From Streptomyces sp. CA-210063 (GTDB taxonomy: Bacteria; Actinomycetota; Actinomycetes; Streptomycetales; Streptomycetaceae), in contig NZ_CP102512.1 in NCBI RefSeq assembly GCF_024612015.1, positions 1,488,001-1,552,000 of the forward strand: a stretch of DNA of 64,000 nt, written 5' to 3'. The notes beneath the pieces are model-generated. The model did not search any database. It was not told the DNA's origin and worked only from the letters and a program-made list of their open reading frames with translations. Shown in pieces: positions 1 to 64,000 of this stretch. Positions within the stretch are counted from its first letter, which is position 1. Each line of letters starts with the position of its first letter. The translations under genes and the position numbers were made by a program.

Positions 1-1290
1 ACAGTCTCGCAGGAATCGCACGTTCTGCCACCCGGTCACCCCCTTGCGCATGATGCGCAGGATGGGTGTACAGAGGCTTTCGACACCCGGTTGCAGTTGA
101 GTGAAACCGGCGCGCGCAAGGGACTCGAGTTGACCGAAATTAAGGTTCGACTTCACCTCGGCGAACAACCGGACGTCCCATTCAGCGGGCAGCGCCATAT
201 CCGTGGTCAGTCGAACCACATGGTCGGGCGCCAAAATGTTGTCAGAAAACACCAGGTCAAGCACGTTGTGCCGACGGACAGCCCGGCTGGCCTCCGCTTG
301 CACGCGCTCGGCAGGCTTTGCGCGATGGGCCATGGCCGACCCGTTCAAGCCGCAGAATGTGCAATGGTGCTTCGCACCCCACCAGCATCCGCGGCTGGCC
401 TCCAGAGGAATCTTGACATCGATGAGTTGGGCGGCCGGAGACTTCCGCAGATCGCGGAAATAGTGATCGTAGACGGGCTCCGGCACCGCGTTCATCGAGA
501 CGGGTGTCGGTCCGATGGGGTTGCTTACCGAGGCTCCATCGATGTCGGATCGCCAGCACAGGCCAGGCACGGCACGCAGCAGTTTGTCGTGTCCGTTCTC
601 GTCACCGCTACGACGTCCTGCGATGTGGGCGATGAGTGGCGCGATCGAGCGCTCCGCCTCGCCCCGGATCACGTAGTCGAACTCCGCGCGAGCGCGGTGG
701 ACTGCCGTACCTTGAACGCCGTCGCAGTTCGCCCCGCCGAGCATCGTGACGATGCTCGGGGACAACTCCTTGACGCGGTGCGCGAGCGCGAACGAGGCAA
801 TGTTCTGATCGAACGTCGTCGTCAACCCCAGGACATCGACGCCTGACGTTACGAGATCTCGGGCCAACTCGTCGACGAAGGCGGGCGCCGCGCGGAACAT
901 CGCACAATAGGCATCAACGTGCTCACTGTCGCTCACGAGGTCATAGAAACTCGTGTGACGTGGGTCGGTACCGGGGCGGAAGCAGCTGGAGAAGACCCAT
1001 TCGCCGACCCCGAACACCTCGGCATCGACGATCAGTTCGTAGTGCTCACGTTCGAGGCCCACCTCCCGGACCAGGAAGTCGAGCCACCGAATATTGGCAT
1101 AGACGACGTCGAGCTTCTCAACTTCTCCGCGCTGCTCGAACAACGGAGCGATCGTGCTCAGCGCCAGTGAGGGCATGTCCACCACGGCCCAGGGCATGCA
1201 GACCAACGCAACCGAAAGGGCATCCTCGTGCACGACCGGCGGGTTGAGATCCAGCACCGGTCGTTTGTGCCCGATCTGCATCAATTCCAC
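1..1290 (-). CDS. RiPP maturation radical SAM protein (B12-binding type), 3' end missing
   Basis: An open frame of 430 codons runs off the left edge. The GTG start at 1290 has AGGAG five bases upstream; an in-frame ATG at 1281 is a weaker alternative. A Rossmann-like cobalamin-binding region spans about residues 115-230 (VLGLTTTFDQN, TMLGGANCDG). The radical SAM motif EASRGCWWGAKHHCTFC follows, with C302-x7-C310-x2-C313. This spacing and the WWG/HHC context are typical of the 'ribosomal peptide maturation radical SAM protein 1' family, whose studied members include cobalamin-dependent C-methyltransferases. It lies 25 bp behind the MFS gene, in the same direction, so it is probably the last or next gene of the P450-MFS operon. 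The substrate peptide is unknown. The family call is firm; methylation is inferred from the family. Confidence 0.85.
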   Translation of the reverse strand, partial: MELMQIGHKRPVLDLNPPVVHEDALSVALVCMPWAVVDMPSLALSTIAPLFEQRGEVEKLDVVYANIRWLDFLVREVGLEREHYELIVDAEVFGVGEWVFSSCFRPGTDPRHTSFYDLVSDSEHVDAYCAMFRAAPAFVDELARDLVTSGVDVLGLTTTFDQNIASFALAHRVKELSPSIVTMLGGANCDGVQGTAVHRARAEFDYVIRGEAERSIAPLIAHIAGRRSGDENGHDKLLRAVPGLCWRSDIDGASVSNPIGPTPVSMNAVPEPVYDHYFRDLRKSPAAQLIDVKIPLEASRGCWWGAKHHCTFCGLNGSAMAHRAKPAERVQAEASRAVRRHNVLDLVFSDNILAPDHVVRLTTDMALPAEWDVRLFAEVKSNLNFGQLESLARAGFTQLQPGVESLCTPILRIMRKGVTGWQNVRFLRDC

Positions 1291-1315
1291 TTCGGCTCCT
1301 CATCGTTGGCCTGTT

Positions 1316-2581
1316 TCAGGATGCCTTTTGGTCGGCGGGCTTCTCGATCTCGGTGGTCACCCGCGCCCCGCGGAAGAGCACCGGGAGCCACAGGAGACAT
1401 GCCAGCAGGGGGACCGCGGCGTAGGTGGCCATGCCCACGCTGGATCCGAACCCGTCCATGAGCGTGCCGAGGACGAGATAGCCGATGCCGATGAGCACCG
1501 ACTCCACGAATGCGATCATCGACAGCAGGCTCGCCCGGTGGCGCGACGGCACGGCCTCATTGAACACGTTGTCCACGAGCACCGCGGTGATCTCGGGAAT
1601 CCCGGCCAGGACCAGGAACGCGGCGATGGTGACCCAGACAAGGCCGAGGCCGCTCAGGCCGAGTGCCACGGCGAGCGTCACGAGTGACACCGGGATGACG
1701 ATCCGATACCCGATGCGCCGGTTCGCGCGGTCCGACAGCAAGGGAACGAGTCCGCCGACGAAGAATCCCGCCGCTATGACCACGCTCACCACTGCGGTGC
1801 CCGCTCCCTGATCGGAGAGGGTCTTCTGCGTGAAAATGATGTACGGCGTCAAAGTCGCGTGCATCAATCCGGACACCACGACAAGCGTCACGAGCGCGGG
1901 CGTGGCGACCCGAAGCATCGCCCGCCATGCTGTGGCGTCGCTGTGCGCCTCGGCTCCGTCCTGCTCGTCCACCGCGTCCGCGCCGCGGATCTCGGGCACC
2001 CGTGACATCAGCACCACCACGGCCAGGACGAGGCACGCCGCCGAACCGACGTAGACGATTCCCCAGGAGAACTGCTGCAGTTGGCCGCCGAGGACGATGG
2101 CGACTCCCGAGGTGACCGTCCCGAGCATGGTGAACCGGGACTTGATCTTGACGTATCCGGCCGTTGCACCACGACGCACGAGCAGGTCGTACAGCAGGGC
2201 GGTATCCGAACCGGATACACATGCCATGCCCACGCCCTGGAGCATGAACAGTGCCAGGAACACCCAGTAGTTGGAGGACGTCACCTGACCGAGCAGGCAT
2301 CCAGCTATCAGCACCTGGCCGATCACGATGCTGGCACGCCTGCCGATCCGGTCAGCGATGATTCCCGTCGGCATCTCCGCGAGTCCGCTGACCAGGTAGA
2401 TCAGAGTCTGAAGGAGGGCCACTTGCCCGGCGGAGAAGCCTCGCTGATAGAGGAAGATGACGAATACGCCACGCTGGAACAGCGAGTTGGCGAGCACGGC
2501 GTAGACGTAGAACGGGCGCGCGATGCTTCGTGCTGCGTCGTCGACTGCAGCCGACCCGTCAAGGGCCTCCGTGGTGGTCAT
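1316..2581 (-). CDS. MFS transporter, probable peptide or metabolite exporter of the RiPP locus
   Basis: The 421-residue protein has about 12 hydrophobic segments split by a charged central loop near residues 200-220 (EIRGADAVDEQDGAEAHSD). The MFS loop 2-3 signature appears as GIIADRIGRRAS near residue 75. This layout fits drug or metabolite exporters of the major facilitator superfamily. Its ATG overlaps the stop of the preceding small ORF as ATGA, so the two are probably translationally coupled. The radical SAM maturase follows 25 bp downstream. The position between a P450 and a maturase suggests export of, or self-protection against, the mature product. Substrate and direction cannot be read from the sequence. 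Confidence 0.88.
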   Translation of the reverse strand: MTTTEALDGSAAVDDAARSIARPFYVYAVLANSLFQRGVFVIFLYQRGFSAGQVALLQTLIYLVSGLAEMPTGIIADRIGRRASIVIGQVLIAGCLLGQVTSSNYWVFLALFMLQGVGMACVSGSDTALLYDLLVRRGATAGYVKIKSRFTMLGTVTSGVAIVLGGQLQQFSWGIVYVGSAACLVLAVVVLMSRVPEIRGADAVDEQDGAEAHSDATAWRAMLRVATPALVTLVVVSGLMHATLTPYIIFTQKTLSDQGAGTAVVSVVIAAGFFVGGLVPLLSDRANRRIGYRIVIPVSLVTLAVALGLSGLGLVWVTIAAFLVLAGIPEITAVLVDNVFNEAVPSRHRASLLSMIAFVESVLIGIGYLVLGTLMDGFGSSVGMATYAAVPLLACLLWLPVLFRGARVTTEIEKPADQKAS

Positions 2582-2829
2582 GCTGCGGGATCCCCCTGGT
2601 GACTCCGGTGATCATTGGCGTTGGGCCTCCGCCGTCGACCGGAACTTACCGTCCTTACTTCGCGCAGGACATCCGGCCGACCCTCCGGGAACCGTTGCCG
2701 GCGCCGCTGCGATCCTCGGTGGAGGTGCCAAGTGCCGGAACCGGTAGCGTGCATCTCCTGGTAACCCTCCACCACCGGCAGACTCGGCTCCGGCTCCGGT
2801 CGGCCGTGCCCGATCTGCAACAAGTCCAC
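2578..2829 (-). CDS. Small coupled ORF (83 aa) sharing its N-terminus with the radical SAM protein
   Basis: GTG start at 2829 with AGGAG upstream. The stop overlaps the MFS start (ATGA), which argues for real translation. Its start region repeats that of the radical SAM gene at 1290: AGGAGCCG, then V-D/E-L-L/M-QIGH-G/K-RP, with a further PVV match. After about residue 20 the similarity ends. The rest is rich in Arg, Gly and Ser, and the last third has poor codon bias. It could be a RiPP precursor, a leader-like peptide, or a decayed 5' fragment of a duplicated maturase gene. An upstream in-frame GTG at 2862 directly abuts the P450 stop but has no clear ribosome binding site. No family is recognised. 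Confidence 0.5.
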   Translation of the reverse strand: MDLLQIGHGRPEPEPSLPVVEGYQEMHATGSGTWHLHRGSQRRRQRFPEGRPDVLREVRTVSSGRRRRPNANDHRSHQGDPAA

Positions 2830-2862
2830 TCCGGCTCCTGTCACCGGCTCAGCCTCGTTCAC

Positions 2863-4101
2863 TTACCAGCTCACGGGCATCTTCTTGACGCCGTATCCGA
2901 GCCCGTCGTCCATGAACGGGAGGTCGACGAGGTCGGCGGCCAGGGCCAGTGTCGGAATGCGCCGGAACAAGGCGGCGAACACGACCTGGAGCTCCAGGCG
3001 GGCCAGCGGTTGGCCGGTGCACTTGTGCACACCGTGCCCGAAGGCGAGCTGCTGGCTGGCATCGCGGCGTAGGTCCAGCTCCCCGGCATCGGGGAACACG
3101 CTTTCGTCGCGGTTGCCGATCTCCTCCGGGAGGATCAGACCCTCGCCGGCGCGGATCACCTGCCCGGCGATCTCGATGTCCTCCACGGCCACGCGGCGAC
3201 GGCCGGGCTGGACGGTGGTCAGGTACCGCAGCAGCTCGTCGACGGCCGCGGCGACCTCGGGTCCGTCGGAGTCCTTCAGGACAGTGATCTGGTCGGGATG
3301 TTGCAGCAGGGCCAGCGTGCCCAGCGCAATCATGCTGGCTGTGGTCTCGTGCCCCGAGACCAGCAGGAACAGGACCAGCATCACCAGCTGATGCCGGTTC
3401 AGCTGGCCGGTGGCCAGCCGTTCGGTGGCCAGCTGGGACAGCAGGTCGTCTTCGGGGGCGGCGAGCTTGCGGCCGATCAGCTTCGCCAGATAGTGATACA
3501 GCTCGCGCTGGGACTTGTTCATGACGTCGTCCGGGACGTCGCTGCCGGTCATTGTCCTGATGGCGTGCTGGAAGAAGTCGTGGTCCTCGTAAGGGACGCC
3601 GAGCACGTGGCAGATGGTGATGGACGGAATCGGCAGGGCGAAATCCGCCACGAAATCCGCCGGCTTCGGGCCGGCCAGCAGAGCATCGATGTGGTCGTCG
3701 ACGACTTGCTGGACTGTGGGCCGCAGTTGCTCGACCTTGCGGGGGGTGAACGGCCGGGCGATCATCCGGCGCAGCCGGAGATGCTCGGGGCCTTCCATGG
3801 CGGTCAGGAACTGGCCTTCTTCATGGTGGTCCCGCAGAAACTGACTGTGGAACGGGTAGCCCGGCTGCATCCAGTCCGCGCTGACCCGGCGGTCCGACAG
3901 GAGCGCGCACTGCTCCGCATGCCTCGTCACCAACCACGGAGTGCTGTCGTCCCAAAGCCGAACTCGGACCAGCGGCGCCCGTTCCTGTAGCTCGGCGAGT
4001 CCAGGTGCCGGATCCAGCGGACAACCAGACGCCCTGGGAATCGGAAAGAACGGGACTGCCGTGGATTCCAGATCAGGAACGTTGGCCTGCGAAGAGGTCA
4101 C
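2863..4101 (-). CDS. Cytochrome P450 (bacterial class I, CYP105/107-like layout)
   Basis: The 412-residue soluble P450 carries the I-helix SGHETT near residues 249-254, the K-helix ExxR (ELLR) and the heme-binding FGHGVHKCTG with axial Cys361. Length and motif spacing are normal for actinobacterial tailoring P450s, which need a separate ferredoxin; none is encoded nearby. I chose GTG at 4101 because GGAG lies eight bases upstream. An ATG at 4143 would add 14 residues without a good ribosome binding site. The gene leads the leftward operon P450, small ORF, MFS, radical SAM, so oxidation of a peptide product is the natural guess. An unrelated small-molecule substrate is possible. Confidence 0.92.
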   Translation of the reverse strand: MTSSQANVPDLESTAVPFFPIPRASGCPLDPAPGLAELQERAPLVRVRLWDDSTPWLVTRHAEQCALLSDRRVSADWMQPGYPFHSQFLRDHHEEGQFLTAMEGPEHLRLRRMIARPFTPRKVEQLRPTVQQVVDDHIDALLAGPKPADFVADFALPIPSITICHVLGVPYEDHDFFQHAIRTMTGSDVPDDVMNKSQRELYHYLAKLIGRKLAAPEDDLLSQLATERLATGQLNRHQLVMLVLFLLVSGHETTASMIALGTLALLQHPDQITVLKDSDGPEVAAAVDELLRYLTTVQPGRRRVAVEDIEIAGQVIRAGEGLILPEEIGNRDESVFPDAGELDLRRDASQQLAFGHGVHKCTGQPLARLELQVVFAALFRRIPTLALAADLVDLPFMDDGLGYGVKKMPVSW

Positions 4102-5031
4102 AATCCTAGCTCCGTCCCGAATGTCACATAACGGAAGACACATTAAAAGTGGGGGCCGATGGCACCCACAGCCTCAAGAGACCTCATGACCGCCGGCAGG
4201 AAGACCCTGCCGGATGCCCTGAATGACTGGGCTCGCTGAATGGAGTGATCGCCGAATCGGCTTCCACGACCTGCGGATTCCGGTCTTTGATCTTCCGCGC
4301 CACATGGCGGGAAACGATCCCTGTGCAGCCCTTGTCCGCTGACGGTGAGCAGTCTCAAACGGCAGCCTCTCCGCTTGGCACTGTTCCGGACCGGCAGCAG
4401 CCTACCCAGATTCGATCAAGCCCTACAAGGGGCGGGAAAGGCCTGGCAACCGTCGGCCAGGGGACATCGGGGCACGTGCGCGATGCGCCGGAACCGCACG
4501 GGCCGTCGGCAGTCCCGCCCCACGAAATGCCCTCAACCGGAACAGTGGAGTACCACTCCCCCATCGGCATGAAGAGGGCACTGAACAGGACATTCACGAC
4601 CTACCGCGCTGACGACTGGGGGAGAAGCGGAATCGATTGACCGTCAGCGGTCCTCTCGCTCCCCCGGATCAAGCAGACCCGGTGTCATCGCGTCCGCCGC
4701 TCAGGGAGAGGTCCCCACCAGCAAGGTCGCCACCCCCCGTACGCGATCAGATTCGGATCATCGAACAGCGCTGCGAAGGCTCCCCGCGGCGTGGGGAGAT
4801 CGCATCTTGTGAACTGCCCTCGCGATCTTGCGTGCTGGAAGACTGAAGAACTCCCATCGTCGCAGGCCACAGGGCACTTCCTCATTCCTGGCAACATCAC
4901 AGCCACACAACGGCCGATGCGTCTGGGACCAGGCGTGGCACCGGGAAGCGTGCGCACTGCCCATTGACGAGACGCCAAAGACTGTATGAGATAAGGATGT
5001 TGGAACCAGTCAAGGTAAAGAGGGGTCAAAA
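4102..5031. other. Divergent control region of the RiPP locus, no convincing gene
   Basis: About 930 bp separate the P450 start from the precursor start. Open frames on both strands lack ribosome binding sites, codon bias and recognisable motifs. Two structures stand out: a small inverted repeat AGTGG-agta-CCACT at 4544-4557, overlapped by a second palindrome GGAGT-acc-ACTCC, and a hairpin CTCCCC-7-GGGGAG at 4780-4798. Either could be an operator or an RNA structure. A minus-strand frame (4685-5044) ends in a Trp-rich tail, but its start falls inside the precursor gene and I do not support it as a gene. Confidence 0.55.
4964..4992 (+). promoter_or_regulatory. Candidate promoter of the precursor peptide gene
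   Basis: A TTGACG -35-like hexamer (4964-4969) is followed after 17 bp by TGAGAT (4987-4992). This matches the spacing, and partly the sequence, of Streptomyces housekeeping promoters. It lies about 40 bp before the precursor ATG, which has AGAGGGG as ribosome binding site. The -10 match is only partial. Confidence 0.4.
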
Positions 5032-5193
5032 ATGACGCAGGCACTGACGGAGCGTTCGGTGACCATGACGGATGAGGCCAAACCGGACATGGTGCTCTTC
5101 ACCGACGAGGAAGGTCTTGACCTTGACGATGACGTCGAGTTGATCGCCCTGTCATCGGCTACTTTGGGCGCCATCGTTGCGCGGCGCTGCTGA
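5032..5193 (+). CDS. Candidate RiPP precursor peptide, 53 aa, ending in Cys
   Basis: ATG at 5032 with AGAGGGG nine bases upstream gives a 53-residue peptide. It has an acidic, leader-like middle (FTDEEGLDLDDDVELIA) and a small C-terminal segment SSATLGAIVARRC. Acidic leaders with an ExLxxL-like helix followed by a short Ser/Thr/Cys-containing tail are usual in RiPP precursors. The gene is first in a rightward cluster with a B12 radical SAM enzyme, a substrate-binding-protein fold and a MccB-like adenylating enzyme. A hairpin lies between it and the enzymes, as expected when a precursor must be made in excess. No known precursor family is recognised, and the core boundary is a guess. C-terminal modification is plausible given the E1-like enzyme. 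Confidence 0.75.
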   Translation: MTQALTERSVTMTDEAKPDMVLFTDEEGLDLDDDVELIALSSATLGAIVARRC

Positions 5194-5220
5194 TCGCATC
5201 TGATGCCGACTCAGAAACGA

Positions 5221-5250
5221 CTGGCCCTCTCGTTTGCTGGAGAGGGCCAG
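5221..5250 (+). promoter_or_regulatory. Perfect 11-bp hairpin sequestering the radical SAM ribosome binding site
   Basis: CTGGCCCTCTC (5221-5231) and GAGAGGGCCAG (5240-5250) pair perfectly around an 8-base loop. The 3' arm contains AGAGGG, which sits four bases before the GTG start at 5251. The structure can therefore attenuate transcription after the precursor gene, block translation of the radical SAM gene, or protect the precursor mRNA 3' end. No T-run follows, so a plain intrinsic terminator is less likely. Confidence 0.7.
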
Positions 5251-7245
5251 GTGTCGGTTCGATCGTCCACGCGGCATGCTCGCGTGACGCTCGGCCGGCC
5301 CCTGATCAACTCCGATGTCAATTCTCCGTTCTTCGTTCCTCTCGGACTGCTCTGCATCGCCTCACCACTGATGGCGCACGGTCATCCCGCCGTCGTCGTC
5401 GACCTGGAGTACGAGCACCGGATCGGTGCCTTCGAGCCCAGTGATGCTGACTGGCTCGACCAGACCTGCGCTCGCTTCCTCGCCGACGATCCCGACATTC
5501 TCGGCCTCACCTGTCTCGCGGACACCCTCCCGGCGTGCCTTCTCATCGGGCGTCAGGTCAAGCGCCTCCGGCCCGATGTCACGGTGGTTCTCGGTGGACC
5601 CGGGACGTTCGGTGTCTTCCCCGACGCCCTCCCACGCTTCGCCGACTGCGTCGACTTCGTGTGCCGCGGCGAGGGAGAGCTCGCGATCACCGCCCTCGCG
5701 GATGCCATTGCCGACGGGACCGATCCCGCGGCGGTACGCGGCTTCTGGTCGTGCAAGAACGGCCAGGCCGTGTCCAGCGGGCCCCAGCCGACCACGAACC
5801 TGAACCTCGTGCCGATGCCCGCGTATGACGCCGTCCCGATGGGCGACTACATCCGGCTGTCGACCCCGCACATCTTCGACGTGCACATCGGCTCCGGGTG
5901 CACCTACTCGTGCAAGTTCTGCATGACGTCGACGTTCTGGGACCGCGACTTCCGGATCAAGGATCCCGCGGTCATCCTCGATGAGCTTCGCTTCCTGCAC
6001 CGCACGTACGGGGTGACCCAGTTCAACTTCCTGCACGACAACTTCGCCAACAAGCGCACGTATCTTGACGAGTTCGTGTCCTACTTCTCCGAGCACAACG
6101 ACATGTTCGAGTGGGGCTGCGCGGTCCGACCGGACAATGTCAACCCGTCCCTTCTGCGGCGCATGGCCGACGCGGGATGCTTCAACATCTTCTGCGGCAC
6201 GGACGCCGGGTCGGAGAAGATCCTCAAAGCCATGCTGAAGATGCCCTCGACGAAGCGGACCTACGAGTTCTTCCGGTCCGCCCAGGAAGTCGGCATCCAG
6301 TTCGAGACGAACACGATCGTGGGATACCCGGACGAAAGCGCCGACGACCTCGAGAAGGCACTGGAGGTCGTCTTCGACGCGATCGCCTACGGTGCCGTCA
6401 ACAGTGACCTCAGTGTGCTTCAGCCGCTTCCCGGCGCTGAGATCACGGATGAGTACCGGGCTGACCTCGAACCGCTCGAAAGCGGACTCGACGTCATGGG
6501 CACCTTCCTCCCGTCGGACGTCCGCGCGCTCATCAAGGATGATCTGGCGACCTTCACCGGATTCACCTTCATTCGCAGCGGCAATCGGGACTACGAGTAC
6601 TACCAGGACGTGTTGCGCCTTTCGCGGTACTTCACGCGCCGCTATTACCACCTGCTGAGATTCCTCAAGCAAGGTGCGGGACACACGTACGTCGAACTCA
6701 TCGACGCACTGCTCGAACGGGCTGCAATGCCCATCGAGGAAGCGCTCGCTGAGATTCTGGCGCACATGGAGGGCGTGCATGCGCAGGCCGCCAGGGCGCT
6801 GTTCGCATACGACTCGATGCTTGCGGAGTTCCGGGGGGACGAGGTCGAGAAAGAGCTCGTCAACGTATACCGGCGGCCCGCCACCGTGGAGGAAAAGCCG
6901 CATTTCCTGATCAGGGACTTCGATGTCGACGTCGTCACGATGATTTCCGACCCGCGCGAAATCACCTGGAAGCCGGAGCTGAGCCGTCCGACAGTCGTGG
7001 TCGTGTATCGCGCGAGTGAGGCAGAGGTGTCGACTCTCCGCCTGACGCCGGCGCAGGCCAAGGTGTTCAAGGCCCTCATGCCGCGCGGGCGGGAAGAACG
7101 CGAAGCTCTCCTCGCGAACATCGCCCCTGGGCGGCTGCGCGAGGTCGCGACGGCGGTGGCAGGGCTGTGTGCGCAGATCGACGCCTCGCCGGACGCCCCC
7201 GGACGGACTCCTCCGGTGGCCGACAGCCCCCTCGTGACCACGTGA
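5251..7245 (+). CDS. B12-binding radical SAM enzyme of the RiPP cluster
   Basis: The 664-residue protein has an N-terminal cobalamin-binding domain to about residue 150 (LGLTCLADT, VVLGGPG). The radical SAM core follows, with SGCTYSCKFCMTS giving C217-x3-C221-x2-C224. A mostly helical C-terminal region of about 240 residues has no recognised family. Family members act as methyltransferases or in C-C bond chemistry, using SAM and often cobalamin. The frame is open back to an ATG at 5203, but that start lacks a ribosome binding site and would put the hairpin inside the coding region. GTG 5251 has AGAGGG at the right distance. The stop overlaps the next start (GTGA). The reaction on the peptide is unknown. 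Confidence 0.9.
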   Translation: MSVRSSTRHARVTLGRPLINSDVNSPFFVPLGLLCIASPLMAHGHPAVVVDLEYEHRIGAFEPSDADWLDQTCARFLADDPDILGLTCLADTLPACLLIGRQVKRLRPDVTVVLGGPGTFGVFPDALPRFADCVDFVCRGEGELAITALADAIADGTDPAAVRGFWSCKNGQAVSSGPQPTTNLNLVPMPAYDAVPMGDYIRLSTPHIFDVHIGSGCTYSCKFCMTSTFWDRDFRIKDPAVILDELRFLHRTYGVTQFNFLHDNFANKRTYLDEFVSYFSEHNDMFEWGCAVRPDNVNPSLLRRMADAGCFNIFCGTDAGSEKILKAMLKMPSTKRTYEFFRSAQEVGIQFETNTIVGYPDESADDLEKALEVVFDAIAYGAVNSDLSVLQPLPGAEITDEYRADLEPLESGLDVMGTFLPSDVRALIKDDLATFTGFTFIRSGNRDYEYYQDVLRLSRYFTRRYYHLLRFLKQGAGHTYVELIDALLERAAMPIEEALAEILAHMEGVHAQAARALFAYDSMLAEFRGDEVEKELVNVYRRPATVEEKPHFLIRDFDVDVVTMISDPREITWKPELSRPTVVVVYRASEAEVSTLRLTPAQAKVFKALMPRGREEREALLANIAPGRLREVATAVAGLCAQIDASPDAPGRTPPVADSPLVTT

Positions 7246-8486
7246 ACGTGACGCGCCCCGTCATTGTCGAGGTGGACGACGACCCGATTCGATGGCACGG
7301 GCCCACGGGAGGCGACTACCTGAGCCGCTGGTTCGCCGCGGCGAGCCAACGCAGCCGGCTCGATCTCATGTGGGTCGCGGACGACGGGCTGAGCCAGCAC
7401 TACCGCGTCCAACAGGGCGCGTCCTTCTCCGACGGGAGCCCGGTGCGTGCGCGCGATCACGCCCGGGCGATCAAGACCGCGCTCACGGTTCCGTCGCTCC
7501 AGCGGTTCCTGCGTGACATCCGCGCGGTCCGCACATCGAAGGACGCGCTCGTCATCGAGCTCCGCCGCCAGGCGCCGCACCTTCCCAGCCTGCTGCGGAG
7601 CGTCGATCTCGCTCCCATCTCGTCGTGCGGGCAACTGTCCTCCGGTACGTACCAGCGTGCCGTGCGCACCGCCGATGACGAGTACTGGCTCGAACCCGTC
7701 AAGGCCGGCACGCCACCTGTGCGGGTGCTCGTCCGCCGCGATCCGCACGACGCCCCGGAGAGGTTCCGGCGGGGCGAGGTCGATGTGACGTGCGCGACGG
7801 CGTTTCCGCTCGACCGCGTCCCAGACTTCGCGGACAGCCAGGTGTTCCACACGGCACCGACCGCGATCGAGATGCGTCTTGAGATCAACCCCGACAGCCC
7901 GTCGGCGGTGGGCGACGCGGAGTTCCGTCGCCGGCTCCTCGGCGCGATTCGCTACGACCGCCTTGTCGCACGCTGCTGGAACGGTGCGGAGTCGGCAGCG
8001 CCCGGCCACCACGTCGAGGCCCCGCCCAGCACCGTCGGCTCCGGCGTACGGCTGCGCCTGGGGTACTGGGACTACTACCCCAACCGGGACGTGGCCGAAG
8101 AGGTCGCGGCCCAGCTGACCGAGAACCTCGGTGTCGAGGTCGAGCTGGCACGCGCCGACTTCATCTCGGGCTCGGCGCAGTCCTGCGACGTGCTCCTCGC
8201 GTTGCGGGGCCCGCTCTTCGAGGATCCGATCAGTGCTCTGGACCTGCTCGACCCGGCGCGCCGTGACCCCGTCCTCGCGCCGCTGCTGCACCGGCTGTCC
8301 GAAGTCCCGGACGACGATGCGGCGCACGACGAGCTGCGGCGAACGGTTCGCGAGCAGTGTCCGGTCCTGCCGCTCCTGCGTCTCCGAGGCCACTGGCTGC
8401 AGCGCGAGGCACTGGCAGGTCGGCCCTGGCCGCCGATGGGCGCCGTGCGCTTCCCCCGGTTCAGCTGGAACGCCGATTCTGCATGA
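7242..8486 (+). CDS. Cytoplasmic protein with peptide ABC substrate-binding (SBP_bac_5) fold
   Basis: The 414-residue protein resembles the family 5 solute-binding proteins (oligopeptide/nickel class). Recognisable pieces are FSDGSPVRARDHARAIKTAL, EFRRRLLGAIRYDRL, and the C-terminal pattern of alternating strands and helices. There is no signal peptide, lipobox or twin-arginine motif: the start, fixed by the GTGA overlap with the upstream stop, gives MNVTRPVIVEVDDDP. It is also shorter than the usual 500-plus residues. No permease or ATPase gene is nearby. It may hold the precursor or product inside the cell, as a chaperone, scaffold or sequestering immunity protein. That role is inference; the fold call rests on pattern recognition. 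Confidence 0.7.
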   Translation: MNVTRPVIVEVDDDPIRWHGPTGGDYLSRWFAAASQRSRLDLMWVADDGLSQHYRVQQGASFSDGSPVRARDHARAIKTALTVPSLQRFLRDIRAVRTSKDALVIELRRQAPHLPSLLRSVDLAPISSCGQLSSGTYQRAVRTADDEYWLEPVKAGTPPVRVLVRRDPHDAPERFRRGEVDVTCATAFPLDRVPDFADSQVFHTAPTAIEMRLEINPDSPSAVGDAEFRRRLLGAIRYDRLVARCWNGAESAAPGHHVEAPPSTVGSGVRLRLGYWDYYPNRDVAEEVAAQLTENLGVEVELARADFISGSAQSCDVLLALRGPLFEDPISALDLLDPARRDPVLAPLLHRLSEVPDDDAAHDELRRTVREQCPVLPLLRLRGHWLQREALAGRPWPPMGAVRFPRFSWNADSA

Positions 8487-8527
8487 TCTTCGCCAAACGG
8501 TGATCTCGCTACGAAGGAAGTCCAGGG

Positions 8528-9478
8528 ATGGCTGATGGTATCGACCGCTACGTGCTCTCGCCCGCGGCGACCTGGTCCCGCGACGGCGACGAGCTGCGCG
8601 TCTTTTCCGACGAGGTACTGCTGGTTCGACGCTGCCCTGAATCGATGTTCGAATGGCTCAAAGCGGTCTCCGACGAGCCGGCCGGCCTCGCAGCTCCGAG
8701 CGGAAGCCAAGTGGACGCCATCGTGCGTACGCTGATTCGGCTTCGCCTCGTAGTCGCGCCGTTCGACCGTTCGTGGCACTCGTCCGCTTGGCGGAACCAG
8801 GTCGAGTACTTCGCGGCCTTGGGTCTGGATGCCGGCGCGGCACAGGATCGGCTGCGCGCGGCCCACGTGACCGTTCTCGGCGTCGGCGGCATCGGCGGCG
8901 CGGTGCTGGCTGAGATCGTGGGTGCGGGCGTGGGCGGGCTCACGCTCGTGGACGGCGACCGGGTCGCGCTGGAGAACTTGAACCGTCAATATCTCTATCG
9001 GCGTTGTGACGTCGGACGGGCAAAGGTCGATGTGGCCCGCGAGTGGGTGCGTGAGCGTCTCCCTGAAGCGGAGCCGACCGCTGTCATGGAAACCATCACG
9101 ACCAGCGAGGCGTTGGTGCCGTACCTGCGAGAAGGTGGGTTCCTCGTTGTCGCGGCCGACCGTCCTGCGTCGCTGCCGGAACTGTGCGCTCAAGCCTGTC
9201 TTGAGCGCGGAGCGTCGATGATCACGGGAGGCTGCGGCCTCCGAGTAGGGTCGAGTGGCCCGTTGATCCGGCCGGCCGATGTCCCGGCCTTCATCGCGTC
9301 ACGCCAAGAGGCAAAGGCCACGGCCGGAGCCGCGGTCACACCGATGGCGGCCTCGTTCGGCCCGGTCAATACGCTGGTAGGCGCGACGATGGGCCGTGAT
9401 CTCATCTTCGGCATACTCGGTGTGAGCGCCCGAACGACTTCGCATCGCGTCGAGCTGCTGGGGACGGCTCTGACCTGA
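8528..9478 (+). CDS. MccB/ThiF-like E1 adenylating enzyme with putative N-terminal leader-binding domain
   Basis: The 316-residue protein has the E1 nucleotide-binding loop LGVGGIGG at residues 117-124. It also has NLNRQYLYRRCDVGRAK, with the conserved Arg and Lys of the ThiF/MoeB/MccB fold, and the conserved Asp in VVAADRP. Residues 1-90 form a separate small alpha/beta segment resembling the winged-helix peptide clamp of MccB or other RiPP recognition elements. The expected zinc-binding CxxC pairs of MoeB are absent, as in MccB. MccB adenylylates the C-terminus of microcin C peptide; here the likely target is the 53-residue peptide ending RRC. ATG at 8528 follows AAGGAAG. The gene ends the cluster. 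Confidence 0.82.
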   Translation: MADGIDRYVLSPAATWSRDGDELRVFSDEVLLVRRCPESMFEWLKAVSDEPAGLAAPSGSQVDAIVRTLIRLRLVVAPFDRSWHSSAWRNQVEYFAALGLDAGAAQDRLRAAHVTVLGVGGIGGAVLAEIVGAGVGGLTLVDGDRVALENLNRQYLYRRCDVGRAKVDVAREWVRERLPEAEPTAVMETITTSEALVPYLREGGFLVVAADRPASLPELCAQACLERGASMITGGCGLRVGSSGPLIRPADVPAFIASRQEAKATAGAAVTPMAASFGPVNTLVGATMGRDLIFGILGVSARTTSHRVELLGTALT

Positions 9479-9483
9479 GCTTG

Positions 9484-9997
9484 GCTTTTGTCCCCGCTGA
9501 GCTCGGTGCTCCTGGATCGATTCGGCGCGTTTGGCCGTCTTGCCGACGTCGTGGTGCCTGGCCTGGTGCTTGTTCTTCGGTGCGGTCCAGCCGAGGGTCT
9601 GCTTCATCAGCCGGAAGGTGTGCTCCAGGTCGAAGCGGCGCAGGAACGACTGCCATCAGCGGTCGATGTCCGTAGGTGTGGCCCTGTCTGCCGAGGACCA
9701 CAGCCAGACGGGTTTCGGGTCGCGGTCGCCCGGCAGGTGCTCGACCTTCAGCCGGATCAACGTGCCGTGGAGGATGGGCGGTTCTTCGTGGGCGTGCTCC
9801 AGCCAGGGGCCGCGGTGGGTGGGTCCGGGGTGCATCCGGTCCCAGGAGGTCGCCCCGGCGGTGCCGTAGCGGGTGGTTGCGGTGGACGCGGTGAGGTCGG
9901 GGGTGCGCCAGCCGTCGCGCAGGCATGTCCTGTTTCCGCAGGTGAGAGGCGCAGGACCTGGACCGCCACCGCCTCGCCCCCTCATCGAGCCGATCAC
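9484..9997 (-). pseudogene. Degenerate IS-type DDE transposase remnant
   Basis: The minus strand encodes pieces typical of a large Streptomyces transposase family: WDRMHPGPTHRGPWLEH, HGTLIRLKVEHLPGDR, PKPVWLWSSA and FLRRFDLEHTFRLMKQTLGW. A TGA at 9656-9658 interrupts the frame where relatives carry Cys before Trp. After GWTAPK the sequence jumps to a C-terminal-like stretch ending GKTAKRAES, so an internal block is missing. The N-terminal half is also absent. The remnant is inactive and fills the gap between the E1 enzyme and the tRNA gene. Outer limits are approximate and I found no terminal inverted repeats. Confidence 0.75.
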
Positions 9998-10097
9998 GAG
10001 GCTCGAGGCCCCAGAAACGACGAATTACCGGTGAGTCACATGACTCGACCGGTAATTCGTGAACGCTTCGGGATGATCTCGTGAACGTCCCACTGTG

Positions 10098-10182
10098 TGT
10101 CCGAGGGGGGACTTGAACCCCCACGCCCGATAAAGGGCACTAGCACCTCAAGCTAGCGCGTCTGCCATTCCGCCACCCGGAC
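10098..10182 (-). tRNA. tRNA-Leu(GAG)
   Basis: A complete class II cloverleaf can be drawn. The acceptor stem is GTCCGGG/CTCGGAC, the D-stem GCG/CGC, and the anticodon stem CTAGC/GCTAG around loop TTGAGGT with anticodon GAG. A long variable arm (TGCCC...GGGCG) and T-stem GGGGG/CCCCC with TTCAAGT follow. The 3' CCA is not encoded. The 3' end faces the transposase remnant and the RiPP locus, the usual orientation for island integration at a tRNA gene. Confidence 0.96.
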
Positions 10183-10283
10183 CAGGTGTATGCCGCCTTG
10201 ACGGGGGTGTTCCCCGCGGCGACATGGACAACAATACCAAGATTTCGGAGTGCCCTTCACCTGCATATCCGGGCTCCGGGCAG

Positions 10284-10319
10284 GGCCGTGCGGGCCTCAC
10301 CGAGCAGGCCCGCACGGCC
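10284..10319 (-). terminator. Hairpin terminator after the aldehyde dehydrogenase gene
   Basis: GGCCGTGCGGGCCT and its perfect complement AGGCCCGCACGGCC form a 14-bp stem with an 8-base loop. It lies 38 bp after the stop of the leftward aldehyde dehydrogenase gene. There is no U-run, as is usual for Streptomyces terminators. Confidence 0.7.
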
Positions 10320-10356
10320 TCACCTGGGGTGATCGGACAGTCACGATCCGGCCATG

Positions 10357-11907
10357 TCAGGCCGCGGACGGCATGAGGTGGTACTCGGGGAAGTTCCCCG
10401 GCAGCCGCTCCCCCGCCGGACCGCGTGTGACCGCCTTCACGAGCAGTTCGCCGCCGACGAAGGCGCCCCGCCAGGACGCGCCGAAGCCACCGAAGAGCTC
10501 CTCGCGGTCGCCGCGGGAGCGGGGTTTGCCGTGGCCGACCTTGAACGCCCGGATCTGGGGTGCCAGCCGCTCGTACGTCGCGTGGTCGTCGGTGGAGAGG
10601 GTGGCGACGAGCGCGCCGTTCGAGGCGTTCATGGCGGCGAGCAGCTCGGCCTCGGTGTCGACGAGAACGATGGTGTCGACCGGGCCGAAGGGTTCCGCGT
10701 GGTGCAGCGGGGAGGCCGAGGGCGGGTTGAGGAGGGTGACGGGCTGGACGTACGCGCCGGTGTCCTGGCCGGGCAGGAAGCGCGCGTCGGCGAGCTTGCC
10801 CCGGTGGAGCGGGACGGCGCCCCGGTCTATGGCCTCGGCGACCTGGTCGGTCAGCTCCTTGGCCTTGGCCGCGTTGATGACGGGCCCGAAGTCCAGCTTC
10901 GGGTACGGGTCGTCGGGGTGCTCCACGGCCAGCGGGTGGCCGACCCTGAGCGTGCGGACCGCCGGGAGGTACGCCGCCAGGAACTCGTGGAACAGCTCAC
11001 GCTGGACGACGAAACGCGGGTACGCCGTGCACCGCTGTTTGCCGTAGTCGAAGAGCTTGGGGATGACGGCGGTGAGGGTGTCCCAGTCCGTGCAGTTCCA
11101 GATGCCCCAGGTGTTCAGCCCCTCCTGTTCCAGTACATGGCGTTTGCCGAGGTCGGCGACGGCCGTGGCCACCGCGGCGCCGGTGTCGCGGCCACCGACG
11201 AAGGAGACGCAGCCGATCTCGGGGGCGCGTACGAGTGCTTCCGACAGCTCGCCTCCGCTGCCGCTGACGAGGGTGACGGGCAGCCCTTCTCGGGCGGCGA
11301 GCGCACTGGCCAGGGTGAGGCAGGCGACGCCACCGTCGGTCGGGGTCTTGGCGATGACCGCGTTACCCGCCAGTGCCTGCACCAGCATCGCGTGCACGAG
11401 CACGCTCATCGGGTAGTTCCAGCTGGCGATGTTGGAGACCGGGCCGTCGAGCGGGACGCGCCCTTCGACCATGGGTTCGATGCCGTCGACGTACCAGCGG
11501 ACGCCGTCGATGGCCCGGTCCACGTCGGCCTGCGCGAGCCGCCAGGGTTTGCCGATCTCCCAGACGAGGAGGAGGGCGAGCAGTTCGCGGTGCTGGGTGA
11601 GGGCGTCGAGGGTCGCGGCGACCCGGGCACGGCGTTCGTCGAGGGGGACGTGGCGCCAGGCCCGGTGCTGGTCGAGGGAGGCGCGTACCGCCTGGTGCGC
11701 GGTGGCGCCGTCCAGTCGGGGCGGGCCCGCGACGGGGCTGCCGTCGACGGGGCTGGTGGCCGGGAGCGCACGGCCGTCGGCCTGCCAGGCGGCGCCCCAG
11801 AGGTTGAGGACACGGTCGTCCCGGAAGGCTTCGGGGGCGACAGCGAGACAGCGCTGCCAGGCGTCGGTCCAGGAGGTGCCGGATTTGAGGGTGAGGGTGG
11901 ATGGCAT
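10357..11907 (-). CDS. Aldehyde dehydrogenase family protein of the oxalate cluster
   Basis: The 516-residue protein has the NAD(P)-dependent aldehyde dehydrogenase layout. SWNYP carries the conserved Asn, LEQEGLN takes the place of the usual LELGG stretch with the general-base Glu, and KQRCTAYPR carries the catalytic Cys. The C-terminal FGGFGASWRGAF replaces the common GGxKxSG region, so this is a divergent member. It is third in the leftward operon sucC-sucD-aldehyde dehydrogenase, 60 bp behind sucD. ATG at 11907 has GGAG six bases upstream. In an oxalate setting a glyoxylate or acyl-CoA-linked semialdehyde oxidation is plausible. The substrate cannot be told from sequence. Confidence 0.85.
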   Translation of the reverse strand: MPSTLTLKSGTSWTDAWQRCLAVAPEAFRDDRVLNLWGAAWQADGRALPATSPVDGSPVAGPPRLDGATAHQAVRASLDQHRAWRHVPLDERRARVAATLDALTQHRELLALLLVWEIGKPWRLAQADVDRAIDGVRWYVDGIEPMVEGRVPLDGPVSNIASWNYPMSVLVHAMLVQALAGNAVIAKTPTDGGVACLTLASALAAREGLPVTLVSGSGGELSEALVRAPEIGCVSFVGGRDTGAAVATAVADLGKRHVLEQEGLNTWGIWNCTDWDTLTAVIPKLFDYGKQRCTAYPRFVVQRELFHEFLAAYLPAVRTLRVGHPLAVEHPDDPYPKLDFGPVINAAKAKELTDQVAEAIDRGAVPLHRGKLADARFLPGQDTGAYVQPVTLLNPPSASPLHHAEPFGPVDTIVLVDTEAELLAAMNASNGALVATLSTDDHATYERLAPQIRAFKVGHGKPRSRGDREELFGGFGASWRGAFVGGELLVKAVTRGPAGERLPGNFPEYHLMPSAA

Positions 11908-11967
11908 GGATTGCTCCGCTCTCGGTGCACAGTCGGGGGCGGGGGGGTGCGTCGGCCACGGGTGAGG

Positions 11968-12852
11968 TCAGACTCCGGCTTCCAGGGCGGCGAGCACGAG
12001 CCGGGCCGTCTCGGTGGGAGTGCTCCCGACCCTCACCCCGACGGCTTCCAGCGCCTCCTTCTTGGCCTGCGCCGTGCCGGACGAGCCGGACACGATCGCC
12101 CCGGCGTGGCCCATCGTCCTGCCCTCGGGCGCGGTGAAGCCGGCGATGTACCCGACGACGGGCTTGGTGATGTGGTCGCGGACGTACGCGGCGGCCCGTT
12201 CCTCCGCGTCGCCGCCGATCTCGCCGATGAGGACGATGAGTTCGGTGTCGGGGTCGTCCTGGAACGCGGCCAGGCAGTCGATGTGGGTGGTGCCGACGAC
12301 GGGGTCGCCGCCGATGCCGACGCAGGTGGAGAAGCCGATGTCGCGGAGTTCGTACATGAGTTGGTAGGTGAGCGTGCCGGACTTGGAGACCAGGCCGATG
12401 CGTCCCGGCTTGGTGATGTCGGCGGGGATGATGCCGGCGTTGGACTGGCCGGGGGTGATCACGCCAGGGCAGTTGGGGCCGATGATCCGGGCGCCCCTGG
12501 ACGCGGCGTACGCGGTGAAGGCGACGGAGTCGTGCACCGGGATGCCTTCGGTGATGACGACGGCGAGGCCGATGCCGGCGTCGGCGGCCTCGATCACCGC
12601 CGCCTTGGCGAAGGCGGGCGGGACGAAGACGACGCTGACGTCGGCGCCGGTGACCTCGATGCCCTCGTGGACGGAGCCGAAGACGGGAACAGCACGGTCG
12701 TCGAAGTCGACGGTCCGGCCGGCCTTGCGGGGGTTGACGCCGCCGACGATGTTCGTGCCGGCCGCGAGCATGCGGCGGGTGTGCTTCATGCCCTCGCCGC
12801 CGGTCATGCCCTGGACGAGGACCTTGCTCTCCTTGGTGAGGTAGATGGCCAT
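11968..12852 (-). CDS. sucD: Succinyl-CoA ligase alpha subunit (oxalate-cluster paralogue)
   Basis: The 294-residue protein has the CoA-binding Rossmann domain at the N-terminus ([16 protein letters not shown]) and the phosphohistidine loop [14 protein letters not shown] with His249. The length is standard. GAGGAG lies upstream of ATG 12852, and the gene starts 11 bp after sucC. The pair forms an alpha2beta2 or alpha-beta enzyme that links acid-CoA formation to NDP/NTP. Streptomyces usually carry another sucCD pair for the TCA cycle, so this one may activate oxalate or another dicarboxylic acid. That specialisation is inferred from the divergent neighbour oxc. Confidence 0.9.
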
Positions 12853-12863
12853 GACCGGGCTCC

Positions 12864-13994
12864 TCAGATCGCGTGGGCGAGGTCGGCGGCGCGGCGCGCG
12901 GCGCCGTCCATGGTGGTGGCCTGGTGGACGAGGGGGTGGACACGGGCGTCGAGGATCGCCCGGCCCCGTGCGGCGTTGTTGCCGTCGAGGCGGACGACCA
13001 GCGGCTTGGTCAACTGGACGCTGTCCAGGGCCTGCACGATCCCGTCGGCGACCGCGTCGCAGGCGGTGATCCCGCCGAAGACGTTGACGAGGACGGATTT
13101 CACGGCCGGGTCGGAGAGGATGACGGAGAGGCCGTCGGCCATGATCTGGGCGGAGGCGCCGCCGCCGATGTCGAGGAAGTCGGCGGGACGCGCGCCGCAG
13201 CCCGCGACCACGTCGAGGGTCGACATGACGAGTCCGGCGCCGTTGCCGATGACACCGACCTCGCCGTCCAGCTTGACGTAGTTGAGGCCCTTGGCCGCGG
13301 CGGCCGCCTCCAGCGGGTCGTCGTGCGCGAAGCCCTCGTCGCCCCAACGCGCCTGCCGGAAGGTCGCGTTGTCGTCGAGGGTGACCTTGCCGTCGAGGGC
13401 CAGGATCCTTCCCTGTTCGGTACGGACGAGCGGGTTGACCTCGACGAGGAGGGCGTCCTCGCGGGTCAGCACCTCCCAGAGCCGTACGAGGAAGTCGACG
13501 GTCTGTGGCGGCAGGCCGGCCGCCGCCGCGATCTCGGCCGCCTTCGCCGAGGTGACGCCCTCGACGGGGTCGACCGGGATACGGGCCACGGCCTCGGGCC
13601 GGGTCGCGGCGACCTCCTCGATCTCCATGCCGCCCTCGGCCGAGGCGATCGCGAGGAAGCGGCCGGCGGCGCGGTCGAGGACGTAGGAGACGTAGAACTC
13701 GCTCTCGATCGCGACGGGTTCGGCGACCATGACCTTGTGGACGGTGTGGCCCTTGATGTCCATGCCGAGGATCTGTCGCGCCGTCAGTTCGGTCGCGGCC
13801 GGGTCGGCGGCGAGCTTCACTCCGCCCGCCTTGCCCCGCCCTCCGGTCTTCACCTGGGCCTTGACGACGACGCGTCCGCCCAGCCTGCGGGCGATCTCCC
13901 GCGCCTCCTTGGGCGAGTCGGTGACCTCGGCCCGAGGCACCGAGATGCCGTATTCCTCGAAGAGTTCCCTTGCCTGGTGCTCGAAAAGGTCCAT
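12864..13994 (-). CDS. sucC: Succinyl-CoA ligase beta subunit (oxalate-cluster paralogue)
   Basis: The 376-residue ATP-grasp protein begins [17 protein letters not shown], typical of SucC. It has [16 protein letters not shown] for nucleotide binding, and VEVNPLV and [12 protein letters not shown] in the C-terminal ligase domain. AGGAG lies before ATG 13994; a longer frame to 14090 has no ribosome binding site and would run through the operator. It is first in the leftward operon and divergent from oxalyl-CoA decarboxylase across 143 bp, so it is likely co-regulated with it. Acid specificity (succinate, malate or oxalate) is not readable. Confidence 0.9.
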
Positions 13995-14063
13995 TCCGGC
14001 TCCTGACTCAAAAGTGCCGCACGCCCCCTGGACACCACCCACCGGATGCGGGATAACAAGCTT

Positions 14064-14087
14064 CATACAGTATTCGTCGACTGTATG
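14064..14087. promoter_or_regulatory. Operator A in the sucC/oxc divergent promoter
   Basis: CATACAGT (14064-14071) and ACTGTATG (14080-14087) form a perfect 8-bp inverted repeat around attcgtcg. It sits between the divergent sucC and oxc starts. The central CGTCGAC element recurs in the promoter at 54284-54311, and a related form occurs upstream of the GntR gene at 41593-41618, so a GntR/FCD dimer is the likely ligand. Confidence 0.65.
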
Positions 14088-14137
14088 CAATCAACCGCGA
14101 GAGCGTTCCAACCCCTACGAAGGGACAGGACTTCGCC

Positions 14138-15823
14138 ATGCCCGACGGCAACAGCCAGGACCTCATTTCCGGTGGTCACCTCGTCGCCAAGGCACTCAAA
14201 GCGGAGGGTGTGGAGGTCATCTACACCTTGTGCGGCGGCCACATCATCGATATCTACGACGGCTGCGTCGACGAGGGCATCGAGGTCGTCGACGTACGCC
14301 ACGAACAGGTCGCCGCCCACGCCGCCGACGGCTACGCCCGTATCACCGGCAAGCCCGGCTGCGCGGTCGTCACCGCCGGCCCCGGTACGACCGACGCCGT
14401 GACCGGTGTCGCCAACGCGTTCCGCGCGGAGTCCCCGATGCTGCTGATCGGCGGCCAGGGGGCGCACACCCAACACAAGATGGGGTCCCTGCAGGACCTG
14501 CCGCACGTCGACATGATGACGCCGATCACCAAGTTCGCGGCGACCGTGCCGGACACGGCCCGCGCCGCCGACATGGTGTCGATGGCGTTCCGCGAGTGCT
14601 ACCACGGCGCCCCCGGGCCCTCCTTCCTGGAGATCCCGCGCGACGTCCTGGACGCCAAGGTGCCCGTGGAGAAGGCACGCGTGCCGAAGGCCGGTGCCTA
14701 CCGGGCCTCGACCCGCTCGGCCGGCGACCCCGAGGCGATCGAGAAGCTCGCCGACCTGCTGGTGCACGCCGAGAAGCCCGCGATCCTGCTGGGCAGCCAG
14801 GTGTGGACGACGCGTGGCACCGAGTCCGCCATCGAGTTGGTGCGGACGTTGAACATCCCGGCGTACATGAACGGCGCGGGGCGCGGCACGCTCCCGCCCG
14901 GCGACCCGCACCACTTCCAGCTCTCCCGCCGGTACGCCTTCTCAGGCGCCGATGTCATCGTCATCGTCGGTACGCCCTTCGACTTCCGTATGGGCTACGG
15001 CAAGCGGCTGTCGCAGGACGCGACCGTCGTGCAGATCGACCTCGACTACCGGACCGTCGGCAAGAACCGCGACATCGACCTCGGCATCGTCGGCGACGCC
15101 GGGCTGATCCTGAAGTCGGTGACCGAGGCGGCCTCCGGACGCCTGAACGGGGGTGCGTCGAAGCGCAAGGAGTGGCTCGACGAACTGCGCACCGCCGAGC
15201 AGACCGCGATCGACAAGCGCCTGCCCAGCCTGAAGTCGGATGCCTCGCCGATCCACCCCTACCGGCTGGTCAGCGAAATCAACGACTTCCTCACCGAGGA
15301 CTCCATCTACATCGGCGACGGCGGCGACATCGTCACCTTCTCCGGGCAGGTCGTGCAGCCCAAGTCACCCGGGCACTGGATGGACCCGGGCCCCCTCGGC
15401 ACGCTCGGCGTCGGCGTCCCCTTCGTGCTCGCCGCCAAGCAGGCACGGCCCGACAAGGAGGTGGTGGCCCTCTTCGGCGACGGCGCCTTCTCCCTCACCG
15501 GCTGGGACTTCGAGACCCTCGTCCGCTACAACCTCCCCTTCGTCGGCATCGTCGGCAACAACTCCTCGATGAACCAGATCCGTTACGGCCAGAAGGCCAA
15601 GTACGGCGAGGAACGCGAGCGGATCGGCAACACCCTCGGCGACGTCCACTACGACAGGTTCGCCCAGATGCTGGGCGGTCACGGCGAGGAGGTCCGCGAC
15701 CCCGCCGACATCGGCCCCGCGCTCCGGCGCGCCCGCGAGTCCGGCAAGCCGTCGCTGATCAACGTCTGGGTCGACCCGGACGCGTACGCCCCCGGAACCA
15801 TGAACCAGACGATGTACAAGTGA
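14138..15823 (+). CDS. oxc: Oxalyl-CoA decarboxylase (ThDP-dependent)
   Basis: The 561-residue protein has the three-domain thiamine diphosphate enzyme layout. Glu56 ([16 protein letters not shown]) matches the cofactor-activating Glu of characterised oxalyl-CoA decarboxylases. [11 protein letters not shown] at residues 447-457 through GNNSSMNQ forms the ThDP/Mg motif. The tail [12 protein letters not shown] is typical of the family. It converts oxalyl-CoA to formyl-CoA and CO2 in the cytoplasm. The formyl-CoA transferase gene follows within 11 bp, and an operator-like palindrome lies 50 bp upstream. Related decarboxylases such as 2-hydroxyacyl-CoA lyase are possible, but the neighbour settles the call. 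Confidence 0.96.
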
Positions 15824-15833
15824 GGTGGCCCCG

Positions 15834-17084
15834 ATGACAGCGACGTCAGGTACGCCGACCAAGGCCCTCGAAGGCATCCGCGTCCTCGACATGACGCACG
15901 TCCAGTCCGGCCCGTCCGCCACCCAGCTCCTCGCCTGGCTCGGCGCGGACGTGGTGAAGCTGGAGGCGCCGACCGGGGACATCACGCGCAAGCAGCTGCG
16001 CGACCTCCCGGACGTCGACTCGCTCTACTTCACGATGCTCAACTGCAACAAGCGGAGCATCACCCTCAACACCAAGACCGAGCGCGGCAAGGAGATCCTC
16101 ACCGAGCTGATCCGGCGCTCCGACGTCATGGTCGAGAACTTCGGACCCGGCGCGGTCGACCGCATGGGCTTCACCTGGGACCGCATCCAGGAGATCAATC
16201 CGCGGATCGTCTATGCCTCCATCAAGGGGTTCGGCGAAGGCCCCTACACCAACTTCAAGGCGTACGAGGTCGTCGCGCAGGCCATGGGCGGGTCGATGTC
16301 GACCACCGGCTTCGAGGACGGGCCGCCGCTGGCGACGGGGGCCCAGATCGGGGACTCGGGCACGGGCATCCACGCCGTGGCGGGGATTCTCGCGGCGCTG
16401 TACCAGCGGGAGAACACCGGGCGCGGTCAGCGGGTCAATGTGGCCATGCAGCACGCCGTCCTCAACCTCTGCCGGGTGAAGCTGAGGGACCAGCAGCGGC
16501 TGGCACAGGGCCCGCTCCGTGAATATCCCAACGACGACTTCGGCGACGAGGTTCCCAGGTCCGGAAACGCGTCCGGCGGCGGCCAGCCCGGCTGGGCGGT
16601 CAAGTGCGCGCCGGGCGGTCCGAACGACTACGTGTACGTCATCGTGCAGCCCGTCGGCTGGCAGCCCGTCAGCGAGCTCATCGGCCGGCCCGAGCTGGCG
16701 GACGACCCCGAGTGGGCGACGCCGGAGGCCCGGCTGCCCAAGCTCAACAAGATGTTCCAGCTGATCGAGGAGTGGTCGTCCACCCTGCCCAAGTGGGAGG
16801 TGCTGGAGCGGCTCAACGCCCACAACATCCCGTGCGGGCCGATCCTCTCCACCAAGGAGATCATCGAGGACGAGTCCCTGGTCTCCAACGAGATGGTCGT
16901 CACCGTGCCGCATCCCGAACGCGGCGACTTCGTGACCGTCGGCAGCCCGCTGAAGCTGTCCGACTCCCCCGTGGACGTGACCAGTTCACCGCTGCTCGGC
17001 GAGCACAACGAAGAGGTCTACGTCGGCGAGCTCGGCCTCGGCGACGAGGAACTGCGCCTGCTCAAGTCGAACGGAGTGATCTGA
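15834..17084 (+). CDS. frc: Formyl-CoA:oxalate CoA-transferase (class III)
   Basis: The 416-residue CaiB/BaiF family protein begins [18 protein letters not shown]. It carries the catalytic Asp174 in [13 protein letters not shown], and [16 protein letters not shown] for CoA binding. It transfers CoA from formyl-CoA to oxalate, feeding oxalyl-CoA back to the decarboxylase and releasing formate for the formate dehydrogenase encoded at 55-60 kb. I chose ATG 15834, which has GAGG eight bases upstream; an in-frame GTG at 15825 is less likely. The next gene starts 3 bp after the stop. Confidence 0.95.
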
Positions 17085-17087
17085 TTG

Positions 17088-19220
17088 ATGGCCGAAGACC
17101 GGGTGCTGAGGGTGCGCACACTCCTCGACGCCGTGCGGGCCGAGGGCCGGAGCGCGCTGACCGCTCCCGAGGGCAAGGTGATCGCCGACGCGTACGGGAT
17201 CGCCGTACCCGGCGAGGAGTTGGCGAAGGACGTCGACGAGGCGGTGAAGTACGCGGCGCGCTTCGGCGGGCCGGTGGTCATGAAGATCGTCTCGCCGGAC
17301 ATCCTCCACAAGACCGACGCGGGCGGTGTGATCGTCGGGGTGGAGGGCGCCACCGACGTACGGGCCGCCTTCTGCCAGATCATCGAGAACGCGAAGGAGT
17401 ACGCCCCTCAGGCGCGCATCGAGGGCGTCCAGGTGCAGGAGCTGCTCCCCAAGGGGCAGGAGGTCATCGTCGGCGCGGTGACCGACCCGACCTTCGGAAA
17501 GGTCGTCGCCTTCGGACTCGGCGGGGTGCTGGTCGAGGTCCTCAAGGACGTGACGTTCCGGCTCGCGCCGGTCGACGCGGACGAGGCGCTCTCCATGCTG
17601 GACTCGATCCGCGCGGCGGAGATCCTGCGCGGGGTGCGCGGGGCGCCTGCCGTGGACCGGTGGGCGATCGCCGAGCAGATCCGCCGGGTCTCCGAACTCG
17701 TCGCGGACTTCCCGGAGATCGCCGAGGTGGACCTCAACCCGGTGATCGCCACGCCGGAGGGCGCGGTCGCGGCGGACATCCGGGTGATCCTCGCGGAGTC
17801 GGTGCCGAAGCCCCGGCGTACATACACGCGCGAGGAGATCCTCACGTCGATGCGCCGGCTGATGGAGCCCTCGTCGGTGGCCGTGATCGGGGCCTCCAAC
17901 GAGCAGGGCAAGATCGGCAACTCGGTGATGCGCAACCTCATCGACGGCGGTTTCTCCGGGGAGATCCACCCGGTGAACCCCAAGGCCGATGACATCCTGG
18001 GCCGCAAGGCGTACAAGAGTGTCACGGACGTCCCTGGTGAGGTGGATGTGGCGGTCTTCGCGATCCCCGCCAGGTTCGTGGCCTCGGCGCTGGAGGAGGT
18101 GGGTCGCAAGGGCATCGCCAACGCCGTCTTGATCCCGTCGGGGTTCGCGGAGACCGGCGAGCACGAACTCCAGGACGAGATCGTGGCGATCGCCGAGCGG
18201 CACGGCGTCCGGCTGCTCGGGCCGAACATCTACGGCTACTACTCGACGTGGCAGGACCTCTGCGCCACGTTCTGCACGCCGTACGACGTCAAGGGCGGCG
18301 TGGCGCTGACCTCGCAGTCCGGCGGTATCGGCATGGCCATCCTGGGCTTCGCGCGCACCACGAAGACGGGTGTGTCGGCGATCGTCGGGCTCGGCAACAA
18401 GTCGGACCTGGACGAGGACGACCTGCTGACCTGGTTCGGCGAGGACCCGCACACCGAGTGCATCGCGATGCACCTGGAGGACCTCAAGGACGGGCGGGCC
18501 TTCGTGGAGGCCGCGCGGGCGACCGTCCCGAAGAAGCCGGTCGTGGTCCTGAAGGCAGGCCGTACGGCGGCCGGGGCGAAGGCGGCGGGCTCGCACACGG
18601 GCGCGCTGGCGGGCGACGACGCCGTGTACGAGGACATCCTGAAGCAGGCGGGTGTCATCAGGGCGCCAGGGCTGAACGACATGCTGGAGTACGCGCGCGC
18701 GTTGCCCGTGCTTCCGGCTCCGCAGGGCGACAACGTCGTGATCATCACGGGCGCCGGCGGCAGTGGCGTACTGCTGTCGGACGCGGTGACGGACAACGGG
18801 CTCTCCCTGATGGAGATCCCGCCGGACCTGGACGCGTCCTTCCGGGAGTTCATCCCACCCTTCGGGGCCGCCGGCAACCCGGTCGACATCACCGGCGGTG
18901 AGCCGCCGTCGACGTACGAGGCGACGATCCGGCTGGGTCTTGAGGACCCGCGCATCCACGCGCTCGTCCTCGGCTACTGGCACACGATCGTCACCCCGCC
19001 CATGGTGTTCGCCGAGCTCACCGCGCGCGTGGTGGCCGAGTTCCGGGAGCGCGGCATCGAGAAGCCGGTCGTGGCGTCGCTGGCGGGCGATGTCGAGGTC
19101 GAGGAGGCCTGCCAGTACCTCTTCGAGCGTGGGGTCGTGGCGTACCCGTACACGACCGAGAAGCCGGTGGCGGTGCTGGGTGCGAAGTATCGCTGGGCGC
19201 GGGCGGCGGGGTTGCTGTGA
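17088..19220 (+). CDS. Acetate-CoA ligase-type (ADP-forming) acyl-CoA synthetase, domains permuted
   Basis: The 710-residue fusion has an ATP-grasp (beta-like) domain first, residues 1-225 (VVMKIVSPDILHKTDAGGV, LPKGQEVIVG). A CoA-binding Rossmann domain follows from about 260 (SVAVIGASNEQGKIGNSV), then the succinyl-CoA-ligase-like domain with the phosphohistidine loop GSHTGALAGDD. Many family members have the order alpha then beta, so this is the inverted arrangement. The enzyme couples an acid, CoA and ATP to acyl-CoA. Its place right after frc suggests it primes the cycle by making oxalyl-CoA or formyl-CoA, or scavenges acetate. Which acid is used is unknown. Confidence 0.88.
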   Translation: MAEDRVLRVRTLLDAVRAEGRSALTAPEGKVIADAYGIAVPGEELAKDVDEAVKYAARFGGPVVMKIVSPDILHKTDAGGVIVGVEGATDVRAAFCQIIENAKEYAPQARIEGVQVQELLPKGQEVIVGAVTDPTFGKVVAFGLGGVLVEVLKDVTFRLAPVDADEALSMLDSIRAAEILRGVRGAPAVDRWAIAEQIRRVSELVADFPEIAEVDLNPVIATPEGAVAADIRVILAESVPKPRRTYTREEILTSMRRLMEPSSVAVIGASNEQGKIGNSVMRNLIDGGFSGEIHPVNPKADDILGRKAYKSVTDVPGEVDVAVFAIPARFVASALEEVGRKGIANAVLIPSGFAETGEHELQDEIVAIAERHGVRLLGPNIYGYYSTWQDLCATFCTPYDVKGGVALTSQSGGIGMAILGFARTTKTGVSAIVGLGNKSDLDEDDLLTWFGEDPHTECIAMHLEDLKDGRAFVEAARATVPKKPVVVLKAGRTAAGAKAAGSHTGALAGDDAVYEDILKQAGVIRAPGLNDMLEYARALPVLPAPQGDNVVIITGAGGSGVLLSDAVTDNGLSLMEIPPDLDASFREFIPPFGAAGNPVDITGGEPPSTYEATIRLGLEDPRIHALVLGYWHTIVTPPMVFAELTARVVAEFRERGIEKPVVASLAGDVEVEEACQYLFERGVVAYPYTTEKPVAVLGAKYRWARAAGLL

Positions 19221-19383
19221 CGCGGGCGCACGCCGTGGACGCGGCTGTTGGGGGGCGGTCGATGAGCTGAGCGACGGCTCGAACCACGGGGCCTGCGGCG
19301 ACCGCTCACCGCGGGCCCCGGCGCGAAGAAACACGGACAGGGGGCGCTGGCCAGACTTCTTCCACGCGGAGGGTTCGATCGAC

Positions 19384-20772
19384 ATGGCAACAACTGACAT
19401 CTCCACATCCGTCCCCTACAGGGAGGTGACGGACGCCAACGGCCGGATGTACCGGATCGGTGAATCCGACCTCGACATCATGGGCCGCAAACGCAAGTGG
19501 ATGGTCATCCTGCCGTGGGTGGGCATGATGGGCATCAGCTCGGCGGAGTACGCGTTCGCGTCCGCCGAGGAAACCCTGCACACGGCACACAGCTGGAGCA
19601 ACCAGCACATCTTCTGGATGCTGGGCGTGTGGGTGTTCTTCCAGGCCGCGGTGGCCTTCCCCGCCGGGAAGCTCCGTGAGAGCGGCAAGCTGCCGGCCCG
19701 CTGGGCGATGATGCTGGGCGCCGTCGGCACCCTGCTCGGCTATCTGTCCCTCGCGTTCGCTCCGCACGTCGTCGTCGCGTACGTCGGGTTCGGCATGTTC
19801 AGCGGTATGGGCGCGGGCATGGTCTACGCGACCTGCGTGAACATGGTCGGCAAGTGGTATCCGGAGCGCAAGGGCGGCAAGACCGGCTTCGTCAACGGCG
19901 GCTTCGCCTACGGTTCGGTGCCCTTCGTGTTCATCTTCACCGGGTTCATGGACCTGACGAACTTCCGCTGGGTGCTGGTCTCCGTCGGTGTGTTCCTCGC
20001 GGCGGTCGTCGCCGTGGCCGGTTACTTCTTCCAGGACCCGCCGAAGAACTGGTGGCCGGCCGAGGTCGACCCGCTGCGGAAGCCGGACGACCCGCGCGCG
20101 CGGCGGGCGCTGGAGAAGAACCCGCCGGCCGTGAAGCAGTACACGCCCAGTGAGGCCTGGCGGACGGGCCGCGTCGCGCTGATGTGGTTCTGTCTGCTGT
20201 GCACCTCGGGTGTGAACATCTTCGGTATCGCCTTCCAGGTGCCGTTCGGCAACGAGGCCGGCTTCGCGGGCGGGATCGTCGCCACGGCCATGTCGCTGAA
20301 GGCGATCGTCAACGGCACCGGCCGCGGTGTCATCGGCTGGCTCTCCGACCGTTACGGCCGCAAGGAGTGTCTGATCTTCGTCTGCATCGTGCTGGGCCTG
20401 TCCCAGTACGGCATCCTCTGGTCCGGCGACATCGGCAACCTGCCGCTGTTCCTGGTGTTCTCCAGCATCTCCGGCTTTGGTGGCGGCGCGATCTTCCCGA
20501 TGTTCGCGGCGATGACCGCGGACTATTTCGGCGAGAACAACAACGCCTCCAACTACGGTCTGGTCTACAGCTCCAAGCTGGTCTCCGGTCTGCTCGGGTC
20601 CGGCATGGGCGCCGTGGTCGTGGCGAACTGGGACTACGCGGGCGCCTTCGTGCTCGCCGGTTCCATCTCGCTGTTCGCCGGCTTCGTGGCCGTCTTCCTG
20701 CACCCGCCGGGGCGGCCCCGCAGCAAGCACATCGCTCCCAATCCCCGTCCGCTCGGTGACGAAGTGGCCTGA
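19384..20772 (+). CDS. Oxalate/formate antiporter family MFS transporter
   Basis: The 462-residue membrane protein has about 12 segments and the OFA-family pattern: a long first periplasmic loop, GMGAGMVYATCVNMVGKWYPERKG, and FGENNNASNYGLVYSSKL near the end. ATG 19384 has GGAGGG nine bases upstream. OFA transporters exchange oxalate for formate across the membrane. It lies 163 bp after the CoA ligase in the oxalate operon and is followed by a strong terminator. Unlike the second OFA gene at 52781, no small-subunit ORF follows it. Confidence 0.92.
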   Translation: MATTDISTSVPYREVTDANGRMYRIGESDLDIMGRKRKWMVILPWVGMMGISSAEYAFASAEETLHTAHSWSNQHIFWMLGVWVFFQAAVAFPAGKLRESGKLPARWAMMLGAVGTLLGYLSLAFAPHVVVAYVGFGMFSGMGAGMVYATCVNMVGKWYPERKGGKTGFVNGGFAYGSVPFVFIFTGFMDLTNFRWVLVSVGVFLAAVVAVAGYFFQDPPKNWWPAEVDPLRKPDDPRARRALEKNPPAVKQYTPSEAWRTGRVALMWFCLLCTSGVNIFGIAFQVPFGNEAGFAGGIVATAMSLKAIVNGTGRGVIGWLSDRYGRKECLIFVCIVLGLSQYGILWSGDIGNLPLFLVFSSISGFGGGAIFPMFAAMTADYFGENNNASNYGLVYSSKLVSGLLGSGMGAVVVANWDYAGAFVLAGSISLFAGFVAVFLHPPGRPRSKHIAPNPRPLGDEVA

Positions 20773-20783
20773 CGCCTCGGCGT

Positions 20784-20840
20784 ACGGCAGCAGGCGGCCG
20801 CCCCGTGGTCTCGCACCACGGGGCGGCCGCCTGCTGCCGT
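20784..20840. terminator. Bidirectional terminator, perfect 25-bp stem
   Basis: The arm at 20784-20808 and the arm at 20816-20840 are perfectly complementary around a 7-base loop. The structure lies between the convergent antiporter gene and the leftward TIM-barrel gene, so it probably ends both transcripts. Confidence 0.85.
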
Positions 20841-20856
20841 TGTTCGGTGTCTTCGG

Positions 20857-21891
20857 TCAGCACTTCTCCCGCAGGGAGTGCAGATGCTCGCTGGAGCGGC
20901 GGGCGAAGGTGAGGGACTCGGTGGGGTTGTCGTGTTCGGCCTGCCAGTGGTGGGCGAGCCGGTGGCCCTTCAGGCGGGTGACGGCCGAGATGAACTTCTG
21001 GTAGTCGATGTCGCCGTCGCCGACGTCCACCATGCGGTAGCCGAAGGGGTTCGACGGGTCGCTCTCGCCGTCCTTGACGTGGAACAGCGGGTAGCGGTCG
21101 GGGCGCCTGAGGACGTAGTCGAGGGGCTCGAACGGCGCGGGTGTTCCGTCGGGCCGCTTCGAGAACCGGAACTGGGCCACGTACGCCCAGAAGATGTCCA
21201 TCTCCAGGTAGACGAGGCGGGGGTCGGTCTCCTTGAGCAGCACGTCGTAGAGGCGGACCTTGGGGTTGTCCGTGGCGAAGGAGAACTCCTCGGAGTGGTT
21301 GTGCTGGTAGAACTTCATGCCCCGCGCCTTGGCCGCCGCGCCGTAGGTGTTGAACTCCTCGGCGGCCCGCTTCATCGCGTCGACGGTCATGCCGTAGCGG
21401 AACGGTCCGGCGGCGGTGCCGATGTGCTTCAGGCCGAGGGCCTGGGCGTCGTCGAGGACCTTGGTGAGGTTCTGGGCGAAGGTGTACGCGTTCGGGTCGC
21501 TGGAGTAGTAGCCGACGTGGCTGCCGATCGGGGTCAGGCCGTGGTCGCGGGCCAGCCGCTTGAGCTGGGCGAGCGTGATGGGGCCCGCCGAGCCCTGGGT
21601 GTAGCCGGCGAACTCGACCTCGTCGTAGCCGTACTTCTCCAGCTCGGCGAAGACGGGAGCGAAGCCGAGGGTGGAGACCTTGTCGCGCAGGCTGTAGAGC
21701 TGGATGCCGAGTCGGCCGGGCGGGAGGACGGGACGGCCCCGGCCTGTCGCCGCCGTGGCGGGGGTGGCCGCGGCGGGAGTGGCCGCGGTGCCCAGCAGCG
21801 CGGCGACCGCGGCACCGGCGGCCACGCCGAGCATGCCTCGTCTGCTGAGGCGGTGGGTGAGTTCGGGATCCGGCTGGTGAGTGCGGCTCAT
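20857..21891 (-). CDS. Tat-exported sugar phosphate isomerase/epimerase-like TIM-barrel protein
   Basis: The 344-residue protein starts with a twin-arginine signal (LSRRGMLGVAAGAAVAALLG) and an Ala/Thr-rich linker. An AP_endonuc_2/xylose-isomerase-like barrel follows: LGIQLYSLRDKV, YDEVEFAGYT, KFYQHNHSEEF, LEMDIFW, FHVKDG. The His, Glu and Asp residues fit the metal site of this superfamily. Export is unusual for a sugar-phosphate enzyme, so a free-sugar or glycoside substrate is more likely. It is a single gene preceded by repeated ACCAGTGAG boxes. No exact function is known. Confidence 0.85.
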   Translation of the reverse strand: MSRTHQPDPELTHRLSRRGMLGVAAGAAVAALLGTAATPAAATPATAATGRGRPVLPPGRLGIQLYSLRDKVSTLGFAPVFAELEKYGYDEVEFAGYTQGSAGPITLAQLKRLARDHGLTPIGSHVGYYSSDPNAYTFAQNLTKVLDDAQALGLKHIGTAAGPFRYGMTVDAMKRAAEEFNTYGAAAKARGMKFYQHNHSEEFSFATDNPKVRLYDVLLKETDPRLVYLEMDIFWAYVAQFRFSKRPDGTPAPFEPLDYVLRRPDRYPLFHVKDGESDPSNPFGYRMVDVGDGDIDYQKFISAVTRLKGHRLAHHWQAEHDNPTESLTFARRSSEHLHSLREKC

Positions 21892-21922
21892 GCCTGGAAC
21901 TCCTCTGTGTGGACGGGCGTTG

Positions 21923-21973
21923 TCAGTGGTGAGTGCTTCACTTGTGACCAGTGAGGACTTCTCACCAGTGAGG
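21923..21973. promoter_or_regulatory. Three ACCAGTGAG-type boxes before the exported TIM-barrel gene
   Basis: ACCAGTGAG occurs at 21947-21955 and 21964-21972, 17 bp apart. A reversed variant CAGTGGTGAG lies at 21924-21933. The rightmost box is part of CTCA-CCAG-TGAG. The same core occurs inverted as CTCACTGGT at 28421-28429, before the ebo-like operon. This array looks like a regulator binding region for the leftward gene that starts at 21891. Confidence 0.5.
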
Positions 21974-21984
21974 GCTCTGACCGG

Positions 21985-23379
21985 TCAGGAGAGACCGGCC
22001 AGTCGGAGCAGCAGTGCTTTCACATCGGTGGCCGCGACGCGGTCGCCGACAGCGCGGGGGGTGGAGCAGATGATGAGCGGACCGTCGTCGTCGCTCACGG
22101 GAAGGCGGCCGTGGCTGCCGCGAATAGGTGAGGGATCCAGCGGCACGACCGCCATGCGGTAGCGCAGGCCGAGTTTCTTGCGGGCCAGTGCCGTGGCCGC
22201 CTTGAGCTTCACATACGGGTCGAGCGGGTCCATGAACAGCTCGACCGGGTCGTAGCCGGGTTTGCGGTGGATCTCGACCAGTCGCGCGAAGTCGGGCGCG
22301 CGGGCGTCGTCGAGCCAGTAGTAGTACGTGAACCAGGCGTCCGGCTCCGCCACGGCGACGAGTTCGCCGGAGCGCGGATGGTCGAGGTGATGGGCCTTCT
22401 TGCCCTGGTCGTCGAGGAGTTGGTCGATACCGGGCAGGTCCGCGAGGGCTTCCCTGGTGGCTTCCAGGTCCTCGGGGCGGCGCACATACACATGGGCGAT
22501 CTGGTGATCGGCGACCGCGAAGGCCCGTGAGGCCATCGGGTCCAGATACTCCATGCCGTCCTGCGTGTGCACGTCGAGGAGGCCGGCGCGGCGCAGGGCG
22601 CGGTTGATGTCGACGGGACGGTTCACCGGGGTGATGCCGTACTCGGAGAGCGCGACGACGGTACGGCCTTCCGCCCGGGCGTCGTCGAGCAGGGGCGCCA
22701 TGACCTTGTCCAGGTCGGCGGCCGCCTTCAGGGAGCGCGGGTCGTCGGGGCCGTGGCGCTGCAGGTCGTAGTCGAGGTGAGGGAGGTAGCAGAGGGCCAG
22801 GTCCGGCCGGCGGGTGCGGATGATGTGGCGGGTCGCGTCGACGATCCATCGGCTGGAGACCAGGTCGGCGCCCGGTCCCCAGAAGTGGAACAGGGGGAAC
22901 GTGCCGAGTTGCGCGGTGAGTTCGTCGTGCAGGGCCGGGGGCCGGGTGTAGCAGTCGGGTTCCTTGCGGCCGTCGGAGTAGTAGATCGGACGGGGGGTGA
23001 CGGTGATGTCGGTGTCGGCGCCCATGGCGTACCACCAGCAGATATTGGCGACCGTGTAGCCGGGGTGCGCGCGGCGGGCGGCGTCCCACAGTTTGTCCCC
23101 GGCGACGAGGCCGTTGTGCTGGCGCCACAGCAGGACGTCGCCGAGTTCGCGGAAGTACCAGCCGTTGCCGACGATGCCGTGCTCGGCGGGGAGCGTGCCG
23201 GTCAGGAAGGTCGACTGGGCGGCGCAGGTGACGGCGGGCAGGACGGTGCCGAGGTGGGCGCGGGAGCCGGACTGGCCGAGGGACTTGAGGTGGGGCATGT
23301 GGTCGAGGAGACGGGGGGTGAGGCCGACGACGTCCAGGACGAGGAGGGGGGTGGGTCCCGCGTCGGGTTGCGGGTTCAC
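21985..23379 (-). CDS. Alkaline phosphatase superfamily phosphodiesterase/pyrophosphatase of the ebo-like operon
   Basis: The 464-residue protein begins with the metal-binding Asp (LLVLDVVGLTPRLL). It has the nucleophile region LPAVTCAAQSTFLTGTLPAEHGIVGNGW and later metal ligands in LPHLDYDLQRHGPDD and HHLDHPRSGELVA. This is the type I phosphodiesterase/nucleotide pyrophosphatase family. It is the last gene of the six-gene operon and its start overlaps EboE by four bases (ATGA). A member of this family is a regular part of ebo clusters (EboF-like). The phosphorylated substrate is unknown; there is no signal peptide, so it acts in the cytoplasm. Confidence 0.85.
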   Translation of the reverse strand: MNPQPDAGPTPLLVLDVVGLTPRLLDHMPHLKSLGQSGSRAHLGTVLPAVTCAAQSTFLTGTLPAEHGIVGNGWYFRELGDVLLWRQHNGLVAGDKLWDAARRAHPGYTVANICWWYAMGADTDITVTPRPIYYSDGRKEPDCYTRPPALHDELTAQLGTFPLFHFWGPGADLVSSRWIVDATRHIIRTRRPDLALCYLPHLDYDLQRHGPDDPRSLKAAADLDKVMAPLLDDARAEGRTVVALSEYGITPVNRPVDINRALRRAGLLDVHTQDGMEYLDPMASRAFAVADHQIAHVYVRRPEDLEATREALADLPGIDQLLDDQGKKAHHLDHPRSGELVAVAEPDAWFTYYYWLDDARAPDFARLVEIHRKPGYDPVELFMDPLDPYVKLKAATALARKKLGLRYRMAVVPLDPSPIRGSHGRLPVSDDDGPLIICSTPRAVGDRVAATDVKALLLRLAGLS

Positions 23380-24545
23380 GGCAGCTCCTTGAGGCCGAGG
23401 TCCGTCAACAGGTCGCGGGCGAGGGCGAGTTCGGCGGCGATGCCGTCGGCGAGCTGGGCGCGACCCCGGGGGCGGAGTTCGGGTGGGAGGGCCTGCCAGG
23501 TGTAGGTCTCGACCTCCAGATGGCGGGTGAGGGGGTGGGCGCCGCCGACCAGGTGGGTCAGGACGGCCTTGAGTACGGGGAGCGTGGAGGTGAGGGGCGC
23601 GGCGGGGGCCGCGTGGAGCGGGACGTGGAAGTGGGCGCGCCAGGGTGAGGCGTCGGGGAGTGCCTCGCCCCTGAGGGCCTCACCGAGGTCGTCGGTGCCG
23701 CGCAGGCCGGCGGCGGTGGCTGTGCGGGTCTGGTGCAGGAAGCGGGGTTCGTCGAAGGCGGCGAGGGCCTCGCGGACGTCGGGGAGGTGGGGGTGCTCGG
23801 CGTGCAGGGCGGCCGAGAGCTGGGATTTGACGACGGGGACACGGGCTCGGGCGAGCGCGTCCAGGGCGGTGTGCGGGTCTTCGAAGGAGGTGGCGAGGTG
23901 GCAGGTGTCGACGCAGATGCCGATGCGGTCGTGGCCGATGTCGGTCAGGGGGCCTATGGCGTCGGCGGTGGTCTCGACGATGCAGCCGGGCTCCGGTTCC
24001 AGGCCGACGCGGATGGAGCGGCCGGTCAACTCGGCCACGGCGTCGAGGCGTTCGGCGAGGGTGAGCAGAGCCGTGCGGGACCGGGCGGCGCGGGTGTCGT
24101 CGTGGGCCGTGCGCCAGGCCAGGGGCAGGGTCGAGATGGTGCCCTCGGTGACGTCGTCGGGGAGGAGCCGGCCGAGGACGCGCGCGAGGGCGGTGGTGTG
24201 GTCGAGGCGTTCCGGGTCGGCCCAGTCCGGCTGGTAGACGCGGTACTTGACCTCTTCGGCGCCGAAGCCCTGGTACGGGAAGCCGTTGAGGGTGACGACC
24301 TCGAGGCCGCGCCGGTCGAGTTCGGTGCGCAGGCCGCGCAGTGCGGACGGGTCGGTCACCAGGGCGTCGGCGGCGTCCTTGGCCAGCCACAGGCCGATAC
24401 CGAGGCGGTCGCGGCCGAGGCGGCGGCGTACGGGCTCGCAGTGGTCGCGCAGTTGGGCGAGGACACCGTCGAGGGTCTCGGCCGGGTGCACATTGGTGCA
24501 GTAGGCGAGGTGGACGGTGGACCCGTCGGGGTGGCGGAAGCGCAT
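23376..24545 (-). CDS. eboE: Metabolite traffic protein EboE
   Basis: The 389-residue protein has the features I recognise from EboE: HLAYCTNVHPAETLDG at the start, GIGLWLAKDAADAL, EVVTLNGFPYQGFG, and GEVKYRVYQPDW-like spacing. It is a xylose-isomerase-like TIM-barrel protein (GICVDTCHLATSFE). Ebo clusters occur in cyanobacteria and other bacteria and have been linked to moving a lipid-linked or aromatic metabolite to the periplasm, for example the scytonemin monomer. The stop overlaps the next start, and it begins 3 bp after the TatD-like gene. The biochemical step is unresolved. Confidence 0.85.
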   Translation of the reverse strand: MRFRHPDGSTVHLAYCTNVHPAETLDGVLAQLRDHCEPVRRRLGRDRLGIGLWLAKDAADALVTDPSALRGLRTELDRRGLEVVTLNGFPYQGFGAEEVKYRVYQPDWADPERLDHTTALARVLGRLLPDDVTEGTISTLPLAWRTAHDDTRAARSRTALLTLAERLDAVAELTGRSIRVGLEPEPGCIVETTADAIGPLTDIGHDRIGICVDTCHLATSFEDPHTALDALARARVPVVKSQLSAALHAEHPHLPDVREALAAFDEPRFLHQTRTATAAGLRGTDDLGEALRGEALPDASPWRAHFHVPLHAAPAAPLTSTLPVLKAVLTHLVGGAHPLTRHLEVETYTWQALPPELRPRGRAQLADGIAAELALARDLLTDLGLKELP

Positions 24546-24548
24546 GGG

Positions 24549-25397
24549 TCACTCCCCGCCGCGCAGGATGCTGTTGCCCTCGTGCGTGGCGTCCGTCGCG
24601 GTGACGTCGAGGGCGAGGCGGCCGCTGAGGCCGTAGAAGGCGACGGGGTTGCGCCAGAGCACCAGGTCCACGTCGTCCTCGTCGAACCCGGCGGCGAGCA
24701 GGGCGTCGCCGACCTTGCGGGTCTTCAGGGGGTCGCTTCTGCCCCAGTCGGCGGCGGAGTTGACCAGCACCTTCTCCGGGCCGAACGCCTTGATGACGGC
24801 GACCATCCGCTCCTCGTCCATCTTGGTGTCCGGGTAGACGGAGAAGCCGAGCCAGGCCCCGCTGTCCTTGGCCTCCTTGACGGTGGTCTCGTTGAGGTGG
24901 TCGAGGAGCACCCGTTCGGCCGGCAGCGCGGAGGTGCGTACGGCGTCGAGTGTGCGGCGCAGGCCGGTCAGTTTGTCCCGGTGCGGGGTGTGGACGAGGG
25001 CGGGCAGGCCGTGGTCGGCGGCCAGCTGCAGCTGGTGCTCGAGCGCGTGGTCCTCGGCCGCGGTCATGGAGTCGTAGCCGATCTCCCCGACGGCCACGAC
25101 GCGGTCCTTGAGCAGATAGCGGGGCAGCTGGTCCAGCACGGGCGTGCACTGCGGGTCGTTCGCCTCCTTGGGGTTGAGGGCGATGGCGCAGTGGTGGGCG
25201 ATGCCGTACTGGGCGGCACGGAAGGGCTCCCAGCCCAGCAGGGAGTCGAAGTAGTCGATGAACGAGGCCGGCGAGGTGCGGGGCTGTCCCAACCAGAAGG
25301 CCGGCTCCACGACCGCGCGGACGCCCGCCTCGTGCATCGCCTCGTAGTCGTCGGTGGTGCGTGACGTCATGTGGATGTGGGGGTCGAAGATGCGCAT
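24549..25397 (-). CDS. TatD-like metal-dependent hydrolase of the ebo-like operon
   Basis: The 282-residue amidohydrolase-superfamily protein starts MRIFDPHIHM with the DxHxH metal motif. It continues with VAVGEIGYDSM (metal Glu), PALVHTPHRDK, LLDHLNETT and LVNSAADWG (metal Asp). TatD family members are usual in ebo operons. The ATG at 25397 overlaps the EboA stop by one base. Its natural substrate in this pathway is not known. Confidence 0.87.
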   Translation of the reverse strand: MRIFDPHIHMTSRTTDDYEAMHEAGVRAVVEPAFWLGQPRTSPASFIDYFDSLLGWEPFRAAQYGIAHHCAIALNPKEANDPQCTPVLDQLPRYLLKDRVVAVGEIGYDSMTAAEDHALEHQLQLAADHGLPALVHTPHRDKLTGLRRTLDAVRTSALPAERVLLDHLNETTVKEAKDSGAWLGFSVYPDTKMDEERMVAVIKAFGPEKVLVNSAADWGRSDPLKTRKVGDALLAAGFDEDDVDLVLWRNPVAFYGLSGRLALDVTATDATHEGNSILRGGE

Positions 25398-26080
25398 CAG
25401 GACTCCTTGCCGTCGATGCCGTTCTCATCGGCCGGTGGGGGCGCGGTCAGGGCCAGGACGCGGTACAGGTCCTCGGGTACGGGACGGCCCGCGGCGGTGC
25501 GTTCCTCGGCGTGGTCGCCGAGCATGCGGGCGAGTTCGGCGTCGCCGTGGGCACGACGGGTCAGGTCGGTGATCTCGTCGACGCGTACCCCGGTGAACAG
25601 GCACTTGAGCACGGCGTGCCGCCACGGGTGCGGGGCCAGATGGCGGGCGGCGTACGGGCCGAGGGCGGCGGCGACAAGGCGGGTGTCGTTGGTCCGCAGG
25701 GCGTCCTCGACGAGATGCAGCGCGTCGGGGCCGGGCACCAGGTGGGGCAGCGCGTGCAGGACGGCCCGGCGTTCGTCGGCGGTGCCCTGGCGGTAGACGC
25801 GGGTGAGCGCGCCGGTGTCGGCGCGGGCCGCGTGCAGGATCAGGACGCGGACGGCGTCGGCGTGTTCGGTACCGCAGCGTCGGCCCGCCTCGGCGAGGCG
25901 CAGTTCCCAGACGGAGATGGGCCCGTGGGTGCCCGGGTGATCGGCGGCCTCGTCGAGTGCCCGTCCCAGCCAGGCGCGAGCGGCGTCCGCGAGGTGGGCG
26001 TTCAGGTGGCCGCGCAGGTCGGCGGGGGCGGCGAGGGCCGGGTGGGCTGCCGGACGGTCCGGCGTGCGGTGGTGGATCAC
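25397..26080 (-). CDS. eboA: EboA domain protein
   Basis: The 227-residue, mainly helical protein carries the EboA-like stretches LGRALDEAADHPG, ERRAVLHALPHL, LVEDALRTNDTRLVAAALGP, WRHAVLKCLFTGV and ARMLGDHAEERTAAGR. No catalytic motif is visible and the molecular role is unknown. GTG at 26080 has GGGAG upstream and overlaps the previous stop by four bases. The cytoplasmic repeat-helical architecture suggests a binding or scaffolding role, which is an inference. Confidence 0.85.
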   Translation of the reverse strand: MIHHRTPDRPAAHPALAAPADLRGHLNAHLADAARAWLGRALDEAADHPGTHGPISVWELRLAEAGRRCGTEHADAVRVLILHAARADTGALTRVYRQGTADERRAVLHALPHLVPGPDALHLVEDALRTNDTRLVAAALGPYAARHLAPHPWRHAVLKCLFTGVRVDEITDLTRRAHGDAELARMLGDHAEERTAAGRPVPEDLYRVLALTAPPPADENGIDGKES

Positions 26081-27219
26081 GTGGGGCTCCCGTTCGGGGA
26101 CGGCGGTGGTGTCACGGGAGCGTCCGGAGTCGCTCGGGCCTTGTCGGTGGTGCGGCTGGGCGTGTGGTCGGGCTCGGGTGGGCCGGTGTCTTCGAGCCGA
26201 GGAGCGGCCGTCCGGCCCGTCGTTCGACGGAGGAAGGAGAGGGACTGTTCGGCGAAGTGGGGGCCGGCGTGGGAGTGGCGGGGTAGTTCGACGACGGTCA
26301 GGGCCCGGTAGTCGATGGCGGCCAGCGCTTCCAGGACCGGCGGGAAGTCGATCTCGCCGTCGCCGAGGGGGAGGTGTTCGTGGATGCCGCGGCGCATGTC
26401 CTCGATCTGGACGTGGCGGAGCCAGGGGGCGGCGGCGCGGACGCAGTCGGCGGGTGGGAGGGGTTCGAGGCACTGGCAGTGGCCGATGTCGAGGGTGAGA
26501 CCGAGTGCGGCGGGGCTGTCGAGGGCCTCGCGGAGGCGGTGGAAGTCGGCGAGCGTGGCGAGGAGGTGACCGGGCTCGGGTTCGACGGCGAGGGGAATGC
26601 CGGCGGAGGTGGCGGCGTCGAGGACGGGCGTGAGCGCGTCGGGGAGGCGTTTCCAGGCGGTGTCCTCGTCGGTGGTGGACGGGGTGACTCCGCTGAAGCA
26701 GTGCACGGCGTGGGCGCCGAGGTCGGCGGCGACCTGTACCGCCCGGATCAGCAGGCCGGCCCGGCGGGCACGGTCGTCGGGGTCGGGGTCCAGCAGCGTG
26801 GGGCCGTGCTTGCGGCGGGGGTCGAGGACATAGCGGGCGCCCGTCTCCACGGTGACGGTCAGGCCGAGGGAGTCCAGCCGTCGCGCGAGCCGCTGCGTGC
26901 GGGCCGCGAGGTCGGGGGCGAGCGGGTCGAGATGCATGTGGTCGAGGGTCAGACCGACGCCGTCGTAGCCGAGGTCGGCGAGGAGGGCGAGGGCGTCGTC
27001 GAGTCGGAGGTCGGCGAGGCCGTTGGTGCCGTAGCCGAAGGAGAGGCGGCGCTTCGGGGAGGTCGCGCTCGACGAGGTCGGCTGAGGGGACTGGGCCGAC
27101 CGGGGGGACTGGGCCGACCGGGGGAGCTGTGGGTGGAGGGGTGGCGACGCGTGGGGGTTCGTCGGGAGGGAGGGCCCGGCCCCGGCCCCGGCCGACACTC
27201 GACGGTGTCCCCTGCTCAT
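26077..27219 (-). CDS. Sugar phosphate isomerase/epimerase-like TIM-barrel protein of the ebo-like operon
   Basis: The 380-residue protein has a disordered N-terminal stretch of about 55 residues, rich in Pro, Ser and Gln with a repeated PRSAQSP. A xylose-isomerase-like barrel follows: LSFGYGTNGLADL, GVGLTLDHMHLDPL, AVHCFSGVTP, AVEPEPGHLLATL, LTLDIGHCQCLEPL, HVQIEDMRRG. The Glu, Asp and His residues fit the superfamily's metal site. Both ends overlap neighbours by four bases (ATGA and GTGA). Substrate unknown. Confidence 0.85.
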   Translation of the reverse strand: MSRGHRRVSAGAGAGPSLPTNPHASPPLHPQLPRSAQSPRSAQSPQPTSSSATSPKRRLSFGYGTNGLADLRLDDALALLADLGYDGVGLTLDHMHLDPLAPDLAARTQRLARRLDSLGLTVTVETGARYVLDPRRKHGPTLLDPDPDDRARRAGLLIRAVQVAADLGAHAVHCFSGVTPSTTDEDTAWKRLPDALTPVLDAATSAGIPLAVEPEPGHLLATLADFHRLREALDSPAALGLTLDIGHCQCLEPLPPADCVRAAAPWLRHVQIEDMRRGIHEHLPLGDGEIDFPPVLEALAAIDYRALTVVELPRHSHAGPHFAEQSLSFLRRTTGRTAAPRLEDTGPPEPDHTPSRTTDKARATPDAPVTPPPSPNGSPT

Positions 27220-28400
27220 CGGGCCTCCTCACGCGGCATCGGCTTCGGCTTCGGCTCGGCCTCCGGTGCCGGGGCGGACCGCGTCCGGGCCCGCAGTCGC
27301 TTCGCGAACCCCGCCAACGCCTCGTACTGCTCCCCCAGTGCCGCCGGGCCCTGCCCCACCGGGTCCTTGAAGTAGAAGCCCAGGTCGGTCAGGGGGCCCG
27401 AGAGGCCTGCCTCGTGGGCGCGGGCCACGAGCCGGGCGAGGTCCAGGACCAGCGGGGCGGCGAGGGCGGAGTCGCAGCCCTGCCACGTGGTCTGGAGGAT
27501 CATCCGCGTGCCGAGGAAGCCGTCGAAGGCGATGTGGTCCCAGGCGGTCTTCCAGTCGCCGAGGGCGGGGACGTCGTCGATGTGGGTCTCGCCCTCGGGG
27601 GTGGTGCCCAGGGTGTCGGTCAGGACGCGTTCCTTGCCGGCGTTCTTGGCCGCGGCGGCGGCCGGGTCGGCGAGGGCGGCGCCGTCACCTCCGCCGAGGA
27701 GGTTGGTGCCGGACCAGGCACGGACGGGCAGGGCCCGTTGGGCGAACATCGGGCCGAGGACGGACCTGAGCAGGGTCTGGCCGGTCTTGCCGTCGCGGCC
27801 CGCGTACGGGAGGCCACAGGAGGCGGCGAGGGAGGAGAGAGTCGGGTGGTGGAGGCCGGTCGAGGGGGTGAAGTTCACGTAGGGGCAGCCCGCCCGGAGC
27901 GCGGCCGCCGCGTACAGGGAGCTCGGCGGGAGGGTGGTGCCGGTGGGTGCGGGTTCCGTCGAGGCCACGTTCACCACCACGGCTCGGGTCAGCCCTCGTC
28001 GCCGTATGAAGTCCTGGATGTCGGCCGTGAAGGAGGAGATCAGCTCGGCGGGGGTCCTCGTGTCGCCCGGGAGGGGGCCGCCGGGCCTGACCTCCCGGTC
28101 GGCGGCGGTCAGTTCGAAGGTGATCGCGGCGGGGAGGTCATGGGGAAGGACGCCGCCGGCGGCGAGGGCCTCCGCGCGTTTGGGCAGGGGACAGTCGGCC
28201 GTGTCGTGGCCGCCGAAGACGAGGGAGGAGAGCGGGGGCAGGCCGGAGTCGGCGAAGAGGGGCGTCTCGGTGACCATGCCCGTCGCGGGGTGCAGGCCGG
28301 CCGTCATGGCCGCGCAGCCCGCGACGACGGTGGTGGCGACGGAGCCGCGCGCCCCGATCAGCCAGACGCCGACGCGCGGTGGGGAAACGGACGCGGACAT
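27216..28400 (-). CDS. Inositol-3-phosphate synthase-like protein, first gene of the ebo-like operon
   Basis: The 394-residue protein has an NAD-binding start (VGVWLIGARGSVATTVVAG) and family stretches VNFTPSTGLH, GRDGKTGQTLLRSVL, SGTNLLGGGDG and TWQGCDSALAAPLVLDLARL. The GKTG-type Lys is conserved. Myo-inositol-phosphate synthases turn glucose 6-phosphate into inositol 3-phosphate by an internal redox-aldol reaction. Paralogues in Streptomyces clusters with EboA-type genes may form another cyclic polyol phosphate. It leads six tightly overlapping genes and is preceded by a CTCACTGGT box. Confidence 0.85.
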   Translation of the reverse strand: MSASVSPPRVGVWLIGARGSVATTVVAGCAAMTAGLHPATGMVTETPLFADSGLPPLSSLVFGGHDTADCPLPKRAEALAAGGVLPHDLPAAITFELTAADREVRPGGPLPGDTRTPAELISSFTADIQDFIRRRGLTRAVVVNVASTEPAPTGTTLPPSSLYAAAALRAGCPYVNFTPSTGLHHPTLSSLAASCGLPYAGRDGKTGQTLLRSVLGPMFAQRALPVRAWSGTNLLGGGDGAALADPAAAAAKNAGKERVLTDTLGTTPEGETHIDDVPALGDWKTAWDHIAFDGFLGTRMILQTTWQGCDSALAAPLVLDLARLVARAHEAGLSGPLTDLGFYFKDPVGQGPAALGEQYEALAGFAKRLRARTRSAPAPEAEPKPKPMPREEAR

Positions 28401-28420
28401 GGGCGGCCTCCTTGTCGCTT

Positions 28421-28429
28421 CTCACTGGT
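28421..28429. promoter_or_regulatory. CTCACTGGT box before the ebo-like operon
   Basis: This is the reverse complement of ACCAGTGAG, found twice at 21947-21972. It lies 21 bp before the start of the inositol-phosphate-synthase-like gene, where an operator would act. A single nonamer match is weak evidence alone. Confidence 0.4.
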
Positions 28430-28503
28430 CGAACTCGTCCCACGCGTGATGCGGAACCCTCACGGGGCACGAGACGCGGCACCCCTCCACAAGGGAGGGA
28501 AGA

Positions 28504-28537
28504 CGGCGGGCGGAGGTCCGGCGTCCCCCGCCCGCCG
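28504..28537 (-). terminator. Hairpin after the ThuA/3-keto-glycoside hydrolase gene
   Basis: CGGCGGGCGG (28504-28513) pairs with CCGCCCGCCG (28528-28537) across a 14-base loop. It lies directly after the stop of the leftward gene at 28542, separating the sugar operon from the ebo-like operon. Confidence 0.6.
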
Positions 28538-28541
28538 CCGC

Positions 28542-29930
28542 TCAGTCGCCCGGAGTCCGGGCCGCCGCGGCCGATGCGGCGGCGGCCCGGGCGGGCAGTT
28601 CCTTGATCCGGATGTCGCGGAAGGACACCTGGTCGGCGGCTCCGTGGTTCTGGATGCCGAAGTGACCGTCGCGCAGGCTCCGTACCGGATCGGTGTTGGT
28701 GAAATCGTTGATCTGCACGCCGTTGAGCCAGACGCGGAGGCGCTCGCCCTCCACGCGGATCTCGTACGTGTTCCACTCCCCCGGCGGGTTCAGGGCGCGG
28801 TCGCGCTTCCTGATGTCGGCGGACCGGAAGCCGTAGACGGACCCGGTGGTCTTCTCGGGTACGTCGGTGGCGTCGATCTGGATCTCGTAGCCGTTGTTCA
28901 CAGCCGACCACGGGTCGTCCGAGGGCGGGAAGCCCACGAACACACCGGAGTTGTCGTCGCCCGAGGCGCCGGCCGTCTTCCAGTCGAGCTTCAGGGAGTA
29001 GGACCCGAAGCCCGAGGCGGCGTACCAGAGCATGCCCATGCCGCCGGTCGATGTGACCGTGCCGTCGTCGGCGAGCGTGAACGAGCCCGGGCCCGCCTGC
29101 CGCCACGCCGACAAGGACTCGGCCGTGCCGTCGAAGAGCGGCCGGTAGCCGTTCTCCGGCCGGCAGTCGGCCTGTGCCTCGCCGATCGCCCACCGGATGC
29201 CGCCCAACAGGTGCTGCCGGAAGGCGGGTTCGGCGAACGACTCCTTGGTGTGGCCGCCGCCGGTGTAGAAGGAGCGGCCGCCCTGGTAGTTCTGGCACCA
29301 GGCGATCGGATGGTCGCCGTTCATGGTGCCGCCGCTGTACGACGACTCGTCGAGCGAGGCGAGGACATGGGCCCGCTCACGGGGGTTGGAGCGGTAGTCG
29401 TACCACTCGTCCGTGCGGTTCCAGGTCGCGCCCAGGCCGGCCGTGGCCGGGTGGGCGTGGTCCTCGACGTCGACCGTCGCGGGCTGGATCGCGGGGTGCG
29501 ACTGGAAGTACGCGCCCGCGAGTCCGCCGTAGAAGGCCCAGTCGTACTCGGTGTCGGCGGCCGCGTGGACGCCCACATAGGCGCCGCCGCGCTTGATGTA
29601 CCGCTCGAACGCGCCCTGTTGGGTCGCGTTGAGGACGTCCCCCGTCGTCGAGAGGAACATCACCGCGTCGTAGCGGCCGAGGTTGCGTGCGGTGAAGGCG
29701 CCGGCGTCCTCCGTGGCCTCGACCGCGAAGCCGTGGGCGGCGCCCAGTTCCCGTACGGCCGCGATGCCCTCGGGGATCGAGTCGTGCCGGAAGCCGGCGG
29801 TCTTGGAGAACACCAGCACCCGGTGCTCGTCGGAGCCGCCGTCATCGTCGGACACGGCGGGTCCCGACACGCAGCCGATCAGGAGGGCGGCGCCACCCAG
29901 CGCGGCCCACATGCGTCGGTTCGTCGACAT
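28542..29930 (-). CDS. Lipoprotein with ThuA-like domain and 3-keto-glycoside hydrolase (DUF1080) domain
   Basis: The 462-residue protein has a lipoprotein signal (ALGGAALLIGC). A ThuA-like glutamine-amidotransferase-fold domain covers about 35-240 (VLVFSKTAGFRHDSIPEG, GGAYVGVHAAADTEYDW). A DUF1080 beta-sandwich covers about 255-450 (YRPLFDGTAESLSAW, NSGVFVGFP, NGYEIQID, VWLNGVQINDF). DUF1080 proteins have been shown to hydrolyse 3-keto-disaccharides, and ThuA works in 3-ketotrehalose use. Both domains in one surface lipoprotein fit cleavage of 3-oxidised glycosides. The gene starts 9 bp after the sugar dehydrogenase gene and ends the operon. Confidence 0.87.
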   Translation of the reverse strand: MSTNRRMWAALGGAALLIGCVSGPAVSDDDGGSDEHRVLVFSKTAGFRHDSIPEGIAAVRELGAAHGFAVEATEDAGAFTARNLGRYDAVMFLSTTGDVLNATQQGAFERYIKRGGAYVGVHAAADTEYDWAFYGGLAGAYFQSHPAIQPATVDVEDHAHPATAGLGATWNRTDEWYDYRSNPRERAHVLASLDESSYSGGTMNGDHPIAWCQNYQGGRSFYTGGGHTKESFAEPAFRQHLLGGIRWAIGEAQADCRPENGYRPLFDGTAESLSAWRQAGPGSFTLADDGTVTSTGGMGMLWYAASGFGSYSLKLDWKTAGASGDDNSGVFVGFPPSDDPWSAVNNGYEIQIDATDVPEKTTGSVYGFRSADIRKRDRALNPPGEWNTYEIRVEGERLRVWLNGVQINDFTNTDPVRSLRDGHFGIQNHGAADQVSFRDIRIKELPARAAAASAAAARTPGD

Positions 29931-29939
29931 GACGCCCCC

Positions 29940-32432
29940 TCACCGCTTCGTGAAGGTGAAGTCGTCCACGTCGAACAGGCCACCGGAGCCGGTCCCCTTG
30001 AACACCAGGTGGAGCGTGGTGGTGCCGCGCGGGGCGCGGGACAGGTTGGCGGTGACGTCCTGGAAGTTCTCCCAGCCGCCGGTCACCGGCACGGTCGCGC
30101 TGCCGAGGAGACGGCCGGTCGGAGAGCCCGCGCGGACCTCCAGTTTGCCGCCGGCGCCCCCGGAGGAGATACGCGCGGTGATCTTCGTGGCGTCGGACAG
30201 GACGTACGGCTTGAAGGAGATCCAGTCGCCGTTCGAGATGTCGCCGACCGTCTTGCCGCCGTGTGCCGTGTCCTTCGACTGCACCGTGATGCCGGAGGAG
30301 TCGCCGTAGTGCTCGGCCTGGCGGTGGGTGGGCTGGACGACGTTCTGGTCGTGGGTGGTCAGCGGGGCCTGGCCGCCGCCTCCGCCGTCGGTGTACTCGG
30401 CGTCGAAGACCCCGAAGATGTTGGCGTTCTCGTCGTGGCCGCCGTCGGCGCTGGTCTGGATGGTGCCGGTGCACCCGTTGGCGGAGGTCACCGGGTGGCC
30501 GTGGCTGTCGTGGCCGAGGACGAAGGTGACCTTGACCTTGGAGCAGTCGATCGGGCGGCCGTCCTCCGGGTCGCTCACCTTCACTTTGAACGGCACGGCG
30601 TCACCGAAGGCGAACAGCTGTCCGTCCTCGGGGAGTTGCAGCTCGACCTTGGGCGCGGTGTTGCCGACCACGATCTGGACGCTCGCGCCGCCGGTGCGCC
30701 CGGAGGCGTCCTTGACGGTCAGGGTCGCCGTATACGTGCCGTTCGTCCTGTAGGTGTGCGTCGGGTTCGCGGCCGTGGACGTACCGCCGTCGCCGAAGTC
30801 CCAGCTGTGGGTGAGCGCGTCGCCGTCGGCGTCGGTGGTGCCGGCGGAGGAGAAGCGGACCTTCAGCTTCGCCTGGCCCGAAGTGCGGTCGGCGGCTGCC
30901 TGGGCCACCGGGGAGTGGCCGTCGGTGGCGTTCTCGATGCGATAGAGGGCGGAGTGCTCGTCGCCGCCGAACCAGGAGATGCCGTAGTCGAGGACGTACA
31001 GCGCGCCGTCCGGGCCGAAGGCCATGTCCATGACCTGGGTGCCGGTCCACGGCACGTTGTTGATCGACTGCACGGTGCCGTCCGCGTCGGAAGTGATCCG
31101 CTTGATCCAGCGGCGGCCGAACTCACCCGCGAAGAAGTCGCCGTCGTACGCCTCCGGGAACTTCACCGGGGAGTCGAGCGAGGCGTCGTAGTGGTAGACC
31201 GGGCCGCCCACGGGGGACTCGGAGCCGTCGCCGAACTCCGGGACGGACGCGCCGTCGTAGGGGATCCAGGCGGGCACGGCGGGCGGCAGGTCGGTGAGGC
31301 CGGTGTTGTTCGGCGAGGTGTTCTTGGGGGCCGCGCAGTCGAAGGCCGCGCCCGAGGCGCCGGTGGCGAAGTCGTAGTCGATGTAGGCGTCGTTGTCGCC
31401 CGTGCAGTAGGGCCAGCCGAAGTTGCCGGGCTTGGTCACGCGGGCGAACTCGACCTGCCCGGCCGGGCCGCGCGAGGGGTTGGCCGCACCCGCGTCGGGG
31501 CCGTACTCGCCTACGTAGAGGATGCCGGTCTTCTTGTCGACGCTGAAGCGGAACGGGTTGCGGAAGCCCATCGCGTAGATCTCGGGGCGCGTCTTGTCCG
31601 TGCCGGGCGCGAAGAGGTTGCCGTCGGGGACGGAGTACGAGCCGTCGGCGTTCACCTTGATGCGCAGGATCTTGCCGCGCAGGTCGTTGGTGTTGGCGGA
31701 GGTGCGCTGGGCGTCGAAGGCGGGGTTGCGGGTGGACCGCTCGTCGATGGGGGTGTAGTCGTCCGACTGGAACGGGTTGGTGTCGTCGCCCGTCGAGAGG
31801 TACAGGTTGCCCGCCGCGTCGAAGTCGATGTCGCCGCCGACGTGGCAGCAGATGCCGCGGGAGGCGGGGACGTCGAGGATCTTCGTCTCGCTGGCCGCGT
31901 CGAGCGTGCCGTCGGTCTTCAGGACGAAGCGGGAGAGCCGGTTGACGCCGTCGAAGGGCGCGAAGTCGGCGGCCGTGCCGGTCTCGGGGGCGTCGCCCGC
32001 GGGGGTGTTCAGCGGGGGCGCGTAGTAGAGGTAGATGAAGCGGTTGTCGGCGAAGCCCGGGTCGATGCCTATGCCCTGCAGGCCCTCCTCGTCGTGGGAG
32101 TACACATCGAGCTTCCCCGCGAGCTTGGTGTTGCCCGCCGCGTCGGTCAGGCGCAGTTCGCCGTCGCGCGAGGTGTGCAGGACCGAGCGGTCGGGGAGGA
32201 CGGCGAGCGACATGGGCTCGCCCGTCTCCGGTTCGCCCTTGGCGAGGGTGACCTGCTGGAAGTCCTCGGCCGCGGCGGCCTGCGGGGCGGCTTCGGCCGC
32301 GCCCGCGGTGGGCGAGGTGAGCGAGAGCGAGGCGCCCGCGAGCAGCAGGCCGCTCAGGAGTGCGAGGGGCCCGCGAAGTCTGCGGCGTCTGGAGTGGCTG
32401 GTGGTGTTCCTGTTCTCGTCGTACGGGTGCAC
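29940..32432 (-). CDS. Secreted PQQ-type sugar dehydrogenase-like propeller with PKD and CBM6-like domains
   Basis: The 830-residue protein has a long signal peptide (RRRRLRGPLALLSGLLLAG). A six-bladed soluble-glucose-dehydrogenase-like propeller follows to about residue 500 (EEGLQGIGIDPGFADN, GGDIDFDAAGNLYLSTGD, FRNPFRFSVD, GYGP-type EYGPDAG, MDMAFGPDGALYVLDYG). A PKD domain (DALTHSWDFGDGGTSTAANPTHTY) and a C-terminal carbohydrate-binding CBM6-like domain (RQAEHYGDSSGI to DDFTFTKR) complete it. GTG at 32432 has GGAGG six bases upstream; the longer open frame is not coding. It probably oxidises or binds sugars outside the cell. PQQ dependence is only a family guess. Confidence 0.86.
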   Translation of the reverse strand: MHPYDENRNTTSHSRRRRLRGPLALLSGLLLAGASLSLTSPTAGAAEAAPQAAAAEDFQQVTLAKGEPETGEPMSLAVLPDRSVLHTSRDGELRLTDAAGNTKLAGKLDVYSHDEEGLQGIGIDPGFADNRFIYLYYAPPLNTPAGDAPETGTAADFAPFDGVNRLSRFVLKTDGTLDAASETKILDVPASRGICCHVGGDIDFDAAGNLYLSTGDDTNPFQSDDYTPIDERSTRNPAFDAQRTSANTNDLRGKILRIKVNADGSYSVPDGNLFAPGTDKTRPEIYAMGFRNPFRFSVDKKTGILYVGEYGPDAGAANPSRGPAGQVEFARVTKPGNFGWPYCTGDNDAYIDYDFATGASGAAFDCAAPKNTSPNNTGLTDLPPAVPAWIPYDGASVPEFGDGSESPVGGPVYHYDASLDSPVKFPEAYDGDFFAGEFGRRWIKRITSDADGTVQSINNVPWTGTQVMDMAFGPDGALYVLDYGISWFGGDEHSALYRIENATDGHSPVAQAAADRTSGQAKLKVRFSSAGTTDADGDALTHSWDFGDGGTSTAANPTHTYRTNGTYTATLTVKDASGRTGGASVQIVVGNTAPKVELQLPEDGQLFAFGDAVPFKVKVSDPEDGRPIDCSKVKVTFVLGHDSHGHPVTSANGCTGTIQTSADGGHDENANIFGVFDAEYTDGGGGGQAPLTTHDQNVVQPTHRQAEHYGDSSGITVQSKDTAHGGKTVGDISNGDWISFKPYVLSDATKITARISSGGAGGKLEVRAGSPTGRLLGSATVPVTGGWENFQDVTANLSRAPRGTTTLHLVFKGTGSGGLFDVDDFTFTKR

Positions 32433-32548
32433 GAATGCCTCCAGGAAGGGGCTGGTCGTACGGGTGGGTGCGGGATGCCGGGGTGCGCCGTCACCCCGGA
32501 AGACACGACCGGGCCGTAAGGGCCCGGTCGACAAGTGGCCATGAGTGC

Positions 32549-33553
32549 CTAGTCGTTGCCGCCGAACGCCGCGTCGAAGGCGGCCGACGGCGGTTCGAAG
32601 TCGTACGCCTTGAGGCGGGTCAGCGCCTCGGGGGCGCCCTGGAGCCGGTCCATGCCGGCGTCCTCCCACTCGACGGAGATCGGGCCCTGGTAGTCGATCG
32701 AGCGGAGCATCCGGAAGACGTCCTCCCAGGGGACGTCTCCGTGACCGGCCGACACGAAGTCCCAGCCACGGCGCGGGTCGCCCCAGGGCAGGTGCGAGCC
32801 GAGGCGGCCGTTGCGGCCGTCGAGCCGCTTGCGGGCCTCTTTGCAGTCGACGTGGTAGATCCGGTCGCGGAAGTCCCACAGGAAGCCGACCGGGTCGAGG
32901 TCCTGCCACACGAAGTGCGAGGGGTCGAAGTTCAGGCCGAAGGCCGGACGGCGGTCGACTGCCTCCAGGGCGCGTTGTGTTGTCCAGTAGTCGTACGCGA
33001 TCTCGCTCGGGTGGACCTCGTGGGCGAACCGCACACCCTGGGCGTCGAAGACGTCGAGGATCGGGTTCCAGCGCATCGCGAAATCGTCGTAGCCGCGTTC
33101 GATCATCGACTCGGGGGCGGGCGGGAACATGGCGACCAGGTGCCAGATGGCGGAGCCGGTGAAGCCGATGACGGTGTCGACGCCGAAGGCCGCGGCGGCC
33201 CGCGCGGTGTCGGCCATCTCGGCGGCGGCCCGCTGCCGTACGCCCTCGGGCTCGCCGTCGCCCCAGATACGGGCGGGCAGGATGGCCCGGTGGCGCTCGT
33301 CGATGATGGCGTCGCAAACGGCCTGCCCCACCAGGTGGTTGGAGATGGCCCAGCACTTCAGGCCGTATTTCTCCAGGAGTTGGTGGCGGGAGTCGATGTA
33401 CGACGAGTCGGCGAGGGCCTTGTCGACCTCGAAGTGGTCGCCCCAGCAGGCGAGTTCGAGTCCGTCGTAGCCGAAGTCGCGGGCGAGGCGGCAGACCTCT
33501 TCGAGGGGCAGGTCGGCCCACTGGCCGGTGAAGAGCGTGAAGTCGCGCGGCAT
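32549..33553 (-). CDS. Sugar phosphate isomerase/epimerase-like TIM-barrel protein (3-keto-glycoside pathway candidate)
   Basis: The 334-residue protein begins [20 protein letters not shown] and has barrel motifs [57 protein letters not shown] and YHVDCKEAR. The Glu, Asp, His and second Glu ([10 protein letters not shown]) form a typical divalent metal site. Similar proteins act with Gfo/Idh/MocA dehydrogenases, either as sugar-acid or inositol isomerases or as the lyase of 3-keto-glycoside deglycosylation. ATG 33553 has GAGGAGG upstream, and the dehydrogenase gene ends 13 bp before it. Confidence 0.87.
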
Positions 33554-33566
33554 GTCCGGGGCCTCC

Positions 33567-35465
33567 TCAGACCGTTGTGGGGGTGTGGGTCGGGGTGTAG
33601 ACGGAGTTCTTCTCGGCGCTCTCCTCGACGGCCGCGAGCACGCGCTGCACCTGGAGCCCGTCGGCGAAGGACGGCTCGGGCCTGGTCCCCGCCGCGACGG
33701 CGTGCACGAGGTCGCGGGCCTGGTGGACGAAGGTGTGTTCGTAGCCGAGGCCGTGGCCCGGCGGCCACCAGGCGTCCAGGTAGGGGTGGTCGGGTTCGGT
33801 GACGAGGATGCGGCGGAAGCCGGCGTGGGTGCCGGGTTCGGTGTGGTCGTGGTAGGCGAGTTCGTTGAGCCGTTCCAGGTCGAAGGCCAACGAGCCGCGC
33901 TCACCGTTGAGTTCGATGCGCAGGGCGTTCTTGCGGCCGGTGGCGAAGCGGGTCGCCTCGAAGGAGGCGACGGCGCCGGAGGCGAAGCGGCCGGTGAACA
34001 GGGCCGTGTCGTCGACGGTGACCGCACCTCGCCCGGCCGTGCCGCCGGCGGACGCCAGACCGCCCGCCGCCCCCGCGGGCAGGGGCCGTTCCCGTACGAA
34101 GGTCTCCATCAGCGCGGACACCCCGATCACCGGCTCACCCGCCACGTACTGCGCGAGGTCGACGATGTGCGCGCCCAGGTCGCCGAGCGCCCCGGACCCG
34201 GCGGACTCCTTGCGCAGCCGCCAGGTGAGCGGGAACTCCGGGTTGACGAGCCAGTCCTGAAGGTACGTCACCCGCACGTGACGCAGGGCTCCCAGGCGGC
34301 CCTCGGCGACCATGCGGCGGGCGAGCGTGGTGGCGGGCACACGCCGGTAGTTGAAGCCGACCATCGCCAACTTGCCCTGGGTGTAAGCCTCTTCGGCCGC
34401 CGCAGCCATCGCCTCCGCCTCCGCGACCGTGTTGGCGAGGGGCTTCTCGCAGAGCACGTGCTTCCCGGCGGCCAGTGCGGCGAGGGCGATCTCGGCGTGG
34501 CTGTCGCCGGGGGTGCAGATGTCGACGAGGTCGATGTCGTCCCGGGCGATCAGGTCCCGCCAGTCGGTCTCCGTCGCCGCCCAGCCGTGCCGGTCCGCCA
34601 TGGCCCGCACCGCGTCACCGTCACGACCGCAGACCGCCGCGAGCACCGGGCTGAGCGGCAGGTCGAAGACCCGCCCGGCGGTCCGCCACCCCTGGGAGTG
34701 CGCGGCCCCCATGAAGGCGTAACCGACCATGCCGACCCGCAGCGGCGGCTTGCCCGGCCCACCAGCGAGCCCGGCGGGCCAGGATCCGGCGCGGGTACTG
34801 ACACCGGCCGCCGTCCCGGCCTGGGCTCCGGTCCCCGCCGGCGCTCCCCCACCACCGGCCGCCGTCCCGGCCTGGGCTCCGGTCCCCGCCGGCGCTCCCC
34901 CACCACCGGCCGCGATGCCTGCTCGGGCGCCGCCCCCGGGCGCGGGCTCCGCCCCGAACCCGTCCACGGCCCCGGACCGGGCTTCGGCAACTGCCCCTGC
35001 CCCTGCCCCGGCTTCGGCCACTGCCGCTGCCCCGGCCCCGGCCCCGGCCCCGGCTGCGCCCTCTGACCGTGCCGAGACCTCGCTGGGCGGGATTCCCTCC
35101 CCGGACCCGGACCCGGCCGCCACCGCCCCTGCCCCGGCCGCGCCCCCGGCCCCATCCGAGACCCCGATGGGCGGAATTCCAGCCCCGGACCCGGACCCGA
35201 ACCCGAACCCGGCTTCGGCAACTGCCCCTGCCCCGGCCGCGCCCCCGGTCCGTGCCGAGATCCCGCTGGGCGGGATTCCAGCCCCGGTGCCGACCCCTGG
35301 CACGACCCCCGCCCCGGCTCCGGCCTCCATGGCGGCTTCGCCCAAGGCACCGGCCGTGTCCCCCGCTTCGGCTCGGGTGGTGATCTCGGCTCCGACCGCC
35401 GCATCGGGCCCCGGCGCTCCTGACTGCTCCGCCTCGGCCTGGTCGGGCTGCTGCGGCTGTCCCAT
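33567..35465 (-). CDS. Gfo/Idh/MocA family oxidoreductase with a 240-residue Gly/Ala repeat extension
   Basis: The conserved enzyme occupies about residues 243-632: Rossmann [48 protein letters not shown], and the C-terminal domain with [16 protein letters not shown] and [12 protein letters not shown]. It is an NAD(P)-linked sugar or inositol dehydrogenase. Before it lies a low-complexity region of Gly, Ala, Ser and Pro with GIPP units near residues 63, 96 and 124 and repeated [14 protein letters not shown] units. The ATG at 35465 has GAGGAGG eight bases upstream and the frame is unbroken, so the extension is probably translated. No good internal start was found. The neighbours suggest 3-dehydrogenation of glycosides. 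Confidence 0.85.
34790..35420. repeat. Degenerate tandem repeats coding the Gly/Ala extension of the dehydrogenase
   Basis: A block around 34820-34870 (GTCCCGGCCTGGGCTCCGGT...) is repeated almost at once at 34866-34915. Farther on, GGCGGGATTCC/GGCGGAATTCC-type units recur about every 80-100 bp, and runs of CCCCGGCC hexamer-like sequence fill the spaces. Repeat limits are approximate. Slippage here would change protein length in steps of three bases. Confidence 0.75.
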
Positions 35466-35589
35466 GCGTGTGTCCTCCTCGTGATCGCGGCGCGGTGGGG
35501 GTGGGGCGTGACCCGGTTTCCGGGGGCGTCGCCTTCCGGTCCGCGCTCCCCGGTCCTCGTTCCTGGTCAGGCCCGTCCGGCGGGAGCCG

Positions 35590-36627
35590 TCACTTGAAGC
35601 CGGTGGGCATGTACTGGTCGACGTTGTCCTTGTCGACGACGGCCGAGTAGAGCGTCAGGGAGGCCGGGATCTCGAACTCGGCGAGGCCGCTGACGCCCTT
35701 GCTCTGGCCGAGGGCGCGGGCGAGGTCGATCGCGGAGGCGGCCATGGTCGGCGGGTAGAGGACGGTCGCCTTGAGGACGCCGTCGTCCTTCTTGATGGCC
35801 TGGAAGGCGGACAGCGCGCCGGCGCCGCCGACCATCAGGAAGTCGTCGCGTCCGGCCTGCTCGATGGCGCGCAGGGCTCCGACGCCCTGGTCGTCGTCGT
35901 GGTTCCACAGAGCGTCGAACTTCGACTGTGCCTGCAGGAGTTGGGCCATCTTGGCCTGCCCGGACTCCACGGTGAAGTCGGCGGCCTGCCGGGCCACCTT
36001 CTTGATGTTCGGGTAGTTCTTCAGCGCGTCGTCGAAGCCCTGGGTGCGCTGCTGGGTCAGCTCCAGATTGTCGAGCCCGGCGAGCTCGATGACACGGGCG
36101 TCGCCCTTGTCCTTGAGCTGTTCGCCGATGTAGTGCCCGGCGCTGAGGCCCATGCCGTAGTTGTCGCCGCCGATCCAGCAGCGGTACGCCTGCGGGGAGT
36201 TGAAGATCCGGTCGAGGTTGACGACGGGGATGCCCGCACGCATCGCCTTGAGACCGACCTGGGTGAGCGCCTTGCCGTCGGCGGGCAGCACGACCAGGAC
36301 GTCGACCTTCTTGTTGATGAGGGTCTCGATCTGGCCGATCTGCTGGGCGGTGTCGTTGGAGCCCTCGGTGATCTCCAGCGTGACGTCCTCGTACCGCTCG
36401 GCGCGGCTCTTGGCGTTCTGGTTGATCGCGTTGAGCCAGCCGTGGTCGGCCTGCGGTCCGGCGAAGCCGATGGTGACTTCCTTGCCGGGAGTGTCCGTCG
36501 CGGCCGGCTGGTCGTTCGCCGCCGGGTCGTCTTTGGTTTCGTTGCTGGTGCAACCGGCGAGGAGGGCGCCGGCCGAGACGGCGGCGGTTCCGAAGAGCAG
36601 TCCTCTACGGCTGGTGAACTCTGGCAT
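35590..36627 (-). CDS. Sugar ABC transporter substrate-binding lipoprotein (RbsB/periplasmic-binding-4 type)
   Basis: The 345-residue protein has a twin-arginine signal with lipobox (SRRGLLFGTAAVSAGALLAGC). The mature part has the ribose-binding-protein pattern: VTIGFAGPQADHGWLNAINQNAKS, QIETLINKKVDVLVVLPADG, GIPVVNLDRIF, WNHDDDQGVGALRAIEQAG. It delivers a sugar to the permease encoded 36 bp upstream. The ligand cannot be named. An inositol- or glycoside-type compound would suit the dehydrogenase and isomerase genes that follow. Confidence 0.93.
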   Translation of the reverse strand: MPEFTSRRGLLFGTAAVSAGALLAGCTSNETKDDPAANDQPAATDTPGKEVTIGFAGPQADHGWLNAINQNAKSRAERYEDVTLEITEGSNDTAQQIGQIETLINKKVDVLVVLPADGKALTQVGLKAMRAGIPVVNLDRIFNSPQAYRCWIGGDNYGMGLSAGHYIGEQLKDKGDARVIELAGLDNLELTQQRTQGFDDALKNYPNIKKVARQAADFTVESGQAKMAQLLQAQSKFDALWNHDDDQGVGALRAIEQAGRDDFLMVGGAGALSAFQAIKKDDGVLKATVLYPPTMAASAIDLARALGQSKGVSGLAEFEIPASLTLYSAVVDKDNVDQYMPTGFK

Positions 36628-36663
36628 GGCGGTGGACCTTTCCCGTGTCGGCTCTTCGGTGTG

Positions 36664-37683
36664 TCAGGTCGTGCTTGCCGTACGTCGCTGGACCAGGACC
36701 GCGGCGACGATGATCGCGCCCTTGGCGATCTGCTGGACGTCGGTCTGCAGGTTGTTGAGCGCGAAGAGGTTGGTGATCGTGGTGAAGATCAGGACGCCGA
36801 GCACGGAGCCGACGATGGTGCCCCGGCCGCCGGTGAGCAGGGTGCCGCCGATGATCGCGGCCGCGATGGCGTCGAGTTCGTAGAGGTTGCCGTTGGTGTT
36901 CTGGCCGGAGCCGGAGAGCACGATCAGCAGGAACGCGGCGATGCCGCAGCACAGTCCGGAGAGCAGGTAGAGGTACAGGCGCTGCCGCCGGACGTCGATG
37001 CCCGCGAGCCGGGCCGCCTCCGCGTTGCCGCCGACGGCGACCGTGCGCCGGCCGAAGGTCGTACGGTTCAGCACGAACCAGCCGATGATCGTCACGACCG
37101 CGAAGACGAGGACCAGCGGCGGGATGCCGAGGACGTACGCGTCGCGCTCGCCGAGGTCCAGGATGGCGTCGACGGTGACGATCTGGGTGCTGCCGTCGGT
37201 GATCTGGAGGGCGAGCCCCCGGGCCGAGGCGAGCATGGCGAGGGTGGCGATGAAGGGGACCAGCCCGCCGTATGCGATGAGCAGCCCGTTCACCAGGCCG
37301 CACCCCACGCCGACGATCACCGCCGTGAAGAGGATGCCGGCGAAGCCGTACTCCTGAGTGGCGACCGTGGTGGCCCAGACGGAGGCCAGCGCCACGATCG
37401 CGCCCACGGACAGGTCGATGCCGCCGGACATGATGACGAAGGTCATGCCGACGGTGACGACGCCGATCACCGAGGCCTGGGTGAGGACGAGTTGGAGGTT
37501 GCGGGTGTCGAGGAACTCGTCGGGTTTGGTCACGCCGCCGATGACGATCAGCGCGGCGAGGACACCGAGGAGCGAGAGGGTGCGCACGTCGGCGCGGAAC
37601 ACGAGGGCGCGCCAGGCCGGTGGTTCACTGACGGGTGTCACTTTGTCGGCGCTGCCCCGGGGCGGGGACACGGGCTGGGTCAT
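36664..37683 (-). CDS. Sugar ABC transporter permease (RbsC type)
   Basis: The 339-residue membrane protein has 8-10 hydrophobic segments. It has the family signatures SGGIDLSVGAIVALASVWATTV, GLVNGLLIAYGGLVPFIATLAML and GLLCGIAAFLL-like, plus GRGTIVGSVLGVLIF near the C-terminus. It is the only permease gene of the system, so a homodimer is expected. ATG overlaps the ATPase stop by four bases. It acts in the cytoplasmic membrane. Confidence 0.93.
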   Translation of the reverse strand: MTQPVSPPRGSADKVTPVSEPPAWRALVFRADVRTLSLLGVLAALIVIGGVTKPDEFLDTRNLQLVLTQASVIGVVTVGMTFVIMSGGIDLSVGAIVALASVWATTVATQEYGFAGILFTAVIVGVGCGLVNGLLIAYGGLVPFIATLAMLASARGLALQITDGSTQIVTVDAILDLGERDAYVLGIPPLVLVFAVVTIIGWFVLNRTTFGRRTVAVGGNAEAARLAGIDVRRQRLYLYLLSGLCCGIAAFLLIVLSGSGQNTNGNLYELDAIAAAIIGGTLLTGGRGTIVGSVLGVLIFTTITNLFALNNLQTDVQQIAKGAIIVAAVLVQRRTASTT

Positions 37684-39221
37684 GACGCCGGGCTCCCTTC
37701 AACGGTCACGGGGCTTCCTTCCATCACAAGGTCGAGTACGCGGTGTTCGTCGAGTTCACGGGCGGGCGCGGTGTGCACGACCCGGCCCTCGCGCAGGACG
37801 AGCACCCGGTCGGCGAGGCCGAGGACTTCGGGCACCTCACTGGAGACGAGCAGCACGGCCAGCCCCTCGTCGGCGAGCCGCCGGACCACCGCGTACAGCT
37901 CCGCGCGGGCGCCCACGTCGACGCCCCGGGTCGGCTCGTCGAGCAGCAGCACCCGGCAGCCGCGCAGCAGCCAGCGGGCGAGGACGGCCTTCTGCTGGTT
38001 GCCGCCGGAGAGGGTGCGGACCGGTACGGCCGGGTTGTCGGGACGTAGGGACAGCTCGCGGGTCGCGGCCCGCGCGGCGCGGTGTTCGGCGCCCCGGTCG
38101 ATCCAGCCGACGCGCGCGAAGCGGGACATCGACGACACGGAAACGTTTCTGGTGACGGACTCCAGCATCAGCAGCGCCTGCGCCTTGCGCTCCTCGGGCG
38201 CGAGTCCGAGCCCGGCGCGTACGGCGGCCCGCACACTGCCCGGCCGCAACACCCGCCCGTCGACGCTGACCTGACCCGCCGTGGGCTTGCGGGCACCGTA
38301 GATCGTCTCCAGGATCTCGGACCGCCCGGAGCCGACGAGTCCGGCGAGCCCGACGATCTCACCGGGCCGGACCTCGAGGTCGAGGGCCTCGAACTCCCCT
38401 TCGCGCGCGAGCCCTCGCACTTCGAGCACGGGCGTGGCGCCGGCCGGTGGCGCGGGCGGCCGGTCCGGGAAGACGTACTCGACGTTCCGCCCCGTCATCA
38501 GCGCCACGACCTCGCGCGTCGGCGTGGACTTCGCGGGCAGCCCGCCCGCCACGGCCCGTCCGTCCTTCAGTACGGTCACCCGGTCGCCGATCCGCCGGAT
38601 CTCCTCCAGACGGTGCGAGATGTAGACGACGGCCACCCCGGCCGCGGTCAGGTCCCCCACGATCCTGAAGAGGTTGTCGACCTCGTCCGGGTCGAGCGCG
38701 GCCGACGGCTCGTCCATGACGATGAGCCGTACGTCGTGGGAGAGCGCCCGGGCCATGGAGACGATCTGCTGCTGGGCGGCGGACAACTCACCGACGAGCC
38801 GCGCCGGATCGACCTCGGGATGTCCAAGTCGCTTGAGCAATGCGGCTGTTGACGCACGGGCCGCCTTTCCCCGTACGACGAAGCCGGCAGCCGTGGGTTC
38901 ATGGCCGAGGTGGACGTTCTCGGCCACCGACAGGCCCTCCACCAGGTCGAGTTCCTGGTAGATGGTGGCGATACCTAGGCGCATGGCGGCGATCGGGGAC
39001 TTGAGGGTGACGGGTTCGCCCCGCCAGGTGATCGTGCCGTCGTCGGGCTGGTGGGCGCCGGCCAGGACCTTGATCAGGGTGGACTTGCCGGCGCCGTTCT
39101 GGCCGAGCAGGCAGTGGACCTCTCCGGCCTGGACGTCGAGGTCGACGCCGTCCAGGGCCCGGACTCCGGGGAACGACTTGGTGATGCCGGACATGGTGAG
39201 CAGCGGTGTTTCTGGTGCCAT
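37680..39221 (-). CDS. Sugar ABC transporter ATP-binding protein, duplicated (RbsA type)
   Basis: The 513-residue protein contains two ABC domains. The first has Walker A GQNGAGKSTL, signature LSAAQQQ and Walker B LIVMDEPSAAL. The second has the degenerate P-loop GLVGSGRSE typical of this class, signature LSGGNQQK and VLLLDEPTRGVD. It powers import through the permease it overlaps. The first signature is LSAAQQ rather than LSGG, which is common in RbsA-like proteins. About 220 bp separate it from the ROK regulator gene upstream, enough for a promoter. Confidence 0.94.
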   Translation of the reverse strand: MAPETPLLTMSGITKSFPGVRALDGVDLDVQAGEVHCLLGQNGAGKSTLIKVLAGAHQPDDGTITWRGEPVTLKSPIAAMRLGIATIYQELDLVEGLSVAENVHLGHEPTAAGFVVRGKAARASTAALLKRLGHPEVDPARLVGELSAAQQQIVSMARALSHDVRLIVMDEPSAALDPDEVDNLFRIVGDLTAAGVAVVYISHRLEEIRRIGDRVTVLKDGRAVAGGLPAKSTPTREVVALMTGRNVEYVFPDRPPAPPAGATPVLEVRGLAREGEFEALDLEVRPGEIVGLAGLVGSGRSEILETIYGARKPTAGQVSVDGRVLRPGSVRAAVRAGLGLAPEERKAQALLMLESVTRNVSVSSMSRFARVGWIDRGAEHRAARAATRELSLRPDNPAVPVRTLSGGNQQKAVLARWLLRGCRVLLLDEPTRGVDVGARAELYAVVRRLADEGLAVLLVSSEVPEVLGLADRVLVLREGRVVHTAPARELDEHRVLDLVMEGSPVTVEGSPAS

Positions 39222-39352
39222 GAGTTCCCCTTGGCGGGCGTGCGGGCCGGTTTCAGGGCGAATCCGCTTGCTGGGCAGGCGTGTTCGGGCAGGGCGGAGC
39301 GGGGGCGCTGTGCGTGGTGATGTCTGTGCGGCTCGGTGCTGGTGCGCTGTTC

Positions 39353-39418
39353 GGGCGGCTCTTGCGTGCGCCGTACGGGCGACTCGTGCGTGCGCCGTGC
39401 GGGCGACTCTTGCTGGTG
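39353..39418. repeat. Imperfect 24-bp tandem repeat before the ABC operon
   Basis: Units at 39353-39376 and 39377-39400 differ at three positions, and a third partial unit follows to 39418 (core GGGCGACTC-TTGC). They lie in the gap between the ROK regulator gene and the ABC ATPase start. They could be a regulator array or simple slippage. Confidence 0.6.
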
Positions 39419-39441
39419 TTCGGTACGAACGAACGGAGTGG

Positions 39442-40632
39442 CTACGCGGGTGAGAACAGATGGTCGCTGATGAGGCGGGCCGCGCCGATGACTCCGGCGG
39501 TGGGCCCCAACTCCCCCAGAACGATGGGCAGATTGCCGGTCGCGAGGGGCAGTGACTGGCGGTAGACCTGGGTGCGGATGGCGGCGAGCAGGGTGTGGCC
39601 GAGGCCGGTCACCCCACCGCCGATCACCACCAGGCCGGGGTTGAAGAAGCTGACGAGTCCGGCGATGACCTGGCCGGTGCGGTTGCCGCCCTCGCGTATC
39701 AGGTCGAGCGCGGTGGCGTCGCCGGCGGCGGCCGCGGCGGCCACGTCGACGGCGGTCAGGGTGCCGTGGGTCTCCAGGCGAGAGGCGAGTTCCGCCGAGA
39801 GGCCCTGCTGGGCGGCGTCCTTGGCGTCACGGGCGAGCGCGGCGCCGCTGAAGTGGGCCTCCAGGCAGCCCCGGTTGCCGCAGGCGCAGGGGCGGCCGTC
39901 CGGTACGGCGAGGATGTGCCCTATGTCGCCGGCGCTGCCCGTCGTACCGCGGTGGACCTCACCGCCGACGACGATGCCGCAGCCGATGCCGGTGCCGATC
40001 TTGACGCAGAGGAAGTCGCCCACGGAACGGGCCACGCCCGCGTGCTGCTCCCCCATCGCCATCAGGTTCACGTCGTTGTCGACCATGACGGGGCAGCCGA
40101 GTTCCTGGCTGAGCGCCTCGCGCACCGGGAACCCGTCCCAGCCCGGCATGATCGGCGGGGCGACGGGGACGCCCTCGGGAAAGCGAACCGGTCCGGGGAC
40201 GCCGATGCCGGCGCCGTCGAACCCTTCCGCGAGCCCGGAGGCCTTCAACTTGGCGGCCATGGACAGCACTTGCTCGAAGACGGCGACCGGGCCGTCCCGT
40301 ACGTCCATGGGCTGGTTGATGTGTCCGAGGATCTCCAACTCGGCGTTGGTGACGGCCACATCGATGGAGGTCGCGCCGATGTCGACGCCCAGGAAACGGA
40401 GCCCGGGGGCGAGCCGGATGTTGTGCGAGCGGCGCCCACCGCGCGAGGCGGCGAGTCCGTCGGCCACGACCAGGCCCGTCTCCAGCAGCCGATCCACCTC
40501 CACGGCGAGCTTCGACCGCGAGAGATCGACCCGATCCCCCAGCTGCGCCCGGGAGTTGGGCCCGCCGTCCCGCAACAGCCGCAGCAGCCGGGCCTGATGC
40601 GTGTTCGCGGGTCGAGCCGTCATACGTCTCAC
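39442..40632 (-). CDS. ROK family transcriptional regulator of the sugar operon
   Basis: The 396-residue protein has an N-terminal winged helix (QARLLRLLRDGGPNSRAQLGDRVDLSRSKLAVEVDRLLE). The ROK sugar-kinase-like domain follows, with FLGVDIGATSIDVAVTN, GIGVPGPV, VDNDVNLMAMGE and the zinc motif GHILAVPDGRPCACGNRGCLEA (C-G-C-GNRGC). Such proteins repress sugar genes until a sugar or sugar phosphate binds. GTG 40632 has GGAGGGG upstream; ATG 40623 is an alternative. It precedes the ABC genes in the same direction and probably controls them and itself. Confidence 0.92.
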   Translation of the reverse strand: MRRMTARPANTHQARLLRLLRDGGPNSRAQLGDRVDLSRSKLAVEVDRLLETGLVVADGLAASRGGRRSHNIRLAPGLRFLGVDIGATSIDVAVTNAELEILGHINQPMDVRDGPVAVFEQVLSMAAKLKASGLAEGFDGAGIGVPGPVRFPEGVPVAPPIMPGWDGFPVREALSQELGCPVMVDNDVNLMAMGEQHAGVARSVGDFLCVKIGTGIGCGIVVGGEVHRGTTGSAGDIGHILAVPDGRPCACGNRGCLEAHFSGAALARDAKDAAQQGLSAELASRLETHGTLTAVDVAAAAAAGDATALDLIREGGNRTGQVIAGLVSFFNPGLVVIGGGVTGLGHTLLAAIRTQVYRQSLPLATGNLPIVLGELGPTAGVIGAARLISDHLFSPA

Positions 40633-40672
40633 AAGCCCCTCCCCGCCTCAACCGGCCTCTACGCCCGTCGCC

Positions 40673-40714
40673 TTCCGGCCACATCCCGCAGCCGACGTTC
40701 CGGCCACATCCCGC
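40673..40714. promoter_or_regulatory. 17-bp perfect direct repeat upstream of the ROK regulator gene
   Basis: TTCCGGCCACATCCCGC occurs at 40673-40689 and again at 40698-40714, 25 bp apart, and CCGAC-like sequence follows both copies. It lies 41-82 bp before the regulator start, so a pair of operator half-sites for autoregulation is likely. Confidence 0.5.
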
Positions 40715-40837
40715 GACCGACCTTTCGCAGGGGAACGTAGCAGCGGCTACCGGGACTGGGAAGAAGTCGCGCACAGATTGCCGCCAACTTTCTCCACTCA
40801 CAGGACAAAGCGGGGGCGCGGCACGTGAGGCGGAGGG

Positions 40838-41512
40838 TTACTTCTCGCGCTCGTGGTACGTCTTGCGCGTGTGCTCGGTGTGGGCGCGCATGACCTCCGT
40901 GGCGCGCTGTTCGTCGCGGGCGGAGATCGCGGTGATGAGGTCGCGGTGCTCGATCCAGGACTGGTGGCCGCGTTGGCGGGCGACCGGGGTGTAGTACCAG
41001 CGGACGCGGCGGTCGACCTGGGCGGCGAGTTCGGCGAGGACCGCGTTGCCCGCCAGTTCCATGATCTTCGCGTGGAAGCGGGCGTTCATGGCGACCGCGG
41101 CGTCGACGTCGTCGGCGTCGACGGCCCGCTCGCCCTCGGCGCAGAGTTCCTCCAGCGCCGCGATGCCCGCCGTGCCGGCGTTCGCCGCGGCGAGGCGGGC
41201 GGCCTCGGCCTCCAACAGGGTGCGGACCGTGAGGAGTTGGTCGGCCTCCGCCTCCGTCGGCTCGTGGACGAAGGCGCCCTGGGCGGGCCGGAGGTCGACC
41301 CAGCCCTCGGTGTTGAGGCGTTGCAGGGCCTCGCGGACGGGCTGCCGGGACACCCCGAGGTGCCCGGCGAGTTCGCTCTCGACGAGGTGCTGGCCGGGAC
41401 GCAGCGCCCGCGTCGTGATGAGTTCGAGCAGGGCCTCGTAGACGCGGTCGCGCAGTGGACCGGGGCGTTCGAGCTTGGGCACCGCCCCTTGCGGAAGTCC
41501 TGTCGACAACAT
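40838..41512 (-). CDS. GntR/FadR-type (FCD) transcriptional regulator
   Basis: The 224-residue protein has a winged helix at about 15-85 (LRDRVYEALLELITTRALRPGQHLVESELAGHLGVSRQPVREAL) and a helical FCD ligand-binding domain (MNARFHAKIMELAGN, RRVRWYYTPV, EHRDLITAI) with His and Asp residues for a metal site. FCD regulators usually sense small organic acids. ATG 41512 has GGAGGGGG upstream; a start at 41551 is less likely. Sequence 80 bp upstream resembles the operators in the two oxalate/formate promoters. It is thus a good candidate regulator of those genes although it lies about 13-27 kb away. Confidence 0.9.
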   Translation of the reverse strand: MLSTGLPQGAVPKLERPGPLRDRVYEALLELITTRALRPGQHLVESELAGHLGVSRQPVREALQRLNTEGWVDLRPAQGAFVHEPTEAEADQLLTVRTLLEAEAARLAAANAGTAGIAALEELCAEGERAVDADDVDAAVAMNARFHAKIMELAGNAVLAELAAQVDRRVRWYYTPVARQRGHQSWIEHRDLITAISARDEQRATEVMRAHTEHTRKTYHEREK

Positions 41513-41592
41513 CGGGTCCCCCTCCAGAGCACCACCGGGTGTACCGCACACGGAAAGTCAACGGCCCGTACTGGAAAGTCCACGTCAACAGC

Positions 41593-41618
41593 CAGTATGG
41601 ATTGTCTTTCGTCTACAG
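41593..41618. promoter_or_regulatory. Operator C upstream of the GntR gene
   Basis: The site reads CAGTATGGATTGTC followed by TTTCGTCTACAG. The last twelve bases match TTTCGTCGACAG of site B (54300-54311) with one change, and CAGTATG, ATTGTC and GTCTACAG also occur in site B, reversed. It lies in the 170-bp gap before the regulator, where autoregulation would act. Confidence 0.5.
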
Positions 41619-41682
41619 TCTACGACCCGCGATGACCAGGGAGCCGACGGGTATGCCTCGTCACATCCCACGAACGCCCTGC

Positions 41683-42621
41683 TCACGGGCAGCGGACCAC
41701 CTGTCCCGCGTACGACAGGTTGCCGCCGAAGCCGAAGAGCAGCACGGGGTCGCCGCTGGTGATCTCGCCGCGTTCGACGAGCTTGGAGAAGGCGAGGGGG
41801 ATGCTCGCGGCCGAGGTGTTGCCGGAGTCGACGACATCCCGCGCGACCACGGCGTTGACCGCGCCGATCTTCATGGCGAGGGGCTCGATGATGCGCAGGT
41901 TGGCCTGGTGGAGCACGACCGCGGCGAGGTCGGCGGGCGTGAGTCCCGCCTTCTCGCAGGCGGCGCGGGCGATGGGCGGCAGCTTGGTGGTGGCCCAGCG
42001 GTAGACGCTCTGGCCCTCCTGCGCGAAGCGCGGAGGGGTGCCCTCGATGCGTACGGCGTTCCCCATCTCGGGTACCGATCCCCACAGCACCGGTCCGATG
42101 CCGGGTTCCTCGGCGGCCTCGACGACGGCCGCGCCCGCTCCGTCCCCGACGAGGACACAGGTCGTACGGTCGGTCCAGTCGGTGACCTCGGACATCTTGT
42201 CGGCGCCGATGACGAGCGCCCGGGTGGCGGCCCCGGCGCGCACGGCGTGGTCGGCGGTGGCGAGGGCGTGGGTGAACCCGGCGCAGACGACGTTGACGTC
42301 CATGGCGGCCGGGTTCGGGATGGAGAGCCGGTGCGCGACCCGGGCGGCCATGTTCGGGGAGCGGTCGACGGCGGTGGAGGTGGCGACGACGACCAGGTCG
42401 ATGGCCTCCGGACCGAGGCCGGCCGAGGCGAGCGCCTTGGCGGCGGCGTGGCCGGCCAGCTCATCGACCGGCTCGTCGGGTCCTGCGATGTGCCGGGTGC
42501 GGATGCCCACGCGACTCGTGATCCACTCGTCACTGGTGTCGACCATGTCCGCCAGATCCTTGTTGGTGAGGACCCTGGCGGGCTGGTAGTGGCCGACGGC
42601 GGCGATTCGCGAGCCGTTCAT
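41683..42621 (-). CDS. Beta-ketoacyl-ACP synthase III (FabH-like)
   Basis: The 312-residue protein has the KAS III triad: Cys113 in DVNVVCAGFTHAL, His in VVLHQANLRI and Asn in SGNTSAASIP. N-terminal TSDEWITSRVGIRTRHIA and the C-terminal GFGGNLSYAG complete the family pattern. It condenses an acyl-CoA with malonyl-ACP or transfers acyl groups. ATG 42621 fits the normal FabH start, with GAGGGG upstream. It stands alone, without ACP, FabD or FabF genes, so a specialised role is more likely than primary fatty-acid synthesis. Confidence 0.92.
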   Translation of the reverse strand: MNGSRIAAVGHYQPARVLTNKDLADMVDTSDEWITSRVGIRTRHIAGPDEPVDELAGHAAAKALASAGLGPEAIDLVVVATSTAVDRSPNMAARVAHRLSIPNPAAMDVNVVCAGFTHALATADHAVRAGAATRALVIGADKMSEVTDWTDRTTCVLVGDGAGAAVVEAAEEPGIGPVLWGSVPEMGNAVRIEGTPPRFAQEGQSVYRWATTKLPPIARAACEKAGLTPADLAAVVLHQANLRIIEPLAMKIGAVNAVVARDVVDSGNTSAASIPLAFSKLVERGEITSGDPVLLFGFGGNLSYAGQVVRCP

Positions 42622-42907
42622 GGGTGGTTCCCCTCGTAGCCTGTGGTCAGCGGGATCCACCAGTCTGATCAGTGACTCACCGGTACGAGGACGGGTGAGG
42701 CGACAGTAAAGCGTGGCCCGAGTTGTGGGCTTCCGTCAGAGCGCGTCCGTGACCTCGTCGGCCCCACGTCGTCGGGTCGGCGCGGGCTCGGCCGAGGGCG
42801 CCCCTCCGCCGCGATGAGTTTCGGCCGGGTCGCGAGTCTGTTCCGGTGACCGTCGTAGCACGTCGGTCGTACGACGCCGCCCGGCACGAGACACCACGGA
42901 GGACACC

Positions 42908-43690
42908 ATGACGACCACGCCGAGTGACCCGACCACCGCGCTGCCCGGACGCCCGCCCGTCGTCGACCTGGCCACCTGGCAGGCCGCCCGTGACGAGCTT
43001 CTGGTCCGTGAGAAGGCCCACACGCGCGAGGGCGACGCCCTGGCCGCGGCCCGCCGCCGGCTGCCGATGGTCGAGTTCGACGGGACGGTGGAGGTCGTCG
43101 GCCCCGACGGCCCGGTGCCGTTCCTGGACCTGTTCCAGGGCCGCGACGAGCTCGTGGTCTACAAGCACATGTGGTACGACGGCGCGCCGCACCAGGGGCA
43201 GTGCGAGGGCTGCACCACGACGGCCTGGCACCTGAAGGACGCCGTCTATCTCAACGCCCGCGGCGTCTCGTTCGCCGTGCTGACCACGGGCCGCTGGGAG
43301 GAGGTGGCCTCCTACGTCGAGTTCATGGGCTACACCCAGCCCTGGTACTCGGTGCGCGACGTGGAGGGGCCGGCCGGCGGCGACATGGGTTACCTCACCT
43401 GCTTCCTGCGCGACGGCGACCGCGTGTTCCTCACGTACTCCACGACGGGCCGTGGCAACGAGCGGGTCAACGGGTCCCTCGGCCTGCTCGACATGACGCC
43501 CTACGGCCGCGGCGAGGCGTGGGAGGACAACCCCGAGGGCCGGCCCGAGGGGGGCAGCCCGTGCTGGTCCTGGCGCTCGGACGCGGACGGGAACCCCACG
43601 TGGGGCCCCACCAGCCGCCCCGTCCCGCAGTGGACCCGCCCCGGCGCGACCCCCGTGGAGACCCTCGGCCGACACGGCCACTGCCACTGA
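42908..43690 (+). CDS. DUF899 family thioredoxin-like protein
   Basis: The 260-residue protein has the DUF899 pattern: ARDELLVREKAHTREGDALAAARRRLPMVE at the start, FQGRDELVVYKHMWYDGAP, and QCEGCTTTAW with a CxxC-like pair in the thioredoxin-fold position. FLTYSTTGRGNERVNGSLGLLDMTPYGRGE follows. The biochemical role is unknown; relatives are annotated as putative dithiol-disulfide oxidoreductases. ATG follows GGAGG closely. It appears monocistronic, with a 286-bp upstream gap in which I see no gene. Confidence 0.88.
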   Translation: MTTTPSDPTTALPGRPPVVDLATWQAARDELLVREKAHTREGDALAAARRRLPMVEFDGTVEVVGPDGPVPFLDLFQGRDELVVYKHMWYDGAPHQGQCEGCTTTAWHLKDAVYLNARGVSFAVLTTGRWEEVASYVEFMGYTQPWYSVRDVEGPAGGDMGYLTCFLRDGDRVFLTYSTTGRGNERVNGSLGLLDMTPYGRGEAWEDNPEGRPEGGSPCWSWRSDADGNPTWGPTSRPVPQWTRPGATPVETLGRHGHCH

Positions 43691-43856
43691 CGCGCCGTCG
43701 TCGGCGATGTCGGTGTCGGCGTGGTGGCGGTGGGGTGCAGGCCGTCGGCCAGGTCGAACTCCGGCTCACAAGCGAACGCCGCCGCGTTCGGAGGGTGTGG
43801 TCGTCGCTGGGAAAGTCTGTTGAGACGCCGCCGTCTGTCGGGGAGGGTCTGGAGGC

Positions 43857-44405
43857 ATGGAGTACTTCTGCTACCACCGCGACCGGCCCGGGTCCCTCGC
43901 GCTCCGCATCGAGCTGCTGGAAGAGCACTGGTCGTACATGGACCGGTACGCGAAGGAGCTCATCGCTCGCGGCCCGACCTTCGCCGACGACGGCGAGACG
44001 CCCACCGGCAGCGTGCACATCGTCGACCTGCCCGATCCCGCTGCTGCCCGCGCGTTCGCCTTCGACGAGCCCAACTACCAGGCGGGCGCGTACCGGGACG
44101 TGTTGCTGCGCCGGTGGCGCAACCTGCTGGGGCGCACCATGTGGGATTTCCCCGGTGGCCCAAGCGGTGGCAAACGGTACCTGGTGCTCGGCCTGGGCTC
44201 GGGGCCGGCCGTCGACCTCGACGTGCCTCCCGACCGGGACGATCTGATCGCGTACGGGCCGCTGCTGTCCGACGACGGCGCCACCTGGCTGGGTACGGCG
44301 GCGCTGCTCAGGGCCCCGGATCCGGACACGGCACGCACCGTCCTGACTGTGGACCGGTACGCCGACATCGAGGTCCACGACTGGGAGTTCGGCGGACGGC
44401 GCTGA
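43857..44405 (+). CDS. YciI-like (YCII-related) protein, two repeats
   Basis: The 182-residue protein begins MEYFCYHRDRPGS and has YciI features: EEHWSYMDRYAKELIARGPTF, GSVHIVDLPDPAAARAFAFD. A second, shorter copy (LIAYGPLLSDDGATWLGTAAL, DPDTARTVLTVDRYADIEVHDW) follows. YciI domains are small ferredoxin-like alpha/beta proteins, some with a His-Asp active pair. No substrate is known. A GGAGG ribosome binding site precedes the ATG, and the gene ends at a terminator shared with the convergent glycosyltransferase. Confidence 0.8.
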   Translation: MEYFCYHRDRPGSLALRIELLEEHWSYMDRYAKELIARGPTFADDGETPTGSVHIVDLPDPAAARAFAFDEPNYQAGAYRDVLLRRWRNLLGRTMWDFPGGPSGGKRYLVLGLGSGPAVDLDVPPDRDDLIAYGPLLSDDGATWLGTAALLRAPDPDTARTVLTVDRYADIEVHDWEFGGRR

Positions 44406-44412
44406 CGAACCA

Positions 44413-44435
44413 GGGACGCGCCACGCCGGCGCGTC
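44413..44435. terminator. Convergent terminator between YciI-like and glycosyltransferase genes
   Basis: GGACGCGCC and GGCGCGTCC form a perfect 9-bp stem around acgcc, placed 8 bp after the rightward stop and 33 bp before the leftward stop. Confidence 0.65.
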
Positions 44436-44468
44436 CTCGTCGTAGTACGTCCGCCTGTCACGCGGCCG

Positions 44469-45461
44469 TCAGGGACTGCCGGAGACGTTCCGGGCGGGCA
44501 CGGGACCGGTGCCGGACCGGTGCCTGGTGTAGCGCGGTGCGCGGGCCGGCGCGGCGTAGGCGAGGTGCACGAGCCGGGACTGTTCCTGCCGCATGTGCAT
44601 GAGGGACTCGAGGATGTACCCGACGAGCAGCACGAGCACCGCGATCGTCATGATGGCGGCGGCGAGGATCGCCGTGGGAATGCGCGGCACGGTGCCCGTG
44701 CGGATGAAGTCGGCGATGACGGGGATGCCGAGGACGACCGAGACGAAGGCCAGCAGTCCCGCGACCAGGGTGTGGACGAGCGAGGGCCGCTCGCGCCGCG
44801 TGAGATCGAGGATGACCCGCAGGATGCGCCAGCCGTCCCGGAAGGTGCGCAGTTTGCTCTCGCTCCCGGCGGGCCTGACCCGGTAGTCCACCGTCAGCTC
44901 CGCCGTGGGAAGCCGGAGGTGGAGTGCGTGGATGGTCATCTCGGTTTCGGTCTCGAACTGGCGGGCCAGTGCCGGGAACGATTTGACGAAGCGCCGCGAG
45001 AAGACGCGGTAGCCGCTCAGCATGTCGGTCACGTCGTTGCCGAACAGCGACCGCACCGCACCCGTGAGCAGTCTGTTTCCGGTCGCGTGCCCCGCCCGGT
45101 AGGCGGCGCTGACCGTCTCGCGACGGGCGCCGACCACCTGGTCGTACGGTCCCTCGAAGAGCAGGTTGACCAGGTCGCGCGCCCGGGACGCGTCGTAGGT
45201 GTCGTCACCGTCGATGATGAGGAGGGCGTCGGCGTCGACATCGGCGAAGGCACGCCGGATGACGTTGCCCTTTCCCTTGCGCGGTTCTTCCCGGACGATC
45301 GCGCCCGCCTCGCGGGCGACCTCCACCGTGCGGTCGGTCGAGGCGTTGTCGTAGACGTAGATGTCGGCTTCGGGGAGTGCCGCCCTCAGGTCGCGCACCA
45401 CCTTGCCGACGGTGGCCTCCTCGTTGTGGCACGGCACGACACACGCGATCGTCGGTTGCAC
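44469..45461 (-). CDS. Family 2 glycosyltransferase with C-terminal membrane helices (polyprenol-phosphate type)
   Basis: The 330-residue GT2 protein has IACVVPCHNEEATVGKVV, the DxD-like LLIIDGDDTYDASRA, MLSGYRVFSRRFVKSFP, and ETEMTIHALHL for acceptor binding. Two hydrophobic segments near 235-290 anchor it in the membrane (LLAFVSVVLGIPVIADF, ILAAAIMTIAVLVLLVGY). Proteins of this type load a sugar onto a polyprenyl phosphate. GTG 45461 has AAGGAG upstream. A GtrA flippase-like gene is divergent and a large membrane protein follows it, a common module for cell-surface glycosylation. Confidence 0.9.
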   Translation of the reverse strand: MQPTIACVVPCHNEEATVGKVVRDLRAALPEADIYVYDNASTDRTVEVAREAGAIVREEPRKGKGNVIRRAFADVDADALLIIDGDDTYDASRARDLVNLLFEGPYDQVVGARRETVSAAYRAGHATGNRLLTGAVRSLFGNDVTDMLSGYRVFSRRFVKSFPALARQFETETEMTIHALHLRLPTAELTVDYRVRPAGSESKLRTFRDGWRILRVILDLTRRERPSLVHTLVAGLLAFVSVVLGIPVIADFIRTGTVPRIPTAILAAAIMTIAVLVLLVGYILESLMHMRQEQSRLVHLAYAAPARAPRYTRHRSGTGPVPARNVSGSP

Positions 45462-45567
45462 GGCCGCTCCTTACCTGAACCTGACCCGGCGCCGAATTAT
45501 GAGAGGAAATAATGCGTTATGGGCGCGTCCGGGTGGTTGGGGCGCGCCGGGTCGTTACTCTCACCGT

Positions 45568-46038
45568 GTGCTGGTCCTCGTATCCGTGGCGCTGCGTGTG
45601 CGTGACGTCGTCAGGGGTGTCTGGCGCGAGGCCGCCAAGTTCGGGGTTGTCGGGGCGCTGGCCTTCGTCGTGGACAACGGCGGCTACAACCTGCTGGTGT
45701 TCGGTCTTCCCGGCGGCCCGGAGGGTGGGGTGATGCGGGCCGCCCCCGTGCGGGCGTCCGTCCTCGCGACGGGCGCGGCGGCGCTCTTCAGCTGGGCGGG
45801 GAACCGTTACTGGACCTACCACGACCGACATCGCGTGAACGTGGCTCAGGAACTGACCCTGTTCCTGTTCGTGAATGTCGTCGGTGTCGCCATCACGGCG
45901 GGCACGGTCTTCGCCTCACGGCATCTGCTCGGGCTGGAATCGGTGCTCAGCGACAACGCCGCCCGCGTCTTCGGCTGGGTCCTCGCCACCCTGTTCCGCT
46001 TCTTCGCCTACCGGCGCTACGTCTTCGTCGCGCCCTGA
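45568..46038 (+). CDS. GtrA family membrane protein
   Basis: About 156 residues with four membrane segments. It has the GtrA pattern EAAKFGVVGALAFVVDNGGYNLLVF, FSWAGNRYWTYHDRHR and LFRFFAYRRYVF. GtrA proteins are thought to move or help transfer polyprenyl-linked sugars. The start is uncertain. GTG 45568 lies just before the conserved part but lacks a clear ribosome binding site; the open frame extends back to 45361 and includes an ATG at 45499. It is divergent from the glycosyltransferase and 37 bp before the next membrane protein. Confidence 0.85.
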   Translation: MLVLVSVALRVRDVVRGVWREAAKFGVVGALAFVVDNGGYNLLVFGLPGGPEGGVMRAAPVRASVLATGAAALFSWAGNRYWTYHDRHRVNVAQELTLFLFVNVVGVAITAGTVFASRHLLGLESVLSDNAARVFGWVLATLFRFFAYRRYVFVAP

Positions 46039-46075
46039 TCCGTAGGGTCCCGTCGTCGCTGTTAGCATCCGCCGC

Positions 46076-47533
46076 ATGGGACAAAACGCACGGATTCAGG
46101 GCGAAAAGCGCTGGGTCTGGTGGCTGGCGGCTGTCGCCGTGGCGTGTTGCCTGGCCACGACCATCGTCTTCGCCCCCGGGTACATGAGTCCCGACAGCAT
46201 CGACCAGCTCCGGCAGGCCATGGGCAGGACGCCCCTGACCGACTGGCACCCGCCCGTGCTGAGCCTGGTGTGGCGAGCGCTCATCGCCGTCACCGGTATG
46301 CCCTCGTCGATGGCCGTCCTACAGTCCGTCGTCTTCTGGGGCGCGCTGTGGGTGGTCGCATGGTGTGTCTGGGAACTGACCGCGAGCCGTGCCGGTTCGC
46401 TCGCCGTCCTCGGCCTCGGGCTGACTCCCCCCGTCCTGACGTTCGTCGGCGTGGTGTGGAAGGACGTCCACGTGGCCGGCGCGCTGCTCGCCGCCTGCGC
46501 GGTGGCGTTCGTCGGGCTGCGGCTGCGGGACAACCGCCTTCCCACCGCGATGCGCTGGGGCCTGCTGTGGCTGGGCGTGCTCTTCCTCGCCTACGCCATG
46601 CTCGTGCGCAAGAACGCGTTCCTCGCCGCGATTCCGATGTTCGTCCTGCTCGTCCTCGCGCTGTGGCGTTCCCCCGGGCGCCGCACATGGGCCAGGTGCA
46701 CAGCGGCACTCGTGGCCGGCCTCGTCCTGCCCGCCGCCGCGATCTCCTGGATCGTGCGGCCCGTTCAGACGCATCAGGGCGCGCAGATCATGCTCGACGA
46801 CCTGATCCACGTCCTGACCGTGGAGGAGCTGCGGTCGGCGAACGTCCCGCCGGACCTTCGGGACCGCCTCGTGGCCGCCGCCGAGGAATGCGACCGCATC
46901 GGCGCCCTGTCGGACGCCTACTGGGCCTGCTACGAACGCCCGGCGGACGGATTGACCAAGGATTCGGGCCCGCTCACGTCCCTGTGGCTGCGCGAGATGC
47001 GCGGACACGTCCCCGGCTATCTCCAGTACCGGCTGCGGCTCTTCGCCGCCCTGCTCTTCGAGACCGGCTACCCGTACCACCCGGGGGTCTTCGGCAACGA
47101 CCTCGGAGTCGAAGTGGCCCACCCCCGGCTGGAAGACACCCTCGACTCGTACATCAACGGCACGGCCACGGATCTGCGGCCGCTCTTCCGGGGGTGGTTC
47201 TGGCTCGCTGTCGCGCTCGTGCTCGCCGTCCGCCCGGGCCGGGGGACGTTCTCCCTGCCGATCCGGGCGCTGGGCATCAGCTCGCTGGCCTATGTGCTCG
47301 GCTACCTGCCCATCATGCCGGCGACGAACTACCGCTACCTCTACTGGCCGGCGCTCGCCGGCACGCTCGGTCTCCTCCTGCTCTGGCTCGACCGTGACAC
47401 AACCGACCGTGGCACAGCCGACCGCACCACGGCCGACACCGGCGTCTCGCGAACCAGCTCCGCCGTCACGCTCCACAACGCTGTGACGGCACCTCAGCCG
47501 ACGGCCCCCGAGGGCCAGTCTCCGGCACAGTGA
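46076..47533 (+). CDS. Polytopic membrane protein, probable GT-C-type glycosyltransferase-like (DUF6020-like)
   Basis: The 485-residue protein has about 10-12 membrane segments. An N-terminal periplasmic loop, APGYMSPDSIDQLRQAMG and TDWHPPVLSLVWR, resembles the acidic first loop of GT-C enzymes. FVGVVWKDVHVAGALL and LVRKNAFLAAIP are typical of related DUF6020-like proteins. A soluble loop lies at about 245-340, with Cys282 and Cys289-like residues (EECDRIGALSDAYWACYERP). The C-terminal tail of about 50 residues is Thr/Asp-rich. It follows GtrA by 37 bp and may use the polyprenol-linked sugar. Its acceptor is unknown. Confidence 0.75.
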   Translation: MGQNARIQGEKRWVWWLAAVAVACCLATTIVFAPGYMSPDSIDQLRQAMGRTPLTDWHPPVLSLVWRALIAVTGMPSSMAVLQSVVFWGALWVVAWCVWELTASRAGSLAVLGLGLTPPVLTFVGVVWKDVHVAGALLAACAVAFVGLRLRDNRLPTAMRWGLLWLGVLFLAYAMLVRKNAFLAAIPMFVLLVLALWRSPGRRTWARCTAALVAGLVLPAAAISWIVRPVQTHQGAQIMLDDLIHVLTVEELRSANVPPDLRDRLVAAAEECDRIGALSDAYWACYERPADGLTKDSGPLTSLWLREMRGHVPGYLQYRLRLFAALLFETGYPYHPGVFGNDLGVEVAHPRLEDTLDSYINGTATDLRPLFRGWFWLAVALVLAVRPGRGTFSLPIRALGISSLAYVLGYLPIMPATNYRYLYWPALAGTLGLLLLWLDRDTTDRGTADRTTADTGVSRTSSAVTLHNAVTAPQPTAPEGQSPAQ

Positions 47534-47550
47534 ACCGCCCCACCCAACCG

Positions 47551-47599
47551 ACCACCGACCACCGACCACCGACCACCGACCACCGACCACCGACCGCCG
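47551..47599. repeat. Tandem ACCACCG heptamer repeat
   Basis: Six perfect copies of the 7-bp unit ACCACCG (47551-47592) are followed by one variant copy, ACCGCCG. It lies 17 bp after the stop of the membrane protein gene, in a noncoding gap. Confidence 0.9.
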
Positions 47600-47654
47600 T
47601 ATCTCCAGCACCGTGGCCTCCACCCGCGCCGAGCACGGCCTTCGGATGCCGTTG

Positions 47655-48134
47655 TCAGCCGTTCTGGCGTGGTGCCTCCCGCGCGGCACGGCGGCGCTCG
47701 TCCGGCAGCAGCCATGCCTGCGCGTCCCGCTGGATCCGCGCCGCGTCGAAGCTCTCGTACTCCCGGATCACCGACCTGGTCGTGCCTCGCTCGCGGTACT
47801 CGTCCATGATCGCCACATGCTCCGGCAGGCGGACGAACGACGCCAGAGCCCGCCGCCCGGTCCACACCGAGACGGCTCCGCAGCGCCGGGCCGAGGGCAC
47901 GGCCCACCACCACATCCCGACCGCTCCGTCGAGATGCGGCCAGTGGCGCCGCAGCGCGAGGCCGCGACGAGCGATGCCGGGCAGATCTCGGTACGCGTCG
48001 CTGGTGAAGTCGGTGATGCTGACGATCAGCGGACCGTTCGATCGACCGCGTACGCCGCTGTCGAGGTCGTTCGACGCGGCGCGGTCGCCCAGGGACTCCC
48101 CGGCCGGACCAGGGCACCAACGGCTCCTCAGCAC
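47655..48134 (-). CDS. Small alpha/beta-barrel protein (antibiotic monooxygenase-like), function unknown
   Basis: About 159 residues. The convincing part is the C-terminal 120: GPLIVSITDFTSDAYRDLPG, HLDGAVGMWWWAVP, AVSVWTGRRALASFVRLPEHV, MDEYRERGTTRSVIREYESF. It resembles dimeric alpha/beta-barrel proteins of the ABM/DUF3291 type. The start is uncertain: GTG 48134 overlaps the DinB-like stop and would couple the two genes, but the first 35 residues are not conserved-looking. The enzymatic role is unknown. Confidence 0.65.
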   Translation of the reverse strand: MLRSRWCPGPAGESLGDRAASNDLDSGVRGRSNGPLIVSITDFTSDAYRDLPGIARRGLALRRHWPHLDGAVGMWWWAVPSARRCGAVSVWTGRRALASFVRLPEHVAIMDEYRERGTTRSVIREYESFDAARIQRDAQAWLLPDERRRAAREAPRQNG

Positions 48135-48721
48135 GGCCGCGGCGTCCAGGACGGGTCGCGGCCGAGCAGCGCGAGCAAGCGGTCGCCCGGCGGGGCGTCG
48201 TCGGGGACGGCGGTCCGTCGGCGGAACGCGGCACCGGGCCCGCGGCCCTCGTCCGGGACCAGGGCCGCGACGCGCAGCGCGGCGGTGGTGAGTTCGGGGG
48301 CGGGCTCCCACGGGGCGCCGATCGTCACCGCGATGTCCCAGGCGTGCACCACGTAGTCGAGCAGATGGAAGCCGATCGCCGTCCGTCCGGGGACGGCGAA
48401 GCCCTCGCCCACCTCCGGCAGCGCGAACCGCCGCTCCAGCACGTCGTCTTCCGCGAACGCCGCGGTGACCTCGCCCACCGACGCCTCATACGCTCCGGCC
48501 GGGTCATCGCCGAGATCGCCCTCTCGCCACACGGCCCACGGCTCGCCCGCGCCGCGGGCGGAGGCGGCGAACCCCTCGTTCTGGCTGACCAGATGGCGCA
48601 CCAGGCCGTACAGGGTCCAGTCCGCGCACGGCGTCGCCCACCTCAAGTGATCGGCCTTCACCCGGGAGACCACCTCCCCGGTCAACAACAGTGCCTGGCG
48701 GTCCAGTTGTCGTATGTCCAT
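48128..48721 (-). CDS. DinB/mycothiol-dependent maleylpyruvate isomerase-like (TIGR03086-type) protein
   Basis: The 197-residue protein has the family pattern: ADHLRWATPCADWTLYGLVRHLVSQNEGF with the metal His, GRTAIGFHLLDYVVHAWDIAVTIG with the second His pair, and a C-terminal PPGDRLLALLGRDP. Members bind a divalent metal in a four-helix bundle and several use mycothiol, the actinobacterial thiol. Its own substrate is unknown. It is divergent from the MocR regulator (119 bp apart), so that regulator might control it. Confidence 0.88.
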   Translation of the reverse strand: MDIRQLDRQALLLTGEVVSRVKADHLRWATPCADWTLYGLVRHLVSQNEGFAASARGAGEPWAVWREGDLGDDPAGAYEASVGEVTAAFAEDDVLERRFALPEVGEGFAVPGRTAIGFHLLDYVVHAWDIAVTIGAPWEPAPELTTAALRVAALVPDEGRGPGAAFRRRTAVPDDAPPGDRLLALLGRDPSWTPRPC

Positions 48722-48839
48722 GGCCGGAGCGTAAGATCCCGCAGCGGTTCAGCTCCAGGGCCAATAAGCTGCCAAGTGATTGAGCCAATCGCCGGTCCGG
48801 AAGCAGACGGCAGGCAGCAGCCGAGAGCGGAAAGCCACG

Positions 48840-50315
48840 ATGGACGTACACGTCAGGCTCGACGGGCAGCGCGACCTGTCCGGCCAGATCTACCGCCAAC
48901 TGCGCACCGCGATCCACGACGGGCTACTGCGGCCCGGCGATCAGCTGCCCCCGACCCGGGAGTTGGCCCGCCGCCTTGCCGTCGCCCGCAACACCGTCGG
49001 CGTCGCCTACGAACGGCTCGTCGCCGAGGGCTACGCGGACAGCAGAGTCGGCTCCGGAACCTATGTGCGTACGACGGGCCTGGCCACGCGCGGGGACGCG
49101 ACCGACACCGACACCCCCGGCTCGGTACTGCGCCCTCGCGCCCTGTGGGCCGGCTTGTCCCCATGGGCGGCCCCGGAGACCACGGGACCGACCACGGCGG
49201 CCCACGACTTCCGGGTCGGCCTGCCGGACGCCCGGCTCTTCCCGTACGACGCCTGGCGTCCCCTGATCTCCCGGGAACTGCGCCACTCGGCGGCCGGGAC
49301 GGTCGGGTACGGCGATCCGGCCGGCCACGCCGGGCTGCGGGCCGCACTCGCCCGGCACATCGGACTCTCCCGCGGCGTGCGGACCGGCCCGGACGACGTG
49401 CTGGTGACCACCGGTACGCAGCAGGCCCTGGACCTCATCGGGCGGGTGCTGCTCGAACCGGGCGACCGGGTGGCCGTCGAAGAGCCCGGCTACCCACCGG
49501 CCCGGCTGCCGTTCCTGGCGCACGGCGCCGAGGTCACGGGTGTACCGGTGGACGCCGAGGGCCTGCTGGTGGACGCCATTCCGCCGGACACCCGCGCCGT
49601 GTACGTCACCCCGGCCCACCAGTTCCCGCTCGGCATGCCGATGTCCCTGCGGCGCAGAACGGCGCTGCTGCGATGGGCGCGACGGCACGGCGCGGCCGTG
49701 ATCGAGGACGACTACGACAGCGAATTCCGGTTCGGCGGACGGCCGGTCGAGACGCTGCGGAGTCTGGACCGGGACGGACACGTCATCTATGTCGGGTCGT
49801 TCTCCAAGGTGATGCTGCCCTCCCTGCGCGTCGGCTTCCTGGTCGCGCCCGCCCCGCTGCGCACCGCACTGCGCACCGCGAAGTACACCGCCGACTGGCA
49901 CACAGCGGTCCCCGCGCAGGCGGCACTCGCCCGCTTCGTCGACGACGGGTTGCTCGCCCGGCACATCCGCCGGATGCAGCACACGTACGCGGCCCGGCAC
50001 CAGGCCATCACCCGCGCGCTCACCGACCACTTCGCGGACCTGGCCGAGCTGGTGCCGTCCGCGGCGGGCCTGCACGTGACCACCTTCACCCGCGGTCACC
50101 TCGCCGACCCCGACGCCCTCGCGGACAGGGCCGGCCGGGCCCGGGCATCCGGCGTGGCGGTCCACACCCTGGCGGAGGTCACCGCGAACCGCTCCGCGCG
50201 CCCGGGCTTCGTCTTCGGTTACGGCTCGATCAGCGCCCCGGACATCGAGCCGGGCCTGCACCGCGTACTCGGCCCACCCGGGACTCGTTCGCTCGTGGCC
50301 CCAGGAGTCCCCTGA
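48840..50315 (+). CDS. MocR/PdxR-type GntR regulator with aminotransferase domain
   Basis: The 491-residue protein has a GntR winged helix at about 10-75 (LSGQIYRQLRTAIHDGLLRPGDQLPPTRELARRLAVARNTV). A type I aminotransferase fold follows, with VEEPGYPPARLPFL, VIEDDYDSEFRFGGRPVETL and SFSKVMLPSLRVGFLV, which holds the PLP-binding Lys. Such regulators usually sense PLP, GABA or amino acids. I chose ATG 48840; an earlier ATG at 48780 would add 20 residues across a likely promoter. It is divergent from the DinB-like gene. Confidence 0.9.
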   Translation: MDVHVRLDGQRDLSGQIYRQLRTAIHDGLLRPGDQLPPTRELARRLAVARNTVGVAYERLVAEGYADSRVGSGTYVRTTGLATRGDATDTDTPGSVLRPRALWAGLSPWAAPETTGPTTAAHDFRVGLPDARLFPYDAWRPLISRELRHSAAGTVGYGDPAGHAGLRAALARHIGLSRGVRTGPDDVLVTTGTQQALDLIGRVLLEPGDRVAVEEPGYPPARLPFLAHGAEVTGVPVDAEGLLVDAIPPDTRAVYVTPAHQFPLGMPMSLRRRTALLRWARRHGAAVIEDDYDSEFRFGGRPVETLRSLDRDGHVIYVGSFSKVMLPSLRVGFLVAPAPLRTALRTAKYTADWHTAVPAQAALARFVDDGLLARHIRRMQHTYAARHQAITRALTDHFADLAELVPSAAGLHVTTFTRGHLADPDALADRAGRARASGVAVHTLAEVTANRSARPGFVFGYGSISAPDIEPGLHRVLGPPGTRSLVAPGVP

Positions 50316-50416
50316 CACGGTGAGCCTCCAGAGGGAAGCGTGATCGGCTGAATGCCGTCTGTTCACGGATGGTGAACGCCCCTAGCGTGTGCGACCTTCG
50401 CGCTCTGGGGGGTCTC

Positions 50417-51469
50417 ATGAACGGTCTCCGTGCGGTTGTTCTCTGCCTTGTGATCGCGTGTGCCGCGGTGGTGTCGCCGGCCGCGGCTGTGACGCCGAGC
50501 TGGTCGGCGCTGCCGGTGCCGGCGGCGGCCCCGCCGGTGACCGTGTCCGATCTCGCCGCCCGTGGGCCGGGCGAGGCGTGGGCGACCGGGTACGAGGAGG
50601 CCGCCGATGGAGTGCGGCCGATGTTGTACCGGTGGGACGGCACGGCGTGGCGCCGGGACACCACCTTCCCCGGCGCCGGTGAGTCGGGCTGGCTCGGCAA
50701 GGTGCGGTTCGTCGGCGAGGAGGTGTGGATCTTCCACAACCGCGCGGGGGTGGGGGAGATCCTGCGCCGGTCGGCGGGAGGGTGGAGTGCCGTGCCGCTG
50801 CCGCAGACCCTGTGGGTCTACCAGGACTTCGCCGCGGTACCGGGTGGTGCGTGGGTGGTCGGTGAGGACGACACCGGGCTGAAGGTGCTGCACCACGACG
50901 GTTCCGGCTGGACCACACAGTCCACCCCGGACGGTGTGCTGTACGTGTCGGGGGTCACCGCGCGTTCCGCCACCGACGCCTGGGCCTGGGCGGGCACCGA
51001 CGCCGGGACCACCGTCGTCCTGCGCTGGAACGGCACGACCTGGCGGGACGCGAAGGTGCCGCTGCCGCCGAACAGCAACGTGCACACGGTGATCCCCGAA
51101 CCGTCCGGCCGGGTCACGATCGGCGGCCACCAGTACACCGACGGCGTGGCCCGCACCTACCTGATGACCTTCAACGGGCACGCCTGGCGCACCACTCACC
51201 CACCGCTGGGCGACACCTACACCGAGGCCATGGTGCGCGGCCCGGACGGAGCGCTGTGGCTGCCGGTGCGCAGCGACCGCGCGTTCCAGTCGAAGTACGC
51301 GCGGGTGGACGGCCCCCGCACCACGTTCTCCTACGGCCCGGAGCGCAAAGACGCGATCGACGTCAAACCGCGTGCGCTGGCGAGGGCCGGGGCCTCGCTG
51401 CTGTCCTTCGGGACCGTCGAGATCTACGGCTCGAAACCGAACCTGATGAGTGAGCGGCTGGGAGGCTGA
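50417..51469 (+). CDS. Secreted propeller-like repeat protein (paralogue 1)
   Basis: The 350-residue protein has a signal peptide (GLRAVVLCLVIACAAVVSPAAA). Repeated units of about 45 residues are built on [D/P]xxAWAxG...LYRWDGTAWRR, for example PGEAWATGYE, GGAWVVGEDD, TDAWAWAGTD and VLRWNGTTWRD. The pattern suggests a beta-propeller. No catalytic motif is seen and no function is known. ATG 50417 follows a GGGGGG ribosome binding site; the frame extends to 50369 without one. It is followed after 2 bp by a paralogue, so the two are co-expressed. Confidence 0.82.
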   Translation: MNGLRAVVLCLVIACAAVVSPAAAVTPSWSALPVPAAAPPVTVSDLAARGPGEAWATGYEEAADGVRPMLYRWDGTAWRRDTTFPGAGESGWLGKVRFVGEEVWIFHNRAGVGEILRRSAGGWSAVPLPQTLWVYQDFAAVPGGAWVVGEDDTGLKVLHHDGSGWTTQSTPDGVLYVSGVTARSATDAWAWAGTDAGTTVVLRWNGTTWRDAKVPLPPNSNVHTVIPEPSGRVTIGGHQYTDGVARTYLMTFNGHAWRTTHPPLGDTYTEAMVRGPDGALWLPVRSDRAFQSKYARVDGPRTTFSYGPERKDAIDVKPRALARAGASLLSFGTVEIYGSKPNLMSERLGG

Positions 51470-51471
51470 CC

Positions 51472-52581
51472 ATGGCACGCCGACTTCTCGTCGCGGTCCT
51501 CGCTGTCGCCATGACCATCATGGCCGCCATGAGCTCGGCCGCGGCGGAAACCCTGTCCTGGCACCACGTTCCGGTCCCGGCACAGGTACGCCCACAGGCC
51601 GGGCTGAACGAGGTCGTGGCGTTCGGGCCGGACCGGGCGTGGGCGGTGGGTGCCGACGCCGTCGGTCGCGAGGCGCCGGGCTTTCCGCTGGTGCTGCGCT
51701 GGGACGGAACCGCGTGGCAGCGCCAGAGCCTGCCCGGGGTCGGCTGGCAGGGAGAGCTGCTGTCCGTCGCCGCGACCTCACCGACCGCGCTCTGGGCGGT
51801 GGGCCGCGACTCGGCGGGCGGCGCCCACCTGCTCCGCTCCGACGGCGTCACCTGGTCCGAGAGCCGGCCGCCGCGCGGTGTCGTGCTGGCCAAAGCCGTC
51901 ACCGGCGGCGGTGAGACCTGGCTGATCGGTTCGCGGGACGGCGCACAGGTGTTGCTGCGCTGGGACGGGCGCGGCTGGCGGGACGTGCCGGTGCCGCCGG
52001 GATCCGTGTACGGCCTGCACATCCTGGCGGCCGACGACGTCTGGGCCGCGGGCGCCACCGCCTCGGGTGCGGCCGTGGCGCACTGGGACGGACAGACGTG
52101 GCAGCAGACGATCGTGGACGGGTTCCCGCGGTCGGCCGTGGGCAGTGTGCTGGCGGTCTCGCCGACGGAGGTGTGGGCGGGTGGCACGGCCGGCTTCGTC
52201 GGCGGCCCGGTGGGCCGGCCGATTCCGCCCCTGCTGGTCCGCTTCGACGGGCAGGCGTGGAGCCGGGTGACCATGCCCACCGACTTCGGCGGGATCACCT
52301 CACTGGCGCCCACCGAGTCGGGCGCACTGGGCTGGGTCTCGGTGACCCGCTCGCAGAAGTGGGGGCCACCGGGCAGCTATCCGCCGTTCGTCCCCGGGCC
52401 CGATTTCCTTGCCTGGAACGGAGAGTCGTTCACCGAGTACAGCGAACCGGCGGTGGCCGGGGAGGGTGACTCCTCGCTGCTGCGGCTGGCGCCGGTGCCG
52501 GGCACGGCGACGGTGTGGTCGGTCGGCCGCGCCGACGGCCCCGAGAACACCTTCGCCCCACGCATCCTGCGATTCGGCTGA
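51472..52581 (+). CDS. Secreted propeller-like repeat protein (paralogue 2)
   Basis: The 369-residue protein has a signal peptide (RRLLVAVLAVAMTIMAAMSSAAA) and the same repeats as its neighbour: PDRAWAVGAD, LVLRWDGTAWQRQ, PTALWAVGRD, DDVWAAGAT, AHWDGQTWQQ, PTEVWAGGTA. The tail APRILRFG again fits a last blade. The two genes probably arose by tandem duplication. A near-perfect terminator follows 7 bp after the stop. Function unknown; export to the cell surface or medium is expected. Confidence 0.83.
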   Translation: MARRLLVAVLAVAMTIMAAMSSAAAETLSWHHVPVPAQVRPQAGLNEVVAFGPDRAWAVGADAVGREAPGFPLVLRWDGTAWQRQSLPGVGWQGELLSVAATSPTALWAVGRDSAGGAHLLRSDGVTWSESRPPRGVVLAKAVTGGGETWLIGSRDGAQVLLRWDGRGWRDVPVPPGSVYGLHILAADDVWAAGATASGAAVAHWDGQTWQQTIVDGFPRSAVGSVLAVSPTEVWAGGTAGFVGGPVGRPIPPLLVRFDGQAWSRVTMPTDFGGITSLAPTESGALGWVSVTRSQKWGPPGSYPPFVPGPDFLAWNGESFTEYSEPAVAGEGDSSLLRLAPVPGTATVWSVGRADGPENTFAPRILRFG

Positions 52582-52588
52582 GATCACG

Positions 52589-52623
52589 AACGGGGCTCCG
52601 TCCGAAGCGGACGGAGCCCCGTT
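52589..52623. terminator. Perfect 16-bp hairpin terminator after the secreted paralogue pair
   Basis: AACGGGGCTCCGTCCG (52589-52604) pairs perfectly with 52608-52623 around the loop AAG. It ends the rightward transcript, and probably the leftward antiporter transcript as well. Confidence 0.88.
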
Positions 52624-52677
52624 CCACGCGTCCAGGCGCCGACGACGCCTCACTGTCCTGAGGGGACGTCCGCGTAC

Positions 52678-52815
52678 TCACCCGGTGAACAACTGCGTGG
52701 CCTTCCGTACGAGTTCGTACAGTCCGTAACCGAGTGGCACCCCCACCCACACCCAGGCGAAGACGATCAACGGTCGCCGGTCAGGCGGATTCGGACTGCT
52801 GTCGCTGGACGACAT
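52678..52815 (-). CDS. Small membrane protein, MFS (OFA) transporter small subunit
   Basis: A 45-residue protein: a polar N-terminus (MSSSDSSPNPPDRRP), one membrane helix (LIVFAWVWVGVPLGYGLYEL) and a short basic tail. Its ATG at 52815 lies inside the end of the antiporter gene, in another frame, with GGGAGG upstream; the two overlap by 35 bp. Such small single-span proteins are regularly annotated next to OFA-type transporters as an MFS small subunit. Stabilising or steering the transporter is the likely role, which is inferred. Confidence 0.8.
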   Translation of the reverse strand: MSSSDSSPNPPDRRPLIVFAWVWVGVPLGYGLYELVRKATQLFTG

Positions 52816-54121
52816 CGGCGGCCTCCCTCGGGGCGGGGATGTGGAAGCGGGGGTGGACGGGCCGGACCAGCTCGTTGGCGACGAAGCCGATCACGAGCAG
52901 TCCGATCATGATGAAGAAGGACATGCCGTAGAGGTCGGGGCCGGACTTGCCCGCCTCCTCCTGCCGGTCCGCGATCCAGTTGACGATCAGCGGTCCGAGG
53001 ACACCGGCCGTGGACCAGGCGGTGAGCAGCCGGCCGTGGATCGCGCCGACCTGGTAGGTGCCGAAGAGGTCCTTCAGATACGCGGGGATCGTGGCGAAGC
53101 CGCCGCCGTAGAAGGACAGGATCACCAGGGCGCAGATGATGAACAGCGGCTTGGAGGAGTCGCCGAACAGCGCGATCAGCAGATACATCAGCGCGCCCAC
53201 GCCCAGGTAGACGCGGTAGATGTTCTTGCGCCCGATCAGGTCGGACGTGGACGACCAGGTGATACGGCCCGCCATGTTGGCCGCGGAGAGCAGCGCGACG
53301 AAGCCGGCGGCCGCCGTGACGGAGACCGGGGTGGAGGAGTCGGCGAAGAAGTCCGTGATCATCGGGGCGGCCTTCTCCAGGATGCCGATGCCCGCGGACA
53401 CGTTCATGCAGAGGATGACCCACAGACACCAGAACTGCGGGGTGCGGATGGCGTTGCGGGCCGAGACCTGCGGGCCCGCCAGGACGCCCGGTCCGCTCTC
53501 CGTGCTCACACGGTCCTCCGTGCGCGGCACCCGTACGAGCAGCACACCGAGCAGCATGAACACGGCGTACGACAGGCCGTGCACGAGGAAGGCGACGGCG
53601 ATGCCGGAGGAGTCGGAGCCGAAGGACTCCAGCATCTGGGCGGACCACGGCGAGGCGATGAGCGCGCCGCCGCCGAAGCCCATGATCGCGATTCCGGTGG
53701 CCATGCCGGGCCGGTCCGGGAACCACTTGATCAGGGTGGAGACGGGCGAGATGTAGCCGATGCCGAGGCCGATGCCGCCGACGAAGCCGTAGCCGAAGAC
53801 GATCAGCCAGTACTGCTCGGTGGCCGCGCCGAGCGAGGCGAGCAGGAAGCCGGAGGAGAAGCAGATCAGCGCCACGGTCATCGCCCAGCGTGGCCCGTTG
53901 CGCTCGACGAGCGTCCCGCCGAACGCGGCCGACAGGCCCAGCATGACGATGCCGAGCTGGAAGGGCAGCGCGCTCTGGGTGCCGCTGAGGCCGAGCGCGG
54001 ATTCCAGCGGCGGCTTGAAGACGCTCCAGGCGTAGGCCTGCCCGATGGAGAGATGGACGGAGAGCGCGGCCGGGGGTACGAGCCAGCGGCTCCAGCCCGG
54101 GGGTGCGACGGGGGGACTCAT
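52781..54121 (-). CDS. Oxalate/formate antiporter family MFS transporter (second copy)
   Basis: The 446-residue protein has about 12 membrane segments and the OFA pattern: HLSIGQAYAWSVFKPPLESALGL-like start, GGIGLGIGYISPVSTLIKWFPDRPG, and SFYGGGFATIPAYLKDLFGTYQVGAIHGRLLTAW. It differs clearly from the antiporter at 19384. The gene is divergent from the reductase-formate dehydrogenase operon across 246 bp containing operator B, and overlaps a 45-residue partner gene. Formate, oxalate or another carboxylate may be carried. Confidence 0.92.
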   Translation of the reverse strand: MSPPVAPPGWSRWLVPPAALSVHLSIGQAYAWSVFKPPLESALGLSGTQSALPFQLGIVMLGLSAAFGGTLVERNGPRWAMTVALICFSSGFLLASLGAATEQYWLIVFGYGFVGGIGLGIGYISPVSTLIKWFPDRPGMATGIAIMGFGGGALIASPWSAQMLESFGSDSSGIAVAFLVHGLSYAVFMLLGVLLVRVPRTEDRVSTESGPGVLAGPQVSARNAIRTPQFWCLWVILCMNVSAGIGILEKAAPMITDFFADSSTPVSVTAAAGFVALLSAANMAGRITWSSTSDLIGRKNIYRVYLGVGALMYLLIALFGDSSKPLFIICALVILSFYGGGFATIPAYLKDLFGTYQVGAIHGRLLTAWSTAGVLGPLIVNWIADRQEEAGKSGPDLYGMSFFIMIGLLVIGFVANELVRPVHPRFHIPAPREAADVVQRQQSESA

Positions 54122-54283
54122 GATCCCGGACGGTAGGCAGTGACAAGGGAGTTGGAAAGGCGGCGCGTCGGCCGTGTGCGACGAGCGGTATCCACCGCGC
54201 GCCGAACGGTAGTTCCCCGGCCACCTTCATGTCCGGGCAATGCCCTGTGCGGCGGCTGCGCGAACCCTTGCTGGGTCAACTTC

Positions 54284-54311
54284 CATACTGTAGACAATAT
54301 TTCGTCGACAG
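54284..54311. promoter_or_regulatory. Operator B in the antiporter/formate-dehydrogenase divergent promoter
   Basis: The site starts CATACTGTAGAC and ends ATATTTCGTCGACAG. TGTAGAC (54289-54295) and GTCGACA (54304-54310) are arms of an imperfect inverted repeat with an 8-bp spacer. CATAC and TCGTCGAC are shared with operator A at 14064, and TTTCGTC-G/T-ACAG with site C before the GntR gene. Confidence 0.6.
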
Positions 54312-54367
54312 AGTTCGACGGTGCGCCATCTCCGCGGTATCCCTCGACCGAACGGAGCTCCCTCGTC

Positions 54368-55339
54368 ATGAAAGTCGCAGTTCTCGGCGCCGGTGCGATC
54401 GGCGCCTATGCCGGCGCCGCGCTCCACCGCGCCGGCGCGGACACGCATCTCGTCGCCCGTGGACCGCATCTCGCGGCCATGAGGCGGGACGGGGTGCGTG
54501 TGCTCAGCTCGCGCGGGGACTTCACCGCCCGGGCCCACGCCACCGACGACCCGGCCGAGATCGGCCCGGTCGACTTCGTCTTCCTCGGCCTCAAGGCCAA
54601 CTCGTACGCGGCGTGCGGGCCGCTGATCGAGCCCCTGCTGCACGGCACCACGGCGGTGATCGCCGCCCAGAACGGCATTCCCTGGTGGTACTTCCACCGG
54701 CACGGCGGCCCGCACGACGGCCACCGTGTGGAGAGCGTGGACCCGGCCGGCGCGGTCAGTGCGGTGCTCGCGCCCGAACGGGCCATCGGCTGTGTCGTCT
54801 ACGCGGCCACCGAACTCGAAGGGCCCGGTGTCGTACGGCACTTGGAAGGCACCCGGTTCTCCCTCGGTGAACCCGACCGTACGGTCTCGGCGCGCTGTGA
54901 GGCGTTCAGCGAGGCCATGGTGGCGGGTGGCCTGAAGTGTCCCGTGGAGCCCGACATCCGGGGCGACATCTGGATCAAGCTGCTCGGCAACATCTCGTTC
55001 AACCCGATCAGCGCCCTGGCCCGCGCGACCATGCGGCAGATGTGTCTGCACGGCGGCACCCGCAAGGTCATCGAGACGATGATGGCCGAGACGCTCGCCG
55101 TCGCCGAGGCCCTCGGCTGCGAGGTCGGTGTCTCCATCGAACGGCGGATGGCCGGCGCCGAACGCGTCGGCGACCACCGCACCTCCACGCTCCAGGACCT
55201 GGAGCGCGGCAAACCACTGGAACTCGACGTACTGCTCGCCGCCGTCGTCGAACTGGCGGACATCACCGGCGTCGAGGTGCCCACACTCCGCACCGTCCAC
55301 GCCATCTCGGACCTGCTCGCGCTGAGGAGCGCGGCATGA
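54368..55339 (+). CDS. 2-dehydropantoate 2-reductase family protein (PanE-like)
   Basis: The 323-residue protein has the NADP Rossmann start MKVAVLGAGAIGAYAGAAL, VFLGLKANSY and AAQNGIPWWYF. The C-terminal helical domain carries the family Lys (DIRGDIWIKLLGNISFNPISAL) and a late basic and acidic pair (LQDLERGKPLELD). Classical members reduce ketopantoate. This one sits between an oxalate/formate antiporter and formate dehydrogenase genes, and PanE-like enzymes have been linked to oxalate and glyoxylate reduction in Methylobacterium. A role with glyoxylate or oxalyl-derived compounds is inferred. It starts the operon 57 bp after operator B. Confidence 0.87.
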   Translation: MKVAVLGAGAIGAYAGAALHRAGADTHLVARGPHLAAMRRDGVRVLSSRGDFTARAHATDDPAEIGPVDFVFLGLKANSYAACGPLIEPLLHGTTAVIAAQNGIPWWYFHRHGGPHDGHRVESVDPAGAVSAVLAPERAIGCVVYAATELEGPGVVRHLEGTRFSLGEPDRTVSARCEAFSEAMVAGGLKCPVEPDIRGDIWIKLLGNISFNPISALARATMRQMCLHGGTRKVIETMMAETLAVAEALGCEVGVSIERRMAGAERVGDHRTSTLQDLERGKPLELDVLLAAVVELADITGVEVPTLRTVHAISDLLALRSAA

Positions 55340-55355
55340 ACTCTGAGGAACGCCG

Positions 55356-57281
55356 ATGAGGAAACGCGACCGAAGCCCGAAGACCTACACCCGGCTCACC
55401 CATCCCCTCGTCCGCGACTCACGCGACGAGCCCTTCCGGCAGGCGACCTGGGAGGAGGCGCTGGACCGGGCCGCCCGCGGCATCGAACGCCATCGCGGCG
55501 CCTTCGGCATGTTCTCCTGCGCCCGCGCCACGAACGAGATGAACTACGTGGCGCAGAAGTTCGCCCGGGTGGTCATGGGGACCAACAACGTCGACTCCTG
55601 CAACCGCACCTGCCACGCCCCGAGCGTCGCCGGCCTGTCCGCCGCCTTCGGTTCCGGCGGCGGCACCTCCTCGTACGAGGAGATCGAGCACACCGACGTC
55701 ATCGTGATGTGGGGTTCCAACGCCCGCTTCGCCCACCCGATCTTCTTCCAGCACGTGCTGAAGGGCATCCACAACGGCGCCCGGATGTACGCCGTCGACC
55801 CGAGGCGGACATCCACCGCCGAGTGGGCGGAGAGCTGGATGGGGCTGAACGTCGGCACGGACATCCCGATGGCCCACGCGGTCGGCCGCGAGATCATCCA
55901 CGCGGGCCTGGCCAACGAGGCGTTCATCGAGCGGGCGACCACCGGCTTCGAGGAGTACAAGGCGCTCGTCGAGCCGTGGACGCTCTCCCTCGCCGAGAAG
56001 GTGACGGGCGTACCGGCCGCCGCGATACGGCAGTTGGCGCACGCGTACGCCCGTGTCGAGCGCGCCCAGCTGTGCTGGACCCTCGGCATCACCGAGCACC
56101 ACAACGGCACCGACAACGTCCGCGCGCTGATCAACCTGTCGCTGCTGACAGGGCATGTGGGGCGGCACGCATCGGGTTTGCAGCCCCTGCGCGGCCAGAA
56201 CAACGTGCAGGGCGGCGGCGACATGGGCGCCATCCCCAACCGGCTGCCCGGCTTCCAGGACATCCTCGACCCGGAGTCCCGACTGAAGTTCGAGTCGGCG
56301 TGGGACACCGTCATCCAGCCGCACTACGGGCTGAACCTGACGGAGATGTTCGAGGCCATGGAGGAGGGCTCGCTGAAGGCCGTGTACTGCATCGGGGAGA
56401 ACCCGGCGCAGTCCGAGGCGGACAGCGAACAGGCCGTACGGCGTATGAGGCAGCTGGACTTCCTCGTCGTCCAGGACATCTTCCTGACGAAGACGGCCGA
56501 GCTGGCGGACGTCGTGCTGCCCGCGACCGCCGGGTGGGCGGAGACGGACGGCACCACCACCAACAGCGAGCGGCGGGTCCAGCGCGTCCGCAAGGCGGTC
56601 AACCCGCCCGGTGAGGCCCGCGAGGACATCGACATCCTCTGCGACCTGGCCTCCCGGCTCGGGCACGAGTGGAAGTACGCCGACGCCGAGGCCGTCTGGA
56701 ACGAGCTGCGGTCGGTGTCGCCTGACCACTACGGGATGACGTACGAGCGGCTTGAGGAGCACCAGGGCATCCAGTGGCCCTGCCCGGACACGGACAGGCT
56801 CGAACCGACCTATCTGCACGGCAGGTTGTGGGATCCCGACCCGGCGAACCGGGGCCGGCTCGCGCCCTTCGGGATCGTGCGGCACGATCCGCCGGTGGAT
56901 CTGACGGACGAGGAGTTCCCGATCCGGCTGACCACCGGGCGGCGGCTGGACTCCTACAACACCGGTGTGCAGAGCGGTGGTTTCGCCTCGCCGCTGCGGC
57001 GCGGGGAGTACATCGAGCTGTGCCCGGAGGACGCGGAGCGCTACGGGGTCGTGGTGGGCGAGGAGGTCCAGGTGTCCTCGCGGCGCGGCTCGGTCGTGGC
57101 GCCGGTGTGGATCGACCTGGCGCTGCGGCCCGGTCTCGCCTTCATGACCATGCACTTTCCCGACGAGGTGGACACCAACCAGCTGACGATCGAGGCCAAT
57201 TGCCCGATCGCGGGGACGGCGGAGTTCAAGGCGTCGGCGATCCGGATCGACAAGCTGCCCGTCGCGACCATCGTGAGGTGA
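55356..57281 (+). CDS. Formate dehydrogenase alpha subunit, molybdopterin-binding part
   Basis: The 641-residue molybdopterin oxidoreductase has the metal ligand Cys86 in NNVDSCNRTCHAPSVAGL, where selenoenzymes carry Sec. Cofactor-binding stretches IVMWGSNARFAHP, AVDPRRTSTAEWA, GLQPLRGQNNVQGGGDMG and the C-terminal dinucleotide-binding domain (RLTTGRRLDSYNTGVQS, MHFPDEVDTNQLTIE) follow. It oxidises formate to CO2. Unlike full-length relatives it lacks the N-terminal Fe-S domains. The start (TRLTHPLVRDS) is exactly where the [4Fe-4S] domain would end, and that domain is on the separate protein at 59154. TGAGGAA precedes the ATG. Confidence 0.92.
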   Translation: MRKRDRSPKTYTRLTHPLVRDSRDEPFRQATWEEALDRAARGIERHRGAFGMFSCARATNEMNYVAQKFARVVMGTNNVDSCNRTCHAPSVAGLSAAFGSGGGTSSYEEIEHTDVIVMWGSNARFAHPIFFQHVLKGIHNGARMYAVDPRRTSTAEWAESWMGLNVGTDIPMAHAVGREIIHAGLANEAFIERATTGFEEYKALVEPWTLSLAEKVTGVPAAAIRQLAHAYARVERAQLCWTLGITEHHNGTDNVRALINLSLLTGHVGRHASGLQPLRGQNNVQGGGDMGAIPNRLPGFQDILDPESRLKFESAWDTVIQPHYGLNLTEMFEAMEEGSLKAVYCIGENPAQSEADSEQAVRRMRQLDFLVVQDIFLTKTAELADVVLPATAGWAETDGTTTNSERRVQRVRKAVNPPGEAREDIDILCDLASRLGHEWKYADAEAVWNELRSVSPDHYGMTYERLEEHQGIQWPCPDTDRLEPTYLHGRLWDPDPANRGRLAPFGIVRHDPPVDLTDEEFPIRLTTGRRLDSYNTGVQSGGFASPLRRGEYIELCPEDAERYGVVVGEEVQVSSRRGSVVAPVWIDLALRPGLAFMTMHFPDEVDTNQLTIEANCPIAGTAEFKASAIRIDKLPVATIVR

Positions 57282-57286
57282 GTTGA

Positions 57287-59110
57287 GTGGACCTGCACTT
57301 CGGCGACAGCAAACCCACGGACGAGGAGAAGGAGGCGGTCGACGCGCTGCTCGGGCCGCCGGAATCGTCCTGGGAGGGCGCGGACCGTTCCGACGCCGAT
57401 CTGCGGTGGGCACGGGGCGGCCGGGAGGCACGGAAGCGCCGTGACCTGCTGTTGCCGGGGCTGCACGCGATCAACGACCGGATCGGCTGGATCAGCGAGG
57501 GCGCGCTGGACTATCTGTGCCGGCGGCTGACGGTGCCGCCGGCGGAGGCGTACGGCGTGGCCACGTTCTATGCGATGTTCTCGGTCGAGCCGCGCCCCGC
57601 GACCGTGCTGCACGTGTGCACGGACCTCGCCTGCGCGGCGGCCGGGGCGGCCGGCCTGTGCGCCGGGATCGAGTCCCGCCTCGGCCTCGGCAGCGGGGTG
57701 AGCGTGGAGCGGAGCCCGTGTCTGGGGCTGTGCGAGCGGGCGCCGGCCGCCCTCGCGATCAAGGCCGGGAATCCGGTGCGTACGGCCGTGTCGGCGCCGG
57801 CGACCGTCGAGGCGGCCGTCCTCGCGGCGAGCGCCCCCGACTCGGCCGACGAGGAGCCGCCGGCCGCCATGGCGGTGCCCCAGGCGGGAGAACCGGGGCT
57901 CACCCTCCTCTCCCGGGTCGGGGTCGTCGACCCGGCCTCCCTGGACGACTACCGCGCGTACGGCGGCTACACGGCTCTGCGGCGGGCCTTCGAGCTGGGC
58001 CCCGCCGGGGTCATCCGGGAGGTCACCGACTCGGGTCTGGTCGGGCGGGGCGGCGCCGCCTTCCCCACCGGCCGGAAATGGCAGGCCACGGCGTCGCAGC
58101 CCGACCGTCCGCACTACGTCGTCTGCAACGCGGACGAATCCGAGCCGGGCACCTTCAAGGACCGCGTGATCATGGAGGGCGACCCGTTCGCCCTGGTCGA
58201 GGCGATGACCATCGCGGCGTACGCGACCGGCGCGCACAAGGGTTACCTGTATCTGCGCGGCGAGTACCCAAGAGCTCTGCGGCGCCTGGAGCACGCCATC
58301 GCCCAGGCCCGCTCCCGGGGCCTGCTCGGCGACGACGTCCTCGGGCAGGGCTACGCCTTCGACCTCGAGATCCGCCGTGGCGCGGGCGCCTACATCTGCG
58401 GCGAGGAGACGGCCCTCTTCAACTCCATCGAGGGGTACCGGGGCGAGCCGCGCTCGAAGCCGCCGTTCCCCGTGGAGAAGGGCCTCTTCGGCAAGCCGAC
58501 GGTGGAGAACAACGTCGAGACGCTGGTGAACGTCCTGCCGATCCTCACGATGGGCGCCCCGGCGTACGCGGCGATCGGCACCGGCCGCTCCACCGGACCG
58601 AAGCTGTTCTGTGTGTCGGGGAGCGTGGAGCGGCCCGGCATCTACGAGCTGCCCTTCGGGGCGACGCTCGGCGATCTGCTGACGCTCGCCGGGGTGCGGG
58701 ACCGGCTGCGGGCCGTCCTCCTCGGCGGCGCGGCCGGCGGCTTCGTACGCCCCGACGAGCTGGACATCCCGCTCACCTTCGAGGGGACACGGGAGGCCGG
58801 CACGACGCTCGGCTCGGGCGTGGTCATGGCCTTCGACGACACGGTTCCGCTGCCCCGGCTGCTGCTGCGGATCGCGGAGTTCTTCCGGGACGAGTCCTGC
58901 GGGCAGTGTGTGCCGTGCCGGGTCGGGACCGTGCGCCAGGAGGAGGCACTGCACCGGATCGTCGAGCGGACCGGTGCGGCCGCGGCCGGTGACATCGCCC
59001 TGCTCAGGGAGGTCGGCCGCGCGATGCGGGACGCCTCGATCTGCGGTCTCGGGCAGACCGCGTGGAACGCCGTGGAATCCGCCATCGACCGCTTGGGGGC
59101 GTACGAATGA
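57287..59110 (+). CDS. NAD-linked formate dehydrogenase beta/gamma fusion (NuoE-NuoF type)
   Basis: The 607-residue fusion has two parts. Residues about 45-165 are NuoE-like, with [2Fe-2S] cysteines in HVCTDLAC and SPCLGLCERAP. Residues about 200-600 are NuoF-like: GRGGAAFPTGRKW (NADH), CNADESEPGTFKDR (FMN), GAGAYICGEETAL, and the [4Fe-4S] motif ESCGQCVPCRVG with ICGLGQTA. It passes electrons from formate to NAD. GTG 57287 follows the alpha stop by 5 bp. Separate gamma and beta genes are usual, so the fusion is notable but not unique. Confidence 0.92.
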   Translation: MDLHFGDSKPTDEEKEAVDALLGPPESSWEGADRSDADLRWARGGREARKRRDLLLPGLHAINDRIGWISEGALDYLCRRLTVPPAEAYGVATFYAMFSVEPRPATVLHVCTDLACAAAGAAGLCAGIESRLGLGSGVSVERSPCLGLCERAPAALAIKAGNPVRTAVSAPATVEAAVLAASAPDSADEEPPAAMAVPQAGEPGLTLLSRVGVVDPASLDDYRAYGGYTALRRAFELGPAGVIREVTDSGLVGRGGAAFPTGRKWQATASQPDRPHYVVCNADESEPGTFKDRVIMEGDPFALVEAMTIAAYATGAHKGYLYLRGEYPRALRRLEHAIAQARSRGLLGDDVLGQGYAFDLEIRRGAGAYICGEETALFNSIEGYRGEPRSKPPFPVEKGLFGKPTVENNVETLVNVLPILTMGAPAYAAIGTGRSTGPKLFCVSGSVERPGIYELPFGATLGDLLTLAGVRDRLRAVLLGGAAGGFVRPDELDIPLTFEGTREAGTTLGSGVVMAFDDTVPLPRLLLRIAEFFRDESCGQCVPCRVGTVRQEEALHRIVERTGAAAAGDIALLREVGRAMRDASICGLGQTAWNAVESAIDRLGAYE

Positions 59111-59153
59111 CCGCGCATCGCCGAAGCCGAACTCGCCGTACCGGAGCCGCCGT

Positions 59154-60014
59154 ATGACCGTGATACCGCTGGGAGTGCCGCGCCGCCTGCTGGAGTTCAC
59201 CCTCGACGGGGAGCCGGTGCGGGCGCCCGAGGGCTCGACGATCCTCGACGCCTGCCGGGCCGCCGGCAAGGACGTCCCGACCCTCTGCCAGGGCGACACG
59301 CTCGCCCCGAAGAACGCCTGCCGGGTCTGTGTCGTCGAGGTCGAGGGGGCCAGAACCCTCGTCCCGGCCTGCTCCCGCAAGGCCGAGCCCGGGATGGAGG
59401 TGAGGACCGACACCGAGCGCGCCCGGCACAGCCGCAAGATCGTCCTGGAACTCCTCGCGTCGTCGGTCGACCTGTCGACGACCCCGCGGGTCGCCGAGTG
59501 GATCAAGGAGTACGAGGCGAAGCCGGACCGCTTCGGCCCTCACGCTGCCCGGCTGAACGAGGAACCCAAGATCGACAACGAGCTGTATGTGCGGGACTAC
59601 GACAAGTGCATCCTGTGTTACAAGTGCGTGGACGCCTGTGGGGACCAGTGGCAGAACACGTTCGCGATCTCGGTCGCGGGCCGTGGCTTCGACGCCCGGA
59701 TCGCGGTGGAGCACGACGCGCCGCTCACCGACTCGGCGTGTGTGTACTGCGGGAACTGCATCGAGGTGTGCCCGACGGGCGCGCTGTCCTTCAAGTCGGA
59801 GTTCGACATGCGGGCGGCGGGTACCTGGGACGAGTCGGCGCAGACGGAGACGACCACGGTGTGCGCGTACTGCGGTGTGGGCTGCAACCTCACCCTCCAT
59901 GTGCAGGACAATGACATCGTGAAGGTCACCTCCCCGCACGACAACCCGGTGACCCACGGGAACCTCTGCATCAAGGGCCGCTTCGGCTACCAGCACGTAC
60001 AGAACCGGGACTGA
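59154..60014 (+). CDS. Formate dehydrogenase Fe-S subunit (NuoG-like N-terminal domains of the alpha subunit)
   Basis: The 286-residue protein has a [2Fe-2S] ferredoxin domain ([29 protein letters not shown]). A middle NuoG-like linker and two [4Fe-4S] clusters follow ([28 protein letters not shown]). A final [12 protein letters not shown]...[11 protein letters not shown] domain would directly precede the molybdopterin domain in a normal alpha subunit. It thus completes the 641-residue protein at 55356. ATG 59154 has GGAG eight bases upstream. The fdhD gene follows after 8 bp. Confidence 0.93.
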
Positions 60015-60022
60015 GAGACGAC

Positions 60023-60886
60023 ATGGGACGAGTCACGGAACGACGCAAGGTGATCCGCATCCGGGACGGCGCGGTCTCCACCCGGCCGGACACGCTCGTC
60101 GCCGAGGAGCCCCTGGAGATCCGGCTGAACGGCAAGCCGCTGGCGATCACCATGCGCACCCCGGGTGACGACTTCGCGCTGGCCGCCGGCTTCCTGGTGA
60201 GCGAGGGCGTGCTCGCCGAGCAGTCGGACCTGCAGAACATCGTCTACTGCGCGGGCGCGACGGCGGACGGCTCGAACACGTACAACGTGGTGGATGTGAA
60301 GACGGCGCCGGATGTGGTGATCCCGGACATCACCCTCGAACGCAATGTCTATACGACCTCGTCCTGCGGGCTCTGCGGCAAGGCGTCGCTGGACGCCGTC
60401 CGTACGACCGCCCGCTGGGCCATCGACGACACGCACGGGGGTGACGCTCCCCCGGTCCGCCTCGAACCCGACCTCCTCGCGAGCCTCCCCGACCGGCTCC
60501 GCGCGGCCCAGCGGGTCTTCGACCGGACCGGGGGTCTGCACGCGGCGGCCCTGTTCAGCGAGGACGGCGAGCTGCTCGACGTACGGGAGGACGTGGGGCG
60601 GCACAACGCGGTGGACAAGCTGGTCGGGCGGGCCCTGCAGAGCGGGTCGCTGCCGCTGTCCCGGGCGGTGCTGCTGGTGTCGGGGCGGGCCTCCTTCGAG
60701 CTGGCGCAGAAGGCGGTGATGGCGGGGATCCCGATGCTGGCGGCGGTCTCGGCGCCGTCGTCCCTCGCGGTCGACCTGGCGGCGGAGACCGGGCTGACCC
60801 TGGTGGGCTTCCTGCGGGGGGCCTCCATGAACGTGTACGCGGGCGAGCACCGGATCGCTCTGCGGGCCGCTGCCGGCCAGGGCTGA
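60023..60886 (+). CDS. fdhD: Formate dehydrogenase accessory sulfurtransferase FdhD
   Basis: The 287-residue protein has the FdhD pattern: [24 protein letters not shown], the sulfur-carrying pair Cys115 and Cys118 in [39 protein letters not shown], and [21 protein letters not shown]. FdhD moves sulfur from a cysteine desulfurase to the molybdenum cofactor so that formate dehydrogenase becomes active. It ends the operon, consistent with maturation of the alpha subunit encoded at 55356. Confidence 0.95.
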
Positions 60887-61319
60887 CCCCGGCTCCCCGC
60901 GACACGGCGGCGGGGCCCCCACCGGCGGGGAGCGCCCCCTGCGCCACGGGGGTCCCGCCTCTTGCACCGCCGGGTACGCGTCGTTGGTCCACTACTCGCG
61001 TTGCCGGGTGCGGGTGGGTGGGGGCTGGTCGCGCAGTTCCCCGCGCCCCTTAAAGGCATGGGGCGCGCCCGGGGTCTTTCAGGGGCGCGGGGAACTGCGC
61101 GAGCAACCACACACCACCCGCATCCGCCGACGAAGCCGCACCCCCCGAGCTCTCCCGAGCCAGTCTGACTGATCGTCACCCTGTCGTACGACACGCCAAT
61201 CACAACCGACGCACGGTTCTTGTGAGCCCCCAGAACCCCCAAGTAGCGTCTGTGGCCGCACATCGGACGTGGGACGTCCGATGTCCCATCACCCAGACGG
61301 ATGAAGGGCTGGCCGCACC
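60887..61319. other. Gap between fdhD and the sialidase gene
   Basis: The 433 bp hold a long inverted repeat (listed separately) and a stretch rich in C and G. The short open frames lack ribosome binding sites. Just before the sialidase start, ACGTGGGACGTCC contains the palindrome GGACGT...ACGTCC, a possible operator. Confidence 0.6.
61029..61102. repeat. Streptomyces-type GCGCAGTTCCCCGCGCCCC inverted repeat
   Basis: The 22-bp arm at 61029-61050 is perfectly complementary to 61081-61102 around a 30-base spacer. This arm sequence is one I recognise as a dispersed intergenic repeat of Streptomyces genomes. Here it can also act as a terminator for the formate dehydrogenase operon. Confidence 0.85.
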
Positions 61320-63218
61320 GTGCCGTCGAGTCTTCACGCACGTCTCAGATCCACCCTCACCGCGGTAGTCACCACCACCGCTCTCCTCTCCCTCCCCCAC
61401 CCCGCCGGAGCCGAGCCCCAGCAAGCCGCCGCCGCAGCGGAGTTCGAACAGCAGGTCCTCTTCAAGGCCTCGCAGGACCCGGGCTACGCCTGCTTCAGGA
61501 TTCCGGCGATCGTGCGGAGCACCAAGGGCACCCTGCTCGCCTTCGCCGAAGGCCGCGTGCTGAACTGCGGGGACGCGGCCGACATAGACCTCGTGGTCAA
61601 GCGGTCCACGGACGGCGGCCGCACCTGGGGCCCGCTGCACGTGGTCAACGAGGGCGGCGGCGACACCCATGGGAACCCCGCGCCGGTCGTGGACCGCAGG
61701 ACCGGCCGGATCGTGCTGGCGGAGACGTACAACACGGGCCGTCAGGACGGCGCGAGCTGCGACGTGCCCTGTGACCGGGCCCCGCACGTCCAGTACAGCG
61801 ACGACGACGGGCTGACCTGGTCCGAGCCGCGCAGCCTCAGCGAGCAGATCCGCCCGGCCGACTGGAACTCCTGGTACGCCACCGGCCCCGTCCACGGCAT
61901 TCAGCTCACCCGGGGCGCTCACGCCGGGCGGCTCGTCCTCGGGGTCAACGCCGAGACCTGGGCGGACGGCCGGATCACCGTCAATCACGCGGCGCTCGTG
62001 ACCAGCGACGACGGCGGGGAGAACTGGAAGGTCGGCGCGACGGACTCATGGCCGATCGCGGACGACGGCACATTCCGTCAGAAGCCGTCGGAGCTGACGC
62101 TCGCCGAGCGCGCGGACGGCACGGTCCTGGTCAGCGGGCGCGAGCAGGACGGCACCGACCTCGGCCATCGCAGCCAGACCGTCAGCCGGGACGGCGGCAC
62201 CACCTTCGCCGAACCCTTCCGGGCGCTTCCCGACTTCTACATGCCCCAGGTGCAGGGATCCGTGCTGCGCCTGGGCGACCGCATGCTGCTGGCCGGACCT
62301 GCCGACCCCGACCGCCGCCGGACGATGGCGGTGCGCTCCTCCTACGACGGCGGACGCACCTGGGAGAGCGTGGACCGGGGCACGGTCGTCACCACCGACT
62401 GGTCCGGCTACTCCGACCTGGTGCGGATCGGCGGTGACGGCGGCAGCGGCGACGATGTAGTGGGGCTGCTGTACGAGGGCGGCGCGGTCGACGCCCGGGA
62501 CGAGATCCGCTTCGCCCGGTTCACGGAGGACTGGCTCCAGCCGCGCCGGGGCCCGGACCCGACGACACCCGACAAGGCGCCAGGCGGCAAGCGGGCGGCC
62601 GTGCTCGGTGGCGCCCGGCCGACGGACGGCAGGTTCGGCGGCGCGATCGAGTTCGACGGCACCGACGACGCCGTACGGCTGCCGTACCGGTCCCAACTCC
62701 CCCTCGGGACGAAGGACTTCACCGCGTCGCTCTGGTTCCGTTACTCGGCGACCAGCGGTGAGCAGCCGATGCTGTGGATGGGCGGGGTCGGGGCGTCGCA
62801 GCCGCAGGTGTGGCTGCGCGGGGAGCCGGCGGCCGGGCGGTTGACCGGGCTGATCACCGTGCGGGACGGGGCCTCGCCCCCCCGGACCACGTCGGTACGG
62901 TCCACGGGCGCGTACAACGACGGGCAGTGGCATCAGCTCGTGCTGCGGCGGGGTGGAGGGCAGCTCACCCTCTTCGTGGACGGGACGCCGTTCAGCACCG
63001 CCGACATCCCCGGATCGGTCAGCCGGAACTCGCCGTTCGGGGTGCACATCGGGCAACGGGTCGACAGCCGGGTCCACTTCACCGGGGCGATCGACGAAGT
63101 CCGCGTCCGGGACCGGGCGTTGAGCGACGCGGAGGTCGCCGGTCTCGGTACGCAGGACGCGCAGACGCGGGGCTCGATCCTGTGGTTGCCCATGGACCGG
63201 GTGGACGGAGGCAACTAA
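61320..63218 (+). CDS. Secreted exo-alpha-sialidase (GH33) with LamG-like domain
   Basis: The 632-residue protein has a signal peptide (RSTLTAVVTTTALLSLPHPAGA). The sialidase propeller follows: CFRIPAIV with the first Arg of the triad, GRVLNCGDAADIDLV, and five Asp boxes (STDGGRTW, SDDDGLTW, SDDGGENW, SRDGGTTF, SYDGGRTW). A LamG/concanavalin-like domain occupies about 440-630 (IEFDGTDDAVRLPY, WHQLVLRRGGGQLTLFVDGTP, AIDEVRVRDRALSDAEV). It would release terminal sialic acids or related sugars from glycans outside the cell. The start is GTG 61320. Confidence 0.92.
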   Translation: MPSSLHARLRSTLTAVVTTTALLSLPHPAGAEPQQAAAAAEFEQQVLFKASQDPGYACFRIPAIVRSTKGTLLAFAEGRVLNCGDAADIDLVVKRSTDGGRTWGPLHVVNEGGGDTHGNPAPVVDRRTGRIVLAETYNTGRQDGASCDVPCDRAPHVQYSDDDGLTWSEPRSLSEQIRPADWNSWYATGPVHGIQLTRGAHAGRLVLGVNAETWADGRITVNHAALVTSDDGGENWKVGATDSWPIADDGTFRQKPSELTLAERADGTVLVSGREQDGTDLGHRSQTVSRDGGTTFAEPFRALPDFYMPQVQGSVLRLGDRMLLAGPADPDRRRTMAVRSSYDGGRTWESVDRGTVVTTDWSGYSDLVRIGGDGGSGDDVVGLLYEGGAVDARDEIRFARFTEDWLQPRRGPDPTTPDKAPGGKRAAVLGGARPTDGRFGGAIEFDGTDDAVRLPYRSQLPLGTKDFTASLWFRYSATSGEQPMLWMGGVGASQPQVWLRGEPAAGRLTGLITVRDGASPPRTTSVRSTGAYNDGQWHQLVLRRGGGQLTLFVDGTPFSTADIPGSVSRNSPFGVHIGQRVDSRVHFTGAIDEVRVRDRALSDAEVAGLGTQDAQTRGSILWLPMDRVDGGN

Positions 63219-63228
63219 CGTCCCTTCC

Positions 63229-64000
63229 GTGCCCGACGACGCAGGAGCACGACAGCGCACGGGGGCCGGACCGGTCCTGATCCTGGCACTGGTCCTGGCC
63301 CTCGCGGCCGTGCTGCTCACCGCCCTCCCGGACGACGACCGGGAGGGCGGCGCCACCTGCACGGCCCGTACGGTCCGGGACTGGGATCCGGACGCCTCCC
63401 TGACCGGCGAGTTCGCCCGCTACGGCGACGACGCGGCCCGCACCGACGACTGGACCGGCGGCGACGGCACCCACTCGGTGCGGCTCCCGGACGGACGCGT
63501 GCTGTGGCTGTTCTCGGACACCTATCTGGGCCAGGTGCACCCACCGCCCAACCCGGCCGGCGAGTCCGTGGCCTGGCGGGACGTCTCCACGCCCCTGGTG
63601 CGCAACTCGGCCGTGGTGATGTCCCCCTCGGGCCGCCTCGAATCCACGCTCCCGGCCCCGGTCTTCCCGGATCCGGCCCCGCGGCAGTGGCGCTGGCCGG
63701 TGGCCGCCCGGGTCGAGCCCCGCTCCCCCGGCTCGGCCGAACGGGTCGTACGGGTGCTGCTGTGGACCCGTACCGCCGGGCAGTCGCCGTGGATCTACGG
63801 GGTGCCGACGGCGACCGAGGTCGCCACGCTGTCGCTGCCCGATCTGCGGCTGGAGGGGATCACGACGGTGCTGGACCAGGGGTCGGTCGCCGATCCGGCC
63901 CGGCGGGTGCTGTTCGGTACGACGGCCGTGGACGCGGGCGAGTGGACGTACGTCTTCGGCGGCACCGACGCCCAGGCGGCCTCCCGGCCGACCTCGCACG
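63229..64000 (+). CDS. Secreted or membrane-anchored propeller-like protein (DUF5005/DUF4185-like), 3' end missing
   Basis: An open frame of 257 codons runs off the right edge. It begins with a signal or anchor (VLILALVLALAAVLLTAL). HSVRLPDGRVLWLFSDTYLGQV, STPLVRNSAVVM and TEVATLSLPDLRLEGIT resemble extracellular propeller proteins related to glycan hydrolases. GTG 63229 is the first start after the sialidase stop, 11 bp away, so both may form one transcript; the ribosome binding site is weak. Confidence 0.72.
   Translation, partial: MPDDAGARQRTGAGPVLILALVLALAAVLLTALPDDDREGGATCTARTVRDWDPDASLTGEFARYGDDAARTDDWTGGDGTHSVRLPDGRVLWLFSDTYLGQVHPPPNPAGESVAWRDVSTPLVRNSAVVMSPSGRLESTLPAPVFPDPAPRQWRWPVAARVEPRSPGSAERVVRVLLWTRTAGQSPWIYGVPTATEVATLSLPDLRLEGITTVLDQGSVADPARRVLFGTTAVDAGEWTYVFGGTDAQAASRPTSH

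Follow-up and report, generated by a model that had tools for sequence, protein, structure and literature searches.

In PMC12250964, the ThiF-like (E1) enzymes MccB, EnfB and IndF are described as adenylating C-terminal carboxylates, and an Arg, a Lys and an Asp are reported to be essential in EnfB/MccB. PaaA, the enzyme of pantocin A, is described in the same text (PMC12250964) as acting on internal Glu residues (a Glu-Glu pair); action at the C-terminus is therefore not obligatory for a ThiF-like enzyme. Two further papers report that a pair of B12-dependent radical SAM enzyme and DUF5825 protein C-methylates clavusporins (PMC12257519) and that the product of the apy B12 radical SAM enzyme is beta-methyltyrosine (PMC10635010). 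The gene cluster described here is best placed with the RiPPs that use ThiF-like enzymes, and its parts have single precedents, except for a cytoplasmic protein of solute-binding (SBP) fold, for which none was found among the open-access literature matches listed.

The cluster lies at the start of the stretch of DNA from a soil Streptomyces that was analysed, a window of 64,000 nucleotides. A preliminary description had named four open reading frames on the plus strand, and family scans agree with all four assignments: a gene for an acidic peptide of 53 residues ending in GAIVARRC (5032..5193), a B12-dependent radical SAM enzyme of 680 residues (rSAM1, 5203..7245), an SBP_bac_5-fold protein of 414 residues with no signal peptide (7242..8486) and a ThiF/E1-like adenylating enzyme of 316 residues (E1, 8528..9478). 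The start of the peptide gene is preceded by AAAGAGGGG, rSAM1 starts nine bases after the stop codon of the peptide gene, and the GTG start of the SBP gene at 7242 overlaps the TGA stop of rSAM1. A search of the same genome with rSAM1 led to a second B12 radical SAM gene straddling the start of the window, and the unit was read from the window together with the neighbouring 15 kb. From left to right, the minus strand carries P450b, DUF5825, rSAM2, an MFS transporter and P450a, after which come the peptide, rSAM1, SBP and E1 genes on the plus strand. Within the window lie P450a (2863..4143, 426 residues), the MFS transporter, a likely exporter recognized by family scan (1316..2581), and part of rSAM2 (1..1290), a 641-residue enzyme of the TIGR03975 type with a CX7CX2C motif. 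The 3' part of rSAM2 (L006:14365-15000), DUF5825 (L006:13796-14368) and P450b (L006:12637-13803) are outside the window, and the conserved unit thus reaches about 2.4 kb past its start. Reading the four genes as one unit was correct insofar as they are linked in all eight related loci, but it was incomplete, as the conserved unit comprises nine genes. The nine genes seem to form a complete RiPP biosynthetic cluster. Family scans found no protease family among the nine proteins, so that removal of a leader would need a host protease.

Comparison with described systems sets the cluster apart from each of them. Microcin C (MccA/MccB) offers the closest solved relative of the E1 enzyme, a small precursor (a heptapeptide) and export of the MFS type, by MccC. 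Its precursor, however, ends in Asn, and microcin C has a nucleotide attached, whereas the precursor of the cluster has 53 residues and ends in Cys in 19 of 19 distinct sequences; what is more, the E1 enzyme of the cluster has no CxxC motif, and the cluster contains radical SAM enzymes and P450s. The GRC system of Streptococcus (GrcA/GrcB; PMC12250964) shares a ThiF-like E1 with a radical SAM enzyme and a precursor with C-terminal Cys. GRC forms a five-residue Glu-Cys thiolactone, whereas the AIVARRC tail of the cluster contains no acidic residue and the cluster adds B12-type methyltransferases, P450s, DUF5825 and the SBP-fold protein. Pantocin A (PaaP/PaaA; PMC12250964) resembles the cluster in its ThiF-like enzyme, small precursor and exporter. 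PaaA, however, takes a Glu-Glu pair, and the pair of the cluster, residues 26-27, is in the leader part and is not invariant; pantocin-like chemistry was rejected because Glu26 varies. Aminopyruvatide (PMC10635010) likewise combines a B12 radical SAM enzyme (ApyD) and a P450 (ApyO) on one precursor. In contrast to it, the cluster has no MNIO among its nine proteins, no separate methyltransferase gene and no precursor Tyr; it has an E1 and an SBP-fold protein, and its enzymes score far under the ApyD and ApyO cut-offs. The likeness to the clavusporin type (PMC12257519) lies in the enzyme pair of radical SAM and DUF5825 proteins. Since each fails a tested feature, we do not place the cluster in the microcin C, GRC, pantocin or aminopyruvatide families. 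Among the open-access literature matches listed, none describes a RiPP family that combines E1, B12 radical SAM, P450 and SBP-fold genes, in line with the earlier remark that no such family was known for the four-gene set; nor did they include a RiPP that uses a cytoplasmic SBP-fold protein.

All nine proteins were found in eight of eight distinct related loci, seven from Streptomyces and one from Pseudofrankia, although the P450b copies of L013 and L061 are truncated where the fetched sequence ends. Six of these loci came from a scan of genome contigs with the SBP alignment, one from a plasmid (Streptomyces chartreusis, NZ_CP108841) and one from a further genome of the same genus (G579). The peptide gene is present in each, Pseudofrankia included, together with the three enzymes named in the preliminary description, which exceeds chance. 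The Pseudofrankia locus (L016) has a rearranged gene order, a second P450a and an MFS protein only 37% identical. In seven loci (the window and L012-L017), no shared family of flanking ORFs was found beyond P450b on one side or E1 on the other, with mechanically chosen ORFs and thresholds of 35% identity and 60% coverage of the length. The cluster is rare: rSAM1 was found at ≤1e-60 in three of 294 other genomes of the genus, and the SBP alignment, with four candidates per genome scored, gave four matches in 394 genomes of the class (its own, two of the same genus and one Pseudofrankia). No match was obtained in two other genera (0/215 and 0/396), a result of little weight as the genera were guessed. 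A plasmid collection held one record with a full-length rSAM1, its other hits being rhizobial radical SAM genes of less than 60% identity, and no further SBP record. The E1 enzyme had a match at 1e-15 in 365 of the 394 genomes. At the 12 best E1 places outside the family, fetched with flanks (short at L051 and L055, 15.8 and 6.4 kb), none gave a match at 1e-4 to rSAM1, SBP, peptide, rSAM2, DUF5825 or P450; one of them, L058, showed a weak MFS match. Distant relatives of the E1 enzyme were rejected as a guide to the cluster. The G+C content is 65% in positions 1-9478 of the window and 71% in 11001-64000. Being rare, patchy, rearranged and once plasmid-borne, the cluster appears to behave like a mobile unit, and these sequence comparisons suggest that it spreads horizontally.

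Neither Pfam nor NCBIfam gave a match for the 53-residue peptide. Eleven predicted proteins in the protein database match it, some of them possibly from the same genomes; together with the window and the eight loci they give 20 precursors with 19 distinct sequences, from Streptomyces and Pseudofrankia among other sources. Residues 1-19 are variable except for Pro18, and the conserved part comprises residues 20-53 and ends in the tail LSSATLGAIVARRC. From residue 20 the precursors read (M/L/I)VLF(T/S)D(E/G)EG(L/F/V)DLxDD(V/I)EL(I/V)xL(S/T)SA(T/S)LGA(I/L)(V/T)ARRC, with positions 32 and 39 variable and one residue of L016 unread. The tail pattern L-S/T-S-x-T/S-L-G-A-I/L-V/T-A-R-R-C occurs in all 19 distinct sequences, as do the ARRC end, which the earlier proposal had noted, and Asp33, Asp34, Glu36 and the C-terminal Cys. 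Glu26 is replaced by Gly in three of the 19, so that the Glu pair 26-27 is not invariant. There is no acidic residue in the last 17 positions (37-53) and no aromatic residue in the tail. We consider it likely from this pattern that the precursor is divided into a recognition segment, residues 20-38, and a core from about residue 40.

When the last 14 codons of the peptide were compared with the eight loci, 3, 1 and 19 changes were found at codon positions 1, 2 and 3, respectively; over all 53 codons and seven loci the numbers were 43, 20 and 50. Changes thus fall mostly at third positions, indicating that the reading frame is a gene and that its tail is under constraint at the protein level. 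A chance reading frame is ruled out by the database matches, the presence in eight of eight linked loci and this codon-position pattern. We also rejected a TGA readthrough that would fuse the peptide to rSAM1; in Streptomyces both lie in one frame, but the gap in L016 is 170 nt. The very strong conservation of the precursor implies little diversity of product between strains; it is also compatible with a scaffold peptide.

The E1 enzyme matches PF00899 with 111.8 bits (3.7e-32), its domain comprising residues 85-310. The residues of the ATP site are kept (GVGGIG at 118, NLNRQ at 150, Lys166 and Asp211), and Arg153, Lys166 and Asp211 probably correspond in sequence to the essential Arg, Lys and Asp of EnfB/MccB. 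MccB is the closest solved relative and also the closest in fold. The CxxC motif of MccB is a zinc site; no C..C was found in the E1 enzyme of the cluster, and the CyeC of MccB sits at an insertion absent from the E1 profile. Residues 1-80 form a small domain of strands and helices, possibly an RRE to judge from the sequence. A test with RRE profiles gave no match, as did the positive control, and no match of the fold search covered residues 1-80 well, so neither bears on this domain. The earlier interpretation, C-terminal E1 chemistry combined with radical methylation, is partly supported: the kept ATP site and the closeness to MccB agree with its E1 part, but PaaA shows that an internal Glu is a possible target as well.

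The SBP-fold protein matches PF00496 with 46.4 bits (cut-off 32.4; 3.9e-12) and is the weakest SBP_bac_5 frame of the genome (47 bits with neighbours versus 164-266 for the others). Its solved relatives by sequence are distant peptide-binding proteins, OppA (3.1e-11), AapF (1.6e-4) and DppE (1.1e-3). Sixteen relatives have at least 60% identity, among them P0072, which has an aberrant tail, and one has 32%; outside relatives come from Nocardioides aurantiacus (P0075, 60%) and Mycobacteroides chelonae (P0074, 70%), and P0075 scores 23.4 bits with PF00496, under the cut-off of 32.4. The window copy has no hydrophobic N-terminus (15-residue means over the first 50 positions peak at 0.23), bearing out the earlier view of an SBP fold lacking an export signal, and no ABC permease gene is found among the nine. 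We infer a cytoplasmic peptide-binding role, which may serve synthesis, storage or self-protection.

In the family scan rSAM1 matches PF02310 (4.8e-12) and PF04055 (3.9e-17); it carries the motif CTYSCKFC and, at residues 590-641, a C-terminal domain like NGO1945_C (PF22106, 28.7 bits, cut-off 27). This domain and the N-terminal domain of E1 are the candidates in the cluster for leader recognition. Its best NCBIfam is ApyD, with 200.8 bits far under the cut-off of 750. Family scores of rSAM2 were measured on the L014 orthologue, which is 91% identical: 502.3 bits with TIGR03975 (curated cut-off 281.85) and, for B12 binding (PF02310), 24.4 bits, below the cut-off of 32.1. From knowledge of the families, we take both rSAM1 and the rSAM2/DUF5825 pair to be C-methyltransferases. 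In P450a the I-helix is of the standard kind (SGHETT), with the usual Thr, and the heme motif reads FGHGVHKCTG. The I-helix Thr is the residue used by P450 hydroxylases; P450b has SGVEV at this place, without the Thr.

Two further features were seen in and around these genes. A 94-residue ORF between MFS and P450a (2578..2862, minus strand) has an N-terminus that by eye resembles that of rSAM2 and may be what is left of the 5' end of another rSAM2 copy; in L013 the same interval holds another DUF5825 together with a short ORF like rSAM2. The interval seems to preserve remains of a further rSAM2/DUF5825 module that has been lost. A possible RNA hairpin of 11 bp (5221..5250, plus strand) lies directly behind the peptide gene, over rSAM1 codons 7-16, with a fold z-score of -3.8 (-4.5 in L016). 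It might possibly be an attenuator, a weak suggestion from the predicted fold. We did not accept it as a proven regulatory element: a compensatory change is found in one of 11 pairs, 66 of 500 shuffles do as well, and its synonymous sites are not conserved above the rSAM1 average.

On balance we favour, with some reserve, a RiPP pathway in which B12-dependent C-methyltransferases and P450s modify the tail, the E1 enzyme activates a carboxylate for ring formation, the SBP-fold protein holds the peptide and the MFS protein exports the product. The enzymes would be bound by the acidic stretch conserved in the precursor, VLF-S/T-D-E-G-DL-DD-EL at residues 20-38. Unactivated carbons of the tail, residues about 40-53, may then be methylated by rSAM1 and rSAM2/DUF5825, and the two P450s would oxidise or cross-link it; as the tail has no aromatic residue, this would not be biaryl chemistry. 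The E1 enzyme would adenylate a carboxylate, most likely that of Cys53, and the ring could be closed by an internal nucleophile, the hydroxyl of a conserved Ser/Thr (41, 42 or 44), sulfur or an amide. The cytoplasmic SBP-fold protein may bind the modified Arg-rich tail as carrier, chaperone or for self-protection, and the MFS protein would export the product.

The invariance of Glu36, Asp33 and Asp34 alongside the C-terminal Cys in all 19 distinct precursors also fits another use of the E1 enzyme, in which it adenylates an acidic side chain (Glu36 or another invariant Asp/Glu) and the thiol of Cys53 attacks, so that a large thiolactone forms with the side chain and the C-terminus stays free. 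According to PMC12250964, the ThiF-like RiPP enzyme GrcB links Glu35 of its precursor with Cys39 at the C-terminus. However, the absence of acidic residues from 37 to 53 means a ring of 18 residues instead of five, and Glu36 looks located in the leader; we consider such a ring unlikely. That residues 20-53 are so strongly conserved across the 19 sequences would also be expected if the precursor were a conserved carrier from which a small molecule made of the C-terminal Arg/Cys is cut off and exported. Scaffold peptides of this kind are exemplified by PQQ and 3-thiaglutamate, the tail has no aromatic residue, and enzymes of oxidation and methylation could work on one or two residues. Yet Leu40-Ala50 are conserved nearly as strongly as the terminal RRC, and a protease or peptidase family is absent from the nine genes, making this reading rather improbable.

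The peptide cluster could also be real while SBP and E1 serve immunity or sensing, by sequestering the product or inactivating it on re-entry, instead of biosynthesis. SBP_bac_5 proteins are peptide binders, as the distant matches to OppA, AapF and DppE illustrate, and a separate immunity gene is not obvious. Against this, SBP and E1 stand in one row with the precursor and rSAM1 in eight of eight loci, self-protection is normally covered by MFS export, and the E1 enzymes of the compared RiPP clusters are modification enzymes; we hold this division of labour to be distinctly improbable. The favoured biosynthetic reading can itself be taken further: this would be a RiPP class whose SBP-fold protein, derived from a transporter and recruited into the cytoplasm, is a biosynthetic carrier holding the Arg-rich tail while the Cys carboxylate, adenylated by the E1, is captured by the (beta-methylated) Cys thiol or a tail hydroxyl. 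An electrophilic thiolactone or lactone would then form at the C-terminus; the most daring version is a peptidyl beta-thiolactone that beta-methylation stabilises. So specific a proposal is unlikely, and we offer it as a tentative extension.

With this cluster a solute-binding fold, probably cytoplasmic, enters a RiPP operon. Radical C-methylation with B12, oxidation by P450s and adenylation by the E1 would be three chemistries brought together on one short non-aromatic tail. Its E1 is a candidate enzyme for chemistry at a C-terminal Cys. The cluster is compact and seemingly complete, and named Streptomyces strains carry it, so that a direct search for the product is feasible. Should the SBP-fold protein act as a carrier in biosynthesis, a transport fold would have gained a new role.

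In Streptomyces, the genes for the precursor peptide and the B12 radical SAM enzyme rSAM1 share a reading frame, with a TGA stop and three codons between them (window 5191-5203). Because the two frames differ in the related locus of Pseudofrankia (L016:4721-4732), this common frame is probably accidental.

The interval between the MFS and P450a genes contains, on the minus strand, apparent vestiges of a duplicated, decaying module of the second radical SAM gene (rSAM2) and DUF5825, both in the window (2578-2862) and in the related Streptomyces locus L013 (4746-5545). The Pseudofrankia locus retains a second P450a gene instead of these vestiges. A short way downstream of the cluster lies a tRNA-Leu(gag) gene (10097-10182, minus strand), and neither of the two minus-strand ORFs tested in the interval between the E1 gene and this tRNA (9299-9607 and 9405-10124) had a Pfam match.

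Protein searches identified P0020 (37-38% identity) as the nearest relative of E1 outside the family and P0076 (32% identity) as that of the SBP-fold protein; these two proteins may be members of a sister class. Elsewhere in the same genome, at 6.653-6.665 Mb (L007:8102-19992), we found three further radical SAM genes of the TIGR03975 type, grouped near one another and scoring 530, 431, and 435 bits against that model. This region is likely a second RiPP locus of the organism, with several predicted C-methyltransferases.
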